DNA of 64,000 nucleotides from positions 558,001 to 622,000 of the forward strand of contig DASYBM010000004.1 in NCBI GenBank assembly GCA_036500765.1. Reading direction: 5' to 3'. Positions 1 to 64,000 of the stretch are shown one piece after another (positions within the stretch are counted from its first letter, which is position 1; every line of letters begins with the position of its first letter). Both the position numbers and the translations under genes were made by a program. Origin of the DNA: Candidatus Sulfotelmatobacter sp. (GTDB lineage Bacteria; Acidobacteriota; Terriglobia; Terriglobales; Acidobacteriaceae). The notes under the pieces are model-generated. The model searched no databases. It was not told the origin of the DNA and saw only the letters and a program-made list of their open reading frames with translations.

Positions 1-39
1 GTAGGAGCACGTGTCCGTGTCCAGCATGTAGCGCGGCAT
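1..39 (-). CDS. vapC: VapC-type PIN toxin, N-terminus only (cut by window edge)
   Basis: The minus strand reads an ATG at 39 followed by MPRYMLDTDTCSY and then leaves the window. This matches the start of VapC PIN-domain ribonucleases, where the first Asp in the MLDTDT motif is a metal ligand of the active site. The start codon overlaps the stop of the upstream vapB gene by one base (TAATG), which is typical of translationally coupled toxin-antitoxin pairs. Only 13 residues are visible, so the family call rests on this motif and on the vapB neighbour. Confidence 0.7.
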   Translation of the reverse strand, partial: MPRYMLDTDTCSY

Positions 40-266
40 TACGGCTTACGCTCCTGCACGGGCAAGTCTTCCACTTCGTCCATGAAGGTCGCCGAGGCAG
101 CGGGAGCCTCGTCCAGGTACGACTTCCAGTCCGATGGCGCTGCCGACAGGATCACGTCGCTGCCCTCCTTCCGGATGAATACCTCCGTGGTTCGAAACTG
201 AAACTCCTTCGGCAGTCGGACCGCTTGACTGCGGTTGTTCATGAAGATTTTGGCTTTACGCTGCAT
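39..266 (-). CDS. vapB: VapB-type antitoxin (AbrB/SpoVT fold)
   Basis: This 75-residue protein starts with a swapped-hairpin AbrB-like DNA-binding segment (RSQAVRLPKEF at about 12-22), the hallmark of VapB/MazE antitoxins. An acidic C-terminal tail follows, which would wrap the VapC toxin. A GGGAGGA ribosome site lies just before the ATG at 266. The gene is coupled to vapC by a TAATG overlap. A perfect inverted repeat at 288-313 lies 22 bases upstream and is the probable autoregulatory operator. The VapB call is strong; the RNA target of the toxin cannot be told. Confidence 0.85.
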   Translation of the reverse strand: MQRKAKIFMNNRSQAVRLPKEFQFRTTEVFIRKEGSDVILSAAPSDWKSYLDEAPAASATFMDEVEDLPVQERKP

Positions 267-287
267 GGCTTCCTCCCACAGACGAGC

Positions 288-313
288 GTGGCATATACAT
301 TAGTATATGCCAC
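288..313. promoter_or_regulatory. Palindromic operator of vapBC
   Basis: GTGGCATATAC at 288-298 and GTATATGCCAC at 303-313 are exact reverse complements separated by ATTA. The palindrome sits 22 bases upstream of the vapB start. VapB-type antitoxins bind such inverted repeats to repress their own operon. The operator role is inferred from symmetry and position. Confidence 0.75.
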
Positions 314-333
314 GGGAAAACGGGATAGCAAGA

Positions 334-551
334 GTCATCCTGAGCGCAGGGATTGGTCCGCGAAGCGGAGCAATCTCGAAGTGGAAGGATCCCTTACCTG
401 CTTTGCAGCGCTCAAAGCACGGCGAGGAGTCCTCACTTCGGCTTGGGCCTGCCGCAGAATTCCTTGAATCAACAGGATGCGGTTTAGGGTGTAGGGATCC
501 TTCGACTGCGTTGTCGTCAGCTTCGCGGACGACAACTTCGCTCAGGATGAC
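334..551. repeat. Dispersed-type inverted repeat element
   Basis: GTCATCCTGAGCG at 334-346 is an exact reverse complement of CGCTCAGGATGAC at 539-551. Internal GGATCC-containing pieces near 388-395 and 496-503 add to the symmetry. No credible gene lies between the arms. The right arm supplies the last codons and the stop of the antitoxin-like gene ending at 542, which suggests the element was inserted at that gene's 3' end. The arm motif is of a kind often seen repeated between genes; other copies were not found in this window. Confidence 0.6.
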
Positions 552-793
552 AAGCCTTTGGTGCCATTGAGGATGGCTGAAACTTGGCGGCGCACTTCTG
601 CCCACGGGATCGGCTTCACTTTGCCCGAGTCTAATTCCTCGATGCGCTTGGCGATTTCGCGGCCCCATTCCTCTTCAGCGGATGCGTCAACGGTCTCGTC
701 GAGGCTTTCCAAAAGCGAGCCTGCAAGAGCGGCACGCGCTTCGGGCGGAAGTGCGAGAGCCTTTTCGAGCAGTTCTGAAACTTCGCGTGTCAT
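542..793 (-). CDS. Addiction-module antidote-like protein, orphan
   Basis: The protein is 83 residues from the ATG at 793; an ATG at 802 is an alternative. It has the pattern of the small 'putative addiction module component' family: a helical N-terminus (MTREVSELLEKALALPPEAR), a LAGSLLESLDE segment, and a W-x-x-EIAKRIEELDSG section followed by IPW-x-EV. Such antidotes are normally followed by a ParE/RelE toxin. Here no toxin follows: the reading frame ends in a TGA inside a dispersed repeat arm (539-551) and downstream is only repeat sequence. The last residues (GLSS) are therefore repeat-derived and the toxin seems lost. Confidence 0.65.
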   Translation of the reverse strand: MTREVSELLEKALALPPEARAALAGSLLESLDETVDASAEEEWGREIAKRIEELDSGKVKPIPWAEVRRQVSAILNGTKGLSS

Positions 794-887
794 GCCTGTC
801 ATCCCAGATGCCCTAGCGCAACGCAAACGCGCAGGTTGCAAGTCGAATCAGCAAAAACGGGCTGCCGACGCCTGCGGGACTCGGATT

Positions 888-1181
888 TCATATTCCCTGC
901 AACCTAATCGCGGCCATTCCGCCTGCTGATTTGTTGTCTATCTCGACGAGCGCAGCGTGATACTTGTCGAAAAATTCTACGATTGCTTGCCATGAGGTCC
1001 AGTCGGGTTCCTCGCAATACTTGACGGTAACGCTGCTTGAGAGCAGATTCGTAAGGCTCTCTGTTCTGTATGCGAACAATTCTTGTGCGTCGGCGATATC
1101 GGCTACCGACGGCTGGCCAAAAGAAGTCCTAGCCCTTTCCGCTAGCGCGGCGGTTGCTGCCCGTAAATCAGTTCTGTTCAT
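888..1181 (-). CDS. Hypothetical protein
   Basis: A 97-residue reading frame with a plausible soluble composition: an Ala-rich helical start, then a central Trp/Phe-rich helix (DWTSWQAIVEFFDKYH) and a short tail. No family is recognised. No clear ribosome site precedes the ATG at 1181. It lies in a lower-GC accessory stretch with toxin-antitoxin fragments on one side and two other unknown genes on the other. The amino-acid make-up favours a real gene over a chance frame, but this is not certain. Confidence 0.5.
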   Translation of the reverse strand: MNRTDLRAATAALAERARTSFGQPSVADIADAQELFAYRTESLTNLLSSSVTVKYCEEPDWTSWQAIVEFFDKYHAALVEIDNKSAGGMAAIRLQGI

Positions 1182-1218
1182 GATAGGGAAAGTGTATCAT
1201 CGGGCCGCACGATCGCAA

Positions 1219-1644
1219 CTACCTTGGTGGCTGCTGCGTAAGCCCCTCAACCGTCTTTCCGAGGATCACTCCCATGACGTTAATTCGGCATCGGTCGGCG
1301 GCCAGCGTTAGGCTTGCTTGGCCCACGTGCGGATATTTCTTGGCTGATTGCGCGGCAAAATATTCACATGCATCGCCCAGCTTCTTTTCGCCTTCCTCGG
1401 TTTCCTTCCACGGCGGGGCCAACGGCCTGGGAAAGCCATCCCGCTCACATTCAAGAAACTCGTCCGCCCCTAGCAACCGCGCCACGTCATGCCTTTCGGC
1501 CCGCTCGGGAAGCAGGATGCCGCATTCTGGTTTTCGAGGTATTAGCTCCAATGCTTTGGCTGACGTTTTCTCTTGTTGTGGATGGGCGGTGGCAACCAAC
1601 AGGCCGAAGGAAACTGTCAGGGCAAACACGGATGGCTTCAACAT
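1219..1644 (-). CDS. Exported hypothetical protein
   Basis: From the ATG at 1644 the product is 141 residues and begins with a typical signal peptide (MLKPSVFALTVSFGLLVATA, cleavage near AHP-QQ). A longer frame upstream to 1725 exists but would bury the signal peptide, so the internal start was chosen. The mature part is hydrophilic, has three Cys residues and no recognised domain. It is divergent from the gene at 1716. It is probably periplasmic or outer-membrane associated; function unknown. Confidence 0.55.
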   Translation of the reverse strand: MLKPSVFALTVSFGLLVATAHPQQEKTSAKALELIPRKPECGILLPERAERHDVARLLGADEFLECERDGFPRPLAPPWKETEEGEKKLGDACEYFAAQSAKKYPHVGQASLTLAADRCRINVMGVILGKTVEGLTQQPPR

Positions 1645-1715
1645 GAGAACCAGCTCCGCCGCGGATTCTATCACCAGTTTTAGAACCCTTCGCCATGCCG
1701 GAGTAGAATAGGCCC

Positions 1716-2036
1716 ATGAGCACAATTGAAGGCAGCCTAGACATTTTTTGGGAAAACAATGCGCAACGTACAGCCACGCCCCGGTACATGCTGGTGTTTG
1801 CCCGATATCAGAACTTCAAAAGCGGCGCGCAACCAGCCAAGCATTTGGTGGGTGCCGATGCTTTAGAATCCTACCTAGCTGAAATCGGATTCGACGCCAC
1901 GGATGCGAAGGATTGGGTTAAACAGTTGCAGGCGGCAGGCAGCGTTTCGATCCCTCATATTTGGATGCCCGAAGAACAGATGGCGGCATATGAGCAGTCA
2001 GGGCCGGTTGCCGTGAAGCTAGATATGGCGTCCTAG
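1716..2036 (+). CDS. Hypothetical small protein
   Basis: A 106-residue protein starting at an ATG with a short AGG upstream. It has a compact alpha/beta look: a strand-rich start (YMLVFARYQNF), a helix (GADALESYLAEIGF), and a terminal strand region (SVSIPHIWMPEEQ). No family is recognised with confidence. It stands alone between the divergent exported protein gene and glnA, which converges from the right. Confidence 0.55.
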   Translation: MSTIEGSLDIFWENNAQRTATPRYMLVFARYQNFKSGAQPAKHLVGADALESYLAEIGFDATDAKDWVKQLQAAGSVSIPHIWMPEEQMAAYEQSGPVAVKLDMAS

Positions 2037-2128
2037 ATTTACTCGCGCCTACGCGGGCCTTTCATCCTCCGGCGGGCGGCCAGGGCCCTTCCCATTCACC
2101 GTTCCTATCGTCTTCCCGGTTCTTATCA

Positions 2129-3541
2129 CTAGATGTCGTAGTATAGCGCGAACTCATAAGGGTGCGGGCGCTGCCGAATCGCGTCCACTTCTCTTGAGCG
2201 CTTGTAATCCACGTAGGTGCGCAGCAGCTCTTCAGTGAATACGTCGCCTTTCAGCAGAAATGCGTGGTCGCGCTCCAACTCATCTAGCGCGTCCTCCAGC
2301 GAGCCGGGCATTGAGAGGATGTTCGACAATTCTTCCGGAGCCAAGTCATAGATGTCGCGATCGAGCGGCAGTCCGGGGTCCATTTTGTTTTCGATGCCGT
2401 CGAGGCCGGCCATCAGCATCGCGGCGAAGGCCATATACGGATTGCAACTGGGGTCGGGCGGGCGGAACTCGACGCGCTTGGCTTTGGGCGCGATGGAATA
2501 CATGGGAATGCGGCAGGCGGCCGAGCGATTGCGCCGCGAGTAGGCGAGATTCACGGGGGCTTCAAATCCGGGGATGAGGCGCTTGTAGGAATTCGTTGTC
2601 GGCGCAATGATCGCGGAGAGCGCGGGGCCATGCTTGATGAGGCCGCCGACATACCAGAGGGCGAGTTGCGACAGGCCGGCGTATCCGTCGCCGGCGAAGA
2701 GCGGTTCGCCGGCCTTCCACAAGCTTTGGTGGGTGTGCATGCCGTTGCCGTTATCCCCGAAGATGGGCTTGGGCATAAACGTCACCGTTTTGCCGTGGCG
2801 GTTGGCGACGTTCTTCACGACGTACTTGTAGAGCAGCATCTTGTCGGCGGAGCGCACCAGCGAATCGAACTTGAGATCGATTTCAGTTTGACCGCCGCTG
2901 GCCACTTCGTGGTGATGACATTCCACGTCGATGCCGCAGGCCTGCATGCTCAGCGTCATCTCCGAGCGCAGGTCCTGATAGTGGTCGGTGGGCGGGACGG
3001 GGAAATATCCTTCTTTGTAGCGCGGGCGGTAGCCGAGATTGTTCTCCACGCGGCCGGAGTTCCAGCGGCCCTCTTCGGCGTCGATGTGGTAAAAGCCATA
3101 GTTCGCGCGCTGATCGAAACGTACATTATCAAAAATGAAAAATTCGGCTTCGGCGCCGAAGTAGGCAGTATCGGCGACACCGGACTCCGTTAGATAAATT
3201 TCGGCTTTTCGCGCGATGTAACGGGGATCGCGATCGTACTGCTGCTTGGTCACGGGATCAACCACGTTGCAGACCAGCACGAGAGTTGGAACTTCCGTAA
3301 ATGGATCGAGCAAGTGAAAGTTGGCGTCGGGCTTGAGCAGCATGTCGCTCTCGTGAATGCCAGCCCATCCGCGGATCGAGGAGCCATCGATGCCGAAGCC
3401 GTCTTCAAACGAAGATTCCGTCAGCTCGGCGATGGGATAGGAAATGTGGTGCCACAGGCCAGGAATGTCCGTAAAGCGCAGGTCCAGAATCTTGGCGTCG
3501 TGCTTCTTTGCGAAGTTAAGAACGGTCTTGGCATCGGCCAT
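2129..3541 (-). CDS. glnA: Type I glutamine synthetase (ATP:glutamate-ammonia ligase)
   Basis: The 470-residue length and sequence match GlnA type I-beta. The protein has the N-terminal beta-grasp domain ([13 protein letters not shown]), the [12 protein letters not shown] signature, the metal/ATP segment with AEFFIFD and [17 protein letters not shown], and the NRSAACRIP glutamate-site loop. DIYDLAPEE carries Tyr398 at the conserved adenylylation position, so activity is probably tuned by GlnE-type adenylylation. The enzyme makes glutamine from glutamate and ammonia in the cytoplasm. It is monocistronic, and a LysR regulator is transcribed divergently from the far side of a 27-bp inverted repeat (3655-3752). 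Certainty is high. Confidence 0.97.
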
Positions 3542-3654
3542 AGTGACTCTGGCTGCTACAATCGGCGGGTTCTGCAGGACGTGAGAGTTTAATTGGTGTA
3601 GGCGGAGCTGGCAATTTGATTGTTTTTATGGCGCCGATAACGCGACTTTATACT

Positions 3655-3752
3655 GAAGCTGTCAGCTATCGCCTCTCAGCTATCAGCCAGTGCGGAGTGG
3701 TGGTCGTTCCGGCCTGCTGGCTTTAAGCTGAGAGTTGATAGCTGACAGCTTC
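3655..3752. repeat. Imperfect inverted repeat (AGCTGATAGCTGA family)
   Basis: The arm at 3655-3681 and the arm at 3726-3752 are reverse complements at 25 of 27 positions, with a 44-base centre. Related sequence occurs at 14950-14981 and 20006-20037, so this is a dispersed intergenic family. The right arm ends two bases before the ATG of the LysR gene and leaves no room for a ribosome site of its own. Confidence 0.7.
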
Positions 3753-3754
3753 CT

Positions 3755-4666
3755 ATGGATTTCGACCAGCTCGAAACATTTCTCGAAGTGGCGCGCCACG
3801 CCTCATTTTCACGGGCGGCGGAGAAGCGTTTTCGGACGCAGCCGGCGATTTCGTCGCAGATCCGTGGGCTCGAGGAAGAGATCGGGGCCAAGCTGTTCGA
3901 CCGCTCCGGCGGCAAGGTTTCGCTCACGGCGGCGGGCAAGGCATTTCAGAAATACGTCGAGGAGACGCTGGACGCGCGCAAGGCAATGATGGTGGCGATC
4001 GCCGAAATGGAGCGCGTGCCCCGCGGCGAAATCATCGTGGGCGCGAACGAGGGCACCTGCCTGCACATTCTGCCCTACGTGTTTGCCGATTTTAAGAAGC
4101 AGTATCCCGATGTTTCGGTGAATATCAAACGCGCGGACTACGGCAAAATTTTCGAATCGATCATCGACAACTCGGTCGATTTCGGCGTGATGTCCCTGCC
4201 CGTCGCGGATCCCCGGCTGACGGTCGTGCTCATCCATCGCGATGAGTTGATTCTGATTGCGCCGCCGCAGCATCCTCTGGGCAAAATGAAGCTAGCAAGC
4301 ATTGCGGATATCGCGAAATTTCCCCTGGTCGTGCCCAAGGCCGGACATACTCGCGATGCCATTGAGCAGCTGTTCCACGAACGCCGGCTGAAACCGAACT
4401 TCACCATGGAACTCGATTCGAGCGAACTGCTGAAGCGGTTCGTGGCCGCCGACGTGGGGATCGGATTTATCGCCCGATCGAACGTTGAGGAAGATGTTCG
4501 CGCCAGAGTTCTGGCGGCGGTCGCCCTTGCCGATGCTCAGGTTCGCCGCGACCTTGCGTTGGTTTTCCGCAAAGACAAAGCGCTCAGCCGCGCTGCGCTG
4601 GCGTTTATTGACATTGCGGTGAAACACAAATCCACGGAAGAGCTGGCGCACATTCCAAGCCGATGA
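3755..4666 (+). CDS. LysR-family transcriptional regulator
   Basis: A 303-residue LysR-type regulator. Residues 1-60 form the winged helix-turn-helix (ETFLEVARHASFSRAAEKRF, then QPAISSQIRGLEEEIGAKLFDR). Residues about 90-295 form the periplasmic-binding-protein-like effector domain (GEIIVGANEG, FGVMSLPVADPRL, VVPKAGHTRD). It is divergent from glnA and ends 13 bases before a POTRA protein gene. Its target is unknown; glnA or the downstream gene are the obvious candidates. The ATG at 3755 abuts an inverted repeat and lacks a Shine-Dalgarno, so translation may be weak or controlled by that structure. Confidence 0.9.
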   Translation: MDFDQLETFLEVARHASFSRAAEKRFRTQPAISSQIRGLEEEIGAKLFDRSGGKVSLTAAGKAFQKYVEETLDARKAMMVAIAEMERVPRGEIIVGANEGTCLHILPYVFADFKKQYPDVSVNIKRADYGKIFESIIDNSVDFGVMSLPVADPRLTVVLIHRDELILIAPPQHPLGKMKLASIADIAKFPLVVPKAGHTRDAIEQLFHERRLKPNFTMELDSSELLKRFVAADVGIGFIARSNVEEDVRARVLAAVALADAQVRRDLALVFRKDKALSRAALAFIDIAVKHKSTEELAHIPSR

Positions 4667-4679
4667 GCAAGCCAAGTCG

Positions 4680-6044
4680 ATGACCAAGTGGATGATCAAG
4701 GCAAGCCCCAGACTTCTGTTGATAGTTCTCTCGCTGCTTTCCGGCTTCTGCCGGGACGGCACGGGGCAAAGCGCACAGAAGCCGCTTTCGCAGATGCCGG
4801 CCTCGGCGCGGCAGTTGATCGCCATCAAGGTCACGGGAAGCAAACGCTTTCCGGAGGAGGCGATCGCGGCGGCGACCGGCTTGCAGATGGGCGCTCCGGT
4901 CAATGATGACGATTTCAAGAAGGCTTCGCGGCGCCTGGGCGACATGGGAGTCTTCACCGAGATTGCTTACACCTTCTCGTATTCCTCCGCGGGAACCAAA
5001 GTCGACTTTCATGTCACCGATGTCGATAAGTTTGTTCCGGCCCACTTTGAGGATTTCGTGTGGTTCTCCGACGCCGAGCTTTTGAAACGTATCAAAGAGC
5101 ATGCGCCGCTTTTCGACGGATCGCTGCCGCTATCGGGACGACTGGCCGACGAGGTTTCCGACGTTCTGCAGGCGATGCTGGTCGAGAATTCGATCCCTGG
5201 GCACGTTGAATATCAGCGCGCCGGTAAGCCGGACGGCCCCGTCGAGTCGATCAACTACCGCGTAACAGACGTTTTGATTCGAGTTCGAAAGATCGAATTT
5301 ATGGGCGCGGCGGAGGCTGAAGTGCCCGCACTCGAGGCGGCGGCAGAGAATCTACCTGACCACGAGTACTCGCGCACACGCCTGAATCTGCTGGTGCAGC
5401 GCCAACTACTGCCCGTCTACTACGCGCGAGGATATTTGAAGGCGCAATTCGGTGAGCCTGAACCCAAAGTCATAAAGCAGCCTGCTGCCGAAACCGAAGA
5501 CGGCCCGCGCAACCTGACGGTCGTCGATGTCGCTTTCGCGGTTACGCCCGGCCAGCAGTACAAAGTGAAAAGCGTAATGTGGTCGGGCAATCGCGAGTTC
5601 CCTACCGAAACATTGCAGAAAATGGTTCGCCTCGAGCCCGGGCAACCGGCCAATACGACCCGGCTGGCCGACAATTTGAAGGACGTCCAGAAGCTCTATG
5701 GATCGCGCGGGTACGTGACCGCCGCATTGAAGTCGGACGCGGACTTTGACGACTCTGCCGCAACCGTTGTGATTCGTATCGACGTGAACGAAGGCTACGT
5801 TTACCACATGGGCGACCTCGAATACCGGGGCCTCGATAACAGTCTGACCGCAAAGCTCCGCAATGCCTGGAAGATCCGTCCCGGGGATGTGTACGACTCG
5901 ACCTACCTCAGCGAGTATCTGCCCGCGGCTCAGAAACTCCTGCCTCCGGCTTTGGACTGGGAAGTCTCGCCGCACGTGACTGCGAACGTCCGTGACAAGA
6001 CGGTCGATGTGGATCTTATCTACTCAGTAAGGGCGCCGAAATAG
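4680..6044 (+). CDS. POTRA-repeat exported protein (BamA/TamA N-terminal-like, no barrel)
   Basis: A 454-residue protein with a hydrophobic signal segment (about 8-22) followed by several POTRA-like repeats. The first starts near 48 (IKVTGSKRFPEEAI). A later typical one starts near 300 (KVKSVMWSGNREFPTETLQ) and a last one near 385 (MGDLEYRGLDN). These resemble the periplasmic POTRA modules of BamA/TamA, which receive outer-membrane proteins. The protein ends without room for the roughly 300-residue beta-barrel of those families. It may be a soluble periplasmic partner or scaffold. It follows the LysR gene closely and may be co-transcribed. Confidence 0.7.
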   Translation: MTKWMIKASPRLLLIVLSLLSGFCRDGTGQSAQKPLSQMPASARQLIAIKVTGSKRFPEEAIAAATGLQMGAPVNDDDFKKASRRLGDMGVFTEIAYTFSYSSAGTKVDFHVTDVDKFVPAHFEDFVWFSDAELLKRIKEHAPLFDGSLPLSGRLADEVSDVLQAMLVENSIPGHVEYQRAGKPDGPVESINYRVTDVLIRVRKIEFMGAAEAEVPALEAAAENLPDHEYSRTRLNLLVQRQLLPVYYARGYLKAQFGEPEPKVIKQPAAETEDGPRNLTVVDVAFAVTPGQQYKVKSVMWSGNREFPTETLQKMVRLEPGQPANTTRLADNLKDVQKLYGSRGYVTAALKSDADFDDSAATVVIRIDVNEGYVYHMGDLEYRGLDNSLTAKLRNAWKIRPGDVYDSTYLSEYLPAAQKLLPPALDWEVSPHVTANVRDKTVDVDLIYSVRAPK

Positions 6045-6067
6045 ACGTTCTGCGCACCCACCCGTTC

Positions 6068-6087
6068 TTGTTCGGATTTTGGAACAA
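6068..6087. promoter_or_regulatory. Inverted repeat TTGTTC-N8-GAACAA
   Basis: TTGTTC at 6068-6073 and GAACAA at 6082-6087 form a perfect 6-bp inverted repeat with an 8-base centre. It lies between the POTRA gene and the small exported protein gene at 6260. The core GTTC-N8-GAAC layout is the same as in the two palindromes of the iclR-aceB gap. A regulator-binding role is inferred only. Confidence 0.35.
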
Positions 6088-6259
6088 ATTTAAAAGAGTT
6101 GTTCAAGAGTGGCCGTTCTCCGGGTAGTCTTTTCTGGCCTCCGAAGGCCGGTTTAGCGCAACCGGCATTTGTGAAATCAGGGCCGCTTGACTACACTGGC
6201 TTGCAAAGTTTTCGAGCTTTCGCGTGTTGAGCGGCATCTACTGTGTCAGGAGATTCTGA

Positions 6260-6598
6260 ATGAAGTTTAGTTGGCGACGTTCGATCTTGATTGTGACGCT
6301 CTTGGGATGTATGTCCGCCGCGGCGCTGGCAGCGGGCAAGCAGACGCTGACCGGTGAAGTCGGCGACGCCATGTGTGGCGCGAAGCACATGGAAGGCACC
6401 GCTGCCGAGTGCACCCGCCTGTGCGTCTCGAAAGGCTCGAAGTACGCACTGGTCGTCGGCGACAAGATTTATGTGCTGAATACCAGCGACAAGGCTGTGC
6501 TGGCATTGCTCGATCAACAGGCCGGCAAGAAGGCCACGATCACCGGCACGGTGAACGGGACGGAAGTCGAAGTGAGCAAGGCCGTCGCCGCCAAGTAA
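6260..6598 (+). CDS. Small exported protein with conserved Cys residues
   Basis: The 112-residue product begins with a signal peptide (RSILIVTLLGCMSAAALAAG). The mature 87 or so residues contain three Cys (DAMCGAK, ECTRLCVSK) and a compact beta-rich part (YALVVGDKIYVLN, KATITGTVNGTEVEVSK) that looks like a small OB-type barrel. I do not recognise a named family. It is probably periplasmic with a possible disulfide or metal site. The gene stands alone and is followed by a terminator-like hairpin at 6705. Confidence 0.75.
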   Translation: MKFSWRRSILIVTLLGCMSAAALAAGKQTLTGEVGDAMCGAKHMEGTAAECTRLCVSKGSKYALVVGDKIYVLNTSDKAVLALLDQQAGKKATITGTVNGTEVEVSKAVAAK

Positions 6599-6704
6599 GT
6601 CGCGGCGGTCGAGAGCCCGCAGATTTTAGCAGGGTGTTCAGCGATTGGATTTTTAGCATAAGGTTTTGCCCGGGCCCTCCCCCCAATAAATTCCGGGCAT
6701 AAAG

Positions 6705-6739
6705 CGGGGACGCGCGCCAGCGCTTCCCCGTATTTTTTT
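6705..6739 (+). terminator. Rho-independent terminator candidate
   Basis: CGGGGA (6705-6710) pairs with TCCCCG (6725-6730), with a GC-rich interior that can pair further, and is followed by a run of seven T at 6733-6739. It lies about 105 bases after the small exported protein gene and before pdaD. Confidence 0.55.
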
Positions 6740-6832
6740 CGCCCCGGAGCGCAAATTCACATTTCCTTTACCCAGCATTGTGTTAGATTGTGCTTTCTCA
6801 ACCTGAAATTTCATTTTCGGAGGATCACGGAA

Positions 6833-7390
6833 TTGGGCAAAGACATGGTTCCCAAGCGGATTTTCTTTACCAAGGGAGTGGGGAAACACCGCGAGCGGCT
6901 CACGTCATTCGAGTTGGCGTTGCGCGACGCCGGGATTGCCGCCCAGAATCTGGTGCGCGTTTCCTCCATCTTTCCGCCCAATTGCAAGCTGCTGGCCCGC
7001 AAGGAAGGGGTGAAGTATCTGCATCCCGGGGAAGTCGTTTTTGCCGTGGTCGCGGAGAACACCACGCGCGAGCCGCACCGGTTGCTGGCTTCGTCGATCG
7101 GGGTGGCCATCCCCGCCGATCGAAATACTTACGGTTATCTCAGCGAGCACCATTCTTTCGGCGAGACGGAAGACGCTGCCGGGGAATATGCCGAAGAACT
7201 CGCCGCCGAAATGCTGGCCACCACCCTCAACGTGGAATTCGATCCCGACCGTTCCTGGGATGAGAAAAAGCAGATCTACCGCCTGTCCAACAAAATTGTG
7301 CGCACGGCCAACGTCACCCAATCGGCGGTCGGCGACAAGCGCGCCCTCTGGACAACTGTGATTGCCTCGGCCGTGTTGATATTTGATTAG
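6833..7390 (+). CDS. pdaD: Pyruvoyl-dependent arginine decarboxylase
   Basis: This enzyme decarboxylates arginine to agmatine. The proenzyme self-cleaves to create a pyruvoyl cofactor. The motif [13 protein letters not shown] contains the processing site between Ser44 and Ser45, and [13 protein letters not shown] plus [10 protein letters not shown] are family hallmarks. [20 protein letters not shown] carries the catalytic acidic region. A TTG start at 6833 is preferred because GGAGG (6819-6823) lies 9 bases before it; the first ATG (6845) is too far from that site. The length of 185 is normal. The genes for the next two steps lie at 15018 and 16426. The stop codon lies in a triple 15-bp tandem repeat. 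Confidence 0.93.
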
Positions 7391-7429
7391 CGAGGCGGAG
7401 ATTAACGAGACGGAGATTAGCGAGACGGA
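7385..7429. repeat. 15-bp tandem repeat x3 across the pdaD stop
   Basis: Units GATTAGCGAGGCGGA (7385-7399), GATTAACGAGACGGA (7400-7414) and GATTAGCGAGACGGA (7415-7429) follow one another. The first contains the pdaD stop TAG (7388-7390). Because the unit is a multiple of three, the copies supply in-frame backup stops at 7403 and 7418. Confidence 0.9.
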
Positions 7430-7497
7430 CTTCCGAACTGCCGAACATACGGGTCGCCGAAGAATGTTTGCTCTTAACCTTGGCCGTGGCTAGACCC

Positions 7498-8648
7498 GTG
7501 GACCAATTCCAACAAACACGCCGGGGGGGGGGCAGCCCGTGCAATCATCGCCGCTCTCTATCTCGCGGCGCTGGCCCTGGTTTCGATCCACCTCTATCGC
7601 ACCCCCATCTATGACATGGATTCGATCCAATACATGGGGAACGCACTATTAATGGAGCAGACCGACCCGGTCCAGATTCATCAGCGGGTGTATTCCGAAT
7701 TGCGCCGGTCGGTACCGAGGGGTGCGCTTGAGCAGTTGCTCGGAAACGAGGCCGGCGCTCCGCCAGATCAAAACCGATCACGGCAGGAACGCGCCACAAA
7801 CCCCTACGGCTTTGCCGAATTTCTTCCGCTGTTCGCAATTCGGCCGCTGTACAACCAAACCCTCTATTTCGTGAGCAAGACGGGGATCGGATTGGTAAGA
7901 TCCGGAATTCTGATTTCGGTTGGATCGTATTTCTTACTTGGCGTATTGCTCTTCGCCTGGGTCCGCGACTATACAACGCCGCTGCTCAGTCTTTTGATCT
8001 GCCTCTTGAGCATGATGAGTCCCCCGCTGACCGCCCTGGGCCGAGACACGACGTCCGATGCCCTTGCCAGCCTGGTCGCGTTTGCCGCCTTGTACCTCCT
8101 CTTCGAGAAGCGATTACTGCTCCCCGGCATCGTCCTGCTTCTGTCATCGATTTACTTCCGCACGGACTTCATCGTTTTGGCGGGCCCGGCCATCCTGATC
8201 TGCTGGCTAGAGCGCCGCATACAATTTTGGCAAGCGGCGGTGCTCTCGATACTCGCGGTCGCCTCCGTGTTATGCATTGACCATTTCGCCGGGGATTACG
8301 GCATCAAAATGCTCTACTATCGCAATTTTGTCGGGACGCCGGTCGCGCCGGCAGAAATGGCCGTTCAGTTCTCAGCGCGGAACTACCTTGCCGCGTTCCG
8401 TTCAGGAATTACGAAGGTTTCGGAAAGCTTCTTCCTGCCTTTCCTGCTGCTCGGGACTATTGGGCTGAGATCGAGGCGGTCTCTGCCCCTGCTGGGAGTC
8501 GGCGGCCTACGTCGCGCTTCATTTCCTCATCTTGCCCAACTGGCAAGAGAGGTGGTTCGCGGTCTTTTATCTGTCCGCGGTCATAGCTGCGGTGTCGCTC
8601 AGAAAACTGCAAAAGAATGACGCGACTGCTGCTTGCGCACGGCCGTAA
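7498..8648 (+). pseudogene. Polytopic membrane protein (possible GT-C glycosyltransferase), two frame breaks
   Basis: The central frame (7616-8490) encodes several membrane helices (SVGSYFLLGVLLFAWV, LLSLLICLLSMM, VLSILAVASVLCI). Protein-like sequence continues in other frames on both sides. Upstream, the same frame as 7616 gives a hydrophobic helix (IIAALYLAALALVSIHLY) but no start codon; the only start, GTG 7498, is out of frame because of a ten-G tract at 7523-7532. Nine or twelve G would restore it. Downstream, after GGG at 8494-8496, a +1 shift gives AAYVALHFLILPNWQERW and a hydrophobic end to the TAA at 8646-8648. The layout resembles integral-membrane glycosyltransferases; the exact family is unknown. 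The breaks could be real, phase-variable or sequencing errors. Confidence 0.6.
7523..7532. repeat. Ten-G homopolymer at the 5' end of a membrane-protein gene
   Basis: Ten consecutive G between the GTG at 7498 and the first membrane helix. With nine or twelve G the GTG frame runs into the helix frame; with ten it does not. Such tracts are prone to slipped-strand mispairing and to sequencing error. Confidence 0.85.
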
Positions 8649-8683
8649 GCTGCTGGTGGTACTGCAATATCGAAATCTGGCGG

Positions 8684-8721
8684 CGCGACTAAGTTCATGA
8701 AACAACAGAATTAAATTAATC
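8684..8721. repeat. Left direct repeat flanking a methyltransferase gene
   Basis: This 38-base sequence starting CGCGACTAAGTTCATGAAA is repeated with few changes at 9689-9727. Conserved blocks are CGCGACTAAGTT, ATGAAA and AATTAAAT. It is AT-rich compared with the surroundings. Confidence 0.7.
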
Positions 8722-8877
8722 CCCACAGATTCTCTGAGGGCGTCGCATTGGAGTAATCAGGGGTGGCTTTGGCAAGATGGATTTTCAACAGGCACCCCCT
8801 GGTGTCCAGAGTTTGAATACTATAAATTCGAGTGAATTCACCGCAGTAATTGATACCAGGGAGGATCTCTTTAGGGA

Positions 8878-9585
8878 ATGCGCGACCTTCATCTTCTTGC
8901 TGGGCGGGGTCCCTATAAAGGAATTACCGAGTTCGTGAATCGCCGAATCTTCAACGAGCTCGGATTTGGTTCAGAAGACCGTTTTGTAGACATAGGATGC
9001 GGACACGGGCTGCTGTTGCAGTTAGCTATCGAAAGCGGGATTAAAACCGCCATCGGTCTGAACGCCACCGAAGAGGAAGTTCGCCCGTTACTCGCCCTGG
9101 GCCTTGATGTAAGGGTGGGTCGTACCGATTTGATTCCCTTGCCGGATTGCTCTGCGTCGGTTGTAGTTTGCAATTCCGTACTGCTGCTCGTTCCAGAAGA
9201 TAAGATGGCGAAAAGTTTGCGCGAAATAGCAAGAGTTTGTGAGCCGGGCGCACGCGTATGGCTTGGCGAGATACCTCGGATTCCGGAGATTACGAGCGTT
9301 CCCAGGCATGAGAGCATCCCGGAGATGCTCTGGTGGATACTCCGTAAGCGGGGCATTCGAAGCTTCGTTGGTATGTGCCGCCGCCTTCTGACCGGCGATC
9401 AGCGAGGTCCAGTTCTGGTGAATGACTGGGCGGCAATATTCTTCGCGGCGCCGGAAACCTTTATCAAGATGGCTGAACAAGCCGGTCTTCGGGTAGAGCG
9501 CCACTTTCCACATCAATCATTGGACCAGGGCGGGCGCCAATATTCCTCGGCAACCCGGCACGATTATCTTTTTCGTAGGGAATAA
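8878..9585 (+). CDS. SAM-dependent class I methyltransferase
   Basis: A 235-residue Rossmann-type methyltransferase. Motif I is FVDIGCGHGLLLQLA (about 37-51), which binds S-adenosylmethionine. The acidic position after beta-2 is replaced by GLNATEEE. Motif post-I/II is LPDCSASVVVCNSVLLLV, followed by EPGARVWLGEIPRI. A C-terminal cap segment is present. The substrate is unknown. The gene is isolated, is lower in GC than its neighbours, and is bracketed by two imperfect direct repeats (8684-8721 and 9689-9727), suggesting a transferred cassette. It may modify a surface glycan if linked with the broken membrane gene upstream, but that is a guess. Confidence 0.85.
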   Translation: MRDLHLLAGRGPYKGITEFVNRRIFNELGFGSEDRFVDIGCGHGLLLQLAIESGIKTAIGLNATEEEVRPLLALGLDVRVGRTDLIPLPDCSASVVVCNSVLLLVPEDKMAKSLREIARVCEPGARVWLGEIPRIPEITSVPRHESIPEMLWWILRKRGIRSFVGMCRRLLTGDQRGPVLVNDWAAIFFAAPETFIKMAEQAGLRVERHFPHQSLDQGGRQYSSATRHDYLFRRE

Positions 9586-9688
9586 TTTTGGTGTCGCGAA
9601 TCGCCGATAGCGCGAACATGTGACAAAGTGCGGGCGACCAGCGCTTGACCTGAGCGACTTGGCGATTGGGAAGAACCGAACTCTCGTG

Positions 9689-9727
9689 CGCGACTAAGTT
9701 TATGAAAGCAATACAATTAAATGAATC
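9689..9727. repeat. Right direct repeat flanking the methyltransferase gene
   Basis: A 39-base near copy of 8684-8721 in the same orientation, about 1 kb away: CGCGACTAAGTTTATGAAA, one extra G, then an AATTAAATGAATC end. Together the copies bracket the methyltransferase gene. Confidence 0.7.
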
Positions 9728-9815
9728 GTCGAGGCACGAATTCCATCTCATACAGATAATACTTTGGTAACTCTGCTTGAGACCCAATGTAATACTCCGT
9801 TAACAGGAATCGGTT

Positions 9816-10154
9816 ATGATTGTAGTGGTGGCAGAGGCACAAGAAAATAGATCGCAGATGACGGATCGAGGATTTGCAGTGGACATCGAAACCCGCAGAA
9901 AAAAGCAACAAACGCTCATGGTCAACCTGGTGGAGCGAAAGGTCCGGTCACGGGCCAAGCAGATCTATGAAACGCGTGGGCAGGGGGACGGCCAAGAGTT
10001 GCAGGATTGGTTCCAAGCTGAGTCGGAAGTGCTTGGAAACAGTATCCTTGCGCCTTTGTATAAGCGCATGCGAACGGGGCAGGAAACAGTCGTGAACGAG
10101 ACCCAGGCCTCAGATCTTTCCTCGCAGGACGACGCCTGCGAGGTTTCCGCGTAA
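9816..10154 (+). CDS. DUF2934 domain protein
   Basis: A 112-residue protein with a central DUF2934-type segment: RAKQIYETRG, then DGQELQDWFQAESEV at about residues 48-73. This short helical module is common in acidobacterial and proteobacterial proteins of unknown role. The flanks are charged and probably disordered. AGGA lies seven bases before the ATG. It converges with the DHS-like gene only 40 bases away. No function can be assigned. Confidence 0.75.
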   Translation: MIVVVAEAQENRSQMTDRGFAVDIETRRKKQQTLMVNLVERKVRSRAKQIYETRGQGDGQELQDWFQAESEVLGNSILAPLYKRMRTGQETVVNETQASDLSSQDDACEVSA

Positions 10155-10194
10155 GTGCTCTCTTGGTCTTCTACAGAAGCGGTCTGCATCAAGT

Positions 10195-11355
10195 CTACTT
10201 CCGCTTTGCCAGCTCCCTCTTCCCTTTTCTCGATCCCTTGTGGGCTTTGTCGAGACGTTCAATCACCGCGGCTACGATGATGGGCAGGCCGACAGTGGCG
10301 TCGACGAACACTTCTCCGAACCTTCCGCCTTCTGACGGCGGGACGAACTTGCCCCAGGAAATCGCCTCGCTGTAAGGGCTTCCTGACAATCCGCCCCAGT
10401 GAACTGGCTCAGGACAGATTCTGAGGCCATAGTGATAGCGTTTCAAGGGCACGTTCTCGCCGAGCCGCCTGTGCCGTAATTCACAGAAGGGACCAAACTG
10501 CTGCGACCAGTTGCGTGGAACGCCGCCCCCAATCGTGAAAATTCCCAGCTTCTTTTGCCGCAGCAGCGTCGCTGCAAAATGCTCCAGATCCTCAAAGGGA
10601 TCGAAGCGAATCTTGTGCCGGCCCGTGGACTCGCGCAGACGATTGTTCAACGCGGTATCGAGACCAAGTTCGGAGTCACTGAAGGCAGGCACGAACACTG
10701 GTACACCCTGCTCATAAGCCGATTTCAGAATTCCGCGCTGGTCCTTGTCGCGGTTCGCCAGATACGCGCCGATGGCATGATTCAGCTTGTAGGAGCACAT
10801 GATTTCATTGTGGTCCCAGGCCTCCAGTACGGCCGACATGACTTCCTCAACGTCATCCAGATTCTGCTCGGGTTCCAGCGTATCGTAGACGCGGTTGTAG
10901 CCTTGCTCGTAGAGTTCTTCGTCTGAGACATCGGGATTGGCGCGGAAATGCGACCGGCCCGTGGCCTCGACCAGACCGTGAGCCATGAGCGCGCCGGTCG
11001 AGACGATGGCATTCACGATGCCGCGGTCGATCAACTCGGTGACAATGAGTCCCTGCTTGGCCACCGTCATCGCGCCAGCCAGCGTCATCACGATAAAGGC
11101 ATCTTCGTCGAGCGCCATGGCTTCGAGCACATCGGCAGCCTCGCCGAGTTGGCGTCCAGTAAAGGCCGTCTTCGACATCGCTCGCACCAGGCCGTCGATC
11201 GAGGCGATCTTGCCAAGATCGAGCGGCTCCAGCGGGATCAATCGGTCTTCGATGGGATTGTGCAGGCTGCGGTCTTTGCCTTCGCCGCCCGCGGCATGTC
11301 CCTGCGACGGATGCGATTGGTCCTTCGTGTTGTTGGGATGATTCCCTGGTTTCAC
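10195..11355 (-). CDS. Deoxyhypusine synthase-like protein (possible homospermidine synthase)
   Basis: A 386-residue member of the DHS fold, started at a GTG with GGAGG six bases upstream. It has TLAGAMTVAKQGLIVTELIDRG and IVSTGALMAHGLVEATG (NAD-binding half), FTIGGGVPRNWSQQFGP, and EAISWGKFVPP with Lys336 at the position of the catalytic Lys of eukaryotic DHS. Bacteria have no eIF5A, so a protein target for true deoxyhypusine synthesis is not expected. Bacterial homologues of this family transfer an aminobutyl group from spermidine to small amines, such as putrescine to give homospermidine. The nearby putrescine genes fit a polyamine role. The exact reaction is inferred. Confidence 0.8.
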   Translation of the reverse strand: MKPGNHPNNTKDQSHPSQGHAAGGEGKDRSLHNPIEDRLIPLEPLDLGKIASIDGLVRAMSKTAFTGRQLGEAADVLEAMALDEDAFIVMTLAGAMTVAKQGLIVTELIDRGIVNAIVSTGALMAHGLVEATGRSHFRANPDVSDEELYEQGYNRVYDTLEPEQNLDDVEEVMSAVLEAWDHNEIMCSYKLNHAIGAYLANRDKDQRGILKSAYEQGVPVFVPAFSDSELGLDTALNNRLRESTGRHKIRFDPFEDLEHFAATLLRQKKLGIFTIGGGVPRNWSQQFGPFCELRHRRLGENVPLKRYHYGLRICPEPVHWGGLSGSPYSEAISWGKFVPPSEGGRFGEVFVDATVGLPIIVAAVIERLDKAHKGSRKGKRELAKRK

Positions 11356-11462
11356 CGCGAACCTCCAAGTGGGCCGTTATTATTTCCGACTCACTACTCT
11401 ACAAGAAGAGATAGCTTGGTGCCACGGGCACAACTTCCGAAGTAAGAAAATACAAAATCTTG

Positions 11463-11530
11463 AATCACGAAGACACGAAGAAAGGCCCGATCCTCCAGAC
11501 ATTCGTCTTACTTCATGTCCTTCGTGGTTT
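11463..11530. repeat. Imperfect inverted repeat (CACGAAG type)
   Basis: AATCACGAAGACACGAAG (11463-11480) and CTTCATGTCCTTCGTGGTTT (11511-11530) are imperfect reverse complements about 30 bases apart. This is an intergenic repeat type, not coding. Confidence 0.5.
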
Positions 11531-11551
11531 CAGATTTTGATCTTCTGAGAA

Positions 11552-11582
11552 AAAGCCCGGACCCACTCGGGGTCCGGGCTTT
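11552..11582 (-). terminator. Rho-independent terminator of the S53 peptidase gene
   Basis: GCCCGGACCC (11555-11564) pairs perfectly with GGGTCCGGGC (11570-11579) around a five-base loop. An AAA/TTT extension brackets the stem and a T run follows in minus-strand reading. It lies 48 bases after the stop of the peptidase gene. Confidence 0.9.
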
Positions 11583-11629
11583 CAGCGCTCGGTACGGAAA
11601 GCAGAGAACGGCGAAACCTTCCGCTGAGA

Positions 11630-13612
11630 CTAGTTGATGGTGACGGTAACTGTTGCGGTGTGCGTGTTGCCGCCACCGGTTCCGGTTATCGTGATGGTGC
11701 GAGTGCCGGTCTTGGCCGTCGGCGCCACCTTGACTTGCATGCCTGCCACGCCCGATCCCGGCGCTGCAATGGTGCTGGGGTTGAACGCCACAAGTACGCC
11801 TGCCCCTTGCCCGGTCGCCGTCAACGCAATCGCCGAATCAAAGCCGCCGGAGACGGCGGTGGTGATTCTGGATTTACCGCTGGAGCCCCGTGCCACGCTA
11901 ATCGCTGTGGGTGCTGCCGTGATAGTGAAGTCGCCCGCATTGACTGGCGCCAGCGCGTCGATCAGAGCCTGGCCGGTCGGGCTGCCCCATCCGGTTACGA
12001 GATCGAAGCCGACGGTAGCCGAAAAGCCGTTGCTGCCACTGGTGATGTCATGGAAATCAGTGTTGTAGCTCGAGCTCAAGCCAAGAGTGTAAAGGGCCGG
12101 GTTGACGAAGCCGAGCGTGGGTTGTCCATTCGCCACGGCCTGTTGATTGACGAGAGCCAGGAAGCCCGCCCACATGGGTGTGGCAAAGCTGGTTCCACCG
12201 TAGTTGTTGGCCGTGCAACTGGTTTGGTCGGCGCAAACGTAGAATGAGAAATCCGAGTTGGCCGAGATGTCCGGTCCGTTCCGCAGTGTTTGTGAACACT
12301 TGGTACAACCGGCCGCCGTGGCTACCTGCCAGGAGGGAATGGAGATGCTGTCGGTCGAAATACCGCCACCGCTATCCGACCAGCCCGTCTCCGAGGCCCA
12401 TGCGCCGCCGGCACCCGTGGTTTTTAAAGAGGTTCCACCCACGGAAGTAACGAGGCCGTCGTCTGAGGGCCACACAAAGCCGCCCGTCGCCCATTTGCCA
12501 TTGTCGCCAGCCGCATTGAAGAAGTTCTGACCCTGCGTCGCGAACTCCTGGAAGAAGGGCTCGTCGGTGCTGGCGTCAGCTGGTCTCCACAACCACGAAG
12601 CGCTCAACTGAGCGTTCAGTGGACTTGCAGTAGCCATGGCGTTAAGAATGCCGGCATCGTCGAGGGTTTGTCCCGACAAGCCGCCCTTTCCAATGTACAT
12701 CACGAGGCTGGAAAGACCGGGAGCCATGCCGATCGCCTGGGTCATGTCCAGAGTCTGTTCGGTGTCATCACAGCCGGACTTCTCCGTGCAGCTGGTGCTC
12801 TGGCCGTCCACAGATAGAAGGGTGATCGGCACGTTGTTGGTTTGGCCGACGTTCGTGAAGTACGTCGTCAGGTCAACCAGGTCGGTTCCAACGAACTCGA
12901 ACAGGCCCAGTGACTGGCCGGCGCCAGTGAGAGTCCCGTCAGTGTAGTAGGCTGCCCGCATATCGCTGCCGCAGAATGATTTCGAAGGGCAGGAACCGGT
13001 GGTGGCTCCAGACCTCACACCCGGATCGTTGGCATCGCGGCGAACCAATGCAGGCTTTGGAATCGAATAGTTGTCCAGGCCGCCAATGCTCCACAGGCGG
13101 ACCGACAAGTCCGGAGTGGGTTCGCGGTCAGGAGCAAAGAAAGTGCGGTGTTCGGTTGGATGCTGGTAGATACCGAAATTTACGTGCAGGGCCTTCTCAA
13201 TGTTTTCCACCGAACCGCTGACCGGCAGGATCATCCGATTGCGGGACGTGGCCTTGATCTGGAGCCCGTTGGCTCGCGCGAAAGCCTTCACGGCTTCATA
13301 ATCTTCGCGGCTGGGACCGTATTTTTCTGTGAACTGATCGACAGTGAGGAACTGGCGGTACGATGGGCTGGAAGGATCGTAAAGGTCCTTCAAAAAGTTT
13401 TCCAATTCGGCTTGGTTCTGATGCTGAAGAACGAGAACGATGCGCAGGGACTGGGTTGCGGGCAGGCGGCCTACCATGGGCGCAAGCCCGCTGGTGACCT
13501 CTTGCCGCGTGTGACGCGTCATTAGGGTCGGTGATTGCGCCTGACAGACCATACTTACGATCGATACAAGCGCAACGAGGGTCAGCAACGATGGACCGGA
13601 TCTACGTAGCAT
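11630..13612 (-). CDS. Secreted S53 (sedolisin/kumamolisin-type) serine-carboxyl peptidase
   Basis: A 660-residue acid-type endopeptidase. It has a signal peptide (about 1-26), a pro-kumamolisin activation domain (about 30-185: LYDPSSPSYRQFLT, FTEKYGPS), then the catalytic domain. The catalytic triad is visible as Glu285 and Asp289 in CDDTEQTLDM and Ser475 in GGTSFATPMW. Asp370 in AAGDNG is the oxyanion Asp. DFHDITSGSNG and VTGWGSPTG near 518-545 form the calcium site. An Ig/bacterial-type beta-sandwich of about 100 residues forms the C-terminus. It would act outside the cell on proteins at low pH. A Shine-Dalgarno (AAGGAG) precedes the ATG, and a strong terminator follows at 11552. Confidence 0.95.
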   Translation of the reverse strand: MLRRSGPSLLTLVALVSIVSMVCQAQSPTLMTRHTRQEVTSGLAPMVGRLPATQSLRIVLVLQHQNQAELENFLKDLYDPSSPSYRQFLTVDQFTEKYGPSREDYEAVKAFARANGLQIKATSRNRMILPVSGSVENIEKALHVNFGIYQHPTEHRTFFAPDREPTPDLSVRLWSIGGLDNYSIPKPALVRRDANDPGVRSGATTGSCPSKSFCGSDMRAAYYTDGTLTGAGQSLGLFEFVGTDLVDLTTYFTNVGQTNNVPITLLSVDGQSTSCTEKSGCDDTEQTLDMTQAIGMAPGLSSLVMYIGKGGLSGQTLDDAGILNAMATASPLNAQLSASWLWRPADASTDEPFFQEFATQGQNFFNAAGDNGKWATGGFVWPSDDGLVTSVGGTSLKTTGAGGAWASETGWSDSGGGISTDSISIPSWQVATAAGCTKCSQTLRNGPDISANSDFSFYVCADQTSCTANNYGGTSFATPMWAGFLALVNQQAVANGQPTLGFVNPALYTLGLSSSYNTDFHDITSGSNGFSATVGFDLVTGWGSPTGQALIDALAPVNAGDFTITAAPTAISVARGSSGKSRITTAVSGGFDSAIALTATGQGAGVLVAFNPSTIAAPGSGVAGMQVKVAPTAKTGTRTITITGTGGGNTHTATVTVTIN

Positions 13613-13933
13613 GTTTCTCCTTGGAATTTTTTGGTGTCAGTGATTTATCGTTTCGTTGACGGCTGGCGGCAGGTTCCTACCGTAACCCCCTACTCCCGCC
13701 CTGGGTGTCAGCCGGTGATCAAGAGTGGAATCTTGCTTCTCGCTTATCGCTTCAAGCGAGGGCACGAGTGTACACCCATAACCTCCGATGCAACGCGTGT
13801 AATTTTTGTAAACATTTGTGCAAGCGGCTTCGTGCACAAACATTGCAGAAAGTTGCGCACCCTCGAGCCGTGCGAGGCTTCCCGTTGATGGCTGAGCTGC
13901 ATCTCCGGCGCAGCATCGCGTTACACTGCGGTC
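13613..13933. other. Intergenic gap between divergent genes
   Basis: A 321-base stretch between the divergent peptidase and HEAT-repeat genes. It should hold both promoters. I see no RNA gene, repeat or convincing small reading frame in it. Confidence 0.5.
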
Positions 13934-14908
13934 ATGCCGGGCAAGCGCCAGTTTGAGCAACAACTGTCGAGTCTCGACGCGTTGCGTGAGCAGTCCGCGG
14001 ATGACCGTATTGATCCTCTGCGCAAAGCGCTGGCGCAACGCAACAACTTCATAGTCGCGAAGGCGGCCGATCTGGTGCGCGAATTCAAAATAGCGCAACT
14101 TCTGCCGGAACTTGAGAGCGCTTTCGCCCGGTTCTTTGACAATCCTGTAAAGACCGACCCGCAGTGCTGGGCTAAGAATGCCGTCAGCCGCACGCTGGCC
14201 GCTCTGGAACATCAGGAGGCGGAAGTTTTTCTTCGCGGCATGCGCCATATCCAGATGGAACCGGTGTGGGGCGGGCAATCGGATACGGCCGGAACTCTGC
14301 GTGCCATATGTGCGTTGGCGCTGGTGCAGTGCCGCAGTCTGAGCGAAGCGGACTTGCTCAAACACCTGCTTGACCTGATGGGCGACAAAGACAAGACCGT
14401 TCGAGTGGAGACGGCGCGGGCGATCGAGCAGGTTGGCTCCCGATCCGCGGCGCTGCTGCTGCGGTTACGGGCAGTGCTCGGAGCCGACGAGCCCGAAGTG
14501 CTGGGCGCCTGCTATGGAGGGATTTTGCGAATCGAGGGCGCGGGTGCGATTCCGTGGGTTCGTCGCTTCCTGGACGCAGGCGACGACAACTCTGCGGAAG
14601 CCGCGCTCGCCTTGGCTGGAACGCATTCCCCGGAGGCTTTCGAGGCGTTGCAGGAAGCATTGCCGAAGGCGCACGATCCGTGGTGGCGATCAGTATTGCT
14701 GTCGGCGATCTCGCTTACGCGCCAGGATGCGGCACTGGCGTTTCTGATGGAGTTGGTACGCGCTGACGCCCTCGACGCCGAGCCCGCGATCGAAGCCATC
14801 GTGCGGTCAATGCCATCCGAGGAGATTATTAAGGCGCTGCAAAAACTGGTTGCGGGCAACCCACGCCTGGCTCGCGCCTTTGCGGCGCAGCGGAGACAAT
14901 CGAAGTGA
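13934..14908 (+). CDS. HEAT-repeat protein
   Basis: A 324-residue all-helical protein built of HEAT-like units, for example ALAQRNNFIVAKAADLVREF near 35, LMGDKDKTVRVETARAIEQVG near 148, and ADEPEVLGACYGGILRIEG near 183. There is no signal peptide, so it is cytoplasmic. Such solenoids serve as binding scaffolds, and no catalytic residues are apparent. It precedes the agu genes by 109 bases containing a dispersed repeat, so co-transcription is possible but not shown. Confidence 0.75.
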   Translation: MPGKRQFEQQLSSLDALREQSADDRIDPLRKALAQRNNFIVAKAADLVREFKIAQLLPELESAFARFFDNPVKTDPQCWAKNAVSRTLAALEHQEAEVFLRGMRHIQMEPVWGGQSDTAGTLRAICALALVQCRSLSEADLLKHLLDLMGDKDKTVRVETARAIEQVGSRSAALLLRLRAVLGADEPEVLGACYGGILRIEGAGAIPWVRRFLDAGDDNSAEAALALAGTHSPEAFEALQEALPKAHDPWWRSVLLSAISLTRQDAALAFLMELVRADALDAEPAIEAIVRSMPSEEIIKALQKLVAGNPRLARAFAAQRRQSK

Positions 14909-14949
14909 TTGCCGGCGGCATCTTGCACGGGTGCAGTACGGTTCTGTTT

Positions 14950-14981
14950 AGCTGAAAGCTGGCGGCTGAGAGCAGACAGCT
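14950..14981. repeat. Dispersed repeat (AGCTGAAAGCTG family)
   Basis: An intergenic sequence related to 3655-3752 and 20006-20037, built of AGCTGA and GGCTGAGAGC words with an AGACAGCT end. It lies just before the ribosome site of aguB. Confidence 0.5.
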
Positions 14982-15017
14982 CCGCCTGCTATATTTGTTC
15001 GCGGAGGTCGGAAACGC

Positions 15018-15920
15018 GTGCCCCCTGAAAAGTTTCGCGTGGCGCTGGTGCAGATGTCGTGCGGGCCAGAGCCGGAACAGAATCTAGAGAAAGCGCTCGG
15101 CCGAGTCGCTGACGCAGCCGGCCGCGGGGCCCAAGTCGTGTGCCTGCCCGAGCTTTTTCAGACGCAGTACTTCTGCCAGCGTGAAGACCATTCGCTTTTC
15201 GATTTAGCCGAGCCGATCCCGGGGCCGAGTTCTGAGAAACTGTCTGCCGCGGCACGGGGTAATGGCGTGGTGCTGATTGCATCGCTCTTCGAGAAGCGGG
15301 CGGCCGGGGTCTATCACAACACGGCAGCGATTTTCGACCGCGACGGCTCGCTGCGCGGCCTTTATCGCAAGATGCATATTCCCGACGATCCCCTGTATTA
15401 CGAGAAGTTCTATTTCACGCCGGGGGATCTGGGATTCCGGGCGCTCGACACCAGCGCCGGACGACTGGGCACGCTGGTCTGCTGGGACCAGTGGTATCCC
15501 GAAGGCGCGCGGCTGACGGCATTGCAGGGCGCGCAGGTTTTGTTTTATCCCACTGCGATTGGATGGCATCCCGCGGAGAAAGCCGAATTTGGCGTGGCCC
15601 AGCATGATGCCTGGCGTACTATTCAGCGAGCTCACGCGATTGCCAACGGGGTTTATGTCGCGGTCGTGAACCGCGTTGGTTTTGAAACCGGCAATGTGCG
15701 CGGGAATTCGGCGCCCGGCCAGGGGCTTGAGTTCTGGGGCGGATCATTTTTCTGCGATCCCTTTGGGCGCGTGTTGGCGGAGGGCTCGCACGACCGCGAA
15801 GAGATCCTGGTCGGCGACGTTGATCTGAAAGCGCTGGAAGATATCCGGCGTAACTGGCCGTTCCTGCGCGACCGGCGGATTGACGCGTATGGCGGAATCG
15901 GGAGCCGGATGATCGATTGA
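15018..15920 (+). CDS. aguB: N-carbamoylputrescine amidohydrolase
   Basis: A 300-residue nitrilase-superfamily enzyme that hydrolyses N-carbamoylputrescine to putrescine, CO2 and ammonia. The catalytic triad is visible: Glu45 in LPELFQTQ, Lys118 in YRKMHIPDD and Cys155 in LVCWDQWYPE. QTQYFCQ, PLYYEKFYFTPG and AIGWHPAEK are typical of AguB rather than other nitrilases. A GTG start at 15018 is supported by GGAGG ten bases upstream. The stop nearly abuts a VOC-fold gene, and agmatine deiminase follows, so the three probably form one operon. Confidence 0.95.
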   Translation: MPPEKFRVALVQMSCGPEPEQNLEKALGRVADAAGRGAQVVCLPELFQTQYFCQREDHSLFDLAEPIPGPSSEKLSAAARGNGVVLIASLFEKRAAGVYHNTAAIFDRDGSLRGLYRKMHIPDDPLYYEKFYFTPGDLGFRALDTSAGRLGTLVCWDQWYPEGARLTALQGAQVLFYPTAIGWHPAEKAEFGVAQHDAWRTIQRAHAIANGVYVAVVNRVGFETGNVRGNSAPGQGLEFWGGSFFCDPFGRVLAEGSHDREEILVGDVDLKALEDIRRNWPFLRDRRIDAYGGIGSRMID

Positions 15921-15952
15921 CGCGAGAATCAGGCTATTCAGGAGCCCATGCC

Positions 15953-16372
15953 ATGACTCACGAAGCCGGTCGGACCATAACACGCCCTGTTCTCACTTCG
16001 ATCGCCGCACAATTATTCGTTGCCGACATCAAAGCGTCGTGCGATTTCTATACCGATAAGCTCGGCTTCACGGTCGACTTCGTCTATGGCGACCCGCCAT
16101 TCTATGGGCAGGTCACCCGCGACCACGCGCGGCTTGCTTTACGAGTGGTCGGGGAGTTCGTATTCGTCGGAGATATTCGAGAGCGCGAGCATCTGCTGTC
16201 CGCTTCACTCACGGTCGGTAGTGCGGACGAGATTAACCAACTTTTCTCGACTTACCAGGCGGCCGGAGTGCGCTTTCATCAGACCTTGAAGGAGGACACT
16301 TGGGGCGCCAGAACCTTCATCGTTGGGGACCTGGATGGAAACCTCATTCTCTTTGCCGGCCCGGCGGAATAA
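15953..16372 (+). CDS. VOC-superfamily (glyoxalase/bleomycin resistance-like) protein
   Basis: A 139-residue protein with the paired beta-alpha-beta-beta-beta VOC fold: AAQLFVADIKASCDFYTDKLGF at the start, ARLALRVVGEF in the middle and RTFIVGDLDGNLILFAGPAE at the end. It may bind a metal or a small molecule; the substrate is unknown. The ATG at 15953 is chosen because AGGAG lies eight bases upstream. A TTG at 15917 overlapping the aguB stop is the alternative. It sits between aguB and aguA, so a role near agmatine or putrescine metabolism is possible but not shown. Confidence 0.85.
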   Translation: MTHEAGRTITRPVLTSIAAQLFVADIKASCDFYTDKLGFTVDFVYGDPPFYGQVTRDHARLALRVVGEFVFVGDIREREHLLSASLTVGSADEINQLFSTYQAAGVRFHQTLKEDTWGARTFIVGDLDGNLILFAGPAE

Positions 16373-16425
16373 TGGACTCGTAGTTCAGCCTGATTCACGT
16401 CAACTCCAGAGGTGGTTGCGAAACT

Positions 16426-17550
16426 GTGAAATCCCGAATGAACCTGGCAGAGACACCGGCGGCACTCGGTCAGCGCATGCCGGCCGAGTGGGAGCCGCAT
16501 GCCGGGACCTGGCTGGCGTGGCCGCACTACCGCGGCGACTGGCCCGGGAAATTCGAGCCCATTCCATGGGTCTATGCCGACATCATCCGCAATCTGGCAA
16601 AGCATGAACGCGTGGAGTTGATCGTTAACGACGGGAATGCTGCCCGCCAGGCGCGAAAAGCTCTACGCCGAGCCGAGGCATTGTCGGGGAATGTGTATTT
16701 TCATCGTTGGCCTACGAACCGCGTATGGTTGCGGGACTCTGGCTGCATCTTCCTGACGGCGCAGCCGGGCGTTGCCCGGCCGGACAGTCCGGCGCGTCTG
16801 TCCCCACATGGCGCTCAAAGCTCCGAACCGTTTACCCTCAAGTTTCGCTTTAACGCGTGGGCGAAATATTCCAACTGGCGGCATGATGAAAAAATCGGCA
16901 GTCTGATGGCGAAGGCCGCGCATGCTCGCGAGATTCGACCGCTCGCCGCGGGCAATCGTATCGTTCTCGAAGGCGGCTCCATCGACGTCAACGGCGCAGG
17001 CACGATTTTGACTACTGAGGAGTGCCTGCTCAGCAAAGTACAGGAGCGCAATCCGCACATGGCGCGTGCCCACTACGAGAAGGCCTTTGCCGATTATCTG
17101 GGCGCGCCGAATACGATCTGGCTGGGACGCGGCATCTTCGGCGACGACACGCACGGTCACGTCGACGACCTCACGCGCTTCGTCTCAAAGAACACAGTCG
17201 TGACGATGGTGGAAAGAAATTCCAAAGACGTAAATCACGCTCCGCTGCAAGCCAATTTGCGCCGGCTACAGTCCGCGCGCGACCAGGACGGAAAACAACT
17301 CAACGTCGTTGAACTGCCCATGCCGCAGCCCGTCGTGTTTGAAAGCCGCCGTCTGCCCGCGAGCTACGCCAATTTTTATATTGCCAATGGAGTCGTGCTG
17401 GCGCCGGTGTTCAATCGGCCCAATGATCGCATCGCGCTGAACACGTTGGCCGAACTCTTCCCGACCCGCGAAATTGTTCCCATCTATTCGGGAGACTTCA
17501 TCTGGGGACTGGGCGCAATGCACTGCATGACACAACAACAGCCAATGTGA
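16426..17550 (+). CDS. aguA: Agmatine deiminase (agmatine iminohydrolase)
   Basis: A 374-residue guanidino-group-modifying enzyme that converts agmatine to N-carbamoylputrescine and ammonia. Hallmarks are MPAEWEPHAGTWLAWPH, the WLRDSG loop, LEGGSIDVNG, the DDTHGHVDDL motif with catalytic His/Asp, and the GAMHCMTQQQP end with the nucleophile Cys367. Substrate and product link pdaD (6833) and aguB (15018). It is third in the aguB-VOC-aguA run. A Pro/Ser-rich insert around 105-128 is unusual for the family. The stop lies within a 12-bp tandem duplication. Confidence 0.95.
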   Translation: MKSRMNLAETPAALGQRMPAEWEPHAGTWLAWPHYRGDWPGKFEPIPWVYADIIRNLAKHERVELIVNDGNAARQARKALRRAEALSGNVYFHRWPTNRVWLRDSGCIFLTAQPGVARPDSPARLSPHGAQSSEPFTLKFRFNAWAKYSNWRHDEKIGSLMAKAAHAREIRPLAAGNRIVLEGGSIDVNGAGTILTTEECLLSKVQERNPHMARAHYEKAFADYLGAPNTIWLGRGIFGDDTHGHVDDLTRFVSKNTVVTMVERNSKDVNHAPLQANLRRLQSARDQDGKQLNVVELPMPQPVVFESRRLPASYANFYIANGVVLAPVFNRPNDRIALNTLAELFPTREIVPIYSGDFIWGLGAMHCMTQQQPM

Positions 17551-17569
17551 AGAGAATTGTGAAGAGAAT
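17546..17569. repeat. 12-bp tandem duplication across the aguA stop
   Basis: TGTGAAGAGAAT occurs twice without a gap (17546-17557 and 17558-17569). The first copy holds the aguA stop TGA (17548-17550). The second gives an in-frame TGA at 17560-17562. Confidence 0.85.
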
Positions 17570-17649
17570 TCAGATTTCCGATTTCGGATTTCAGATTGAG
17601 CAGCCGCGGAACGGTCTGTCAATCTGAAATCCAAAGCGGAAAATCTGAA
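17569..17649. terminator. Long hairpin between convergent genes
   Basis: The 30-base arms at 17569-17598 and 17620-17649 are near-perfect reverse complements, including an exact 13-bp core GGATTTCAGATTG/CAATCTGAAATCC, around a 21-base loop. The hairpin lies between the convergent aguA and Gly/Pro/Thr-rich genes and could stop transcription both ways. It is AT-rich without a clean U run, so it may equally be a dispersed repeat. Confidence 0.5.
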
Positions 17650-17671
17650 CGGCCCCGTCACGCCTGCGTCT

Positions 17672-18253
17672 CTACATCGAGGGCGGAACCCCGCCTCCCG
17701 GGGGCGGAGTCGATGGCGGGCATTGTGTACCCGCAGACGCTCCAGGATTCGTCTGCGATGGGCTTCCCGGCGTTGTCGCATTCGGGTTGCCTGGATTGGC
17801 TCCGCTTGCGGCTGGATTCGTCGGTGTTGGATTCGTCGATCCTTGATTTGCGGTTCCTTGATTTGCGGTTCCTTGATTCATCGATCCTTGATTGGATGAT
17901 CCTTGCATTGTTGAACCCGCGTTGGGGACCGCTCCGCCCGGTGCGTTCTGTGCGGTCACGCATGTAGTTCCAGCCGGCGGATTTGTCGGCTGCGTACCCG
18001 GCACGCCCTGAGTCGGCGAGGCGGTCGTAGGTTGGGAAGTTGGCGGCGAGCTTTGCGTACCCTGCCCCGCTGCCTTCGTCGTTATAGGCGTGGGAGGACC
18101 GATCGCGCTAGCCGGCGGCGTAGTCGCAGTACCGGTTGGGGGAGCTGCGTTAGGTGTGGAAGTCTGGCCTGCGCCCGTGGTTCTGCTCTGGGCGATCATT
18201 CCAGTCGTACAGCATAGAAGACCGAGTATTATCGTGATTCGTAATGACGTCAT
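17672..18253 (-). CDS. Exported low-complexity Pro/Thr/Gly/Asn-rich protein
   Basis: A 193-residue protein with a signal peptide (about 1-21, TIILGLLCCTTGMIAQS) and a mature part almost entirely of Pro, Thr, Ser, Gly, Ala, Asn and Gln. A pentapeptide repeat NQG(S/T)x runs near residues 118-138 and is encoded by 15-bp tandem repeats at 17841-17900. Two Cys lie in the tail. It looks like a disordered surface or cell-wall protein. Its function is unknown, and the repeats are expected to vary in number between strains. Confidence 0.6.
   Translation of the reverse strand: MTSLRITIILGLLCCTTGMIAQSRTTGAGQTSTPNAAPPTGTATTPPASAIGPPTPITTKAAGQGTQSSPPTSQPTTASPTQGVPGTQPTNPPAGTTCVTAQNAPGGAVPNAGSTMQGSSNQGSMNQGTANQGTANQGSTNPTPTNPAASGANPGNPNATTPGSPSQTNPGASAGTQCPPSTPPPGGGVPPSM
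17841..17900. repeat. 15-bp tandem repeats encoding NQGTx
   Basis: Four 15-base units each starting CCTTGATT: two are identical (17841-17855, 17856-17870) and two are diverged (17871-17885, 17886-17900). In minus-strand reading they encode the Asn-Gln-Gly-Thr/Ser-x pentapeptide. Confidence 0.85.
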
Positions 18254-18478
18254 TTAACCTCCGACGGGACATCGGCGCCCCGTTGATTGTTCGGCGCCGT
18301 TGTTTCCTTGCTTTGCCCAGTCTCAAACCGGCCTGGACAGCCCGCTATCCGGTGGATTCTGTAGACGCGAGGGATGGAGGATTTTTAGGGGGCCTGAGCG
18401 CAGGCCGACTATGAAGGATAAAAACGGCCAAGAGAGAAGCGAACTCTCATTCCGCGTCTCGCTCGTATGCGGCATTTT

Positions 18479-18940
18479 CTAACGGTGATACTGGGTAGGT
18501 TGGGGGCCTTTTTCCAGTGTCTCGCGATCCCAGATGGCGCCGTCGCGCGTATAGCTGGCCAACTCGAAATCCTGCGTGAGTTCGAGCGCGTCGGTGGGGC
18601 AAGCATCTTCGCACAGGCCGCAGAACATGCAGCGGCTCAGGTCGTATGTGAAGTGGGTGAGTTCTTTACGACGGGTCTTTTCGTTGCGTTCGCTGCCGAC
18701 AATAATCAGATGCTCGGGACAAGCCAGAGCACACAGGTCGCAGGCAATACACATGGTTTCGTCGGTATCGGGATTGACGTTCAGCCGCGGCGCGCCACGA
18801 TAGCGTTCAGCCACCTGCGGCCGCTCCAGCGGATACTGCTCGGTGTAAATCTCCTTGGGATCCTGATAGCGGAACGTGATCTTCAGTCCCTGCAACAGGT
18901 CCACCAGGAAGACCTTGCGGAGCAAGCTTGGGATGCCCAT
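18479..18940 (-). CDS. nuoI: NADH-quinone oxidoreductase subunit I
   Basis: A 153-residue 8Fe ferredoxin-like complex I subunit with two [4Fe-4S] motifs, CIACDLCALACP (about 64-75) and CMFCGLCEDACP (about 104-115). An N-terminal amphipathic segment (LLQGLKITFRY) and ERPQVAERYRGAPRL are typical of NuoI. It passes electrons to quinone at the inner membrane. No other nuo gene is present, so it is unlinked from the complex I operon. It could be a second copy or a scattered subunit. Confidence 0.92.
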   Translation of the reverse strand: MGIPSLLRKVFLVDLLQGLKITFRYQDPKEIYTEQYPLERPQVAERYRGAPRLNVNPDTDETMCIACDLCALACPEHLIIVGSERNEKTRRKELTHFTYDLSRCMFCGLCEDACPTDALELTQDFELASYTRDGAIWDRETLEKGPQPTQYHR

Positions 18941-19182
18941 GTCGGGGCTAGAATACCACTTGTCGGTCGCCGGTTGCCAGAGGGCGGTTTCAACGGTGCT
19001 GTCTTAAATTCACCCAGTACCGTTTCAACCGCGTTCACCCTACCGTCAATCAGCGAGAAGCCGCCTTTAGTTTTCCTCCGTGTTTCCCTGTGCGTTCCGT
19101 GGTTAAGGGGTTGATGTTCGAAGCATGACCGGCGCTGTGAACTTTTTCCAACGGCGGTGCGTACTGTTGGAAGAGGGACGTT

Positions 19183-19338
19183 ATGAAGGCCTATTTCACA
19201 AATCTGTCGACGAGAAGCTGGATGCTTCTCCTTCTTCCAGTTGTGGTCATCGCTTACCCGGTGGTAAGAATCGTGGTTGCGGCCGTGATCCATGCCGTCG
19301 TGCCGGATGTCGTCCGCACCGTGCTGAGCGCGATCTAA
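19183..19338 (+). CDS. Small membrane protein, 51 residues
   Basis: An ATG at 19183 with GAGGGACG just upstream opens a 51-codon frame ending TAA 19336-19338. The product starts MKAYFTNLSTRSW, then has a hydrophobic stretch (LLLLPVVVIAYPVVRIVVAAVI) and a short hydrophobic end. This fits a single-pass small membrane protein. It is short, so a chance frame cannot be excluded, but the ribosome site and composition are good. It lies 58 bases before tadA on the same strand. Confidence 0.5.
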   Translation: MKAYFTNLSTRSWMLLLLPVVVIAYPVVRIVVAAVIHAVVPDVVRTVLSAI

Positions 19339-19396
19339 GCGCGCGTCAGGAATATTCTCGCGACGAAGCCGCTAAAATACTGCGGAGTCAATTCCC

Positions 19397-19915
19397 GTGC
19401 CCCCACACAAAACATCTTCACCGCCCACGCGTAAAACACCTGCACCAAAGGCCGAAGAACCAAGACCCACCCCAGACGAACTCTGGATGGAAGAAGCCCT
19501 ACGCTGCGCCCAGCGCGCGCTCGAAGCCGGAGAAGTCCCGGTGGGCGCGGTGGTCGTGTGCGGTGGCGCGATCGTTGGCCGCGGATGGAATCGAAATATT
19601 TCGGATTCGGACCCCACCGCCCACGCCGAGATCATCGCGCTGCGCGCAGCCGGTGCAGCCATTGGTAACCATCGCATCGAGTACTGCGAACTGTTTGTTA
19701 CAATTGAGCCGTGCGCCATGTGCGCCGGGGCGATGGTGCATGCCCGTATCCGACGGCTGATATACGGCGCGGACGATCCCAAAGCCGGCGCAGTACGGTC
19801 GGTGATGCAAGTCCTGAATCATCCGCAGTTGAACCATAAGATCGAGGTTCGTGGCGGAGTGCTGGCCGGGCGCAGCGCGGAAGTGCTGCAGTCGTTCTTT
19901 AGAAAACGTCGTTAG
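19397..19915 (+). CDS. tadA: tRNA-specific adenosine-34 deaminase
   Basis: A 172-residue cytidine/deoxycytidylate-deaminase-fold enzyme that converts A34 to inosine in tRNA-Arg(ACG). The zinc site is His76-Ala-Glu78 and PCAMC (Cys106, Cys109), with Glu78 as proton shuttle. Typical TadA words are GEVPVGAVVV, GWNRNI and DPKAGAVRSV. A GTG start at 19397 adds a Pro/Lys-rich extension of about 25 residues; a shorter start is possible. tRNA-Ser(CGA) follows 128 bases downstream. Confidence 0.93.
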   Translation: MPPHKTSSPPTRKTPAPKAEEPRPTPDELWMEEALRCAQRALEAGEVPVGAVVVCGGAIVGRGWNRNISDSDPTAHAEIIALRAAGAAIGNHRIEYCELFVTIEPCAMCAGAMVHARIRRLIYGADDPKAGAVRSVMQVLNHPQLNHKIEVRGGVLAGRSAEVLQSFFRKRR

Positions 19916-19950
19916 TCGTGAAAAACAGTCGTCGGTCGTTGGTCGTTAGC
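19908..19950. repeat. GTCGTTAG-type repeat at the tadA stop
   Basis: GTCGTTAGTCGT (19908-19919) contains the tadA stop and resembles the GTCGTCGGTCGTTGGTCGTTAG run at 19929-19950. This low-complexity repeat supplies an extra in-frame TGA at 19919-19921. Confidence 0.5.
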
Positions 19951-20005
19951 CTAAACCTTTCTCATTCCGACCCTGAGGAACGCCGATGGGGAGGAATCTG
20001 GTTTT

Positions 20006-20037
20006 GCTGACGGCTGAAAGCTGAGGGCTGATAGCTG
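20006..20037. repeat. Dispersed repeat (GCTGAAAGCTGA family)
   Basis: Built of GCTGA, GGCTGAAAGCTG and GGGCTGATAGCTG words. It is related to the elements at 3655-3752 and 14950-14981 and ends six bases before tRNA-Ser. Confidence 0.5.
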
Positions 20038-20043
20038 CTTTCC

Positions 20044-20133
20044 GGAGAGGTGCGTGAGTGGTTGAAACGATCCGCCTCGAAAGCGGACATACCTTAACGG
20101 GTATCGTGGGTTCAAATCCCACCCTCTCCGCCA
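20044..20133 (+). tRNA. tRNA-Ser (CGA)
   Basis: A 90-nt tRNA with acceptor stem GGAGAGG/CCTCTCC, anticodon stem TCCGC/GCGGA around loop CTCGAAA (anticodon CGA, reads UCG), a long serine-type variable arm (ATACC/GGTAT) and T-loop GTTCAAATC. CCA is encoded. All arms fold. Confidence 0.95.
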
Positions 20134-20208
20134 TCATTCCTCCTCATTGTGCCGGGCCCGTTGGAGCACGATCTGCTGCGTCCAGAACGGCCTTTCGCCC
20201 CATTTGCC

Positions 20209-21624
20209 TCAAGGTTTCCCCAGACTCGCCAGCGCCCGTATCGCCGCGTGGTAGCCGCACATTCCGTGCACGCCGCCCCCGGGTGGAGTCGATGAAGAAC
20301 AGATGAACACGTCTTTCGCTGAAGTCGCATAGTGCTGCCGCGTCGGCCGAAATAGAAATTGGTGAAGATCCATCACGCCGCCTCCAATGTCTCCGCCGAC
20401 AAGGTTGGCGTCCATGCTCTCCAGGTCGGCGGGCGAGAACACGCGACGGGCCAGGACACATTCCCGAAATCCTGGAGCGAAGCGCTCGATCTGGCCTTCG
20501 AGTCTCTCCAACATATCTATTTTCGAACCGTTAGGCACATGGCAATACGCCCAGGCAACGTGCTTGCCGGCGGGAGCGCGAGAGGCATCGAATATGGTCG
20601 GTTGTGCCAATAGAACGAATGGCCGGTCCGCGTGTTGCCCGCTTCGCGTTCCTTTTTCCGAGGCTGCAATCTCCTCGAAGCTTCCGCCCAGATGCACCGT
20701 CGCGGCGCGCAGGCACTCCGAAGCCTTCCACGGAATGGGCTGGCTCAAGGCATAATCCACTTTGAATACGCCGGCACCGTAGCGAAACCGTCCCAGTCGA
20801 CGCTTGTAGCTCTCAGACAAGCGTGGGCCCGCGATTCTGAGAAGCTGCCACGGCGTGATATCGCATAGGATCAAGTCATAGTCCGACAAGGTTGCAAGCG
20901 ATTCCACGCGCGAAGAAGTTTTGACTTGCCCCCCGAGCGTCGACAAATAACTGCACAGCGCATTGGTAAGCGACTGAGCCCCTTCCCGCGGAATCGGCCA
21001 ACCCACGGCATGCACGGAGATGCCAAACAACAAGCCAAACGCGCCACTCAGCGGCTCATCGAGGCGAAGAAAAGAGTGCGCAGCCAGACCCGCGAACAAT
21101 GCCCGGGTGCGCTCGCTGTGAAAACGATGCGAGATTGCCTGCGCAGAGAAGAGAGCACTCACTCCGAAGCGCGCCATCAGCCACGGATGCTTCGGAATGA
21201 AAGAAACCGGGCGCAGCACTTCCGGAGCAAAGTCGCGCCAGTTCTCGACAAACGGCCGCACCAGGCTGCCCCAGACATTTCCGTCCGCGCCCAGAGAAGC
21301 TACTGCATCTTCGAGGTTGCGCTCCAAAACTACAGCCGTACCATCGTCGAGCGGGTGGGCGAGCGGCGCGGGAGAATGAATCCATTCCAGCCCGTGATCG
21401 TGAAGTGGAAGTGAAGAGAAGAAGAGCGAGCCGGCGCCGAGCGGATGTACCGCGGATCCAAAATCGTGCACGAAACCCGGCAGCGTCAATTCCATTGAGC
21501 GGACGGCGCCACCAGGCGTCGCTTCCGCCTCCAGCACTTCTACTTGCAGTCCCGCCTGAGCCAGGACGATGGCCGCCGCCAGCCCATTGGGACCCGAGCC
21601 CACGATGCACGCCTTGCGATTCAT
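20209..21624 (-). CDS. FAD-dependent phytoene desaturase-like oxidoreductase
   Basis: A 471-residue NAD(P)/FAD-dependent amine-oxidase-fold protein. The N-terminal dinucleotide motif is ACIVGSGPNGLAAAIVLAQAG (about 5-25), followed by EAEATPGGAVRS. The C-terminal FAD signature is CSSSTPPGGGVHGMCGYHAA (about 443-462). This matches the PYROXD2/CrtI-related group of unknown substrate rather than a carotenoid operon enzyme, since no crt genes are near. It is cytoplasmic or membrane-associated. A lipase-maturation-factor-like gene on the same strand ends 57 bases upstream of its start. Confidence 0.85.
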   Translation of the reverse strand: MNRKACIVGSGPNGLAAAIVLAQAGLQVEVLEAEATPGGAVRSMELTLPGFVHDFGSAVHPLGAGSLFFSSLPLHDHGLEWIHSPAPLAHPLDDGTAVVLERNLEDAVASLGADGNVWGSLVRPFVENWRDFAPEVLRPVSFIPKHPWLMARFGVSALFSAQAISHRFHSERTRALFAGLAAHSFLRLDEPLSGAFGLLFGISVHAVGWPIPREGAQSLTNALCSYLSTLGGQVKTSSRVESLATLSDYDLILCDITPWQLLRIAGPRLSESYKRRLGRFRYGAGVFKVDYALSQPIPWKASECLRAATVHLGGSFEEIAASEKGTRSGQHADRPFVLLAQPTIFDASRAPAGKHVAWAYCHVPNGSKIDMLERLEGQIERFAPGFRECVLARRVFSPADLESMDANLVGGDIGGGVMDLHQFLFRPTRQHYATSAKDVFICSSSTPPGGGVHGMCGYHAAIRALASLGKP

Positions 21625-21681
21625 CGCAAATCACCTGTGAGCCCGGCTTGATCGGTATATAAGTTCGCGACCATTGTGATG

Positions 21682-23277
21682 TTAATCCCGCGGCTGCACC
21701 GTCGGCCATTCGATGGCTTTGACGCCACCGTTAGCCGTTCGCTCAAGCGTGGGCGAATACAAACCTAGAAGTTGTCGACGCCACCACATTCCAGTTGCTC
21801 GTTTTTCTGCCATGCTGGTGAACCAGTATTGCCAAAGCAGGACTCGAATCTGGTGGGGCGGTTCAGGCGCAAAAGGATTCGCCGCAAAAAGTTCCAGCAC
21901 ATCTTTATCGTTCGCAAGCAACCGCACCTCCGTATTCGCCACGATCGGATATTCGCGCCATGATCCCAGCGAGGCGAACCACAAGTTCCAGTCAAATCGC
22001 GGCTGATACGGCGCGTAGATGCGCGGCGGCTGATTCAATTCTTGCGGTTTGTAGCGAAAAGGATAGGCGACCCAATGCTGGCCGTCTGTAGAACCCTGGA
22101 ATTCGATCTCATATCGGCCGCGCGTCATCACGGCAAACAGCCCGTATTGATTAGCAATCCGGAATGGCTCCAGCGCAATGGCCGGCGCCATCGGAAGCTG
22201 TGCCCTCATCAACAACTGAGCCGTGGTCGCATAGAAAATCCATAGCAGCATCACCGCACTCGCGGAGAGCTTCAGAAATCTCCACAGTGGAAGAAAGCGG
22301 TTGCGCCAGTTTTCCGATTCTGTCCTTATCGCGTGTGGCGGCTCAGATTCAATCAGCAGACGATTCTTCCAGCGCGCCGGTAACAGTCTCAATAGAAAAC
22401 GGTCGTCCAACAACAGAAACCCCAGCACGAGAACAAGATAGTTCAAAAACGTGTAGTTCGCGGTCAGGATCACGCCGATCTGCCACGGGGTCACGATGAA
22501 AAAGCAAATGATCCGCCATCGGCGCGGCAGGAACAGCATCCACACCAGACCTAGTTCCAAAGCCAGCGTGGCCCCCACCGTTGCCGCATGAAACCAGTGC
22601 GGCGAGTGCTCGACGTACCAGCCGATCCAGGTGGGCAGCGGACCGTTTTGGTAGTACTCATCCATGGCAGTGAAATGCCGCCACTGCGGATCTCCACTGA
22701 GAAGTTTCACCACACCGGACTGAAAATAAATGCGGAACCACTCCCATTGCAGCAGAAATAGGCTGGCCCGCGAGGCCGGATGCGTTTCGCCCAAGCCCGG
22801 ACGCCAACCGGGCGGCGCGAAAAAAAGAGAGATGAATCCCGCCTCCAGCAACATGCCATCGGATTGGTAGCCGGAGAAATCCTGCGCCGCGCTGACAAAT
22901 GACAGAAAACATACGAAACAAATCGCCAGCATTCCGCGCGGCCAAACATTCAGCACCAGCAGTATCGCGGCCACCATGCCCGCCCAGCACAGCGCGTTCA
23001 ACGCAAATGATCCACTGGACCACCACAGCAGCGTCGGGGCATACCAGAATCGCTGCCAACCGCCGAGTGACTGAGCGATCGCACGAAGATAATCTCGCGC
23101 GGGCAGAATTCCGTTCGGCCCGATCAGGCCGCGGATTTGAAAGATGAGCGAAAAAAATGCGGAGAAATAGATACCTCCGAGAGCGCGAAGAAATAGCCAC
23201 CGCGGGATCAGCCGGTTTGGCGCACCCTGTGGTGCGTCAAAGAGCCAACCGATCCAGGAGGAAGCAGCCCAGCCCAT
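21682..23277 (-). CDS. Lipase maturation factor-like membrane protein
   Basis: A 531-residue polytopic membrane protein with about 8-10 membrane segments in the first 320 residues (WLFLRALGGIYFSAFFSLIF, MVAAILLVLNV, FLNYLVLVLGFLLL). YQSDGMLLEAGFISLFFAPP and RIYFQSGVVKLLSGDPQW are hallmarks of the LMF1 family, which assists lipase folding in the animal ER. The C-terminal part is soluble. The bacterial role is unknown; a function in envelope protein or lipid handling is inferred. It is followed on the same strand by the FAD oxidoreductase gene. Confidence 0.8.
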   Translation of the reverse strand: MGWAASSWIGWLFDAPQGAPNRLIPRWLFLRALGGIYFSAFFSLIFQIRGLIGPNGILPARDYLRAIAQSLGGWQRFWYAPTLLWWSSGSFALNALCWAGMVAAILLVLNVWPRGMLAICFVCFLSFVSAAQDFSGYQSDGMLLEAGFISLFFAPPGWRPGLGETHPASRASLFLLQWEWFRIYFQSGVVKLLSGDPQWRHFTAMDEYYQNGPLPTWIGWYVEHSPHWFHAATVGATLALELGLVWMLFLPRRWRIICFFIVTPWQIGVILTANYTFLNYLVLVLGFLLLDDRFLLRLLPARWKNRLLIESEPPHAIRTESENWRNRFLPLWRFLKLSASAVMLLWIFYATTAQLLMRAQLPMAPAIALEPFRIANQYGLFAVMTRGRYEIEFQGSTDGQHWVAYPFRYKPQELNQPPRIYAPYQPRFDWNLWFASLGSWREYPIVANTEVRLLANDKDVLELFAANPFAPEPPHQIRVLLWQYWFTSMAEKRATGMWWRRQLLGLYSPTLERTANGGVKAIEWPTVQPRD

Positions 23278-23359
23278 AACGGTCGCAATTATACGAAGAA
23301 GGAATTACCGCGGTTTGATGAAACTTTTACCGCTTCCGTCTGCTTCGCGACCGGCAGCG

Positions 23360-23878
23360 TTATTGTGCCAGCGCTTTGCGCAGATCCTTCATTAGCAACA
23401 TTAGGCGCAGTTCATGGATGGGCGACGGCTCGAAGCCAAAATGTTCATAGAATCTTCGCGCTGGTTCGTCGATAGCGTGAACCAAAACCGCACGCGCGCC
23501 CACGATATCAGCCGCCTGAACGATTCGCGCCAGCGCATCTTTCAGCAGCGCTTTCCCCAGTCCGGTTCCCTGCTCGTCTTTGTCAACGGCAAGCCTGGCC
23601 AACAAAATTACAGGAATGGGATGGCGCGCCAGACCTTTTGAGATTCGCGTGGACGCTTCCTCGATCGAGACACTGCCAGCAGAGATCGAATAATATCCGA
23701 CGACAGAATTACCGCGATGGACGATGTAGGTTCGGGCTGACTCATTTTTTTGGTTAACAAGAGCGAAGCGCTTCAGCCAGTCGTTCAGGGATTGATGGAG
23801 TCCGCAATCGAAGCCAGTCAGGTCGTGGGAAGCGGAGATCACCTCGACTTTCGATAACGCTGCCCTTGGATCGGACAT
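23360..23878 (-). CDS. GNAT acetyltransferase toxin, TacT-like
   Basis: A 172-residue GNAT-fold protein with the acetyl-CoA site LARLAVDKDEQGTGLGKALL (about 92-111), the family start FDCGLHQSLNDWL and the end FYEHFGFEP. Toxins of this group acetylate the amino group of charged tRNAs and stall translation. It lies six bases downstream of a DUF1778-type antitoxin gene, the standard TacA-TacT layout. A palindrome upstream of the pair fits autoregulation. The exact tRNA target is unknown. Confidence 0.85.
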   Translation of the reverse strand: MSDPRAALSKVEVISASHDLTGFDCGLHQSLNDWLKRFALVNQKNESARTYIVHRGNSVVGYYSISAGSVSIEEASTRISKGLARHPIPVILLARLAVDKDEQGTGLGKALLKDALARIVQAADIVGARAVLVHAIDEPARRFYEHFGFEPSPIHELRLMLLMKDLRKALAQ

Positions 23879-23883
23879 CAGCG

Positions 23884-24168
23884 CTAGTCAAGAACGGTTG
23901 GCTCAGCGAACAATCGCTTAAGACGGGGCTTCAGCCGGGCAGGCCGGTCCAAAGCCGCGGTAAATTTCTGCCAGTCTTTGGAACTAAGTTCGAAGTGCCG
24001 CGCCTCGGCAATCTCTTGTTCCGCGCGGGCACACGCACTCTCAAGAATAAAGTTTGTGATGTTCACGCCCCGCTGCTCGGCACCGAGGCGAATGAGCTCT
24101 GCCTCGCGATCGCTGACTCGAACGTTAAACCTCTCGGTGCGTTTCTTGCGGGCTGCAGTCGAAGGCAT
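23884..24168 (-). CDS. DUF1778 (TacA-like) ribbon-helix-helix antitoxin
   Basis: A 94-residue antitoxin. The N-terminal ribbon-helix-helix is ERFNVRVSDREAELIRLGAE followed by GVNITNFILESA (about 12-45). The C-terminal tail (LSSKDWQKFTAAL, PARLKPRLKRLF) would neutralise the GNAT toxin. A 13-bp palindrome at 24207-24219, 39 bases upstream of the ATG, is the likely operator. Confidence 0.85.
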   Translation of the reverse strand: MPSTAARKKRTERFNVRVSDREAELIRLGAEQRGVNITNFILESACARAEQEIAEARHFELSSKDWQKFTAALDRPARLKPRLKRLFAEPTVLD

Positions 24169-24206
24169 GGATCACACTCCAAGTATTTGCCGCGAATTCA
24201 AACGTA

Positions 24207-24219
24207 CGTACATTGTACG
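24207..24219. promoter_or_regulatory. Palindromic operator candidate of the tacAT-like pair
   Basis: CGTACA-T-TGTACG is a perfect inverted repeat 39 bases upstream of the antitoxin ATG. Ribbon-helix-helix antitoxins bind such short palindromes. The role is inferred. Confidence 0.5.
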
Positions 24220-24238
24220 CCAATAGTGGCGCGCATGG

Positions 24239-25690
24239 CTACTGCTGTTTCTGCCCCGCCGTAAACACCGTCCACGGCCCCGCCTTCATATCGCGCAGCA
24301 GCGGTTTCTGCCAGGAGAACTCGGGATGATGATCCAGGAACTCCACCGCTAAAAAGTCCTCGCCGCAGGGATGCCCTGCCCTGGCTACGAAACTCATCTT
24401 CGCCGCCATTGCGCTGTCGGCGGCCTTGCCCTGCACTGCGCCGCCGGGATTATACGGAGCCCAATCCCACTCCTTGACGCCGCGCAAAGAAACGTCCACG
24501 TGTCCGCACAAGGCGCGCTCGTCCGCATGCTCTTTCTTTTCGAAGCTGTCGAAGTGGTCCGACAAGAATTGCTCTGCCATGTTGACGTCAACTTTTCCCT
24601 TGTACTGCCGCATGAGTTGCTCCCAGCGAACATGCCGCGCATTGGGCGAGGACGAAGCGTCGTTGGGGTCGAAGGTCGTCTCCTCTTTAATCAGCTTGGG
24701 ATCGCGCGCAAAATTCGAGCTGACAAAATATCCATCTTTCGTGCGCCACAGCGGCGTATTCTTCAAGCCGAGTTCGAGATATGCGATCTCTCCGGTCTTT
24801 CGGTCGCCGATGAGCCAATCATTGGCATATCCGCCGTTGTTGCCTTCTTTGATGATGCGGACGTAATCGTCAATGCTGTTGGCGTACTGCAAGGCCTTGC
24901 GCGAGCGCATGAATTCCGGCTTGCCGTTCGGATCCCATCCTTCAAACTGCGTGATAGTCGTCTCGGTAATCATCATGCCGGCGGAGTTCACGCCGAAGTC
25001 ATCGTCGCTGGTAATCACTCCGGGGAAGCCGTCCATCAGAATGCGATTGCCGTGTTCGGGTTGAATGTCGAAGATCACGACCCAGCGCTCGCCCGCCAGA
25101 TAGCTCGTCCAATTATTGTGTGCGATCACGATCTGATGATCTTTGGTCATGCCGCCGGTGGCGATGAAGGCGCTACAGTTGCCGGGCGCGGCCAGCTTCG
25201 GCGATTTCTGAGATTTCTGCTGCTTGTTCGTCGTTTGCTTGTTCAGCCACGGCAAATAGTAATCCGGCACTTCCTCGAACGCGTTCAGCGCCACAATGTC
25301 ATACACATCGACGTCGACTCCGTGCGCCGTCGCGCCATCGGCAATGCCCTGCAACTCCTGCTGATATTCGAGGTCGATGTGCGGCCAGAGCATCTGGCGC
25401 GCCGTCGTGCGGAAGAATTCCCAGTCCCGCTGCGTCTGATGCGTGTCGAAGAGCTTGATCGCCTCCAGGCCGTCGGCAATTTCCGGCGCGAGCAGATAAC
25501 CATGTTGAAAGCCCATTTCCGTAGGCGAGCCTTCGAGGTGAACGTAAGTCCAGCCGCCTTGTTGGAACCGATAGGCCTTCTGCAAGCGGGCGTCGGACGA
25601 GCCTGGACCCGAGCCTGCCGCCGCTGCCGCATAACTCAAAGCCAGCGCGAAGCTGAGCACGCATCCCTTACGTACGAATCTTTTCAGCAT
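24239..25690 (-). CDS. Exported Ntn-hydrolase-like protein (phospholipase B/C45-like)
   Basis: A 483-residue protein with a signal peptide (about 1-25). The core APGNCSAFIATGGMTKD (Cys172) followed by QIVIAHNNWTSY resembles the self-processing Ntn-hydrolases of the C45 and phospholipase-B-like families. In those families the Cys becomes the N-terminal nucleophile after cleavage. VHLEGSPTEMGFQHGYLLAPE near 50-70 is also shared with them. It probably hydrolyses an amide or ester outside the cytoplasm; the substrate is unknown. It is monocistronic. Confidence 0.75.
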   Translation of the reverse strand: MLKRFVRKGCVLSFALALSYAAAAAGSGPGSSDARLQKAYRFQQGGWTYVHLEGSPTEMGFQHGYLLAPEIADGLEAIKLFDTHQTQRDWEFFRTTARQMLWPHIDLEYQQELQGIADGATAHGVDVDVYDIVALNAFEEVPDYYLPWLNKQTTNKQQKSQKSPKLAAPGNCSAFIATGGMTKDHQIVIAHNNWTSYLAGERWVVIFDIQPEHGNRILMDGFPGVITSDDDFGVNSAGMMITETTITQFEGWDPNGKPEFMRSRKALQYANSIDDYVRIIKEGNNGGYANDWLIGDRKTGEIAYLELGLKNTPLWRTKDGYFVSSNFARDPKLIKEETTFDPNDASSSPNARHVRWEQLMRQYKGKVDVNMAEQFLSDHFDSFEKKEHADERALCGHVDVSLRGVKEWDWAPYNPGGAVQGKAADSAMAAKMSFVARAGHPCGEDFLAVEFLDHHPEFSWQKPLLRDMKAGPWTVFTAGQKQQ

Positions 25691-25777
25691 GAGTTCCCCT
25701 CGAATCGTTCAGTAGAAATCATTCGGCAGACATCGGTCAGTGGAATCGACGGACCATTCTAGCCTGTTCCGGCCGCA

Positions 25778-26095
25778 CTAGATATTTGTGACCTGATCCG
25801 GATGCCGGCTCAAGTACCAGCAGGGCAGAAATCCGGCATGCGGAAATAATGAATTCACGCAAGTCTGCGGTCCGGGCGGGTCAAAAATGAAATTCGTCTT
25901 GCCATTCTTCTGGAGCACGGCGTAGTAGTGATGCACCGTCACCGACCCGTACGCGCTGCGGCCAGTCGCGACACGGGTTCGAAAGACTGTGTAATCCAGA
26001 CTATAAACAAGCGCCGCTGTCCCAAGCACAACGACGGCAGCAGCGACGAAAATTCGCCGCAGCCGCGTTCTGAGATTCGGCGCCGGGTTACTCAC
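25778..26095 (-). CDS. Small membrane-anchored hypothetical protein
   Basis: A 105-residue protein with one N-terminal membrane helix (RIFVAAAVVVLGTAALVYSL, about 14-33). A small periplasmic domain follows, with two Cys (PQTCVNSLF, LPCWYLSRHP). It starts nine bases after the iclR stop, so it is probably co-transcribed with that regulator. No family is recognised. Confidence 0.65.
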   Translation of the reverse strand: MSNPAPNLRTRLRRIFVAAAVVVLGTAALVYSLDYTVFRTRVATGRSAYGSVTVHHYYAVLQKNGKTNFIFDPPGPQTCVNSLFPHAGFLPCWYLSRHPDQVTNI

Positions 26096-26104
26096 GCCGC
26101 CAGA

Positions 26105-26914
26105 TTATATCGTCTGGCCGCCGGCGCGCCGGTGCGGAACCCGATAGCCCAATTGCATGGAGACATGCCGCGCCGCATCTTTCAGCGCTTCCACAATGCG
26201 CGGCATGGTTTGCGTGTTCACCTGATTGGTAGTTCCACTGAGGCCGATACTGGCCTCGATTGCGCCGTGCTGATTGAAGACCGGAGCTCCCACGCACCGG
26301 GCTCCCAGATTATTTTCCTCGTCATCCACCGAGTAACCCTGCGTTCGGACTTTCTCCAACTCCTTCAGCAGTCGCGGCAGAGTGGTGATGGTCTTCGGTG
26401 TGCGTTTTTCCATCGCGAGCATAGCCACCATCTTCTCCAATTGCTGCTGCGCGATATAAGCTACCAGCGCCTTGCCCACGCTGGTGGCGTGAACCCGCAT
26501 CCGGCGGCCGACCCAGGTATCCATGCGGATGAATCCCGGGGGCTCTACTTTCTCGATATAGACGGCCTCGGGCCCATCCAGAATCGCCAGATGGCACGTG
26601 AGATGGGTCTTCTCGACCAGGTTGCGCATGATCGGCAGCGCCACTTCGCGCACATCGATCCCGCTCAGCGCGCCGCGGCTCAGGCTGAGAATCTTCAGCC
26701 CAACGCGGTATTTGCCGCTCGACGAATCTCGATTCAAGTAGCCGCGGGCTTCGAGGGTGCGCAGGATGTAGCTGGCGGAACTCTTAGGAATTTCAAGTTT
26801 GCGGCTGATCTCGGCGTTGCTCAGGCCTTCCGGTTCCTGGGCAACCGCCTCGAGCATCGCCAGGGCGCGTTCTACGGCCACGGAAGGCGAATCGTCTTTG
26901 TGTGAGGCCGCCAA
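26105..26914 (-). CDS. iclR: IclR-family transcriptional regulator of the glyoxylate bypass
   Basis: A 269-residue regulator. Residues 10-72 form the winged helix-turn-helix (VERALAMLEAVAQEPEGLSN, EISRKLEIPKSSASYILRTL). The remaining part is the IclR effector domain (GPEAVYIEKVEPPGFIRMD, VGKALVAYI, GYSVDDEENNLGARCVGAPV). It is divergent from aceB-aceA, the classic arrangement for a repressor sensing glyoxylate or pyruvate. Two GTTC-N8-GAAC palindromes in the gap are probable operators. The ligand and the direction of control are inferred. Confidence 0.85.
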   Translation of the reverse strand: MAASHKDDSPSVAVERALAMLEAVAQEPEGLSNAEISRKLEIPKSSASYILRTLEARGYLNRDSSSGKYRVGLKILSLSRGALSGIDVREVALPIMRNLVEKTHLTCHLAILDGPEAVYIEKVEPPGFIRMDTWVGRRMRVHATSVGKALVAYIAQQQLEKMVAMLAMEKRTPKTITTLPRLLKELEKVRTQGYSVDDEENNLGARCVGAPVFNQHGAIEASIGLSGTTNQVNTQTMPRIVEALKDAARHVSMQLGYRVPHRRAGGQTI

Positions 26915-26961
26915 ATCGTTATGGTAGCAAAACCCTTAGACGGACAACAAAATGAATGTAT

Positions 26962-26977
26962 GTTCTACATGTTGAAC
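26962..26977. promoter_or_regulatory. IclR operator candidate 1 (GTTC-N8-GAAC)
   Basis: GTTC at 26962-26965 and GAAC at 26974-26977 are inverted around TACATGTT. It shares its layout with 27035-27050. The centres are 73 bases apart, close to seven helical turns, which would place two bound dimers on the same face. Confidence 0.55.
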
Positions 26978-27034
26978 AACGACCTTGACGCGGGTTACGA
27001 GCCGTCATACGATCCGCCAGTATTACGAAGTGAT

Positions 27035-27050
27035 GTTCAGTATTATGAAC
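27035..27050. promoter_or_regulatory. IclR operator candidate 2 (GTTC-N8-GAAC)
   Basis: GTTCA-GTATTA-TGAAC is a perfect inverted repeat 24 bases before the chosen aceB ATG. The half CAGTATTA(C/T)GAA also occurs at 27018-27029 as a direct repeat. Confidence 0.55.
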
Positions 27051-27073
27051 ACACGAAAAGGCGCGCGAACCTC

Positions 27074-28666
27074 ATGACACCCACCGCGATCACCCCGCCC
27101 AAGACCGATAACCTGATCAATCCCATCAGCCATACTCCCGTTGGATTCGATCCCCAACACGATCTTCCCGCTGGCTTCTTGGACTTTTTTCTTCCGCTGC
27201 ACCGCCGGTTTACTCCGCGCCAGCAGGAACTCGCTGTAAAGCGGCTTGAGGCGCTCCAAGAGTCTTTGGAAGGCGAAAAGCCAACCCATCACTTCCCTTC
27301 CGACACGGTGCGCAACGGCTGGCGCATCACGCTACCGGAGTGGTGCCGCGACCAGCGCAATCAGATGACCGGCCCCGCCGACGATGCCGAACTCTGCGTC
27401 AAGATGCTCAACTCCGGCGCACCCGGCGTGATGCTTGACCTCGAAGATTCCTGCGTGAACGAGTGGTCGCATCACCAAACTGGCATAGCAAACATCACGG
27501 CCTGCCTGCGCGGCTCTTTGACTTATTACGACAAGAAGCGCGACCGCACGGTCGGCATCAAGCAAACCGGCACAGTTATCTTCACCCGCCCGCGCGGCTT
27601 GCACCTGAACCAGGCCGGAGTAATTCCGGGCGAGCTGGTTTCCGCATCGCTGATCGATGTTGCCCGCATTTTTTATGCAATCGATCCAGCCGAGTTGAAG
27701 CATCCGCTATGCATCTACATACCCAAATCCGAGTCGGCCGACGAAGCGCTATGGTGGCGCGATCTCTTTCAAGCGCTGGCGCAATCGCGCGCCCTGCCGC
27801 ACGATTACATCAAATGCATGGCGCTGGTCGAATCTCATCCTCTGGCCTTTCAAATGGAAGAGTTCGCGTACAACTTGCGCGACCACATCATCGGATTGAA
27901 CCTGGGCCGCTGGGATTACATGGCCAGCCTGATTCACTTCAATCTGGACGATCCAGACTGGGTTCTGCCCGATCGCAATACGATTCCGCATAACGTCGCA
28001 TTCTTTCAGAACTTGCGCGAACTCATGCCCGAGATTTGCCATCATCGCGGCATTCTCGCGATCGGCGGCATGACTGCGCTGTATCCCAGCCGCGAAGATG
28101 CCGAGTTAAATGCGCGGGCGCTCGCGGTTCTGGAAAAAGACAAGAAGAACGAAGCCGACTGCCTGATGGACGGCGCGTGGACGGGACATCCCGATCAGAA
28201 CGCCATCGCCGTCGCGCAGTTCCCTTATCCCAATCAACTTCAGGCGCGACCCAGGAACGCCAGCCGCTACCCAGACCTCCGGCCCACGCCGGTCGGAGTC
28301 GGCGCCCGCACCGTGAATGGAACACGCGCGGCCGTGCGCACGGTGATTCGCTATCGCCACGGCGTGCTCAGCGGCCGCGGCGCCAGCCTGCTCGACGGAT
28401 ACATGGAAGATCTGGCCACCGACCGCATCTATCGGCTGATGATTGCGCAGCGCGTCTTGCATCGTGATCTCGTTCGCGTGGAAAACGAACAGGGCGAGGC
28501 GGTGAAACATACTCCCGAGTTCATCACGCGCTTGTTCGATGAAGAGCTCGTGCGATTGCTGGCAAGCCTTCCGGCCAACGCGAAGCCCGAGGAGGCAGCC
28601 CGCTTCCGCCGGGCTCGCGAACTGAGTGAAGCCATGATTGTGAATGGAGAATTTGACCCGGTTTAG
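27074..28666 (+). CDS. aceB: Malate synthase A
   Basis: A 530-residue enzyme that condenses glyoxylate and acetyl-CoA to malate. MLDLEDSCVNEWSHHQTG and TRPRGLHLNQAG hold the metal and catalytic Arg regions, and LNLGRWDYMASLI is the family signature. TVNGTRAAVRTVIRYRHGVL and LMIAQRVLHRDLV complete the C-terminal domain. The ATG at 27074 is chosen because the longer frame from 26921 would run through the operator palindromes and back into the iclR start region. Isocitrate lyase follows 55 bases later and IclR is divergent. Confidence 0.92.
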   Translation: MTPTAITPPKTDNLINPISHTPVGFDPQHDLPAGFLDFFLPLHRRFTPRQQELAVKRLEALQESLEGEKPTHHFPSDTVRNGWRITLPEWCRDQRNQMTGPADDAELCVKMLNSGAPGVMLDLEDSCVNEWSHHQTGIANITACLRGSLTYYDKKRDRTVGIKQTGTVIFTRPRGLHLNQAGVIPGELVSASLIDVARIFYAIDPAELKHPLCIYIPKSESADEALWWRDLFQALAQSRALPHDYIKCMALVESHPLAFQMEEFAYNLRDHIIGLNLGRWDYMASLIHFNLDDPDWVLPDRNTIPHNVAFFQNLRELMPEICHHRGILAIGGMTALYPSREDAELNARALAVLEKDKKNEADCLMDGAWTGHPDQNAIAVAQFPYPNQLQARPRNASRYPDLRPTPVGVGARTVNGTRAAVRTVIRYRHGVLSGRGASLLDGYMEDLATDRIYRLMIAQRVLHRDLVRVENEQGEAVKHTPEFITRLFDEELVRLLASLPANAKPEEAARFRRARELSEAMIVNGEFDPV

Positions 28667-28721
28667 ATAGGCACCGATTTACATACGCCGCCTCGACGAA
28701 TTCTTTTCAGGAGAGATGCAC

Positions 28722-30227
28722 ATGTCGGTTAAACGAAACGGAAACGGCGCTCAGCCCTCGACCTCAGACCGTATTGAGCATCCGCTAAACCATCAGGAAC
28801 GCGTCGCGCAATATGCTCTCGCGCAGGCCGCGATAAGCCAGGAGTGGTCCGCTAATCCTCGCTGGAAAGGGGTACACCGCCCTTACACTGCGGCCGACGT
28901 GCTGCGCTTGCGCGGTTCGATCCACATTGAGCACACGCTGGCACGAATGGGCGCGGAACGTTTCTGGGATCTCTTGCAGACCGACTCCTACGTCAACGCA
29001 CTCGGCGCCATGACCGGCAACCAGGCCGTGCAGCAAGTGCAGGCGGGGCTCAAGGCGATTTACGTCAGCGGATGGCAGGTCGCGGCCGACGCCAATAATG
29101 CGGGCGCCATGTATCCCGACCAGAGCCTCTATCCCGCCGACAGCGTTCCGAATCTTTGCCGCCGGATCAATAACGCTCTACAACGCGCCGATCAGCTTCA
29201 TCATGCGGAAGGCAAAGTCGCTCCGGGCCAGACCTGGTTTGCCCCATTGGTGGCCGATGCCGAAGCAGGATTCGGCGGAACTCTCAACGCCTTCGAGTTA
29301 ATGAAGGGAATGATCGAAGCCGGAGCAGCCTGCGTTCACTTCGAAGATCAGCTTTCCTCGGCCAAAAAATGCGGTCACCTCGGCGGCAAGGTTCTGGTTT
29401 CCACCGCCGAAGCCATCCAAAAGCTGGTGGCCGCGCGACTGGCCGCGGATGTGATGGGTGTGCCGTCGCTGATCATGGCTCGTACCGACGCCGACAGCGC
29501 TCAATTGTTGACCAGCGATATCGATCCGCGCGATCGCGAATTCTGCACTGATGAGCGCACGCCGGAGGGTTTCTTCCGCATTCGTGGCGGAATTGAGTCA
29601 GCCATTGCCCGCGGCCTTGCCTATGCTCCGTACGCCGACCTCATCTGGTGCGAGACCTCGCATCCCGACCTTGAAGAAGCGCGGCGCTTCGCCGAGGCCA
29701 TTCACGCGCAATTCCCCGGAAAGGCGCTTGCCTACAACTGTTCGCCCAGCTTCAACTGGAGCAAAAACCTCGACGAGGCCACGATCGCGCGCTTTCAACC
29801 CGAGTTGGCACGCATGGGATATAAGTTCCAGTTCGTGACCCTGGCGGGTTTCCACGCGCTGAATCTGAGCATGTTCGAACTGGCGCGCGCCTATAAACTC
29901 GCCGGCATGGCGGCCTATTCCCGCCTCCAGGAAAAAGAATTTCGCAGCGAGACTCAGTTCGGCTACGAGGCGGTGAAGCACCAACGCTTTGTGGGCACGG
30001 GATATTTCGATCAGGTGCAACAGGTAATCAGCGGCGGACTGGCTTCGACGACGGCCTTGACTGGGTCGACCGAGACGGAACAGTTCCTCGAACCAGAAAA
30101 GGCCCCGCCGACGCACGCGTCCAATCCTTTGGCCGCGCAACTGCGCCCGAGGCACACCAGCCTGCCACAGTCGCCAACCCCAATTGATCCAGGTCCGGAG
30201 GAGATGCTCTTGCCGTCAGGGGACTGA
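28722..30227 (+). CDS. aceA: Isocitrate lyase
   Basis: A 501-residue enzyme that splits isocitrate into glyoxylate and succinate. The catalytic loop KKCGHLGGK (about 215-223, nucleophilic Cys217) is intact. The other signatures are [28 protein letters not shown] and YNCSPSFNW. The ATG at 28722 has AGGAG eight bases upstream; the ATG at 28716 is too close to it. The last 60 or so residues are a Pro-rich tail beyond the usual end. It is co-transcribed with aceB. Confidence 0.96.
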
Positions 30228-30330
30228 ATTCGGCGGACGCCGCCGAGCCTCTGACAGAAAGGCGACCTGCGCCCTCCAAAAGATCCAGAGTCTTGCGAAC
30301 GCCCGCGCCAGCGAACCGAACCCGCTTTGC

Positions 30331-30336
30331 TATAAT
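30331..30336 (+). promoter_or_regulatory. -10 box of the tRNA-Leu/secG promoter (candidate)
   Basis: A perfect TATAAT lies 32 bases upstream of tRNA-Leu in a 140-base gap. No good -35 box is seen at the usual spacing, so this is a weak call. Confidence 0.4.
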
Positions 30337-30367
30337 AAAACGCTGCCTGAGACTCTGGTTCTCCTGT

Positions 30368-30452
30368 GCGGAAGTGGTGGAACTGGCAGACACACCATCT
30401 TGAGGGGGTGGCGCCGAAAGGCGTGGGGGTTCAAATCCCCCCTTCCGCACCA
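30368..30452 (+). tRNA. tRNA-Leu (GAG)
   Basis: An 85-nt tRNA with acceptor GCGGAAG/CTTCCGC, anticodon stem CCATC/GGTGG around loop TTGAGGG (anticodon GAG), a leucine-type long variable arm and T-loop GTTCAAATC. CCA is encoded. The tRNA-Leu/secG neighbourhood is widespread. Confidence 0.95.
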
Positions 30453-30496
30453 TGCATTCTCATCTGCAAGTTACTGGCGTTTAGGAATACATAATC

Positions 30497-30838
30497 ATGA
30501 TCTACATTCACGGTCTAATCATTGCGGTCCACATCCTCGTCTGTTTCTTCATTATCATTGTCGTGCTGCTTCAGAGCGGCACCAGCGGCGACATTTCCGC
30601 GGCCTTCGGCGGACAGGGCAGCCAGACGGCATTCGGACCTCGCGGCGCGGCCAGCGCTCTTTCCAAAGCCACAACCTGGTCGGCCGTGGCATTCATGGTC
30701 ACTTCCATCATATTGTCGGTCTATGCCTCCCGGCGTGGCGGACCGACCTCTGTGCTTTCGGGCCTGAAGTCGCAACCGGTCAAGACGCAACCTGCCCCAA
30801 CGTCTCCGCCCGCAACGCCACCCACGCAACAGAAGTAG
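30497..30838 (+). CDS. secG: Preprotein translocase subunit SecG
   Basis: A 113-residue inner-membrane protein with two helices (about 5-25 and 58-78) and the SecG signature VVLLQSGTSGDISAAFGGQG between them, followed by ALSKATTWSAVAFM. It is an accessory part of the SecYEG channel. A Pro/Thr-rich C-terminal tail of about 25 residues is longer than in many homologues. It starts 44 bases after tRNA-Leu. Confidence 0.95.
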   Translation: MIYIHGLIIAVHILVCFFIIIVVLLQSGTSGDISAAFGGQGSQTAFGPRGAASALSKATTWSAVAFMVTSIILSVYASRRGGPTSVLSGLKSQPVKTQPAPTSPPATPPTQQK

Positions 30839-31014
30839 CCCCGGCGTCCTTCGTACGCGCATCGAAGCGGGAACCAACTCGCGATTGGCACCGGCATATA
30901 TGCTCCGGCATCCCCCTTGCAATCCTTCCCTTCCTACACATTCTCCAGTAATTGTATTTGCCTGACAGAGCATGTAACATCCGAGGATAGACGGTTTATT
31001 TTTTGGAGGATCGT

Positions 31015-31323
31015 ATGTCGGATTCTGACGGCAACACTTTTGTATGGTTCCTGGCTGGGCTGGGATTGGGAGCGCTGGCGGGAGTTCTGTATGCCCCGCG
31101 TTCAGGCAGCGAGACCCGGGAAGTATTGCGGGCTCGCGCCGAGGAAGGCCGCGATTATGTCCGCGATCGCGCGCGCGAGGCGCGAGAACAGGCGTCGCAG
31201 TGGGCTGACCGGGGCCGCGATGTAGTCAACACCCAAAAAGAACAATTCCGCGCCGCCTACGAAGCGGGCCGCCAGGCCTATCACGAGGCCACCACGGAGA
31301 CCGGCGCCCCCAAGAATTTGTAA
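31015..31323 (+). CDS. YtxH-like membrane-anchored helical protein
   Basis: A 102-residue protein with an N-terminal Gly-rich helix FVWFLAGLGLGALAGVLYAPRSG, the YtxH family signature. A long charged amphipathic helix follows (REVLRARAEEGRDYVRDRAR, EQASQWADRGRDVV). The ATG at 31015 is preceded by GGAGG. It is probably inner-membrane and stress-related by family analogy. The next gene downstream is a similar helical membrane protein, so the two may act together. Confidence 0.8.
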   Translation: MSDSDGNTFVWFLAGLGLGALAGVLYAPRSGSETREVLRARAEEGRDYVRDRAREAREQASQWADRGRDVVNTQKEQFRAAYEAGRQAYHEATTETGAPKNL

Positions 31324-31393
31324 GTACGCGTTTGCAGTACAACGCGGTAACCTTCGCAGGGACGTGCGTTGGCGACCTGGGGGAGCACACTCT

Positions 31394-31915
31394 ATGGAAA
31401 AACTCACACCTTTGTTCATCTTCCTGACCGGCGCGGCCGTCATGTTGCAAGCCGGCGTCTTGTTCGCCATGTATCTCGCCATGCGCAAGGCCGGCGCGCG
31501 TATGGAAGCCCTGATGACCAATGTCGAAACTAAGGTGATGCCCACGGTTGCGCAGGCCGAGGAATTTCTGAACGACATTCGTCCGAAAGTGCAAGTGATC
31601 GCCGATAATTTGCAGGAGTCGACCACGTTGCTGCGGGAGCAAGTAGAACGTGTGGATGCGACCATCTCCGACGCCGTGGATCGCGGCCGCCTGCAAATCA
31701 TTCGTGCCGACGAACTGCTCACCCGCACCATGGATCGCGTGGAGCAAACTACCGATATGGTGCACAGGACTGTAGTCTCGCCTGTGCGCCAGCTTTCCGG
31801 CCTCATGCAGGGCATCACCGTTGGTCTTGAATTTCTGTTCGGAGGGCGGGCGCGGCGCAATGGCGGCAGTCGCGGCGAACGGCGTCCTGTACCGCAGGAC
31901 GAGATGTTTATTTAG
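31394..31915 (+). CDS. Membrane-anchored coiled-coil protein (DUF948-like)
   Basis: A 173-residue protein with one N-terminal helix (PLFIFLTGAAVMLQAGVLFAM). A long helical, probably coiled-coil region follows (PTVAQAEEFLNDIRPKVQVI, LLREQVERVDATISDAVDRG), then a basic tail. This is like the DUF948/YtxG partner of YtxH proteins. The ATG at 31394 has GGGGGAG eight bases before it. Its 3' end, including the stop, is duplicated in tandem (31898-31939). Confidence 0.7.
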   Translation: MEKLTPLFIFLTGAAVMLQAGVLFAMYLAMRKAGARMEALMTNVETKVMPTVAQAEEFLNDIRPKVQVIADNLQESTTLLREQVERVDATISDAVDRGRLQIIRADELLTRTMDRVEQTTDMVHRTVVSPVRQLSGLMQGITVGLEFLFGGRARRNGGSRGERRPVPQDEMFI

Positions 31916-31939
31916 ATAGACGCGATGTTTATTTAGATA
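31898..31939. repeat. 21-bp tandem duplication across a stop codon
   Basis: Units 31898-31918 and 31919-31939 differ at one base. Each contains ATGTTTATTTAG. The first holds the real stop (31913-31915) and the second an in-frame backup TAG at 31934-31936. Confidence 0.9.
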
Positions 31940-32012
31940 ATAGTTATCGGTCGAGTATGGTTCGGGTTGAGTAGGTTTCGCCCAATTCCTTCAATTCTAG
32001 GGCATATTGAAA

Positions 32013-32900
32013 ATGGCTCCCTGTCTCACCGTTCGCCGCGGTCGCGGCCTCGCCTGCTCTCTGCTTGCTACGCTCATTTTCCTTTCTAGCTTTTTTTTCG
32101 CGCAGGAAAAAACTGTCTGGAGCGATCGGGAGAAACCGATCGTCGAGCAACTGCGCGGCCTGCGAAAGCTCGATGACACCGTGCGTGCCCGCACCACCAA
32201 AGAACTCGCGCTCCAGATCCGGCAACTGCCCGCCGTTCCCAACAAACTGCGGCTGGCCGGAGGTCTGGCTAATTTATCAACCGAGGGCGACTTCGGCCGC
32301 GAGACGCTACAGGAAGTTACGACCACGCTGGCTTCGGCGTTGCGCGAACAGCCGGCGCCAAGCAAGCCTGGCGAGCCGAATGACCTGTATATAGAGCTGG
32401 CTTCGCTGGTGCGTTATGAACACATGCAGGCCACATTGGACAATCCCCAATTTTCCGCGGCCATGTCAAAGTTGCAAGCGAACGACGCCAAACGCCAGAG
32501 CGCGGACTTCACGCTTACGGACTTGCAAGGCACGGTCTGGCATTTAAAGGACATGGAAGGCAAAGTCGTGCTGGTAAATTTCTGGGCGACCTGGTGCCCT
32601 CCCTGCCGCAAAGAAATGCCCGACCTCGATGCGCTGTACAAGAAGTTCAAAGATCAGGGCTTCGTCGTTCTCGCAATTTCCGACGAGGAGTCTGCCAAGG
32701 TCACACCCTTCCTCGGCGAGCATAAAGTGAGTTATCCCATAATGCTCGATCCCGGACGCAAGGTGAACGAAGCGTTCATCGTCGAAGGCATTCCCAAGAG
32801 CTTCGTGTATGACCGCTCGGGAAAAATGGTCGCTCAGTCGATCGACATGCGCACTCAAAAGCAGTTTCTGGAAATGTTGGCGCAGGCAGGGCTGCAATAG
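32013..32900 (+). CDS. TlpA/ResA-like thioredoxin-fold protein
   Basis: A 295-residue exported protein with a signal or anchor helix (about 11-31). A helical N-terminal domain of unknown role (about 40-160) is followed by a thioredoxin domain with WCPPC (Cys195, Cys198) in VNFWATWCPPCRKEMP. The cis-Pro region is VEGIPKSF. Such proteins reduce disulfides in the periplasm, for example during cytochrome c maturation. The N-terminal helical extension is longer than in plain ResA. It is convergent with the SIMPL gene. Confidence 0.88.
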   Translation: MAPCLTVRRGRGLACSLLATLIFLSSFFFAQEKTVWSDREKPIVEQLRGLRKLDDTVRARTTKELALQIRQLPAVPNKLRLAGGLANLSTEGDFGRETLQEVTTTLASALREQPAPSKPGEPNDLYIELASLVRYEHMQATLDNPQFSAAMSKLQANDAKRQSADFTLTDLQGTVWHLKDMEGKVVLVNFWATWCPPCRKEMPDLDALYKKFKDQGFVVLAISDEESAKVTPFLGEHKVSYPIMLDPGRKVNEAFIVEGIPKSFVYDRSGKMVAQSIDMRTQKQFLEMLAQAGLQ

Positions 32901-32928
32901 GCTCTTCATCGCGGAAGGCGTCGCGGCA

Positions 32929-33642
32929 TCATTTCAAATTGAACAGCGCATTCACATGCGCGTTAACAATCACCTTCTGCGGCGTGAATTCCTCGGTCGG
33001 AGCAGGCGCACCCGCTGCCATCGCCGCCATGGCGCGCGGGCGCGGCGCTCCGATCCGCTGATTCTCAAACGTGTCCACCGATGCATAGGAAAGTTCTCCC
33101 AGAGTACGCCCGCTCGCTTGCGCCAGCGTGTTTGCCGAATTGCGCGCCCGCCGATAGGCATCTTCGATGGCCCTATTTTTGGCCTCATCCATATTTTCCA
33201 GAGTGTAATTGAGCGTCTGTGTCTCGCTGACATTAGCCTCGGCCAGTTGCTGCGTAATTGGGCCGACTTTGGAAAAATCTTTCAGCTTGAGCGTCACATC
33301 GGTCGTTACGCGATATCCAACGACTTTCTGTTTCGGCTTCCACTCATAGACGGGCTGCACGGAAAGGAATCCTATGTTCGCCGCCTTGGGTTCGATCCCA
33401 TTGTTGCGCAGCACCTGTCGCACCTGCTCTACATTCTTCGAGGCGCGCTGAAAGGCAGCGGCCGATGTCTCCTCCTGCACCGAGACATTGAATTGAATCT
33501 GCGCCGTGTCTGGAGCGGATTCGAACTGGCCGTCGGCGCCCACGTAAACGGTGTTGGCCTGCGCCGTAAGGGCGGGATGCTCCTGGGCAATAGCTATACT
33601 CGTAAACAAAAACAATGCAAAGAACCAGCAGGCAATCTTCAT
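32929..33642 (-). CDS. SIMPL-domain (DUF541) exported protein
   Basis: A 237-residue protein with a signal peptide (WFFALFLFTSIAIAQ) and a SIMPL domain: FESAPDTAQIQFNVSVQEETSAA early, then VYEWKPKQKVVGYRVTTDVTLKL, and the central LENMDEAKNRAIEDAYRRARNSA. These are periplasmic or outer-membrane proteins of uncertain role. GAGAGGATC precedes the ATG. It stands alone between convergent tlpA-like and divergent sensor kinase genes. Confidence 0.88.
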   Translation of the reverse strand: MKIACWFFALFLFTSIAIAQEHPALTAQANTVYVGADGQFESAPDTAQIQFNVSVQEETSAAAFQRASKNVEQVRQVLRNNGIEPKAANIGFLSVQPVYEWKPKQKVVGYRVTTDVTLKLKDFSKVGPITQQLAEANVSETQTLNYTLENMDEAKNRAIEDAYRRARNSANTLAQASGRTLGELSYASVDTFENQRIGAPRPRAMAAMAAGAPAPTEEFTPQKVIVNAHVNALFNLK

Positions 33643-33823
33643 AATGATCCTCTCGAGAGAATTATGCCAGACGCAAAGGAAGCCAGATATGATGGAAGAA
33701 GCCAGCCACGGAAAAGGAGATGACTCGCGGCTAGCAGCTTCTCTGTCCTACAGGAATCGCTGTATTCAGGCCATTTCCCGGCTCCCATATCGTCGTAACT
33801 TTGAGCTTCTAAGATCGAGTTGA

Positions 33824-34975
33824 ATGTCCAATAAAATAACTGAACTGGGGCCTCCGCCGCCGGTTGACGAAAGCAGCTTTCAAACGGACGAGATATTCCG
33901 TCATTTGGTGGAGAGCGTGGAGGACTATGCCATCTTCCTGCTCAGCCCGGAAGGCAAAGTAATGACGTGGAATTCCGGCGCAGAGCGGATCAAAGGCTAC
34001 TCCGCCTCCGAAATCATCGGCCGGAACTTCTCGACATTTTATGCTCAAGAGGCTCGGGAGAGCGGGTGGCCGCAGCGCGAACTGGAAATTGCGGCAGACA
34101 TTGGACGCTTCGCCGATGAAGGCTGGCGGGTCAGAAAAGACGGCTCCACATTCTGGGCCTCCGTCGTCATTACCGCTCTGCGCAACCGCAACACCGGAGC
34201 GCTGCGCGGTTTCTCGAAGGTCACTCGCGACCTGAGTGAACGGCGTGCGCTCGAAGAGCGAACTCAGGAATTGAACAAAGAGCTGCGCAGCCGGATGGCG
34301 CAATTGTCGGAATCCCGCACTCAGCTCGAACTTCGCACTCTTGAATTGCAACGGCTATCCGGCCAGTTGGTGCATATTCAGGATGAGGAACGCCGTCGCA
34401 TCGCCCGGGAGTTGCATGACGATCTAGGACAGATACTGGTAGCCTTGAACCTGAACCTGGCCGGCTCTCCTCAATTTGAGTCCCGCAATGAGGCTGTCGA
34501 ACTGACCGAAACGGCGCTCGCCAAAGTGCGCACTCTTTCCTACGTTCTGCACCCCCCGCTCCTCGACGAATCCGGCTTGCTGCCGGCTTTGCATTTGTAT
34601 ATCGAAGGTTTCAAGAAAAGAAGCGATCTGCGTATTTCTTTCGACTACAAGCCGAGTCCTTTTCCGCGACTTGATCGTGACCTCGAGACCTCTATCTTCC
34701 GGGTGATTCAGGAAGCCATCACGAACATTCATCGCCACGCGCACAGTCCAGACGCTCGCGTCGAGATTCATCAGCAAACCGATCGCGTATTGCTCCGTGT
34801 CCGCGATTTTGGCGTGGGTATCCCCGTCGATAGCGCGACCGGAAATCAGATTACCAATACAGGGGTGGGAATCGGCAGCATGAAAGAGCGTATAAAGCAA
34901 CTCGGCGGCGACATGTCTATCCTCCGCGCCGAGCCTGGAACCATCGTCGAAGCCAGCATTCCCTTGTTTCAGTAA
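33824..34975 (+). CDS. PAS sensor histidine kinase (HisKA_3/NarX-type)
   Basis: A 383-residue cytoplasmic kinase. The PAS domain covers about 22-140 (YAIFLLSPEGKVMTWNSGAE, GYSASEIIGRNFSTFY, then the PAC motif VRKDGSTFWASVVITAL). A coiled coil spans about 140-185. The HisKA_3 dimerisation domain has His198 in RRRIARELHDDLGQ. The HATPase_c domain has VIQEAITNIHRHAH and VGIGSMKERIKQLGG. It has no adjacent response regulator, so it is an orphan; HisKA_3 kinases usually pair with NarL-type regulators. The stop lies in tandem repeats. Confidence 0.93.
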   Translation: MSNKITELGPPPPVDESSFQTDEIFRHLVESVEDYAIFLLSPEGKVMTWNSGAERIKGYSASEIIGRNFSTFYAQEARESGWPQRELEIAADIGRFADEGWRVRKDGSTFWASVVITALRNRNTGALRGFSKVTRDLSERRALEERTQELNKELRSRMAQLSESRTQLELRTLELQRLSGQLVHIQDEERRRIARELHDDLGQILVALNLNLAGSPQFESRNEAVELTETALAKVRTLSYVLHPPLLDESGLLPALHLYIEGFKKRSDLRISFDYKPSPFPRLDRDLETSIFRVIQEAITNIHRHAHSPDARVEIHQQTDRVLLRVRDFGVGIPVDSATGNQITNTGVGIGSMKERIKQLGGDMSILRAEPGTIVEASIPLFQ

Positions 34976-35004
34976 TTTTGTTTCAGTAATTTGTCTCGGT
35001 AATT
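34964..35004. repeat. 14-bp tandem repeat across a kinase stop codon
   Basis: TTGTTTCAGTAATT occurs at 34964-34977 and exactly again at 34978-34991, with a third diverged copy at 34992-35004. The first holds the stop TAA (34973-34975). The second shifts frame, but the third brings an in-frame TAA at 35000-35002. Confidence 0.88.
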
Positions 35005-35044
35005 TCTTCGGCAAACATATTCGACTCTCCTATGGGCGCCGAAG

Positions 35045-36691
35045 CTACTCAGGTCCCAGGGCCGGTCCGGCCACGGCCAGCAGATCGACTTGCAGTCCGC
35101 CGGAGTGCAATCCTTCGATCGTCGCAGCGGGAACTTTTCCAGTAGCCGGAAGAATGCCGACGGCTCGGTTCTTGCCCTGCGCCTTGGCCTGATGCAGACC
35201 GCGATCGGCCAGAGTGAGCACTTCCTCATAGCTAATTGCGCGCGCATCGTCGGGAAACCACGGAAATGCCGCCCATCCCAACGAGCAGGTCCGATACATC
35301 GCCTCCGTGGACGCTCCCAAATGAATCGGGCTGTCAGCTACCGCCGAAAGAACGCGCTGCGCCAGCAATTCCGCGTCGGCGCGATCGGTATAGCGGGAAA
35401 CGATCAGAAATTCTTCACCGCCCCAGCGCACCAGCACATCGGAGTGTCGAATCGAAGAACTGAGCCGTCGCGCCATTTCAACCAGTACTTTATCCCCGAC
35501 GTCGTGGCCGTAGCGGTCGTTCACTTCTTTGAAATTGTCGGCATCGATCAGATAAAAAACCAGATCGCGGGTATGCGGGTCTCGGCCATCGGCATGAGCA
35601 CGCAGCGACTGGCTGACATCGCCATCGATGGTCGCCGAGAAAAAACGGCGATTGCGCAGACCGGTCAAGGGATCGGTAAGCGACGCTTCTTGCAGAACCA
35701 AATTGGTGCGCTGCAACTCCCGGTTCAGGCGGCGATGCTGAATGAACAGCACAAACGCCATAAGGAACATGGTCGCCAGCGTGACCAGTACCCGGAAACC
35801 CGACGCGCTGCGCGGCAGGCGCGGATCAAGCAGAGCATAGACAGCAATCACCGGCAAGGAAAGCACCGCCATCATCGCGAGCGTGCCCATCCATGAACCG
35901 TACGAATCCTCAACTGCGCTCTCCGCCCCCGGCATCAGACCCGGTCCCAGCGCACCCACCACGGTAAAGCAGGCAAACGACCCAAAGTATAGGATGTCGT
36001 ACCAACTGCCGGTGTAATAAACATCCCTCTCAATGGCGTGGTTGATGCAGAAGAACCACACCCCATTGAATACGACCGCACCGCAAAAACAGCCATAAAA
36101 CCTTTTCCATCGTCCCGAGCTTTCGCGCCAGAAGATCAGCAGGACGCCCGCCAGCAGAATCGCTTCTATCAGCGCCAGCAGGTCGAAGTTACGGTTGTAC
36201 GAGGTTTCATTCGGGGCAATGTACTGCCAGCAGACTACGAACGAAACATAGAGATAGAGCCACCATAGCGTCAGCAGAAGAAAGTCCAGCACGCCGAGGC
36301 GCGCATTGGGTTGTGAGGGCTGTCGATGCGGCCGGAGCAACAGGCCCGCCAGCATGGGCGCGCCCGCCAGAAACAACAGAGCGTCGGCAGCGCACATAGA
36401 AGGCAGTTTCGTCTTCAAGACCAGATCGAACACAATCCAGACCATCTGGTCGGCGAACCAGAATCCCCAACCCACCCCCTGAAGCACCCAGAACCAACGC
36501 ATGCGGCCTGTGCTGGTTGGAACGTGGGAAACAAAGGAGAATAGGGCGCAGAGCATGATGAGCCCGCCGACAATATCACTGACGGCCGCCACCGCCAACC
36601 CGCGTGGCAAGACTGCGCACGCAATCGCCAACAGCGCTGTCAGCGACCCGGCAGCCATGACTATGAATTTCGATGGAGTTCGGCCGTTCAA
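35045..36691 (-). CDS. Membrane diguanylate cyclase (GGDEF)
   Basis: A 548-residue protein. About nine membrane segments form residues 10-320 (a sensor of unknown ligand). A short linker follows (QHRRLNRELQRTNLVLQEAS), then a GGDEF domain (about 340-500). The active site GGEEF is at 424-428, and the inhibitory I-site RHSD (415-418) is five residues before it, so product feedback is expected. It makes cyclic di-GMP. The frame opens at a TTG at 36691; an ATG at 36658 is the alternative. It lies 24 bases after the HD-GYP gene on the same strand, giving an opposing cyclase-phosphodiesterase pair. Confidence 0.92.
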   Translation of the reverse strand: MNGRTPSKFIVMAAGSLTALLAIACAVLPRGLAVAAVSDIVGGLIMLCALFSFVSHVPTSTGRMRWFWVLQGVGWGFWFADQMVWIVFDLVLKTKLPSMCAADALLFLAGAPMLAGLLLRPHRQPSQPNARLGVLDFLLLTLWWLYLYVSFVVCWQYIAPNETSYNRNFDLLALIEAILLAGVLLIFWRESSGRWKRFYGCFCGAVVFNGVWFFCINHAIERDVYYTGSWYDILYFGSFACFTVVGALGPGLMPGAESAVEDSYGSWMGTLAMMAVLSLPVIAVYALLDPRLPRSASGFRVLVTLATMFLMAFVLFIQHRRLNRELQRTNLVLQEASLTDPLTGLRNRRFFSATIDGDVSQSLRAHADGRDPHTRDLVFYLIDADNFKEVNDRYGHDVGDKVLVEMARRLSSSIRHSDVLVRWGGEEFLIVSRYTDRADAELLAQRVLSAVADSPIHLGASTEAMYRTCSLGWAAFPWFPDDARAISYEEVLTLADRGLHQAKAQGKNRAVGILPATGKVPAATIEGLHSGGLQVDLLAVAGPALGPE

Positions 36692-36715
36692 CCCTTCCCG
36701 CCTTCGCGACCGGAT

Positions 36716-37804
36716 TTACCCTTTGGCCCCAGTGGTGTATGCGGCCCTGTAGGTCTGCCCGTCTATTTCCTTACGCAGGTCTTCCCATATATTGTCCGGC
36801 ATTTGCAAAAACACTTTCACGATTTCGGGATCAAACTGCCTTCCCGCCCACTTTTCGATTTCGACGCGCGCCGCCTGGAGCGACTGAGCGGGACGGTACG
36901 GCCGATCCGATGTAATGGCATCGAGCGTGTCGGCAACCGAGAAAATGCGTGCGCCCAGAGGAATCTGCCCTGCCTTGAGGCCGCGGGGATACCCGGACCC
37001 ATCGAATCGCTCCTGATGCGAGTACACAATGTCGGCGGCCTCAGCCAGAAACGGAATCTTCTTGACGATCTGGTAGCCGTGGTAGGCGTGCTCCTTCATG
37101 ATCGTCATTTCTTCCGGCTCGAGTTTTCCCGGCTTGTTGAGGATCCGGTCGGGGATTGCGATCTTCCCGATGTCGTGCAGAAAAGCTCCGCGAGCGATCA
37201 CCGTGATTTGCTCGCGCGGCAGGCCCAGCGCCTGGGCGATGGCAATCGTGAAGAGCGTGACCCGCCGCGAATGGCCTTCGGTCTCCCGGTCTTTCAAATC
37301 CAGTGCGTCGCCCAGAGTTTCCAGGGTGATGTCGTAGGAACGCTCCAGGTTCGACATGGTCGCTTGCAGTTGATCGGTGCGGGCCTTGACCAGCGATTCC
37401 AGATTCGTCTGATAGATCCGATTTTCCACCTTGAGCCGGCGATTCTCCAGCGCGCGGCTTACCGTATTCAGCAACTGTTCGCGCTCGAAGGGCTTCAGCA
37501 GATAGTCGTATGCCCCGTTCCGAATCGCGGCCAGCGCCACAGAAATATCGTGCACCGCGGTAACCATCACCACCGGCATGTCAGGATACTTTTCCTTGGT
37601 GCGCTCCAGCAGTCCAATACCGTCCAGGTCGGCCATCATCAGGTCCGAGAGCATCAACTCAAATTCTTCCCCTGAGGTTAGAACTGCAAGGGCTTCAATG
37701 CCCGAAGCCGCTTGTTTCGAGGCATATCCGGCAGTATTCAGCATCGAGGCGACGATTTCCCGTATCGGTTCTTCGTCGTCAACCACAAGGATTCGATCAG
37801 GCAT
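36716..37804 (-). CDS. Response regulator with HD-GYP domain (c-di-GMP phosphodiesterase)
   Basis: A 362-residue RpfG-like protein. The receiver domain is at 1-120 with phospho-acceptor Asp54 (SDLMMADLDG), the acidic pair Asp9/Asp10 and Lys104 (LLKPF). A coiled coil follows, then an HD-GYP domain (about 155-350) with His210-Asp211 (FLHDIGKIAIPD) and HQERFDGSGYPRG (263-275). It should degrade cyclic di-GMP when phosphorylated. It is first in a two-gene unit with the GGDEF gene. The divergent hybrid kinase at 37985 is a candidate phosphodonor. Confidence 0.93.
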   Translation of the reverse strand: MPDRILVVDDEEPIREIVASMLNTAGYASKQAASGIEALAVLTSGEEFELMLSDLMMADLDGIGLLERTKEKYPDMPVVMVTAVHDISVALAAIRNGAYDYLLKPFEREQLLNTVSRALENRRLKVENRIYQTNLESLVKARTDQLQATMSNLERSYDITLETLGDALDLKDRETEGHSRRVTLFTIAIAQALGLPREQITVIARGAFLHDIGKIAIPDRILNKPGKLEPEEMTIMKEHAYHGYQIVKKIPFLAEAADIVYSHQERFDGSGYPRGLKAGQIPLGARIFSVADTLDAITSDRPYRPAQSLQAARVEIEKWAGRQFDPEIVKVFLQMPDNIWEDLRKEIDGQTYRAAYTTGAKG

Positions 37805-37984
37805 GGGGATACGTGAAAGTCTATCGTCAAATTTAGCGATGATTGTAACTTATCGGCGAGATGCCGAAAGTAATCACTCAGGTCCGGAAACACCATCGAA
37901 AAATGGCGTCAGCATGGTATTCAAAAGGAAGGAAGACGTACGTCCGCAATGCCGTAACGCAACAAAACGGCAAAGCTAAAGCCA

Positions 37985-40900
37985 ATGAGCGCATCTCTCT
38001 GGTCGATCTGGAATTCAGTTGCCGGGCTTGGCCTGGCGCGGCCCACGGCGGCAGAGTTCGCTCTGCTGATCGTGCTGGGCGCCTCGCTGCTCGCGCTGCG
38101 TGCTTTTCGCGAGACCTATCTCAAGGTTTGGGTTGTCGGTTGGACGGCCCTGGTGGCATCGCGCCTGGCCCAACATTGCTTCGCCGCCAAGATTCCCCCA
38201 CCGTTTGATCTCGTGGCGGTACAGGCGACTTTCATGCTCGCCGTGGGATTGCTGGCCGGCGGCGTCCTGCTCTACACCCGCGGCCGTGATCTGCTCCTGC
38301 CTTTAACCGTGATCACGCCGATTCTGGTGGGCTTTTCCGGAGCGCGCATCCTTTTGTGGCCCGATTCCCTGCCCTTGCGCATGGCTGTCGAAGTTGGCTA
38401 CCGGCTTATTCTCCTGACCGCAACCATCGCGCTGCTCCGCGCTCGCCGTGGACGTTGGGAACCCTCCACCTGGCTTCTCGGTCTCGGCCTGCCGTTGCTT
38501 CATCTTTCCTGGCCCCCGTTCACCGACAACCTTCCGCAGGCAGCATCCTTGGCAGCGGAGATTGCGCTCGGCATCAGCATGCTCCTGGTCGTGTTTGACG
38601 AGTCCCGGGCGCTCAACCGTCGATTGCGCGCCATGCAGTCCATTACAGCAAGCATCGCCGGCGCCCAGCAATATGGCAGCGTCGTCGAATCTGCCGTTGC
38701 GGAATTGCAGCGCGTGATGCGCGTTCGCGCCACCTGGTTCCGCTTGCTCGAAGGCGGTCACCTGGTTGCCACCCACGCCGCCGGACTCTCTTCCGATTTC
38801 CTGCGGGACGCCGGCTTCGCCGAACTCAACGATGACATTTCGAAGCTGCTAAGCCGCCCCGACCCTCGAGTCACCACCCGCAACACCGGAACTCCCGAGC
38901 CCGAGCAATCTCTCGCCAACGAGAAGATTCGCCAACTCGTGATGGTGCCGGTCGTCAGCAACAAAGCGCCTATCGGACTGTTGCTGTTGGGCAACTCCCG
39001 CATTCGCTACTGGACGCCCGAAGAACTCGTTTTTCTCCAGGCTGTCGCCAAACAACTGGCGGTTGCCGTCGAAAATTTCCGCCTGCTCGAACAGGTATTG
39101 CGCTCGCAGCGCCAGTGGATCAACACTTTCGATTCCATCCACGACATTATCCTCGCCCACGACGCCGACTACCGCATCATCAAGGCCAACCAGGTTCTGC
39201 TCGAACACCTCGGCCAGGCCGCGGCGGATGTCGTCGGCAGTTCGTGCGATTCCGCGTTGCCTCATAAGTTTGGCGCCTGGACCGGCTGCCCGTATTGCGC
39301 CCTGGGCGGCGACGAAGAATTCGCCGAAGGCGCCGACCCGTGCTTCGGGGGCTTTTCGGTGGTTTCCACTTCTTCCTACACCGAGCAGGGCAGCCCGCAA
39401 AAAGGCACCATTCACGTGGTCCGCGATATTACCGATCGCCGTTCCGCGGAAGAAAAATATCGTCTGCTCTTCGAGCAAGTGCAGGAAGGCGTTTACGTTT
39501 CGAATCCGGCCGGCCGGATTCTCGACTGCAATGACGCTTTCGTGCACATGCTCGGCTACAGCAATCGCAGCGAGCTGCTCGTTCTGAATCTGAACACGGA
39601 AATCTGTGTCGACCCCAAACAGCGCGAGGCCTTCCGCCGCGAAATCGAAACTAACAATTACGTCCGCAACTTCGACGCCACCCTTCGCCGCAAGGATGGA
39701 ACCTTGCTGCTGGCTGCCGAGAGCAGCTTCGCCACCCGCGATTCCTCCGGTGAAATCGAACGCTACCAGGGATTCATTCTCGATATGACCGAGAAGCGCC
39801 GCGCCGAAGATGAGATGCGGCGGCGCAATCGTGAATTGAACGCGCTCAACGCGATGGCCGTGGTCGCAGCGCAGTCTTTCGATCTCGACGAAATTCTGAA
39901 TCTGACTCTGCGCCAGGTAGTCACTTTGTTTGGCGCAGAGAGCGGAACCGTCTACCTCTCCGATACCGACGCGACAACCTATCGCCGTCGCGCCGCCTGG
40001 GGCCCGCGCAGTCGCGACAAAGTGCGCACCGCTGAGATTTGTTTGACCGAAGGTCTTGGAGACCTGGTGATGCGCTCGCGTACTGAGGTAATCACGGCGG
40101 AATATCTTCCGCACTTGCCGCCCAAGGTCGCGGAATTCTTGCGCTCCGACGCCGACCGCACCTGGATCTGGGTGCTGTTCTGGGGCAAAGACTCACCCGC
40201 GGGCATCATGGGCCTGTGCAGCCAGTTGGGCTACGAATATTCCAGCAACGACGAGAATCTTTTAGTTGCCATCAGCCGCCAGCTCGCCACCACCATCGAG
40301 AAAGTCCGGCTGTACGAAGAAACCTGTCGCGCCTACGAAGATCTGCGTAAAACGCAAGAACAACTTCTTCAGAGTGAAAAAATGTCTGCCGTGGGGCAGT
40401 TGATCGCCGGCGTCGCCCACGAACTCAACAATCCTTTGACCGCGATTCTCGGCTACGCGCAGCTTCTCGAAACCGAAGGCCTGAACACCCGCGCCCAGGA
40501 TTACGTCAGCAAACTGTTCAAGCAGGCGCAGCGCACACACCGCGTCGTTCAGAATCTTCTGTCATTCGCGCGCCAGCGCAAACCGCAGCGCGATGAGGTC
40601 GATCTCCGCAAAGTCCTCGACGAAACCCTGGCGCTGCGCGACTACGACCTCAAGATCAACAACATCAAAGTCGAGCGCGACCTGCCGGCCGAACCCGCCA
40701 TGGTGGTCGCCGACCCGCACCAGATCGAGCAAGTATTCCTCAACATCATCAACAATTCGGTCGATGCCATCCTCGAAACCGGCCACAGCGGCAAACTCAA
40801 AATTAAAATCTCAATCGCCGGCGGCCACGTCTGCACGCAGTTCACCGACGACGGCGCCGGAATCAAAGATCCCAAGCGCATCTTCGATCCCTTTTACACG

Positions 40901-41491
40901 ACGAAAAGCGTAGGCAAAGGCACCGGCCTGGGCCTCAGCATCTGCTATGGCATCGTGAAAGAACACGGCGGCGATATTACCGCCAACAATGCTCCCGAAG
41001 GCGGAGCGCAAATCGAAGTGCGATTGCCCGCGGTGGCTTCAGCCACAATCGAGACCGAAGCGCCCAAGCCCGCGCCGCGCCTGCATGAAGGCGCGATCCA
41101 CGGCCGCGTGCTGCTGGTGGAGGAAGAAGAAGCCGTGCTCGAATTCGAGCGCGACGTGCTCGCGGGCGCCGGCGCCGACGTTGTGACCGCCCGCACCAGC
41201 CAGGACGTAAAGACTCGCCTGCTCTCCGAGCCCTTCGACGCCCTCATCATGAACGGCAAAATGCCCGGCCACTGGAACGCCACAGAATCCCATCAGTGGC
41301 TCAAAGAAAATTGCCCCGCGATGCAGGGCCACGTCCTGTTCACCTTCTCCAACACCCCCAGCGACGAGCGCGCCTTCCTCCAGGAAAACAGCGTCCCCTA
41401 TCTGGTCAAGCCTTTCGAAGTCGCCGAACTGATCTCTCAGTCCCGTCGCCTGCTGCAAAAAGCCTTCGCCGTAACCGCTGGCACGGACTAA
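37985..41491 (+). CDS. Large hybrid sensor histidine kinase with degenerate receiver
   Basis: A 1168-residue membrane kinase. Order: six or seven membrane helices (about 20-205), GAF (about 225-360), PAS with a Cys-rich loop GCPYC...DPCFGG (about 375-480), PAS (about 488-605), GAF (about 621-785), HisKA with His812 (GVAHELNNPLTAILGYAQL), HATPase (about 910-1025: NIINNSVDAI, GTGLGLSICYGIV) and a C-terminal receiver (about 1048-1160). In that receiver the phospho-acceptor Asp is replaced by Asn1090 (ALIMNGKMPG), while the Lys (LVKPF) is kept. It probably cannot take a phosphoryl group. The gene is divergent from the HD-GYP/GGDEF unit and may feed Asp54 of that regulator. Confidence 0.92.
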   Translation: MSASLWSIWNSVAGLGLARPTAAEFALLIVLGASLLALRAFRETYLKVWVVGWTALVASRLAQHCFAAKIPPPFDLVAVQATFMLAVGLLAGGVLLYTRGRDLLLPLTVITPILVGFSGARILLWPDSLPLRMAVEVGYRLILLTATIALLRARRGRWEPSTWLLGLGLPLLHLSWPPFTDNLPQAASLAAEIALGISMLLVVFDESRALNRRLRAMQSITASIAGAQQYGSVVESAVAELQRVMRVRATWFRLLEGGHLVATHAAGLSSDFLRDAGFAELNDDISKLLSRPDPRVTTRNTGTPEPEQSLANEKIRQLVMVPVVSNKAPIGLLLLGNSRIRYWTPEELVFLQAVAKQLAVAVENFRLLEQVLRSQRQWINTFDSIHDIILAHDADYRIIKANQVLLEHLGQAAADVVGSSCDSALPHKFGAWTGCPYCALGGDEEFAEGADPCFGGFSVVSTSSYTEQGSPQKGTIHVVRDITDRRSAEEKYRLLFEQVQEGVYVSNPAGRILDCNDAFVHMLGYSNRSELLVLNLNTEICVDPKQREAFRREIETNNYVRNFDATLRRKDGTLLLAAESSFATRDSSGEIERYQGFILDMTEKRRAEDEMRRRNRELNALNAMAVVAAQSFDLDEILNLTLRQVVTLFGAESGTVYLSDTDATTYRRRAAWGPRSRDKVRTAEICLTEGLGDLVMRSRTEVITAEYLPHLPPKVAEFLRSDADRTWIWVLFWGKDSPAGIMGLCSQLGYEYSSNDENLLVAISRQLATTIEKVRLYEETCRAYEDLRKTQEQLLQSEKMSAVGQLIAGVAHELNNPLTAILGYAQLLETEGLNTRAQDYVSKLFKQAQRTHRVVQNLLSFARQRKPQRDEVDLRKVLDETLALRDYDLKINNIKVERDLPAEPAMVVADPHQIEQVFLNIINNSVDAILETGHSGKLKIKISIAGGHVCTQFTDDGAGIKDPKRIFDPFYTTKSVGKGTGLGLSICYGIVKEHGGDITANNAPEGGAQIEVRLPAVASATIETEAPKPAPRLHEGAIHGRVLLVEEEEAVLEFERDVLAGAGADVVTARTSQDVKTRLLSEPFDALIMNGKMPGHWNATESHQWLKENCPAMQGHVLFTFSNTPSDERAFLQENSVPYLVKPFEVAELISQSRRLLQKAFAVTAGTD

Positions 41492-41943
41492 TAGCCCCCG
41501 GCCCTCTATGTGACAGGTTGCCCACTGATTGTTCCGCGGGTCATCCAAAAGAAATCGTAACGGCGGGCAACGTTTGACGCGTGTGCACCATATTCGGTGC
41601 AATCTTCGCAATCACTTGAATTGAAGCCCAGTTTGGCGCGCATCGCCATGTTGAAAACAGCGCTACTAAATCCATTTGATTCAGTGACTTAAAATTAATC
41701 GTTAAACCGATTTATCTCCCCGCCAGAGAATCGCGAAAGACGCGTGTACACGTGCTCGTCCGGCGACTGCCAGCTTCGTCTACGCGTCCAGGAATCGCCG
41801 CGCGAGGCACTTGCCGAACCGACCGGCTCCGTCGATTGCAAGAATTTCAGGCAAACTGTGTGGGGCGGCCCCAGCCCCCTCACACCATGTTGTTAGCTGG
41901 GCAAAAGCGTGGTAGAAATACGATCAACGGAGCGTAGTTCGCA
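41492..41943. other. Intergenic gap after the hybrid kinase
   Basis: A 452-base stretch between the hybrid kinase and the DUF433 gene. No RNA gene, clear terminator, repeat or convincing reading frame was seen. Codon-like bias is lost here and GC falls, so it may be a decayed region. Confidence 0.45.
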
Positions 41944-42198
41944 ATGGCAACTCTCGATTGGTCACAGTGTCCCGCGGTGGAGAGCATCCCCGGCAAAGTG
42001 GGCGGAGCCTGGGTATTCAAGGATACCCGGTTGCCCGTCGCCACGGTCATTGAAAATCTTGAGGATTTGAGCGTCGAGGAAGTCATGGAGCAATTCGACG
42101 TAACCCGCGAGCAGATTGCGGCGGTTCTCGATTTCGTGGCGCAAAGCCTTGCCATGCCAGCTAATCCAGCATCCCCGGCCGATGCACATCCTCTTTAA
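41944..42198 (+). CDS. DUF433 antitoxin-like protein
   Basis: An 84-residue protein with the DUF433 helix-turn-helix pattern: CPAVESIPGKVGGAWVFKDTRLPV at the start, then VIENLEDLSVEEVMEQFDVTREQIAAVLDFV. These small proteins are the antitoxin-like partners of DUF5615 genes. The downstream gene starts inside this one, overlapping by 17 bases, so the two are coupled. It would bind DNA and restrain the partner. Confidence 0.85.
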   Translation: MATLDWSQCPAVESIPGKVGGAWVFKDTRLPVATVIENLEDLSVEEVMEQFDVTREQIAAVLDFVAQSLAMPANPASPADAHPL

Positions 42199-42511
42199 CC
42201 ATGCAACGCCTCGCGGCATCGCCCGCAGCCTCTCCGGACACACCGTCAGCACGGCCTATGAGCAAGGTTGGGATCGGTTGACGAACGGCTTGCTCTTAAG
42301 TGAGGCGGAGCGGGCGAACTTTGAATTGCTCCTCACTACCGATCGAGGAATTCGGTATCAGCAAAATCTTTCACGCCGAAAGATTTCGCTTGTGGTTTTG
42401 ACAGGCGCTACGAAGTGGTCTCGGGTTCGATTACATCTTGATCGCATACTGACTGCGGTCAACGCAGCGACCCCCGGCAGCTACAGTGGGGTCGAAATTC
42501 CCTACGAGTAG
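42182..42511 (+). CDS. DUF5615 PIN-like toxin
   Basis: A 109-residue PIN-like protein from the ATG at 42182: MHILFNHATPRGIARSL, then HTVSTAYEQGWDRLTNGLLL, LLTTDRGIRYQQNL and ISLVVLTG. Normal DUF5615 proteins begin with an Asp in the first strand (LLDEN); here it is LFNHA, so an acidic ligand seems changed to Asn. TTDRG keeps the second acidic site. It is presumably a nuclease toxin controlled by the overlapping DUF433 gene. Activity is uncertain. Confidence 0.8.
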   Translation: MHILFNHATPRGIARSLSGHTVSTAYEQGWDRLTNGLLLSEAERANFELLLTTDRGIRYQQNLSRRKISLVVLTGATKWSRVRLHLDRILTAVNAATPGSYSGVEIPYE

Positions 42512-42557
42512 ACTTCAGGTCACCGGCGGACCATAACGTGAGATTCAGCAAGCCAGC

Positions 42558-42597
42558 GCCCACCCTCCCGCAAAGAACGCGGGAAGAGTGGGGCAAC
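42558..42597 (-). repeat. Stem-loop repeat, copy A (TGCCCCA family)
   Basis: In minus-strand reading it has the leader GGTTGCCCCA, then a GC-rich stem (CCCACTCTTCCCGC against GCGGGAGGGTGGG) around GTTCTTT. It shares the leader and layout with 46445-46495, 47811-47848 and 47943-47981. It lies 32 bases after the kinase stop and might also end transcription. Confidence 0.6.
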
Positions 42598-42629
42598 CAC
42601 GTTCCAAATCCTCACGTCAGGATTTGGCC

Positions 42630-45473
42630 TTACTTTTCCCGGAGCAGAACCACGTCGGAGACATTCTGGGCGCGCGCGACGGCGAGGGTCTTTCCATCCG
42701 GGGACCATTGAAATTCGGCAATGTGTTGAGAAGTGAAGTTGGTGATCGGATGTCCAGGCGAACCGTCGAGCGGTTGGACAAAAATGTTATCCACGCCCTG
42801 ATCGCGAACGATGTAGGCCACGGATTTTCCGTCGGGAGTAAAGTTCATCGCGTTGGTAAAGCCATTCCCGCCGCCCTTGGCCATCCGTGGATCGGGTTGA
42901 AACAATACGGGAGAGGATTGCGACCCTGAGTCGAGGGTTACCAGCGCTAATTTGCTTATAGCCGTTTGCGGGCTCTCGGGGACGCTTATGTCCGCATTGA
43001 AAATCAGCCGCTTTCCGTCCGGCGAAATCGCTTCACCTGCGCCATAGCCGTACATGCTTTTCACTTCGCTCGCCGGCACGGGCTCGGGTTGCCCGCCTTG
43101 AATGGGAACTCTCCTGGTAAAAGGTGGGATAACGCTGGCATAGTAGACCCATTTTCCATCCGGGGAGCATACCGGGTATTGGTCAAAAACTCCGTTGGTG
43201 AGTTGCGTCGGGTTTGAACCATCGGCATTGGTGCGCCAGATATGAATCTGGTTCGTCCCTCCGTGAAAACCCCAGGCAAGAACGATGTAGCGATCCCCAC
43301 AGCGCGCCATGTCTGTAATCCAGGAGTCGGGGTCATTGAGGATTGTGGATCGCTGCTCGCCATCGAGATTCATCCGTTGCACGCTTTGTCCGTCGGAAAC
43401 GAGTAGCTTTCCGTCGGCGGTCCAAGCGACGGACTGCACATCCTGCGTTTGCGCTAACGGAGGAGCAGGGATATTTGCCTGTGAACTGGTGTTAGTAATC
43501 ACGCTAAGGCTGTTCGTGGTCCTTACCTGTACCGTGGCAGCGGTCTTACCGTCGGCAGACAACGTCAGCGTGGCGTAGGTGTTGGTATCCCGGGTGATGG
43601 GTTGGATTTGACCCCCGGAGCGGGAAACCATACCGATTTGCGCACGCAGGTAACTCGGTCCCTTTTGGTCATAGGTGGCAAGAAACCATTGACCGCTTGG
43701 CAGCCACACGACCTCGGAGACCAATTCGTTCTTGAACGAGGCAAAGGGCTGCTCTTGCTTCCCGGCGAGATCAAACGATTTGATGGTGCTCAGCACATCG
43801 CCGAGCGTGTAGAGGCTGTAAGTAATCCGTTTGCCGTCCGGCGACCACGTCAGAAAACGAGGAAGAGCGCCCGGCCCATTGGCGGCGATTTGCAGGATGG
43901 TCTCGTCGCTGCCGTCAGGATTGGCGGTCAGCAGGCGATACTTGCCCACCTCGGGATCATTGGCGCGAGCATAAGCGATGCGATGGCCGTCGGGCGAGAA
44001 TGCAATTCCGGCATCGAGATCGCGGAGAATAAGCTGCGGCGTGCCTCCGAGTACCGGAGTGCGATATAGATCCCACTCGCTCTGCGTGCTGATACCAGCT
44101 TTACGGAAGTAAACATAATTTCCGTCTGGCGAGAAGATAAGAGACTGGTAGACCGCCGCTGCTGGAGGAACGATCTGAGTGTCGCTGCCGGTCGGAACGT
44201 TGCGCAGCCACAGGCTCTGCTTGCCGTTATCGTCTTGCACGTTCAAGACGTACCTGCCGTCGGGCGAGATTGCGGCCTGTAGTGCCTTGCCTGTATTCGT
44301 GATCTGCGTGATGCTGAAATTTTGGAATGGGGTCGGCCCGTTGCGGCTGAGCAGGAAGTAGACACCGAAAGCGCCGACGGCGAGCAGGACCAAGCCCACT
44401 AGGACGATAGCCGCAAGGCCAAATTTGTGTTCGCGCGCTACCGCGCTCACGCTCGATCCGCTGGCCGGGACCTGAGACGCGGAAGACATTGCCGCAGAGG
44501 ACTGCGCGGCCGAGCCCGTTCCGGCCACCGGAATCTGGGATGTAGCCGTTTGCTGCCCCGAGCTCGCTGCGGTTTCCTGCGTCGGGACCGCCGGTCGGCG
44601 GCCGGAACCGCTGTCCCGCTGCAGCCGCTTTAGGTCGCCGCGGATGTCCGAGGCATGCTGGTAGCGCATGTCCCGGTCTTTCTCGAGGGCCTTGTCGACG
44701 ATCTCTTCCAACTTGGCTGGCAAATTGGGATTGAAGCGCAGAGGCGGTAACGGAGCGCGGTTGAGGATGGCCTCAAAAATAACGGCCGCCGTTTCTCCGT
44801 GGAATGGAATGGTGCCGGTGACCATTTCATATAACACAGCGCCGAAAGAAAACAGGTCAGTGCGCGAATCGAGTTCTTTGCCCTTCGCCTGCTCCGGCGA
44901 CATGTAGGCCACGGTTCCCACGGCTGTGCCTGGGCTGGTGAGGTATTCCAGACTGGTTCCGGCGGTAGCGTCGATTTCTCCTGGACTCGCCTTTCCCGTC
45001 GCCGGCGTCAGTTTGGCAAGGCCGAAGTCGAGAACCTTGGCGTGTCCGCGTTTGGTCACGAAGATGTTGGCCGGCTTTATGTCGCGATGAATAATGCCTT
45101 CGGCGTGCGCCGCATCAAGAGCATCGGCAATTTCGATGGCCAGGGACAGGACGGTTTCGATCTCCATCGGCCGCCCGCCGATGCGATGTTTCAGTGTCAG
45201 GCCATCGAGAAACTCCATGGCAATGAATGCCTGGCCATCCTGCTCGCCGATGTCATAAATCGTGCAGATGTTCGGGTGGTTCAACGCCGACGCAGCCTGG
45301 GCCTCGCGTTGAAAGCGGGCAAGCGCCTGCGGGTCGCGGGCGACTTCCTCCGGCAGAAACTTAAGGGCGACGAAACGATGCAGCCGCGTGTCTTCGGCTT
45401 TGTAAACCACACCCATGCCGCCGCCGCCGAGCTTTTCTACGATGCGGTAGTGCGAGATGGTCTGGCCGATCAT
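42630..45473 (-). CDS. Ser/Thr protein kinase with C-terminal TolB-like propeller
   Basis: A 947-residue membrane kinase. The N-terminal PknB-type catalytic domain is at about 9-285. It has a Gly-rich loop GGGGMGVVYKAED, Lys38 in VALKF, HRDIKPANIF with catalytic Asp131, and DFGLAKL. A Ser/Thr-rich linker and one membrane helix (about 350-373, AAIVLVGLVLLAVGAFGVYF) follow. The outer C-terminus carries repeats of the WD40-like PD40/TolB type (SPDGRYV, SPDGNYVYF, SPDGKRITY). A propeller outside and a kinase inside suggest transmembrane signalling. This architecture is frequent in Acidobacteria. Monocistronic. Confidence 0.93.
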   Translation of the reverse strand: MIGQTISHYRIVEKLGGGGMGVVYKAEDTRLHRFVALKFLPEEVARDPQALARFQREAQAASALNHPNICTIYDIGEQDGQAFIAMEFLDGLTLKHRIGGRPMEIETVLSLAIEIADALDAAHAEGIIHRDIKPANIFVTKRGHAKVLDFGLAKLTPATGKASPGEIDATAGTSLEYLTSPGTAVGTVAYMSPEQAKGKELDSRTDLFSFGAVLYEMVTGTIPFHGETAAVIFEAILNRAPLPPLRFNPNLPAKLEEIVDKALEKDRDMRYQHASDIRGDLKRLQRDSGSGRRPAVPTQETAASSGQQTATSQIPVAGTGSAAQSSAAMSSASQVPASGSSVSAVAREHKFGLAAIVLVGLVLLAVGAFGVYFLLSRNGPTPFQNFSITQITNTGKALQAAISPDGRYVLNVQDDNGKQSLWLRNVPTGSDTQIVPPAAAVYQSLIFSPDGNYVYFRKAGISTQSEWDLYRTPVLGGTPQLILRDLDAGIAFSPDGHRIAYARANDPEVGKYRLLTANPDGSDETILQIAANGPGALPRFLTWSPDGKRITYSLYTLGDVLSTIKSFDLAGKQEQPFASFKNELVSEVVWLPSGQWFLATYDQKGPSYLRAQIGMVSRSGGQIQPITRDTNTYATLTLSADGKTAATVQVRTTNSLSVITNTSSQANIPAPPLAQTQDVQSVAWTADGKLLVSDGQSVQRMNLDGEQRSTILNDPDSWITDMARCGDRYIVLAWGFHGGTNQIHIWRTNADGSNPTQLTNGVFDQYPVCSPDGKWVYYASVIPPFTRRVPIQGGQPEPVPASEVKSMYGYGAGEAISPDGKRLIFNADISVPESPQTAISKLALVTLDSGSQSSPVLFQPDPRMAKGGGNGFTNAMNFTPDGKSVAYIVRDQGVDNIFVQPLDGSPGHPITNFTSQHIAEFQWSPDGKTLAVARAQNVSDVVLLREK

Positions 45474-45633
45474 TTCGGGGACTCGTAGTTTCGGGTCCCT
45501 TCATATTACGGAGGCTCGATTCGGCAGTCAACGAAATGGGTGCTCCGACCAGGCCGCGTGAAATCCGGAGGGGGCGTTCTTCCTGGTGACTCCGACAGCA
45601 GTTAAAGCTTCTGGGCGGTCTCCCGTCGACCGA

Positions 45634-46344
45634 TCAGTTCCCCGCACCGGAGTCGGACATTCCATCCGACCAGGCGGCGACGGGAATCAGAAACACGGTC
45701 ATGCGGTCGGCGACGTCATCGTCGGCGAGAATCGGAGAGCCTGCCAGATTTGCACCCCATATCTCCGCCTTGTGGGGAGGAAGGAAAAACATCAGATGCG
45801 GATGCCAGTGGCCGTCCCGGTCACTCAAATGACTTTGTCTGGACAGCATGTAGCACATGGCGCCGGATTCGATCGCGGGCAACTCTTTCTTATCGTAGGC
45901 AGCTTTGATCGCTTCGAAAATCTGAGCCTTTGAATTCCCCGCCAATGCCAGGTTCGTCCTCATGATTGTGTTGGGAAGATACGATCTGGCGGCGGCTGCG
46001 TTCAGGCACATCGGACCGCGCCGCTTGGGATTCCAAAACTCGGGCTCGTCGGCCTTATCAGTCCACGATCGGTGTACAAGGCATACGAAACCATTGCTGC
46101 CCTTGACGGCGGTTTCGTAGCCTTTCGTTCCGAGGACGAGAACCTCTGCATTCTTCGCAATGGATTCCGGGGCGGCGCTGCGGGCCAGCGCGATCTCGGC
46201 ATTGCGCTCCATCAGATATTGATCAAGCGGGGCCATGCTGGTGGGGTACTGCGGCTTGGCATCCTGGGCATGCAGCGGCAAGGCCGCGGCAAGGATGCAA
46301 AAGAACGTTGTTAATGCGGCCGTTTGGAAACCGTTTCGCGTCAT
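45634..46344 (-). CDS. Exported hypothetical protein
   Basis: A 236-residue protein with a signal peptide (AALTTFFCILAAALPLHAQ) and a conserved-looking body: YLMERNAEIALARSAAPESI, VLVLGTKGYETAVKGSNGFV, MCYMLSRQSHLSDRDGHWHP and HLMFFLPP. AGGAGGGC precedes the ATG. The HWHPH region could bind metal. No function is known. It is divergent from another exported protein and lies 160 bases from the Ser/Thr kinase gene. Confidence 0.7.
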   Translation of the reverse strand: MTRNGFQTAALTTFFCILAAALPLHAQDAKPQYPTSMAPLDQYLMERNAEIALARSAAPESIAKNAEVLVLGTKGYETAVKGSNGFVCLVHRSWTDKADEPEFWNPKRRGPMCLNAAAARSYLPNTIMRTNLALAGNSKAQIFEAIKAAYDKKELPAIESGAMCYMLSRQSHLSDRDGHWHPHLMFFLPPHKAEIWGANLAGSPILADDDVADRMTVFLIPVAAWSDGMSDSGAGN

Positions 46345-46699
46345 TGCAGCCCTCCTGGGAGCGGACCAATTGGACCTAATCGATAAGTGTAATTTCTTCT
46401 GGTCGTATAGACAGGAACATTAGCTGTGATGGAACCACAACGAAAAAGGCTGCCCCATTCGTCGCGATGTTCAATGAAGATGTTCGACGAATGGGAACCA
46501 CGACGGGCGCCTGCGCTACCGGTTTTTCAAGCCGCGCGATTTTTTTCAAGGCGCAGGATGTTTTGTTTCACTAATCTGAAAATCTGCTGCCGTCGCGCAA
46601 CTTTCGCGAAGCAGCGGGTTTGGGACTGTCGAAGAACTCGCGTGGAGCGAAGACTTTCGTCGCACCGGTTCTTATTATCTCTCCGCGCGAAGGAATCCG
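46345..46699. other. Intergenic gap with stem-loop repeat
   Basis: A 355-base gap between two divergent exported-protein genes. It contains stem-loop copy B (46445-46495). No RNA gene or credible frame was seen. Confidence 0.5.
46445..46495 (+). repeat. Stem-loop repeat, copy B (AAAGGCTGCCCCA family)
   Basis: The leader AAAGGCTGCCCCA is followed by stem CCCATTCGTCG (46454-46464), which pairs exactly with CGACGAATGGG (46485-46495). Its first 28 bases match 47811-47838 at 27 positions. Confidence 0.75.
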
Positions 46700-47752
46700 A
46701 TGAGAAACTATTTCAGACTGACTATTCTTGCAGCAACGCTCCTTAACCTGAACCTGGCCCTGGGAACCTGCGATTTATGGGGTCAGGACAACGCAGGCAC
46801 ACCGTCCGTCCTGAATATTCAGCATTCCGTGACCACCTCGCAAACTGGCTTTCCGCAATTTCTGTACATGTATCACCTGCTGGACGGCGCGAAATCGCCC
46901 GCCGCGGCGCAAGCCCTTACGGGAAAAATTTCCCTGAAGAACGACAGCGCGAACTTCAGCGAAGTCCTGTGGCTGCTGGTTTACTGGAAGGGCCAGTGTC
47001 CGGCGAATGACCAGAGTCTGGCGGGCGCGAATTATCTGTGGAGCGACATTCTGAAGAATCCTTCCGCGTCGGTTTCCGATCTTCGGGTCAACCTGCACTT
47101 TACGCGTGCCCTGCCCATGACGGGATGCATCGGCTTGGTTTTCGGCGGAGGGCCGCTGGTTGCAGGCTCGGTCACGATGTCGGCCGATCTTAGCCTGACT
47201 TACGAAGCCGCGAACCCACAAGCCAACACGGTGATCGATCTGTCTGGCGAATATTGTTTCGGGCAAAATTGGGGTTGCCAGAATGCCACAGTCAACGACG
47301 ATGAGGGATTCGCGGTTCCCGTCACCATGCCGTCCGGGCATCTGGTGGAGTTGTATGGAGACATCAGCGACAGTACGTTCGATGGAACCGACAACTTCGG
47401 GCCGCTTCCCACCGGCGAGGCGTGGGGCGCTCACAACGATTTTTACTTGCTGCCCGGCGGTTGCGGCGAGTTTGGGGAAAATCTTGACAGCCAACGGTTT
47501 CCGAATCCAGCGCCGATCTCGACGTTGCGCAGTTGGCTTCCAGCCAACGCCCTGCACCTCGAAGGCATTCCCCTCGAATACCCGATTCCTCCCGGAGGAA
47601 CGGGCAGGGCCACCCTTCAACAACCAGTCGAGAAGATTTTTTCGGCCCCCGTTCCCGTAAACGCCGGATATTGCATGATTGTGATCTACGGCAGGAAAGG
47701 CAACGGAGCCACCGATAATGAAACCCAGGTAAAAGCTGTGCTTGCGCCATAG
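46700..47752 (+). CDS. Exported hypothetical protein
   Basis: A 350-residue protein with a signal peptide (about 1-28, ILAATLLNLNLALGTCDL) and a beta-rich, Gly-rich mature part with several Cys. Segments include FLYMYHLLDGAKSPAAAQAL, GCIGLVFGGGPL, YCFGQNWGC and PLEYPIPPGGTG. An AAGGAA site precedes the ATG by six bases. It is flanked on both sides by copies of a 28-bp repeat (46445, 47811). No family is recognised. Secreted or surface location is likely. Confidence 0.7.
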   Translation: MRNYFRLTILAATLLNLNLALGTCDLWGQDNAGTPSVLNIQHSVTTSQTGFPQFLYMYHLLDGAKSPAAAQALTGKISLKNDSANFSEVLWLLVYWKGQCPANDQSLAGANYLWSDILKNPSASVSDLRVNLHFTRALPMTGCIGLVFGGGPLVAGSVTMSADLSLTYEAANPQANTVIDLSGEYCFGQNWGCQNATVNDDEGFAVPVTMPSGHLVELYGDISDSTFDGTDNFGPLPTGEAWGAHNDFYLLPGGCGEFGENLDSQRFPNPAPISTLRSWLPANALHLEGIPLEYPIPPGGTGRATLQQPVEKIFSAPVPVNAGYCMIVIYGRKGNGATDNETQVKAVLAP

Positions 47753-47810
47753 TAAAGTTCTGTCGAGTGCGGGGCTCACCCACTTACACGGGGTCGGAAA
47801 CCACTGCGAC

Positions 47811-47848
47811 AAAGGCTGCCCCATTCGTCGCGGTGTTCGCCGAATGGG
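47811..47848 (+). repeat. Stem-loop repeat, copy C
   Basis: AAAGGCTGCCCCATTCGTCG (47811-47830) repeats copy B. CCCATTCG (47820-47827) pairs with CGAATGGG (47841-47848). Confidence 0.75.
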
Positions 47849-47942
47849 CGCTACGGATGACTGCGCCACCGTTGTTCCGTCAGCCTCCGCCGGATCACCT
47901 CATTTTCAAACAACACTACCCAAGGCCGAAACGTCTGTGGTT

Positions 47943-47981
47943 CCCAGCTTTGCAAAAACACCAAAGCTGGGGCAGCCCTTT
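47943..47981 (-). repeat. Stem-loop repeat, copy D (inverted, different stem)
   Basis: In minus-strand reading it is AAAGGGCTGCCCCA followed by a stem. CCCAGCTTTG (47943-47952) pairs exactly with CAAAGCTGGG (47962-47971). The stem sequence differs from copies B and C but pairing is kept. Confidence 0.7.
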
Positions 47982-48094
47982 GGGTGGTGACGGACAGGCA
48001 TCAAAGCCGGGTCGGACTCCTCAGTTATCCTCCGCTGCGCACAGCTGTCCACACCCTTCTCCCTGGTCCCCTTGCGTTAGACTAGCCTCAGACC

Positions 48095-51000
48095 ATGTCC
48101 CAATTCGTCCACCTGCACCTGCATACGGACTACTCCCTGCTCGACGGCGCTTGCGATGTCGAAAAGCTTTGCCAGCGCGTGAACGAGCTGGGGATGCCCG
48201 CTGTAGCCATGACCGATCACGGCAACATTTTTGGCGCTGTTCACTTCGTGAATGCGGCCAAGCATGCGGGCGTGAAGCCCATTGTCGGCTGCGAACTTTA
48301 CATCTGCAAAAAGGACGACCACAATATTGAGCGCACGCCGCCCGACGGCGACACCTACAATCACTTGCTGGTGCTGGCCGAGAACGAAGAGGGCTACCGC
48401 AATCTGGTCAAGATCACGTCGGAGGCTTCGCTACATGGCTTTTATTACAAGCCGCGCGTCAGCAAAAGATTTCTCGCCGAACACTCAAAGGGACTGATTG
48501 GCCTTTCCGGATGCCTGAAAGGCGAAGTCGCCGAGCGCCTGATGGAATCGAACTACGCCGCCGCGCGTGCCGCTGCCGGCACTTTCACCGATATTTTCGG
48601 AAAAGACAATTTCTATCTCGAAATTCAGGATCAGGGCCTGGAGCAAGAGCACAAAATCCATCCCGGCCTGTTTCAGCTCGAAAAAGAGCTTGGCCTGGCG
48701 CTCGTGGCGACCAACGACAGCCACTACCTGTGCGAAGACGACGCGCACGCCCAGGACGTGATGCTCTGCATCCAGACCGGCAAATCGATTCACGACACTG
48801 CGCGGATGAAGTTCGACGGCAACCAGTTCTTCGTCAAGAGTCACGACGAGATGGCTCGCGTCTTCAAAGATTCGCCGCAGGTGGTCACGCGGACCCTCGA
48901 CATTGCCGAGCGTTGCAGCATTCACCTGGACAAAATCGCGAATCCGTTTCCGCAATTCGAAGTCCCGGCCGGCTACAGCATTGACAGTTATTTCGTGCAC
49001 GTCACGCGCCAGGGCTTTGCACGCCGTCTCGAGGCGCTGCGGCCGTTGCACGAGCAAGGCAGGCTGAAGCATTCCATCGCCGACTACGAGCAGCGCCTGG
49101 AGCGCGAACTCGCGATCATCCAGCAGATGCAGTTCCCTGGATATTTCCTGATCGTCTGGGACTTCATCCGCTACGCTCGCGAGCACGATATTCCCGTGGG
49201 CCCCGGGCGGGGATCGGCTGCGGGATCGCTGGTCTCCTACGCGCTGGCGATCACCAACATCGACCCGCTCCAGCACGAACTGCTGTTCGAACGCTTTCTG
49301 AATCCCGAGCGCGTTTCCATGCCAGATATCGATATCGATTTCTGCATGAACCGGCGCGGCGAAGTGATTCAATACGTTACGCAGAAATATGGCCGCGACA
49401 ACGTTGCCCAGATCATCACCTTCGGCACCATGGCCGCCAAGGCCGCCATTAAAGACGTTGGCCGCGCCATGGATATTCCCTACGCCGACGTCGACCGCAT
49501 TGCCAAAATGGTGCCGACGCAGCTCAACATCACGCTGGAAGATGCGATCAAAGAGTCAGCGCAATTGCGCGAGGCCATCGAGAAAGACGGCCAGATTCGC
49601 GAGCTTTTCGATACCGCGAAGAAACTCGAAGGCATGGTGCGCAACTCCGGCGTGCATGCCGCCGGAGTCGTGATCTCGCCGCGCCCGCTTACAGACCTGG
49701 TCCCGCTGCATCGCACTAAGAACGACGAAATCGTCACCGCCTTCGACATGGTCGCGATCGACAAACTCGGCCTGTTGAAGATGGACTTTCTCGGGCTGAC
49801 CACGCTCACGATTCTTACCGATGCGTTGAAGCTGATCGCGCAAACCCGAGGCCCTGAGGCCGCCGCGCCACTATTGAGCACGGAAGAAGGATGGCCGCAC
49901 CCGGTTCCCGCAACGCTGGAGGACGTCCCATTGGAGGACGAGAAGACCTACGAGAAGGTCTTCCACACCGGCCTAACGTCTGGCGTCTTCCAGTTCGAAT
50001 CGAACGGCATGCGCGACGTGCTGCGCAAGTACCAGCCGAATTCGATAGAAGACCTCACCGCTCTGAACGCCCTCTATCGTCCGGGCCCGATTCAGGGTGG
50101 GATGATCGACGACTTCATCGAACGCAAACACGGCCGCAAGAAAGTTGAATACGAACTGCCGGAGTTGCAGGAAATTCTTCAAGAGACGCTGGGCGTGATC
50201 GTGTATCAGGAGCAGGTGATGCAGATCGCGAACCGACTGGCCGGCTACTCTCTCGGTGAAGCCGACCTGCTGCGGCGCGCCATGGGCAAGAAAAAAGCGG
50301 AAGAGATGGCGCAGCAGCGCGAGCGCTTTGTGCAGGGCGCGGCCCAGAGAAAATATCCGCCGAAGAAGATCGAAAAGATTTTCGATCTCATGGCGCAGTT
50401 CGCCGGATACGGCTTCAACAAGTCGCACTCCGCGGCCTATGCCTTGCTCGCCTATCACACGGCTTATTTGAAGACGCACTATCCGGTGGAGTTCATGGCC
50501 GCGCTGCTGACTTCGGTCACTGGCTCGACCGATGACGTGGTGAAGTACATTAACGAATGCCGCGAGATGGGCATTGCCGTTGAAGCGCCGGACATCAACG
50601 TCTCAGACGCAAATTTTACGCCGCACGGCGAGTCGATTCGCTTTGGCCTGGCCGCGGTGAAAAATGTCGGCGGCAACGCCATCGAATCGATCGTTGCCGC
50701 GCGCAAGAAGCTGGGCAGATTTAAATCGATTTTCGAATTTTGCGAGAACGTCGATCTTCGCCTGCTCAACAAGCGCGTGCTGGAATCTCTGATCAAGAGC
50801 GGCGCGATGGATTCACTCGGACGCCGCGCTCAGCTCATGGCCATCCTCGACAAGGCTATGGAACGGGCGCAGAAGGCTCAGCGCGATGTCGAATCCGGCC
50901 AGCACGGCCTGTTCGGCATCTTTCAGCAGGAAGATGCCGATTCGCATAACGACAAGTTACCCAGCACTCCCGACTGGGACGAACACACGCGCCTGACCGC

Positions 51001-51628
51001 CGAAAAAGAAATTCTCGGCTTCTTCATCAGCGGCCATCCGCTGCAAAAATACAAAGACAAACTCACCGACCTGAATGCAATTGGCCTCGACATGATTGCG
51101 GCCATGACGAGATCTACCGGCAAAGACGAGACTATCGTGACGGCCGGCATCATTGCCAACGTGCGCGTGCTCAAGTCGAAGCGCGGCGATTACTACGCGC
51201 AGGCCACGCTCGAAGATATGTCGGGATCGCTGGATATGATCGTCTTCCCCGACGCTTTTAAACGTATCGGAGACAAGGTGAAACTCGAAGTTCCCGTGCT
51301 GATCAAGGCCGGGGTGCGCATTGAAGAAGGCGTGAACCCTAAAGTTCTCGCCGCGGAGATTCAGCCGCTGGAAGAAGCCAAGGTGCCGCTGCCACGTGCT
51401 ATCCGCATCCGCGTGCCGCTGGAGAACTCAGGCGAGACTACCGTCGACGATCTGCACGCGCTTTTCCGCGAGCGCAAAGGCGAGGCCAAGGTGTTATTTG
51501 ACGTGGAACGCCAGGGCGATTTCATGGTGGTGATGGAAGCGGAAGGCTATAATGTCATGCCGGACCGCAATTTCATCGCCCGGGTCGAACAGTTGTGCGG
51601 GCGGGGCAGCGTACGCGTCATCGCTTAG
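48095..51628 (+). CDS. dnaE: DNA polymerase III subunit alpha
   Basis: A 1177-residue DnaE-type replicative polymerase. The PHP domain is at about 1-270 (FVHLHLHTDYSLLDGA, MTDHGNIFGAV). The palm has catalytic Asp411/Asp413/Asp415 (PDIDIDFC) and PGRGSAAGSLV. RPGPIQGGMIDDFIERKHG and YQEQVMQIANRLAGYSLGEADLLRRAMGKK mark the thumb and fingers. GYGFNKSHSAAYALLAY and the C-terminal OB fold (VTAGIIANVRVLKSKRGDYYAQATLED) are present. Length and order are normal for DnaE1, so it is probably the main replicative enzyme. Confidence 0.98.
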   Translation: MSQFVHLHLHTDYSLLDGACDVEKLCQRVNELGMPAVAMTDHGNIFGAVHFVNAAKHAGVKPIVGCELYICKKDDHNIERTPPDGDTYNHLLVLAENEEGYRNLVKITSEASLHGFYYKPRVSKRFLAEHSKGLIGLSGCLKGEVAERLMESNYAAARAAAGTFTDIFGKDNFYLEIQDQGLEQEHKIHPGLFQLEKELGLALVATNDSHYLCEDDAHAQDVMLCIQTGKSIHDTARMKFDGNQFFVKSHDEMARVFKDSPQVVTRTLDIAERCSIHLDKIANPFPQFEVPAGYSIDSYFVHVTRQGFARRLEALRPLHEQGRLKHSIADYEQRLERELAIIQQMQFPGYFLIVWDFIRYAREHDIPVGPGRGSAAGSLVSYALAITNIDPLQHELLFERFLNPERVSMPDIDIDFCMNRRGEVIQYVTQKYGRDNVAQIITFGTMAAKAAIKDVGRAMDIPYADVDRIAKMVPTQLNITLEDAIKESAQLREAIEKDGQIRELFDTAKKLEGMVRNSGVHAAGVVISPRPLTDLVPLHRTKNDEIVTAFDMVAIDKLGLLKMDFLGLTTLTILTDALKLIAQTRGPEAAAPLLSTEEGWPHPVPATLEDVPLEDEKTYEKVFHTGLTSGVFQFESNGMRDVLRKYQPNSIEDLTALNALYRPGPIQGGMIDDFIERKHGRKKVEYELPELQEILQETLGVIVYQEQVMQIANRLAGYSLGEADLLRRAMGKKKAEEMAQQRERFVQGAAQRKYPPKKIEKIFDLMAQFAGYGFNKSHSAAYALLAYHTAYLKTHYPVEFMAALLTSVTGSTDDVVKYINECREMGIAVEAPDINVSDANFTPHGESIRFGLAAVKNVGGNAIESIVAARKKLGRFKSIFEFCENVDLRLLNKRVLESLIKSGAMDSLGRRAQLMAILDKAMERAQKAQRDVESGQHGLFGIFQQEDADSHNDKLPSTPDWDEHTRLTAEKEILGFFISGHPLQKYKDKLTDLNAIGLDMIAAMTRSTGKDETIVTAGIIANVRVLKSKRGDYYAQATLEDMSGSLDMIVFPDAFKRIGDKVKLEVPVLIKAGVRIEEGVNPKVLAAEIQPLEEAKVPLPRAIRIRVPLENSGETTVDDLHALFRERKGEAKVLFDVERQGDFMVVMEAEGYNVMPDRNFIARVEQLCGRGSVRVIA

Positions 51629-51793
51629 ACAAGTCGGCAGCGGTGTAGTTTGGCTGACGCGTCACGCCGGTTAAGCGGGAGATCCTTGGCTTCGCCTGAA
51701 AAACGGCTACGCTCGGGATGAGATCGCGATGGGATGACACGGCTGTGTAAGATAGCCCAACTGCATCGGCACCGACAAATCAGCTACTCTTAA

Positions 51794-52750
51794 ATGGCCG
51801 CCACCGAAAAAGCGCAGCAGGAGTTGGAGCAGATCGAGCGCCAGGTCGCTGAACTGGAATCGCCCGGCGCCGATGACGCCACACGGCGGCAGATTGCAAA
51901 ATTACAAGAGCGCATTGATACTCTGCGCCGCGAGATGAACGCGCCCCCTACCGCTTGGCAGCGCACCGAACTGGCGCGCCATCCGCAGCGTCCGCAGTCG
52001 CTCGACTATATCGAGCGCATCTTCACTGATTTCAGCGAAGTTCACGGCGACCGCAGCTTTGGCGACGACGCTGCCATCATTACCGGCATGGCGCGCTTCC
52101 ACGGCGACGAAGTGCTCGTCGTCGCCACTCAAAAGGGCCGCGACATGAAGCAGCGTGTGCATCGCAACTTCGGCACGCCGCATCCTGAGGGATATCGCAA
52201 GGCGATCCGCGTGATGCAACTGGCGGAAAAATTCAAGCGTCCGATTTTTACTCTTGTGGATACTGACGGCGCCTATCCCGGCATTCATGCGGAAGAGCGC
52301 GGGCAGGCCGAAGCCATTGCCTACAACCTTCGTGAGATGGCGCGGCTGCAAGTTCCGATCATCGCCACCATCATTGGAGTCGGAGGTAGCGGCGGTGCTC
52401 TGGCGATCGCCGTCGCCGACCGCGTGCTGATGATGGAGAATTCGATTTACTCCGTCATCTCTCCCGAAGGCTGCGCGGCCATCATGTGGCGCGACGCCAC
52501 CAAGAAAGAACTCGCCGCCGAAGCCATGCGCATCACTGCGACAGACCTCAGCGAACTCGGTGTCATCGACGGCATTATTCCCGAGCCCGAAGGCGGTGCC
52601 CACCGCGATCACGAAGCCGCCGCGAATTTGCTCGATGCCAGCCTGCAAAAACACTACACCGAACTGAAGAAGGTCCCGCCCGTCGAATTGCTCGTGTCAC
52701 GATATAATAAGTTTCGTAAGATGGCCCAGTTTTACGAAACAGAAGGTTGA
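51794..52750 (+). CDS. accA: Acetyl-CoA carboxylase carboxyltransferase subunit alpha
   Basis: A 318-residue AccA of normal length. It has a helical N-terminus (KAQQELEQIERQVAEL), QRTELARHPQRPQSLDYIE, HGDRSFGDDAAI and GMARFHGDEVLVVATQKGRD. The CoA-binding crotonase-like part follows (TLVDTDGAYPGIHAEERGQAE, IGVGGSGGALAIAVADRVLM and YSVISPEGCAAIMW). With AccD (not in the window) it transfers carboxyl from biotin to acetyl-CoA, the first step of fatty-acid synthesis. A TonB-C protein follows 30 bases later. Confidence 0.97.
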   Translation: MAATEKAQQELEQIERQVAELESPGADDATRRQIAKLQERIDTLRREMNAPPTAWQRTELARHPQRPQSLDYIERIFTDFSEVHGDRSFGDDAAIITGMARFHGDEVLVVATQKGRDMKQRVHRNFGTPHPEGYRKAIRVMQLAEKFKRPIFTLVDTDGAYPGIHAEERGQAEAIAYNLREMARLQVPIIATIIGVGGSGGALAIAVADRVLMMENSIYSVISPEGCAAIMWRDATKKELAAEAMRITATDLSELGVIDGIIPEPEGGAHRDHEAAANLLDASLQKHYTELKKVPPVELLVSRYNKFRKMAQFYETEG

Positions 52751-52780
52751 GACCTCGAGTGGCGGCGATGTGCAGCTCCC

Positions 52781-53749
52781 ATGAAAAAGCTGAGTCTGAC
52801 GGTTATCCTCTTCCTTTGCGGCATCCAGATGCTTTCAGCCAGTACGGATCCACGGGAGTTATTCCTCGCGGCCAGACACCAATCCAACCTCTTCGAGGAC
52901 GACACTCAATTTCAGCTTGATGTCGATTTCCATGCACAAATGCAAATTCCCGCTCAAGGGCATCTGACTCTCAAATGGGCAGGAAAAGACCGCTGGTGGC
53001 GCAAAGTCGTCATGGGCAGCTTCGAGCAAGTCGACATCCGGAACGGCGATAAGCTTTACACCACCCGCAACGCAAGTTTTACTCCCGTAAGAGTTGGAGA
53101 GCTCTTTACCTTGTTGCAACTCAGCGAGCCTATTGCCCCGCAGGTTGTGAAGAAGCAGAAAGAGCGTGTTGAAAATGGAATTCAGATGACGTGCTTACGA
53201 GTACAGGAAGCGAGAGCGAGAAGTACGCCGCATGAGATCTGCATGAATTCTGCGCATGAGATTCTCTCAGATGAGTGGAAGGAATATCCCGATGACCAGC
53301 GCAGCGGGCGGTATTCCGGGTATTTCGATTTCCGAGCGCACAGATATCCGCGGACACTCGAACTGGTAGTGGATGGAAGCAAAGTAATCACCGCGAACGT
53401 GAATGAGTTAACGGCGGCGACTTTCGAGGAGAACCTGCTCGTTCCTGCGAAGGGAGCCATTGAGCGTCGCAAGTGCGCAGGTATAACACCGCCGGTGCCC
53501 GTGAGGACGCCTAACCCGACCTACCCCAGGTCCAACAGTCAGAACGGATTGATGGGTGATAGCACTGTCGCGATGACTGTGCTGGCCGATGGTTCGGTCA
53601 GTAATATTCAACTCGTTGGCACCGCTACGCACTCGATGGACGACGCAACCATGCAGACGCTGAGGGGATGGAAATTTAAGCCGGCCATGTGCGGTGCTGA
53701 TCCGGTTGTGTCGGACATCGAAGTGGTCGTGAGTTTCAGGCTGCGGTGA
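52781..53749 (+). CDS. Exported protein with TonB C-terminal domain
   Basis: A 322-residue protein with a signal peptide (LTVILFLCGIQMLSAS). A central domain of about 200 residues of unknown type follows (FQLDVDFHAQMQIPAQGHLT, WKEYPDDQRSGRYSGYFDF). The C-terminal TonB_C domain (about 240-322) has PNPTYPRSNSQNGLMGDSTV, VLADGSVSNIQLVGTATHSM and LRGWKFKPAMC. It lacks a TonB membrane anchor and Pro-rich spacer, so it is probably a soluble periplasmic or lipoprotein-like relative rather than the energy transducer itself. Such proteins are common in Acidobacteria. Confidence 0.75.
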   Translation: MKKLSLTVILFLCGIQMLSASTDPRELFLAARHQSNLFEDDTQFQLDVDFHAQMQIPAQGHLTLKWAGKDRWWRKVVMGSFEQVDIRNGDKLYTTRNASFTPVRVGELFTLLQLSEPIAPQVVKKQKERVENGIQMTCLRVQEARARSTPHEICMNSAHEILSDEWKEYPDDQRSGRYSGYFDFRAHRYPRTLELVVDGSKVITANVNELTAATFEENLLVPAKGAIERRKCAGITPPVPVRTPNPTYPRSNSQNGLMGDSTVAMTVLADGSVSNIQLVGTATHSMDDATMQTLRGWKFKPAMCGADPVVSDIEVVVSFRLR

Positions 53750-53827
53750 GCATTTGTTTAGTTCCAAAACAGATTCGTCCGTGCCATCGGCGGGCGATTG
53801 CAGGCGACGCGACAGTGGCGCTCTCGA

Positions 53828-53833
53828 TATAAT
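53828..53833 (+). promoter_or_regulatory. -10 box candidate of korAB
   Basis: TATAAT lies 75 bases upstream of the chosen korA start in the gap after the TonB-C gene. No good -35 is seen at 17 bases. Weak call. Confidence 0.35.
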
Positions 53834-53908
53834 AGAGTGTTTCCCGCTCAGCAATCACAAACCACCGGCAACGGGGCGAAAAGCCCGCTAATGAAGGAAG
53901 GTGTTGGG

Positions 53909-55762
53909 ATGGCCACTACCGATGTCACGCCTCATGAATCCTCAGGGGGCGTGGGGCACAAGCGCATCGTCAACGACATGAGCATTCAGGTCGCGACGGT
54001 CAACGGCTCCGGCTCGCAGAGTTCGAACACGGTTCTGTTGCGCAGCATTTTTCAGATGGGCGTACCGGTTTCCGGGAAGAACATGTTCCCGTCGAATATC
54101 GCCGGACTGCCGACCTGGTACACGATTCGCGCCAACAAGAACGGCTACATCGGCCGCAAGAAAGAAATCGATTTCCTGGTGGCGATGAATCCTGAGACCG
54201 CGGTCGAAGACACGATGTCGCTGGCTGCCGGTGCGTCCGTTCTTTACGACGAACCGCTGGCCCTTCACAAGCTGCGCGACGATCTTCTTTTCTACGCCGT
54301 ACCCTATGACAAGCTCGTCGCCGCCGTGTGTCCGGAAGCCAAGCTGCGCAAACTGGTCAAGAACATGGTGTACGTCGGCGTGGTCGCGAACCTGCTCGCC
54401 ATCGAGATGGGCGAGATTGAGAAGGCGATCCGCAAGCAGTTTGCCAATAAAGTGAAGGCGGCCAATCTGAATCTGGCCGCGGCACAGGCTGGGTTCGACT
54501 ATGCCAAGGCAAACCTGAAGAAGCTCGGCGTTTTCTATATCGAGCGCATGAACGCGACCGCCGGCAAAATTATCATCGACGGTAACTCCGCTGCTGCGCT
54601 CGGCTGTATGTTCGCCGGATGCACCGTCGTTACCTGGTATCCGATCACGCCTTCGTCCTCGCTTGTGGAGACGATGATTGACTACATGAAGGAATACCGC
54701 ATTGGCCCCGACGGCAAAGCGACGTTCGCCATCGTGCAGGCCGAAGACGAACTGGCCGCGATCGGCATGGTCATCGGCGCAGGCTGGGCGGGCGCGCGCA
54801 GCATGACCGCAACTGCCGGCCCCGGCATCTCGCTGATGGCGGAGTTTGCCGGACTCGCGTACTACGTCGAAGTCCCCGGCGTCATCTGGGACATTCAACG
54901 CGTCGGGCCCTCCACCGGCCTGCCTACGCGTACTTCGCAGGGCGATATTCTCTCGACAGCGTTTCTCTCGCACGGCGATACCAAGAACATCATGCTATTC
55001 CCCTGCTCGGTGACCGAGTGCTTCAGCATGGCGCCCGAAGCCTTCAATCTGGCGGAGCAATTCCAGACGCTGGTGTTCGTCATGTCCGATCTTGATCTCG
55101 GGATGAATAACTGGATGTCCGATCCCTTCGAATATCCCACAACGCCGATCAATCGCGGCAAGGTGCTCAGCAAGGAAGATCTCGACCGGCTCGGCAGTTT
55201 CGCCCGCTACAAAGATATCGATGGCGACGGCATCGGCTACCGGACTTTGCCCGGGACGATTCATCCCGCGGCGGCCTACTTCGCGCGCGGCAGCGGTCAC
55301 AACGAGAAAGCGCAATACAGCGAACGCGCTGACGACTTTGAAAACAACATGGAGCGCCTGAACCGCAAGTTCGAAACCGCGCGGTCGTTCGTTCCACGGC
55401 CTGAGATCACGAGAGGTAAGGACGCCGGGGGTGAACGAGTAAAGATTGGAATCATCGGCTATGGCACTTCTCATTGGGGCATCACCGAAAGCCGCGATCA
55501 ATTGCGCGACGAATATCACATCGAAACCGATTACCTGCGGTTGCGCGCTTATCCTTTCACCCGCGAGGTGCATGAGTTCGTTGAGCAGCACGATGTTATC
55601 TATCTCGTCGAGCAGAATCGCGACGCGCAGATGCTCACCTTGCTCAAATTGGATCTGAAGCCGGAACTCACCACGAAACTCCGCAGCCTGGCCCACATCA
55701 ACGGACTGCCGCTCGACGCCCGGTCCATCACCGACGAACTGACCAGCATGGAGGGCAAGTAA
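53909..55762 (+). CDS. korA: 2-oxoacid:ferredoxin oxidoreductase subunit alpha (gamma-alpha fusion)
   Basis: A 617-residue KorA-type subunit. The N-terminal 190 or so residues are the gamma domain (VATVNGSGSQSSNTVLLRSI, KNMFPSNIAGLPTWYTIRAN). The rest is the pyrimidine-binding and domain II part of alpha (GNSAAALGCMFAGCTVVTWYP, ITPSSSLVETM, GPGISLMAEFAGLAYYVEVP, GPSTGLPTRTSQGDI). With KorB it oxidises 2-oxoglutarate to succinyl-CoA using ferredoxin; specificity for 2-oxoglutarate is inferred from the fused layout. The ATG at 53909 has AGGAAGG eight bases before it; 53891 is the alternative. korB starts directly after the stop. Confidence 0.92.
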   Translation: MATTDVTPHESSGGVGHKRIVNDMSIQVATVNGSGSQSSNTVLLRSIFQMGVPVSGKNMFPSNIAGLPTWYTIRANKNGYIGRKKEIDFLVAMNPETAVEDTMSLAAGASVLYDEPLALHKLRDDLLFYAVPYDKLVAAVCPEAKLRKLVKNMVYVGVVANLLAIEMGEIEKAIRKQFANKVKAANLNLAAAQAGFDYAKANLKKLGVFYIERMNATAGKIIIDGNSAAALGCMFAGCTVVTWYPITPSSSLVETMIDYMKEYRIGPDGKATFAIVQAEDELAAIGMVIGAGWAGARSMTATAGPGISLMAEFAGLAYYVEVPGVIWDIQRVGPSTGLPTRTSQGDILSTAFLSHGDTKNIMLFPCSVTECFSMAPEAFNLAEQFQTLVFVMSDLDLGMNNWMSDPFEYPTTPINRGKVLSKEDLDRLGSFARYKDIDGDGIGYRTLPGTIHPAAAYFARGSGHNEKAQYSERADDFENNMERLNRKFETARSFVPRPEITRGKDAGGERVKIGIIGYGTSHWGITESRDQLRDEYHIETDYLRLRAYPFTREVHEFVEQHDVIYLVEQNRDAQMLTLLKLDLKPELTTKLRSLAHINGLPLDARSITDELTSMEGK

Positions 55763-56818
55763 ATGGGTACCACCACTGTTGAACCCGGAGCCGCACCCGG
55801 ACCGAAGACGAATCGCATCGGCCTGACCGTCATGGATTACAAGGGCGGCAAGACTACGCTGTGCGCCGGTTGCGGCCACAATGCGATCTCCGAGCGCATC
55901 ATTGAGTCCATGTACGAGATGGGGGTGCAGCCCGAACTGCTGATCAAGCCGAGCGGCATTGGCTGCTCCTCGAAAACGCCCGCGTATTTCATGAATCGCT
56001 CGCACAGCTTCAATGCTGTGCATGGGCGCATGCCTTCGGTCGCCACCGGAGCGCTGCTGGCCAATCGCAAACTGGTTTGCATCGGCGTCAGCGGCGACGG
56101 CGACACCGCGTCCATCGGCATAGGACAATTCATTCACCTGATGCGGCGCAATCTGCCGATCATTTACATCATCGAAGACAACGGCGTTTATGGTCTGACC
56201 AAGGGCCAGTTCTCGGCTACCGCCGATCTTGGTTCGAAGCTCAAATCGGGCGTCTTGAATGACCTGCCGCCGATCGACACCTGCGCGCTGGCGATTCAAC
56301 TCGGAGCAACGCTCGTCGGCCGCTCGTTCTCGGGTGACAAGCGCCAGCTCAGCGCCATGCTGAAAGCCGCCATCGCTCACAAGGGCACGGTCATGCTCGA
56401 CGTGGTTTCGCCCTGCGTCACGTTCAACGATCATGAGGGCTCGACCAAGTCTTACAAGTATGTGAAGGAGCACGAAGAGACTTTGCAGGACGTGAGCTTC
56501 GTTCCGCACTTTGAAGACATTGACGTCGAGTACGATCCAGGCACCACGGTCGAAGTCACCATGCACGACGGCTCGCGCCTGCATCTGCGAAAGCTGGAAG
56601 AAGACTTCGACCCGACCGACAAGATTCGCGCCATCAGTCGCCTCACCGAAGCCCACGATAAGGGCGAGGTGCTGACCGGCGTGTTCTATGTGAACCCGGA
56701 GGCGCCCAACTTCATGGATATGTTGAACGTGGTCGACCAGCCGCTGGCCACGCTGCCCGATTCGGTGACGCGCCCCGGAAAAGAAGTGCTGGATGCAGTG
56801 ATGGAAGAGTTGCGCTAG
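55763..56818 (+). CDS. korB: 2-oxoacid:ferredoxin oxidoreductase subunit beta
   Basis: A 351-residue TPP-binding subunit. CAGCGHN (Cys34, Cys37) and GIGCSSKTPAYF (Cys) contribute [4Fe-4S] ligands. SGDGDTASIGIGQFIHLMRR and EDNGVYGLTKGQ form the TPP/Mg site. SPCVTFND brings the fourth Cys. It directly follows korA with no gap, so the two are co-translated. A terminator lies 16 bases after its stop. Confidence 0.95.
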   Translation: MGTTTVEPGAAPGPKTNRIGLTVMDYKGGKTTLCAGCGHNAISERIIESMYEMGVQPELLIKPSGIGCSSKTPAYFMNRSHSFNAVHGRMPSVATGALLANRKLVCIGVSGDGDTASIGIGQFIHLMRRNLPIIYIIEDNGVYGLTKGQFSATADLGSKLKSGVLNDLPPIDTCALAIQLGATLVGRSFSGDKRQLSAMLKAAIAHKGTVMLDVVSPCVTFNDHEGSTKSYKYVKEHEETLQDVSFVPHFEDIDVEYDPGTTVEVTMHDGSRLHLRKLEEDFDPTDKIRAISRLTEAHDKGEVLTGVFYVNPEAPNFMDMLNVVDQPLATLPDSVTRPGKEVLDAVMEELR

Positions 56819-56834
56819 AACTGGCAAAAAGGTG

Positions 56835-56860
56835 AAGGCCCTCTCACGAGGGCCTTTCCA
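56835..56860 (+). terminator. Terminator of korAB
   Basis: AAGGCCCTC (56835-56843) pairs perfectly with GAGGGCCTT (56848-56856) around TCAC, followed by TTCC. It can also act for the convergent small gene at 56887-57087, where a T run follows in minus-strand reading. Confidence 0.85.
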
Positions 56861-56886
56861 TTGTTGCGACTCCTCAACAAGCACGT

Positions 56887-57087
56887 CTACGCTGTTTTCG
56901 TTTCCGGCTCGCCGCTATGTTCCGGATTTTGCCCAGGTTCGGGAAAATCGGAGTCCGCATCTTTCAAGATTGGGTCCTGATCGCGATGGCCCAGTTGTTC
57001 TTGCAGGCCAACGTTGCCCGCCTCCTTGTGATCCTCAGCTTCGGTCGCACCCTTCGCCGTATCCTGATCGCGTGTAGTGTTTGGCAT
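56887..57087 (-). CDS. Small hydrophilic protein
   Basis: A 66-residue, very hydrophilic and acidic protein (MPNTTRDQDTAKGATEAEDH, then KEAGNVGLQEQLGHRDQDP). The ATG at 57087 has AAGAGGT six bases upstream. A longer frame to 57300 lacks support. The composition suggests an intrinsically disordered stress-type protein. Function unknown. Confidence 0.55.
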   Translation of the reverse strand: MPNTTRDQDTAKGATEAEDHKEAGNVGLQEQLGHRDQDPILKDADSDFPEPGQNPEHSGEPETKTA

Positions 57088-57187
57088 CTCGTACCTCTTG
57101 CATTGACTCTGACGAACCCACTCTATTACTAGACCGATTTGAATCCTATAGTGGTAAATTAGGAGAGGTTCGCCGGAGACAAGGTAT

Positions 57188-57370
57188 ATGAGGCGCTGTC
57201 TTTCCTTAACGATATTGGCTGTTTGGTGCAGCGCAACCGCCTGGGCGGCGCAGTCGCAGCCAAGGTTCATTCCAGTCAAGGCAAACCCGCACCATGTCAC
57301 TCGCCATCATGCCCACAAGGCTGCAAGGCATCGCGCTCCCAAGCGGCGTCGGCGGCGCCACGCCATCTGA
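57188..57370 (+). CDS. Small exported His/Arg-rich peptide
   Basis: A 60-residue frame with a good signal peptide (CLSLTILAVWCSATAWAAQS), then a strongly basic tail (HHVTRHHAHKAARHRAPKRR). An AAGG lies a few bases before the ATG. The clear signal peptide followed by a His-rich segment suggests a real periplasmic, possibly metal-binding, peptide. It converges with cpoB. Confidence 0.5.
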   Translation: MRRCLSLTILAVWCSATAWAAQSQPRFIPVKANPHHVTRHHAHKAARHRAPKRRRRRHAI

Positions 57371-57420
57371 TGAAAACCGCACGGACGAATGCGTCCGTTG
57401 CTACGCAATTATTCGCGCGC

Positions 57421-58260
57421 TTACCTTCCCGAGGTCGCTGCTCCAAGCTTGCGTAACCGGTCCTTGGCCTGCAACGCCTCTGGAGACCGCGGATAGCGCT
57501 GGATCACGCGCTTCAACTCGCTAACTCCATCATCCTGTTTGCCCAGTTCAATCAGGGCGAATCCCTTCTTCAACTCCGCTGACGCGGCTTTATTTCCGCT
57601 GGGAAAATTCTGCAATACCGCGTCATAGCTCTCCGCCGCCTGCTGGTAGTTGCCCTGGCGAAATTGAATCTCGCCTAGATAGAAATAGCAATTTCCCGCC
57701 AGATCGGTATTGGGATAGTACTTGATGTAGTCGGAACACTCCTGCAACGCGAGATCATTCTTGCCACCGTTGTAATCGCGCAAGGCATTGTTGTAGAGAA
57801 CGTCCGGTGGGGGAGCGTTCTTGAGCGCGTCCGCCGCTGCCACCTGGGTTGCCTGTTGGGCCGCCAGACTCTGCTGCCCCGCCTGCATGTCATCGAGTTG
57901 CTTGGACACCTTTGCCAGACGGGCTTTCAGTTCGTCCATGGTGTCGTTCAGCGCCTGGATCTGGCCGGAAAGTTGGTCGGTCTTCGATCCGCCATCGGCC
58001 TGCTGCCTGGCCAGCGTTGTCTGCAACGCGTTGAGGGCAGTCGCCACTTTGTTGACGGCGTCGGTGTCCTGCTCCACCAGATTTTTCATCACGCCCATGC
58101 GCTCGTCAAAGCTGCGCTGCATGGCCGTCATCTGTTCCTGGAGTTGCTGCACTTGCGTCTGCAACTGCACCATGTCTTTGTTCGCGGGCCAAGCCGGAGT
58201 CACGCTGATTACGAACACCATCAGCACTGCGAGGAATGCGGAGTTGCGGTTTATTTTCAT
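57421..58260 (-). CDS. cpoB: Tol-Pal system protein CpoB (YbgF)
   Basis: A 279-residue periplasmic protein. It has a signal peptide (FLAVLMVFVISVTPAWP) and a coiled coil (about 30-140: VQLQTQVQQLQEQMTAMQRS, LNDTMDELKARLAKV). Three TPR units follow (LYNNALRDYNGGKNDLALQE, GEIQFRQGNYQQAAESYDAV, VSELKRVIQRYPRSPEA). CpoB coordinates the Tol complex with peptidoglycan synthesis during division. It is the last gene of the leftward tol cluster. Confidence 0.92.
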   Translation of the reverse strand: MKINRNSAFLAVLMVFVISVTPAWPANKDMVQLQTQVQQLQEQMTAMQRSFDERMGVMKNLVEQDTDAVNKVATALNALQTTLARQQADGGSKTDQLSGQIQALNDTMDELKARLAKVSKQLDDMQAGQQSLAAQQATQVAAADALKNAPPPDVLYNNALRDYNGGKNDLALQECSDYIKYYPNTDLAGNCYFYLGEIQFRQGNYQQAAESYDAVLQNFPSGNKAASAELKKGFALIELGKQDDGVSELKRVIQRYPRSPEALQAKDRLRKLGAATSGR

Positions 58261-58484
58261 AGAGATTCGCTGACCTTCGCTTTTAGTACCAAAGCGTTTA
58301 GATGCCTGGATTGTCTGCTTCGATGGTCTGCTTCGATTGTCCCACAGGCGGGAAACGATTCCACGCAGAAAGGAGACCCGGAACCGAAAGTCTCAACGGT
58401 ACCGCGGCGCACACGCCCACTCACTCGTGCCGAAAAAGCGGCGGGAGACGCCGCACCGGCGTCCCCCACCCACGAGCAGTTTCA

Positions 58485-59207
58485 CTACTTCTGGTAAACC
58501 AAATGCCCACGGCGGTTCTGCTGCCAGCAAGCTTCGTTGCTTTCGGTGCAGAACGGTTTTTCCTTACCGTAGCTGATGGTCTTGATGCGGCTCGGGCTGA
58601 TGCCCACGGCGGTGAGTACGTTCTTCACCGCACTGGCGCGCTGGTCGCCCAGAGCCAGGTTGTAATCGGTCGAGCCCCGTTCGTCGCAGTGTCCTTCGAT
58701 GGTCACATTAATGTTGGGATGCTGATTGAGGAACGCCGCGTCAGCCTGCACCGAACTCTGCTGGTCGCTGCGAACATCGGACTTGTCGTAGTCGAAGTAA
58801 ATATCCTTGATGTTCTGGCTGAACAAGTCTTCATCGGTCACCGTGGGCGCCGGCGGCGGAGGCGGCGGCGGTGCCTGCGTCACGGTGAGCCGCGCGGTCG
58901 CTTCCTGCGAACCGCCAGCTCCCTTGGCGACCAGGTGGTACGTCGTGGAATCGGTTGGCGAGACGCTTTGCGAACCGTTGGGCTGCACCGCGCCGATGCC
59001 GTCGATCGACACATCGGTCGCATTGCTGGTTTGCCACGTCAGCGAAGCGGACTGCCCCGCCTGAATGGAATTCGGATTCACTGAAATCGAAGCCGTGGGC
59101 GCCGGCGGCGGCGGGGGCGGTGGTGGCGGGGGCGGCGTCGCCTTCTTTTTGCAAGCGCCCAGCGTGAGAAGAGCTGCGAGTGCACAGATGAGAAACAGCC
59201 ATTTCAT
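58485..59207 (-). CDS. pal: Peptidoglycan-associated lipoprotein Pal
   Basis: A 240-residue outer-membrane lipoprotein with lipobox LTLGAC (Cys about 19). A Pro run and an Ig-like insert (about 40-110, ISVNPNSIQAGQSASLTWQT) separate the lipid anchor from the OmpA-like domain (IYFDYDKSDVRSDQQSSVQA, VTIEGHCDERGSTDYNLALG, INTISYGKEKP-like end). The Ig-like insert between two Pro-rich linkers is not found in the E. coli protein. It binds peptidoglycan and TolB. It lies between tolB and cpoB. Confidence 0.93.
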   Translation of the reverse strand: MKWLFLICALAALLTLGACKKKATPPPPPPPPPPPAPTASISVNPNSIQAGQSASLTWQTSNATDVSIDGIGAVQPNGSQSVSPTDSTTYHLVAKGAGGSQEATARLTVTQAPPPPPPPAPTVTDEDLFSQNIKDIYFDYDKSDVRSDQQSSVQADAAFLNQHPNINVTIEGHCDERGSTDYNLALGDQRASAVKNVLTAVGISPSRIKTISYGKEKPFCTESNEACWQQNRRGHLVYQK

Positions 59208-59280
59208 ACTTTGTTGCTTCACTTTTATTTCCTCCCGGGACCCCGAAGGTCGCCCTCCGAAGTCAGACGAAGTGTATTCA

Positions 59281-60654
59281 CTATTTCCAACTCCAATTCG
59301 GCTGCGAGTTATGTCCTGTAAAAGTCAGTTGTTGAATCTTACTGCCGTCGGCAAGCATGCTCCAGAGTTGGAGAGTGCCGGAGCGATTCGATTGAAACAC
59401 AATATGCCGCCCATCCGGCGACCACGAAGGAAAATCGTTGCGCCCGCCATCGTGCGTGAGCTGCACCCATTGCTTGCTGGCAATATCCATCAGATAAATA
59501 TCCGATGCTCCCGGCTCGCCGGGGCCATATTTCCGCACCCAGGCAAAACAAAGAAATTGTCCGTTCGGCGCCCAACTTGGAGACACAGCGTATCCTTGAT
59601 CGGTCATGCGCTGCAAGTTCGTGCCGTCGCCTTCCATGGAATAGATCTGCGGCAATCCGGTGCGCCCGCTGACAAAAGCAATTTGCCCATTGGTCTTGCG
59701 GTTCCAAACCGGCGAAACGTCCGGCCCCTTCCCCGTTGTCACACGCCGCAAGTTTCCGCCCGACGCGTCGGCCACATAAATTTCCGGTTCACCGCTGCGC
59801 GACGACGAAAGTGCCAGCTTCAACCCGTCCCCCGACCACGCCGGCGAAAGGTTCGTCCCGCCCAGGTGAGGAAAACTCACCGGCCGGTTCAGGTCGAGTG
59901 AGTACATCATGATCTCCCAGCCGGTTTTGGTCAGGCTGCTGAAGGCGACGCGCGAACCATCGGGCGAAACTCGCGGCGACAGCGAAATCGAGCCCAACCG
60001 CGTGATCTGGTGCTGGTTGGAGCCATCGTAATCCATCGCCCATATTTCCTTGTGTCCGGTTCGGTCGCTGACAAAATAAATCTGCGTCTCGGCGATGCCC
60101 TGAATGCCGCCGCCCAGCCGGAAGATGATCTCATCGGCGAACTTGTGCGCCATCAGTCGCGCCACCGCGTCGCTCGCCGTATCCGAGTACTGCTTGCCGA
60201 GAACTTGCGGCGTCTGGGCATTCTTCACGTCATAGAGCCAGCCCTGCACCGTGAGTCTTCCGCCAGCCACTCCCAGATTTCCAAACGCCAGCATGGCCGC
60301 ATTGGGAGGCGGCACGTTCCAGGCCAGCAGATTAACTTCGGGGGGCTGTCCTGGAACCTGTAAGGGATAAAAACTCTTCGAAACCAGTTCGACGATGCCG
60401 GAGACGTCGAGGTCGTTCCACAGCGTATCGTTGAAAGTCTTGACCAGTGCGGCGTTCTGCGGATCGGCGTTCGCAGGTTTAAAGTCCGGCACCGCCAGCC
60501 GAACCTTCTCCACGCCCAGGCTTGTGCCGGTCTTAACCCAGTCTTGGGCAAGCATGTTAGAGGAGAGAAGGCAGCAGGCGAGCATAACCGCGAGCAGCGC
60601 GTCGCGGACAGCAATGAGCCCTCGCCGGGAAGTAGGTCTAGCGCTTTCGTCCAT
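59281..60654 (-). CDS. tolB: Tol-Pal system protein TolB
   Basis: A 457-residue periplasmic protein with a signal peptide (DALLAVMLACCLLSSNMLAQ). The N-terminal domain (VRLAVPDFKPANADPQNAAL, WNDLDVSGIVELVSKSFYPL) is followed by a six-bladed propeller (SRVSPDGSRVAFSS-type units, SWSPDGRHIVFQSNRSGTLQ). TolB links Pal to the inner-membrane TolQRA motor. The ATG at 60654 is chosen because it gives a proper signal peptide; the frame extends upstream to 60756. Confidence 0.94.
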   Translation of the reverse strand: MDESARPTSRRGLIAVRDALLAVMLACCLLSSNMLAQDWVKTGTSLGVEKVRLAVPDFKPANADPQNAALVKTFNDTLWNDLDVSGIVELVSKSFYPLQVPGQPPEVNLLAWNVPPPNAAMLAFGNLGVAGGRLTVQGWLYDVKNAQTPQVLGKQYSDTASDAVARLMAHKFADEIIFRLGGGIQGIAETQIYFVSDRTGHKEIWAMDYDGSNQHQITRLGSISLSPRVSPDGSRVAFSSLTKTGWEIMMYSLDLNRPVSFPHLGGTNLSPAWSGDGLKLALSSSRSGEPEIYVADASGGNLRRVTTGKGPDVSPVWNRKTNGQIAFVSGRTGLPQIYSMEGDGTNLQRMTDQGYAVSPSWAPNGQFLCFAWVRKYGPGEPGASDIYLMDIASKQWVQLTHDGGRNDFPSWSPDGRHIVFQSNRSGTLQLWSMLADGSKIQQLTFTGHNSQPNWSWK

Positions 60655-60899
60655 CCGTGTGGGGTTGAAACGTACCGGGGTAAAACATACGACGAACGAC
60701 AATATCGTATCACGATATGAATTGCTTGGCAAGGTTCCTTCCCTTTTTGCACTCATTACGGGAGCCGTTCTTCAGGCGAAGCATCTCCCGCGCACTGGCT
60801 CCGTCATTTTTTCCCCGGATACAATCCTGCAACCGCATTGTGCTCTCTTTCGCAGATTGCGAAACCTACTCGATAGTGCATGCTGTTGACCGCCCAGGT

Positions 60900-61689
60900 T
60901 CACTTCTTGTAATCGAACCAAAATTCCACCGTGATCTTGCTGCCCGGATATTCCGCCGGCAAGGGACCGAAAGTATCAATGCGCTGCAACGCCCGCGCCG
61001 CCGAAACATCCAGCGAAGGTACGCCACTGGATTGCTCCACCTGCACGTTCGCTGGATGCCCATCGCGCATCACATCGAACGTGATGTAGACCCGTTGCGC
61101 CGTCGTGATTCGGGGATCGACTTCGTACCGCAGCCAGTTGTCCGACACCTTCTGCTGAATCACGTGCACGTAGTAAGCATATTTCGTGCCAAAGTCGCCG
61201 CCGCCGCCGGCCACTCCGAATCCGCCCTTCGCACCCGCCGCGCTAAACGTTCCATACGGGCCGCTGACCGGCCCGCCTTCACCAAACGCAACCTGATTAT
61301 TCTCTTCCTCCGGCGGCGGCGCTTGCGTCTTATCTTTGGTTACCGTCTGGGGTTTCTTCTTTGGTTTTATTTTTGCGTTCTTGCCCTGAATATCGATCGC
61401 ATCCGGCTCTTTTTCTTCCACCTTGGGCTGCGATTGTGTGATCCCTTTCGACTCATTCGCAAGTACATTCTGCGTTTGTGTGGGATTGGCCGGCAGCGGC
61501 ACCGTGCTTACCAGCGTCGCCCCGATCGCTTCTCCACTTCCCCCCCCACCCCAGGTATCGCCTGACGTTCGTCCCGCCCAGGTCGAGTACAGGAGCAGCG
61601 CCGCCGTAATTCCGATATGGAAGCCGGCCGACCACGCCAGGGCGCGGCCCCATCGGTCATGCTCGAAATAAATCTCGGGTTCGAGAGCC

Positions 61690-61706
<17 letters not shown>
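60900..61706 (-). CDS. tolA: TolA/TonB-type energy transducer
   Basis: A 268-residue protein with one N-terminal membrane helix (about 23-42, ALAWSAGFHIGITAALLLY). A Pro/Lys-rich periplasmic linker follows (KNAKIKPKKKPQTVTKDKTQ). The C-terminal TonB_C domain is VHVIQQKVSDNWLRYEVDP, RVYITFDVMRDGHPANVQVE and AARALQRIDTFGPLPAEY. It takes force from TolQR and passes it to TolB/Pal. Compared with E. coli TolA the long helical spacer is replaced by a short Pro/Lys linker. It overlaps tolR by 17 bases. Confidence 0.88.
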
Positions 61707-62117
<411 letters not shown>

Positions 62118-62118
<1 letters not shown>

Positions 62119-62834
62119 CAGCGCCTCACATCCGCCGGCATGGTGGCGGTTGCGTGCTGGCTGTGCTCCACGGCGTTCAGAAACTCGAGGGCAAAATCGT
62201 CGCTGCGCGCAGCCATCTCGCGAATCGAAGCGCCAATCAGGTTATAAGCAATCACCGCCGGAATCGCCGCCGCCAATCCCGCGGCAGTGGTGATCAGTGC
62301 TTCGGAAATTCCCGGCGCCACCGCCCGCAACGTCGCCGCTCCCGCGGTTCCCAACCCGTGAAACGCATCGATAATGCCCCAGACTGTGCCGAACAATCCG
62401 ACAAACGGCGTGACCGCGGCCGTGATGGCCAGCCAGGGCACATTGCGCTCCAGTCGCGTGATTCCCTCCGACGCGCCGATCTGCATGCCGCGCTGCAACG
62501 ACAACAGATTGCGCACCGTGCCCGAGGCCGCCATCTGCCGCTTGTACTCATCGTAACCGCCTTCGAACACGCCGATCAGAGGACTCGGCCGGAATTGTTC
62601 GGCCACGGCGGCAATATCCTGCAATCGTTGTGCCTTGCGGAACGCACGCACGAAGCGCCCGCTCTGCATGCGCGCCCGCCGCAGCAAGCTCCATTTAGTC
62701 AGGATAATCGCCCAGGAAATCAGGCTGAAGGCTACCAGGCCAAGTAACACCAACTTGGCCACAGGGCCACTGTTGGAAATCATGTCGACGATTTCGCCGC
62801 CGACGAACACTGCTGGCAAAGGAAAGAAATGCAT
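62118..62834 (-). CDS. tolQ: TolQ/ExbB-type proton channel
   Basis: A 238-residue inner-membrane protein with three membrane helices (about 26-46, 135-157, 172-196). Signatures are LGLVAFSLISWAIILTKWSL, WLAITAAVTPFVGLFGTVWG and AAGLAAAIPAVIAYNLI. It starts at an ATG at 62834; an ATG at 62783 is possible. It is the first gene of tolQ-tolR-tolA-tolB-pal-cpoB, all on the minus strand. Confidence 0.94.
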
Positions 62835-62964
62835 CGCGTTTGAGGAGAATGCCTTTCGGGATTATAGATGAACGGCCTGCCTACTTTTTCGCAGGTATCC
62901 GATCTGCCAACGACGTCCTTCCGATGATGATCCGGGTATGAAAACCTTCGGTCAACGAATCCTC

Positions 62965-63498
62965 TTAGTGGCTCGATCTTGGGTCGCTGTTGGTCAATGC
63001 GAACTGCACTTCCATCGAATCCAGATACGGCGAATCGAGCGGCGTGAAGTGCAGATCCTTTACCCGAATCACTACGTAAAATCCCTCTACTTTGATGACC
63101 CTCCTGGCGCGAATCGGCACCGGGCCAAGGCGGTTGGGGTCCAGCTTCCATAGATTGTTCTTCGCATCTTCGGAAGGTTCCTGGTTCGCCATCAGCAGAT
63201 TGAAAAAAATGTCGTGATGGAAGTCTTTCAACCTTACCACCCAGGACGTAATGCGGTCGTCGCCGCCGGGCATCCGCGGTGTAATGCTCAGATCGTAACG
63301 GTCTTTGCCTGTGGAGTCCTTGATGGGCTCGTGATAATACGCGTTTTCCGGAGTAAGTTTCGCCTCGAACGTCTCTTCCGTGATACGCGTCGAACCCTGC
63401 CGGTAGCTCTCCGCATACAGGGTGGGCGTTGCGCTCTGGGCGAGGGAGGGCGTCGCCATCAGTATCCATGCGAGAACTGCGAGCGCGACACGATTCAT
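62965..63498 (-). CDS. Exported hypothetical protein
   Basis: A 177-residue protein starting at the ATG at 63498 with a signal peptide (VALAVLAWILMATPSLAQS). The mature part is mixed alpha/beta (YRQGSTRITEETFEAKLTPE, DRITSWVVRLKDFHHDIFFN, RRVIKVEGFYVVIRVKDLHF). Its start overlaps the stop of the upstream phosphorylase gene by four bases (ATGA), so the two are coupled. No family is recognised. Confidence 0.7.
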   Translation of the reverse strand: MNRVALAVLAWILMATPSLAQSATPTLYAESYRQGSTRITEETFEAKLTPENAYYHEPIKDSTGKDRYDLSITPRMPGGDDRITSWVVRLKDFHHDIFFNLLMANQEPSEDAKNNLWKLDPNRLGPVPIRARRVIKVEGFYVVIRVKDLHFTPLDSPYLDSMEVQFALTNSDPRSSH

Positions 63499-64000
63499 TT
63501 CCGGTTCGCTTCCTCCATCGCACGATGCGCCGAACGGGTTATCATCGACGCCGTGTTCATGTTTCGCAACCAGTCGCATAAAACGTTCGAGGCGCGATGA
63601 CTGTTCCGCGCCAGCTTTGCAACCTGCGGCCATAGCCACGGCCGCCACGCGGTAAACCACGCGAATCGACCTTCCAGAAACCGTCCGCTGGAATCGACGA
63701 AGCGGGACATATCTGGAAAAGTGAAATCGAATTCGTCGGAAATCACTTTCACTACCGCGAATCGTACGCCTCGCAACTCAGCCGCGCGCGCGACCGCTGC
63801 CGCTTCCATGTCGACGGCCTGCGCGGCATACGAATTTCGCAGTCTCGCCTTCTGCTCCGGACTTGCCACCGATCCGAAGGTCACCAGTACTCCCTCTCCG
63901 CGATCCAGTTGCACGCTGCTGCCGTCGCCGGCATTCATCACTCGCCGTGGCTGTAAAATGTGTCCAACCTTCAGAGCGGAGTCAATTGCTCCCGCAAAAC
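63495..64000 (-). CDS. Nucleoside phosphorylase-family protein (N-terminus outside the window)
   Basis: The 168 visible C-terminal residues read in from the window edge (FAGAIDSALKVGHILQPRRV, then GEGVLVTFGSVASPEQKARL). AVDMEAAAVARAAELRGV is the substrate-site signature of MTA/SAH nucleosidases and related purine phosphorylases. VKVISDEFDFTFP completes the pocket. The protein cleaves or phosphorolyses a nucleoside; the exact substrate cannot be told. A hopanoid-linked phosphorylase is possible. It overlaps the next gene by four bases. Confidence 0.82.
   Translation of the reverse strand, partial: FAGAIDSALKVGHILQPRRVMNAGDGSSVQLDRGEGVLVTFGSVASPEQKARLRNSYAAQAVDMEAAAVARAAELRGVRFAVVKVISDEFDFTFPDMSRFVDSSGRFLEGRFAWFTAWRPWLWPQVAKLARNSHRASNVLCDWLRNMNTASMITRSAHRAMEEANRK

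Follow-up and report, generated by a model that had tools for sequence, protein, structure and literature searches.

The closest described counterpart of the locus reported here is the system built around SpeY, a homospermidine synthase resembling deoxyhypusine synthase (DHS); published work places speY genes beside arginine decarboxylase, aguA and aguB in a Pelagibacter cluster, and beside a fused aguA-aguB in one archaeon (PMC9992855, PMC10407285). A route from arginine to homospermidine has also been proposed for Zymomonas mobilis, and it includes an arginine decarboxylase, an agmatine deiminase, an N-carbamoylputrescine amidase and a DHS-like enzyme, all of which have counterparts here; the decarboxylase there is a PLP enzyme, however, and the genes lie in two operons (PMC8594446). 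CdmS from Thermus, an enzyme of the same fold, couples agmatine, after which Thermus uses a ureohydrolase, unlike the deiminase and amidase of the present locus; in the published Thermus CdmS work, Ser67 is modelled in contact with the donor guanidyl group, and Glu136 and Asp143 with the second guanidyl. Since enzymes of both kinds and such gene sets are already published, the overall concept is not as new as the original prediction held; the novelty lies in the enzyme clade, not in the kind of pathway.

The window, by which we mean the whole stretch of 64,000 nucleotides analysed, comes from a soil acidobacterium and contains pdaD, a DHS-fold gene, aguB and aguA within about 11 kb (6845-17550; Table 1), where they had been predicted, with small corrections. 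Their description as a scattered pathway was wrong: related Acidobacteriota keep the four together as a conserved locus, with the DHS gene placed between pdaD and aguB, and the idea of unrelated, scattered genes is rejected on that ground. All three partners lie beside the DHS gene in 34/36 named loci flanked on each side by 8 kb or more, and in 52 of 80 loci overall, cut contigs included; wherever DHS, pdaD and aguB occurred together, the DHS gene sat between the other two (16/16 and 61/61 loci). Intervening genes spread the locus further in the window. Both pdaD and AguA are present in all 26 genomes that carry the same class of DHS-fold protein as the window (here, the own class). Further, aguA occurs in the stretch around the DHS gene (7-20 kb) in 21/25 own-class relatives, yet within 10 kb of it in 1/62 genomes with a CdmS-like class (coordinates compared by eye), and because of this difference the proximity of aguA and DHS in the own class is more than chance.

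Table 1. Positions in the window of the four genes of the locus and of two functional sites
Feature	Position	Strand	Evidence
pdaD, pyruvoyl-dependent arginine decarboxylase (arginine to agmatine)	6845-7390	+	PF01862, E 1.1e-59; over TIGR00286 cut-off; PDB matches 1n2m, 2qqd
pdaD Ser40-Ser41, expected self-cleavage site (giving the pyruvoyl group)	6962-6967	+	motif VRVSS; aligned with PvlArgDC of 1n2m
DHS-fold aminobutyl transferase, own class, probable homospermidine synthase	10195-11355	-	PF01916, E 2.9e-77; AlphaFold model/Foldseek; separate clade
Lys336 codon (imine-forming lysine; human Lys329, CdmS Lys299)	10348-10350	-	alignment; invariant in 15 own-class proteins
aguB, probable N-carbamoylputrescine amidase	15018-15920	+	CN_hydrolase PF00795, E 1.6e-61; TIGR03381 best model, below its cut-off
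aguA, probable agmatine deiminase	16426-17550	+	PAD_porph PF04371, E 7.6e-112; PDB matches; GxGxxHC motif kept

The pdaD product scores 117.6 bits against TIGR00286 (cut-off 106.95) and just misses the cut-off of a second PvlArgDC model, PRK12398 (198.4 against 207 bits); the role of its serine pair is one that we assume from the family. As predicted, the arginine decarboxylase is of the pyruvoyl kind, and it is the only one found in the genome by searches with PF01862, PF02784 and PF02675, the single PF02784 decarboxylase being LysA-like. This PF01862 enzyme differs from the decarboxylases of the speY clusters, which are PLP or SpeD-derived enzymes. The aguB product reaches 286 bits against the N-carbamoylputrescine amidase model TIGR03381 (cut-off 410) and matches the plant N-carbamoylputrescine amidohydrolase 5h8i (E 1.2e-62). 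Matches to TIGR03381 occur in 120/120 genomes of the order, none over the cut-off, a count of little weight alone as 12/14 control genomes also match. Two agmatine deiminase models give the aguA product 239 bits (TIGR03380) and 255 bits, below cut-offs of 382 and 483; it passes the threshold of the wider family PF04371, and its top PDB match is 1xkn, followed by the plant agmatine iminohydrolase 1vkp.

The original prediction found no speE, speD or carboxyspermidine genes close by, and this extends to the whole genome as searched with PF02675, PF02784, PF03435 and PF01564, which revealed no spermidine genes elsewhere. There was no match to SpeD (PF02675), from which we conclude that there is no aminopropyl route, and nothing over the cut-off with PF03435; PF01564 gave two matches (40.6 and 24 bits) in frames of 710 and 824 aa, the first of which, the one scanned further, falls far under the speE cut-off. 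An agmatinase over its cut-off is encoded elsewhere in the genome, so AguA and AguB are not the sole possible way to putrescine, and coupling of putrescine and coupling of agmatine are both compatible with it. We found no polyamine measurement for this group.

The DHS-fold protein (386 aa, GTG start) carries the predicted catalytic lysine at residue 336, in the motif SWGK, and far exceeds the Pfam gathering score of PF01916 (260 bits against 27). With deoxyhypusine synthases of eukaryotes and archaea it shares the fold, this lysine and the equivalents of Trp327 and Glu323, but it shows 22-26% identity with the three chains used for comparison and falls below all the model cut-offs: TIGR00321 (180 bits against 304), PRK00805 (248 against 434), PRK02301 (209 against 364), PRK01221 (119 against 350) and PRK03971 (89 against 380). 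These scores, Asn at the position of human His288 (26/26 own-class proteins) and a separate clade speak against a true deoxyhypusine synthase. Compared with the PDB by Foldseek, an AlphaFold model whose input alignment was narrow, with a mean pLDDT of 73.5 and poorly modelled stretches at residues 1-33 and 321-334, gave 50 listed matches, all DHS entries, with TM-scores by target of 0.64-0.76. Fold and lysine would suit an enzyme that aminobutylates a bacterial protein, EF-P for instance, in a hypusine-like reaction, yet the missed cut-offs, the loss of His288 and locus partners that are small-molecule enzymes make this very improbable. It had been anticipated that DHS-like enzymes of bacteria need not modify eIF5A, and this agrees with PMC9992855. 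Bacterial DHS-fold genes often carry the annotation deoxyhypusine synthase, plasmid-borne ones among them; the own-class protein is most likely not one, and a function established for it would give a name to a large group of soil-bacterium genes (431 matching stretches).

Membership of SpeY or CdmS was likewise rejected by profile, the scores being 180 bits against 450 for PRK00770 (homospermidine biosynthesis protein, the SpeY model) and 197 against 500 for PRK02492 (CdmS/BGAN synthase). In the tree, the own class is a separate deep clade (support 100/100) outside the SpeY and CdmS-like clades, with a stem of 3.4 changes per site, although branches are long and the order of branching between DHS-fold clades is unresolved. 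No tested member of the clade was found, and the branch appears untested. Identity between the own-class enzyme and the two aligned SpeY-family proteins is 28-29%. With SpeY the enzyme shares the fold, the catalytic lysine, the Asn that replaces human His288, an Ala at the Ser67 position of CdmS and the arginine decarboxylase, aguA and aguB neighbours. With Thermus CdmS it has in common the fold, the lysine and the residues Glu293 and Leu286, and the Glu and the acid that stand at CdmS Glu136 and Asp143 may be a further likeness.

These pocket comparisons used stand-ins over NCBIfam cut-offs in place of Thermus CdmS and Anabaena SpeY, two CdmS-like proteins being scanned, and published CdmS residue numbers were mapped by spacing, via CdmS-like proteins. 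Ser67, Glu136, Asp143 and Phe204 follow one constant offset in three such proteins; Lys299 has the same offset in the Trichormus protein, but not in the other two. So mapped, Ser67 becomes Ala95 in 15/15 own-class proteins; Ala is also seen there in the SpeY-family rows and in class c, and is not a SpeY mark alone. Glu136 and Asp143 correspond to Glu163 and Glu170. The former is Tyr in the two SpeY-family rows aligned, but Glu also in classes f2, c and d, and so is not a CdmS mark alone. The positions of human Asp243 and Asp316 (CdmS Phe204 and Leu286) are Leu/Leu in the own class, Phe/Leu in CdmS-like proteins and Met/Leu in the SpeY family, three archaeal chains (8put, 7cmc, L078) likewise having Leu at Asp316; being hydrophobic in all three groups, the pair does not discriminate agmatine from putrescine. 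Judged on residues, the pocket may be mixed, SpeY-like on the donor side and CdmS-like on the acceptor side, which leaves room for mixed coupling.

Such a pocket bears on an agmatine route, in which the enzyme would couple two agmatines, or transfer an aminobutyl group from putrescine to agmatine, before AguA and AguB (or the agmatinase) stripped the guanidino groups to give homospermidine. Thermus CdmS performs such coupling with the same fold; Glu163 and Glu170 stand at the positions of its modelled second-guanidyl contacts, and the two Leu residues keep hydrophobic the sites that are Asp243 and Asp316 in the human enzyme. Moreover, 44/62 CdmS-like genomes of the order have AguA and no ureohydrolase-family match, so that AguA and AguB would need to finish the route there if those enzymes make caldomycin. 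But the Ser67 contact is lost, the protein stands outside the CdmS-like clade and below its profile cut-off, the Glu recurs in f2, c and d, and the Asp243/Asp316 changes are common to the SpeY family; we consider this route unlikely, though with a real chance of being correct. If true, coupling precedes guanidino removal, and AguA and AguB are guanidino-polyamine enzymes, not agmatine enzymes.

Our preferred substrate is putrescine, agmatine being a possible one, and we infer that the locus probably encodes a pathway from arginine through agmatine, N-carbamoylputrescine and putrescine to homospermidine. PdaD would decarboxylate arginine to agmatine using its self-made pyruvoyl group, AguA would remove ammonia to leave N-carbamoylputrescine, and AguB would hydrolyse this to putrescine. 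Bound NAD on the DHS-fold enzyme would then oxidise one putrescine, the aminobutyl group being held as an imine on Lys336, passed to a second putrescine and reduced to homospermidine; the enzyme would thus work like SpeY from a separate branch of the fold. The conserved locus, the constant company of pdaD and AguA, the single DHS-fold gene per genome, Ala at Ser67, the lack of a SpeD match, and the published Pelagibacter and speY clusters all favour homospermidine. Against it stand the missed SpeY cut-off and clade, Glu163 in place of Tyr, AguA and AguB scores under curated cut-offs, the agmatinase, and the occurrence of the same Ala in class c. Of the aminobutyl transfers originally envisaged, the homospermidine type is the best reading. 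A small-molecule acceptor for the putrescine aminobutyl group outside those considered would fit the long stem and residues of the own class, for example the Glu229 of DSELG (invariant, 15/15), but we think it improbable. The own class substitutes, gene for gene, for the other DHS-fold classes of the order; and in the best 80 of the 431 stretches, all with acidobacterial titles, none of the 14 neighbour genes counted is as frequent as pdaD, aguB and aguA, the next being the gene at 6260-6598 (48 loci) and a BamA-like gene (45).

Five divergent DHS-fold classes occur within this one bacterial order, their representatives about 18-42% identical. Class sizes were set by score and kinship, and the proteins aligned numbered 30/62 for CdmS-like, 26/26 for the own class, 5/13 for f2 and 10/17 for c/d. 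A single DHS-fold gene is found in 117/118 genomes of the order having any, as expected if the several classes do the same job. Alongside shared agmatine-to-putrescine families, these classes offer a natural experiment in how distant branches of one fold take over one polyamine step, and their diversity bears on whether the guanidino group leaves before or after coupling. No relatives of a CdmS-like protein were found among viral contigs. Plasmid relatives of class d consisted of one Sphingomonas record, and the plasmid relative from Sphingomonas, which belongs to the same order as Zymomonas mobilis, is CdmS-like, not own-class.

The four polyamine genes of the window, which the original prediction described as scattered, form one locus that recurs in relatives with the same class of deoxyhypusine synthase (DHS)-fold protein. 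They appear scattered because other genes intervene, among them those for a methyltransferase, a DUF2934 protein, a pro-kumamolisin protein, a HEAT-repeat protein and a glyoxalase-type protein. Among 25 relatives of this class (hereafter the own class), seen in stretches of 7-20 kb, aguB was found in 22, aguA in 21 and pdaD in 18; 15 carried the complete set of three. A second set of 80 named loci, partly overlapping the first in genomes, holds all three in 52 with cut contigs included (pdaD 67, aguB 72, aguA 62), and pdaD, aguB and aguA occur together in 34 of the 36 named loci with at least 8 kb on each side of the DHS gene. In the 80 loci aguB always lies on the strand opposite to DHS (72/72), as does pdaD in 66 of 67, and DHS lies between pdaD and aguB wherever all three were found (16/16 in the first set, 61/61 in the second). 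The genome holding the window is of 5.04 Mb. Compared by DHS protein, its closest named relatives are 90-92% identical; they are genomes from metagenomes, with the titles Acidobacteriaceae bacterium and Candidatus Sulfotelmatobacter sp.

Features of the polyamine locus and its surroundings (window positions)
Feature	Position	Strand	Remarks
454-aa protein	4680-6044		upstream of pdaD; BamA-like label by eye; in 45/80 named loci
112-aa protein	6260-6598		upstream of pdaD; in 48/80 named loci
pdaD	6845-7390	+	clear Pfam match; the only one of the four past an NCBIfam curated cut-off
intervening protein	7616-8620		unassigned
DHS-fold gene	10195-11355	-	clear Pfam match; expected NCBIfam models matched, below every cut-off
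pro-kumamolisin-domain protein	11630-13612		directly adjoins DHS gene
HEAT-repeat protein	13934-14908		adjoins DHS-fold gene; in 20/80 named loci
aguB	15018-15920	+	clear Pfam match; expected NCBIfam models matched, below every cut-off
aguA	16426-17550	+	clear Pfam match; expected NCBIfam models matched, below every cut-off
repeat region	17658-18253		just past aguA; short words recur in frames that overlap

The central protein belongs to the DHS fold: all 50 matches listed by Foldseek for its structure model (mean pLDDT 73.5) are deoxyhypusine synthase entries, and the catalytic lysine, read from the sequence, is residue 336, as had been predicted. In a tree of 42 proteins, which supports groups and not the branching order among them and in which the program flagged long branches, own-class proteins form a clade of their own (100/100) with a long stem, and the CdmS-like (99/99), SpeY-family (84/83) and true DHS (100/100) proteins fall into other groups. 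The tests made placed it with neither SpeY nor CdmS, given scores below the NCBIfam cut-offs and the separate clade.

Pocket residues were compared by alignment, with published CdmS numbers mapped by spacing. Ser67 of CdmS, a modelled contact of the donor guanidyl, is Ala95 in the own class, and Ala in SpeY-family and class-c rows also. Glu136 and Asp143, modelled contacts of the second guanidyl, are Glu163 and Glu170; the two SpeY-family rows carry Tyr and Asp at these sites, but Glu at the first position also occurs in classes f2, c and d. Phe204 is Leu232, and Met in the SpeY family, while human His288 is Asn in the own class, CdmS-like, f2 and SpeY-family proteins. These residues lean towards putrescine as donor, a lean that concerns the donor side alone. 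Class-c proteins (L064-L072) have Asp at human His288 and are without the PKN motif (GGGIAGD), with the catalytic Lys kept.

The locus probably works like the SpeY-type pathway, with a predicted route from arginine to homospermidine, but with an archaeal-type (PF01862) pyruvoyl decarboxylase. The kind of pathway is already known and the window locus is a variant of it. In published work, SpeY converts putrescine to homospermidine and is stated to be uninvolved in deoxyhypusine formation, and a Pelagibacter cluster joins a decarboxylase, agmatine deiminase, N-carbamoylputrescine amidohydrolase and DHS/SpeY (PMC9992855); SpeD-derived pyruvoyl arginine decarboxylases adjoin speY, one archaeon also having a fused aguA-aguB (PMC10407285); a similar route is proposed for Zymomonas mobilis, where sym-homospermidine is the major polyamine (PMC8594446); and the CdmS of Thermus joins two agmatines into caldomycin, from which homospermidine is then made by a ureohydrolase (PMC10981699). 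The locus offers a test case for coupling before or after guanidino removal. Searches of mostly open literature found no paper naming homospermidine together with Terriglobus, none whose title concerns homospermidine or polyamines in Acidobacteria, one naming caldomycin, and two naming pyruvoyl-dependent arginine decarboxylase together with deoxyhypusine synthase and bacteria; taken together this is weak evidence of novelty.

Elsewhere in the source genome SpeD has no match and PF03435 none above cut-off, and the sole PF02784 decarboxylase is LysA-like (266 bits vs 298, from a partial match scanned). PF01564 matches two frames, one of 710 aa at 40.6 bits, far under the speE cut-off, and one of 824 aa at 24 bits. 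One arginase and one agmatinase, both past their cut-offs, lie on other contigs; the agmatinase is a possible second way to putrescine. A second AguB-like amidase (G000:C4:1964338-1965114 of this genome) scores 254.7 bits to TIGR03381, below cut-off, and several relatives have similar second copies.

Across the order, PF01916 is matched in 118 of 120 genomes, exactly once in 117 of them and by two partial hits in the other; by score and kinship, with alignments checked for 71 of the 118, these are 62 CdmS-like, 26 own-class, 13 f2 and 17 c/d. AguA (PF04371) is present in 115 of the 120, pdaD in 71 and the ureohydrolase family in 74 (each of the last two in 26/26 own-class genomes), and SpeD in 6; AguB-model matches occur in all 120, none past cut-off, and in 12 of 14 control genomes too. 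In the phylum (247 genomes) 189 have a DHS-fold match and 57 a match past the SpeY-model cut-off. Five DHS-fold classes replace one another inside one order, with ~18-42% identity between representatives (proteins L004-L033, L034-L058, L059-L073). AguA is present and a ureohydrolase-family match absent in 44 of the 62 CdmS-like genomes (e.g. G006, G008, G010, G020); if those enzymes make caldomycin, AguA/AguB would strip its guanidino groups. CdmS-like genes also occur on cyanobacterial plasmids of Trichormus variabilis (L074), Nostoc edaphicum (L075) and Nostoc linckia (L077). Each lies behind an aminotransferase gene, which two of the three plasmids label rocD, and two have iron or siderophore uptake genes nearby.

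The own-class DHS gene looks to have been inserted, on the opposite strand, into a pre-existing pdaD-aguB-aguA set, because, where a genome carries a DHS gene of a different class, pdaD and aguB can adjoin without DHS between them, and in CdmS-like genomes DHS seldom lies near aguA. By match coordinates compared by eye, the pdaD-aguB gap never exceeds 2.1 kb in the 18 CdmS-like genomes having pdaD, or 0.25 kb in the 12 such c/d genomes, and DHS is within 10 kb of aguA in only 1 of 62 CdmS-like genomes. The f2 family differs: in every genome where AguB is matched strongly (10 in all), pdaD and aguB are on separate contigs.

Among the neighbours, the pro-kumamolisin gene is found in only 4 of the 80 named loci and would therefore be a late insertion. 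Deoxyhypusine hydroxylase, like the adjoining HEAT-repeat protein, is made of HEAT repeats. The repeated words past aguA are probably intergenic repeats together with a low-complexity protein.
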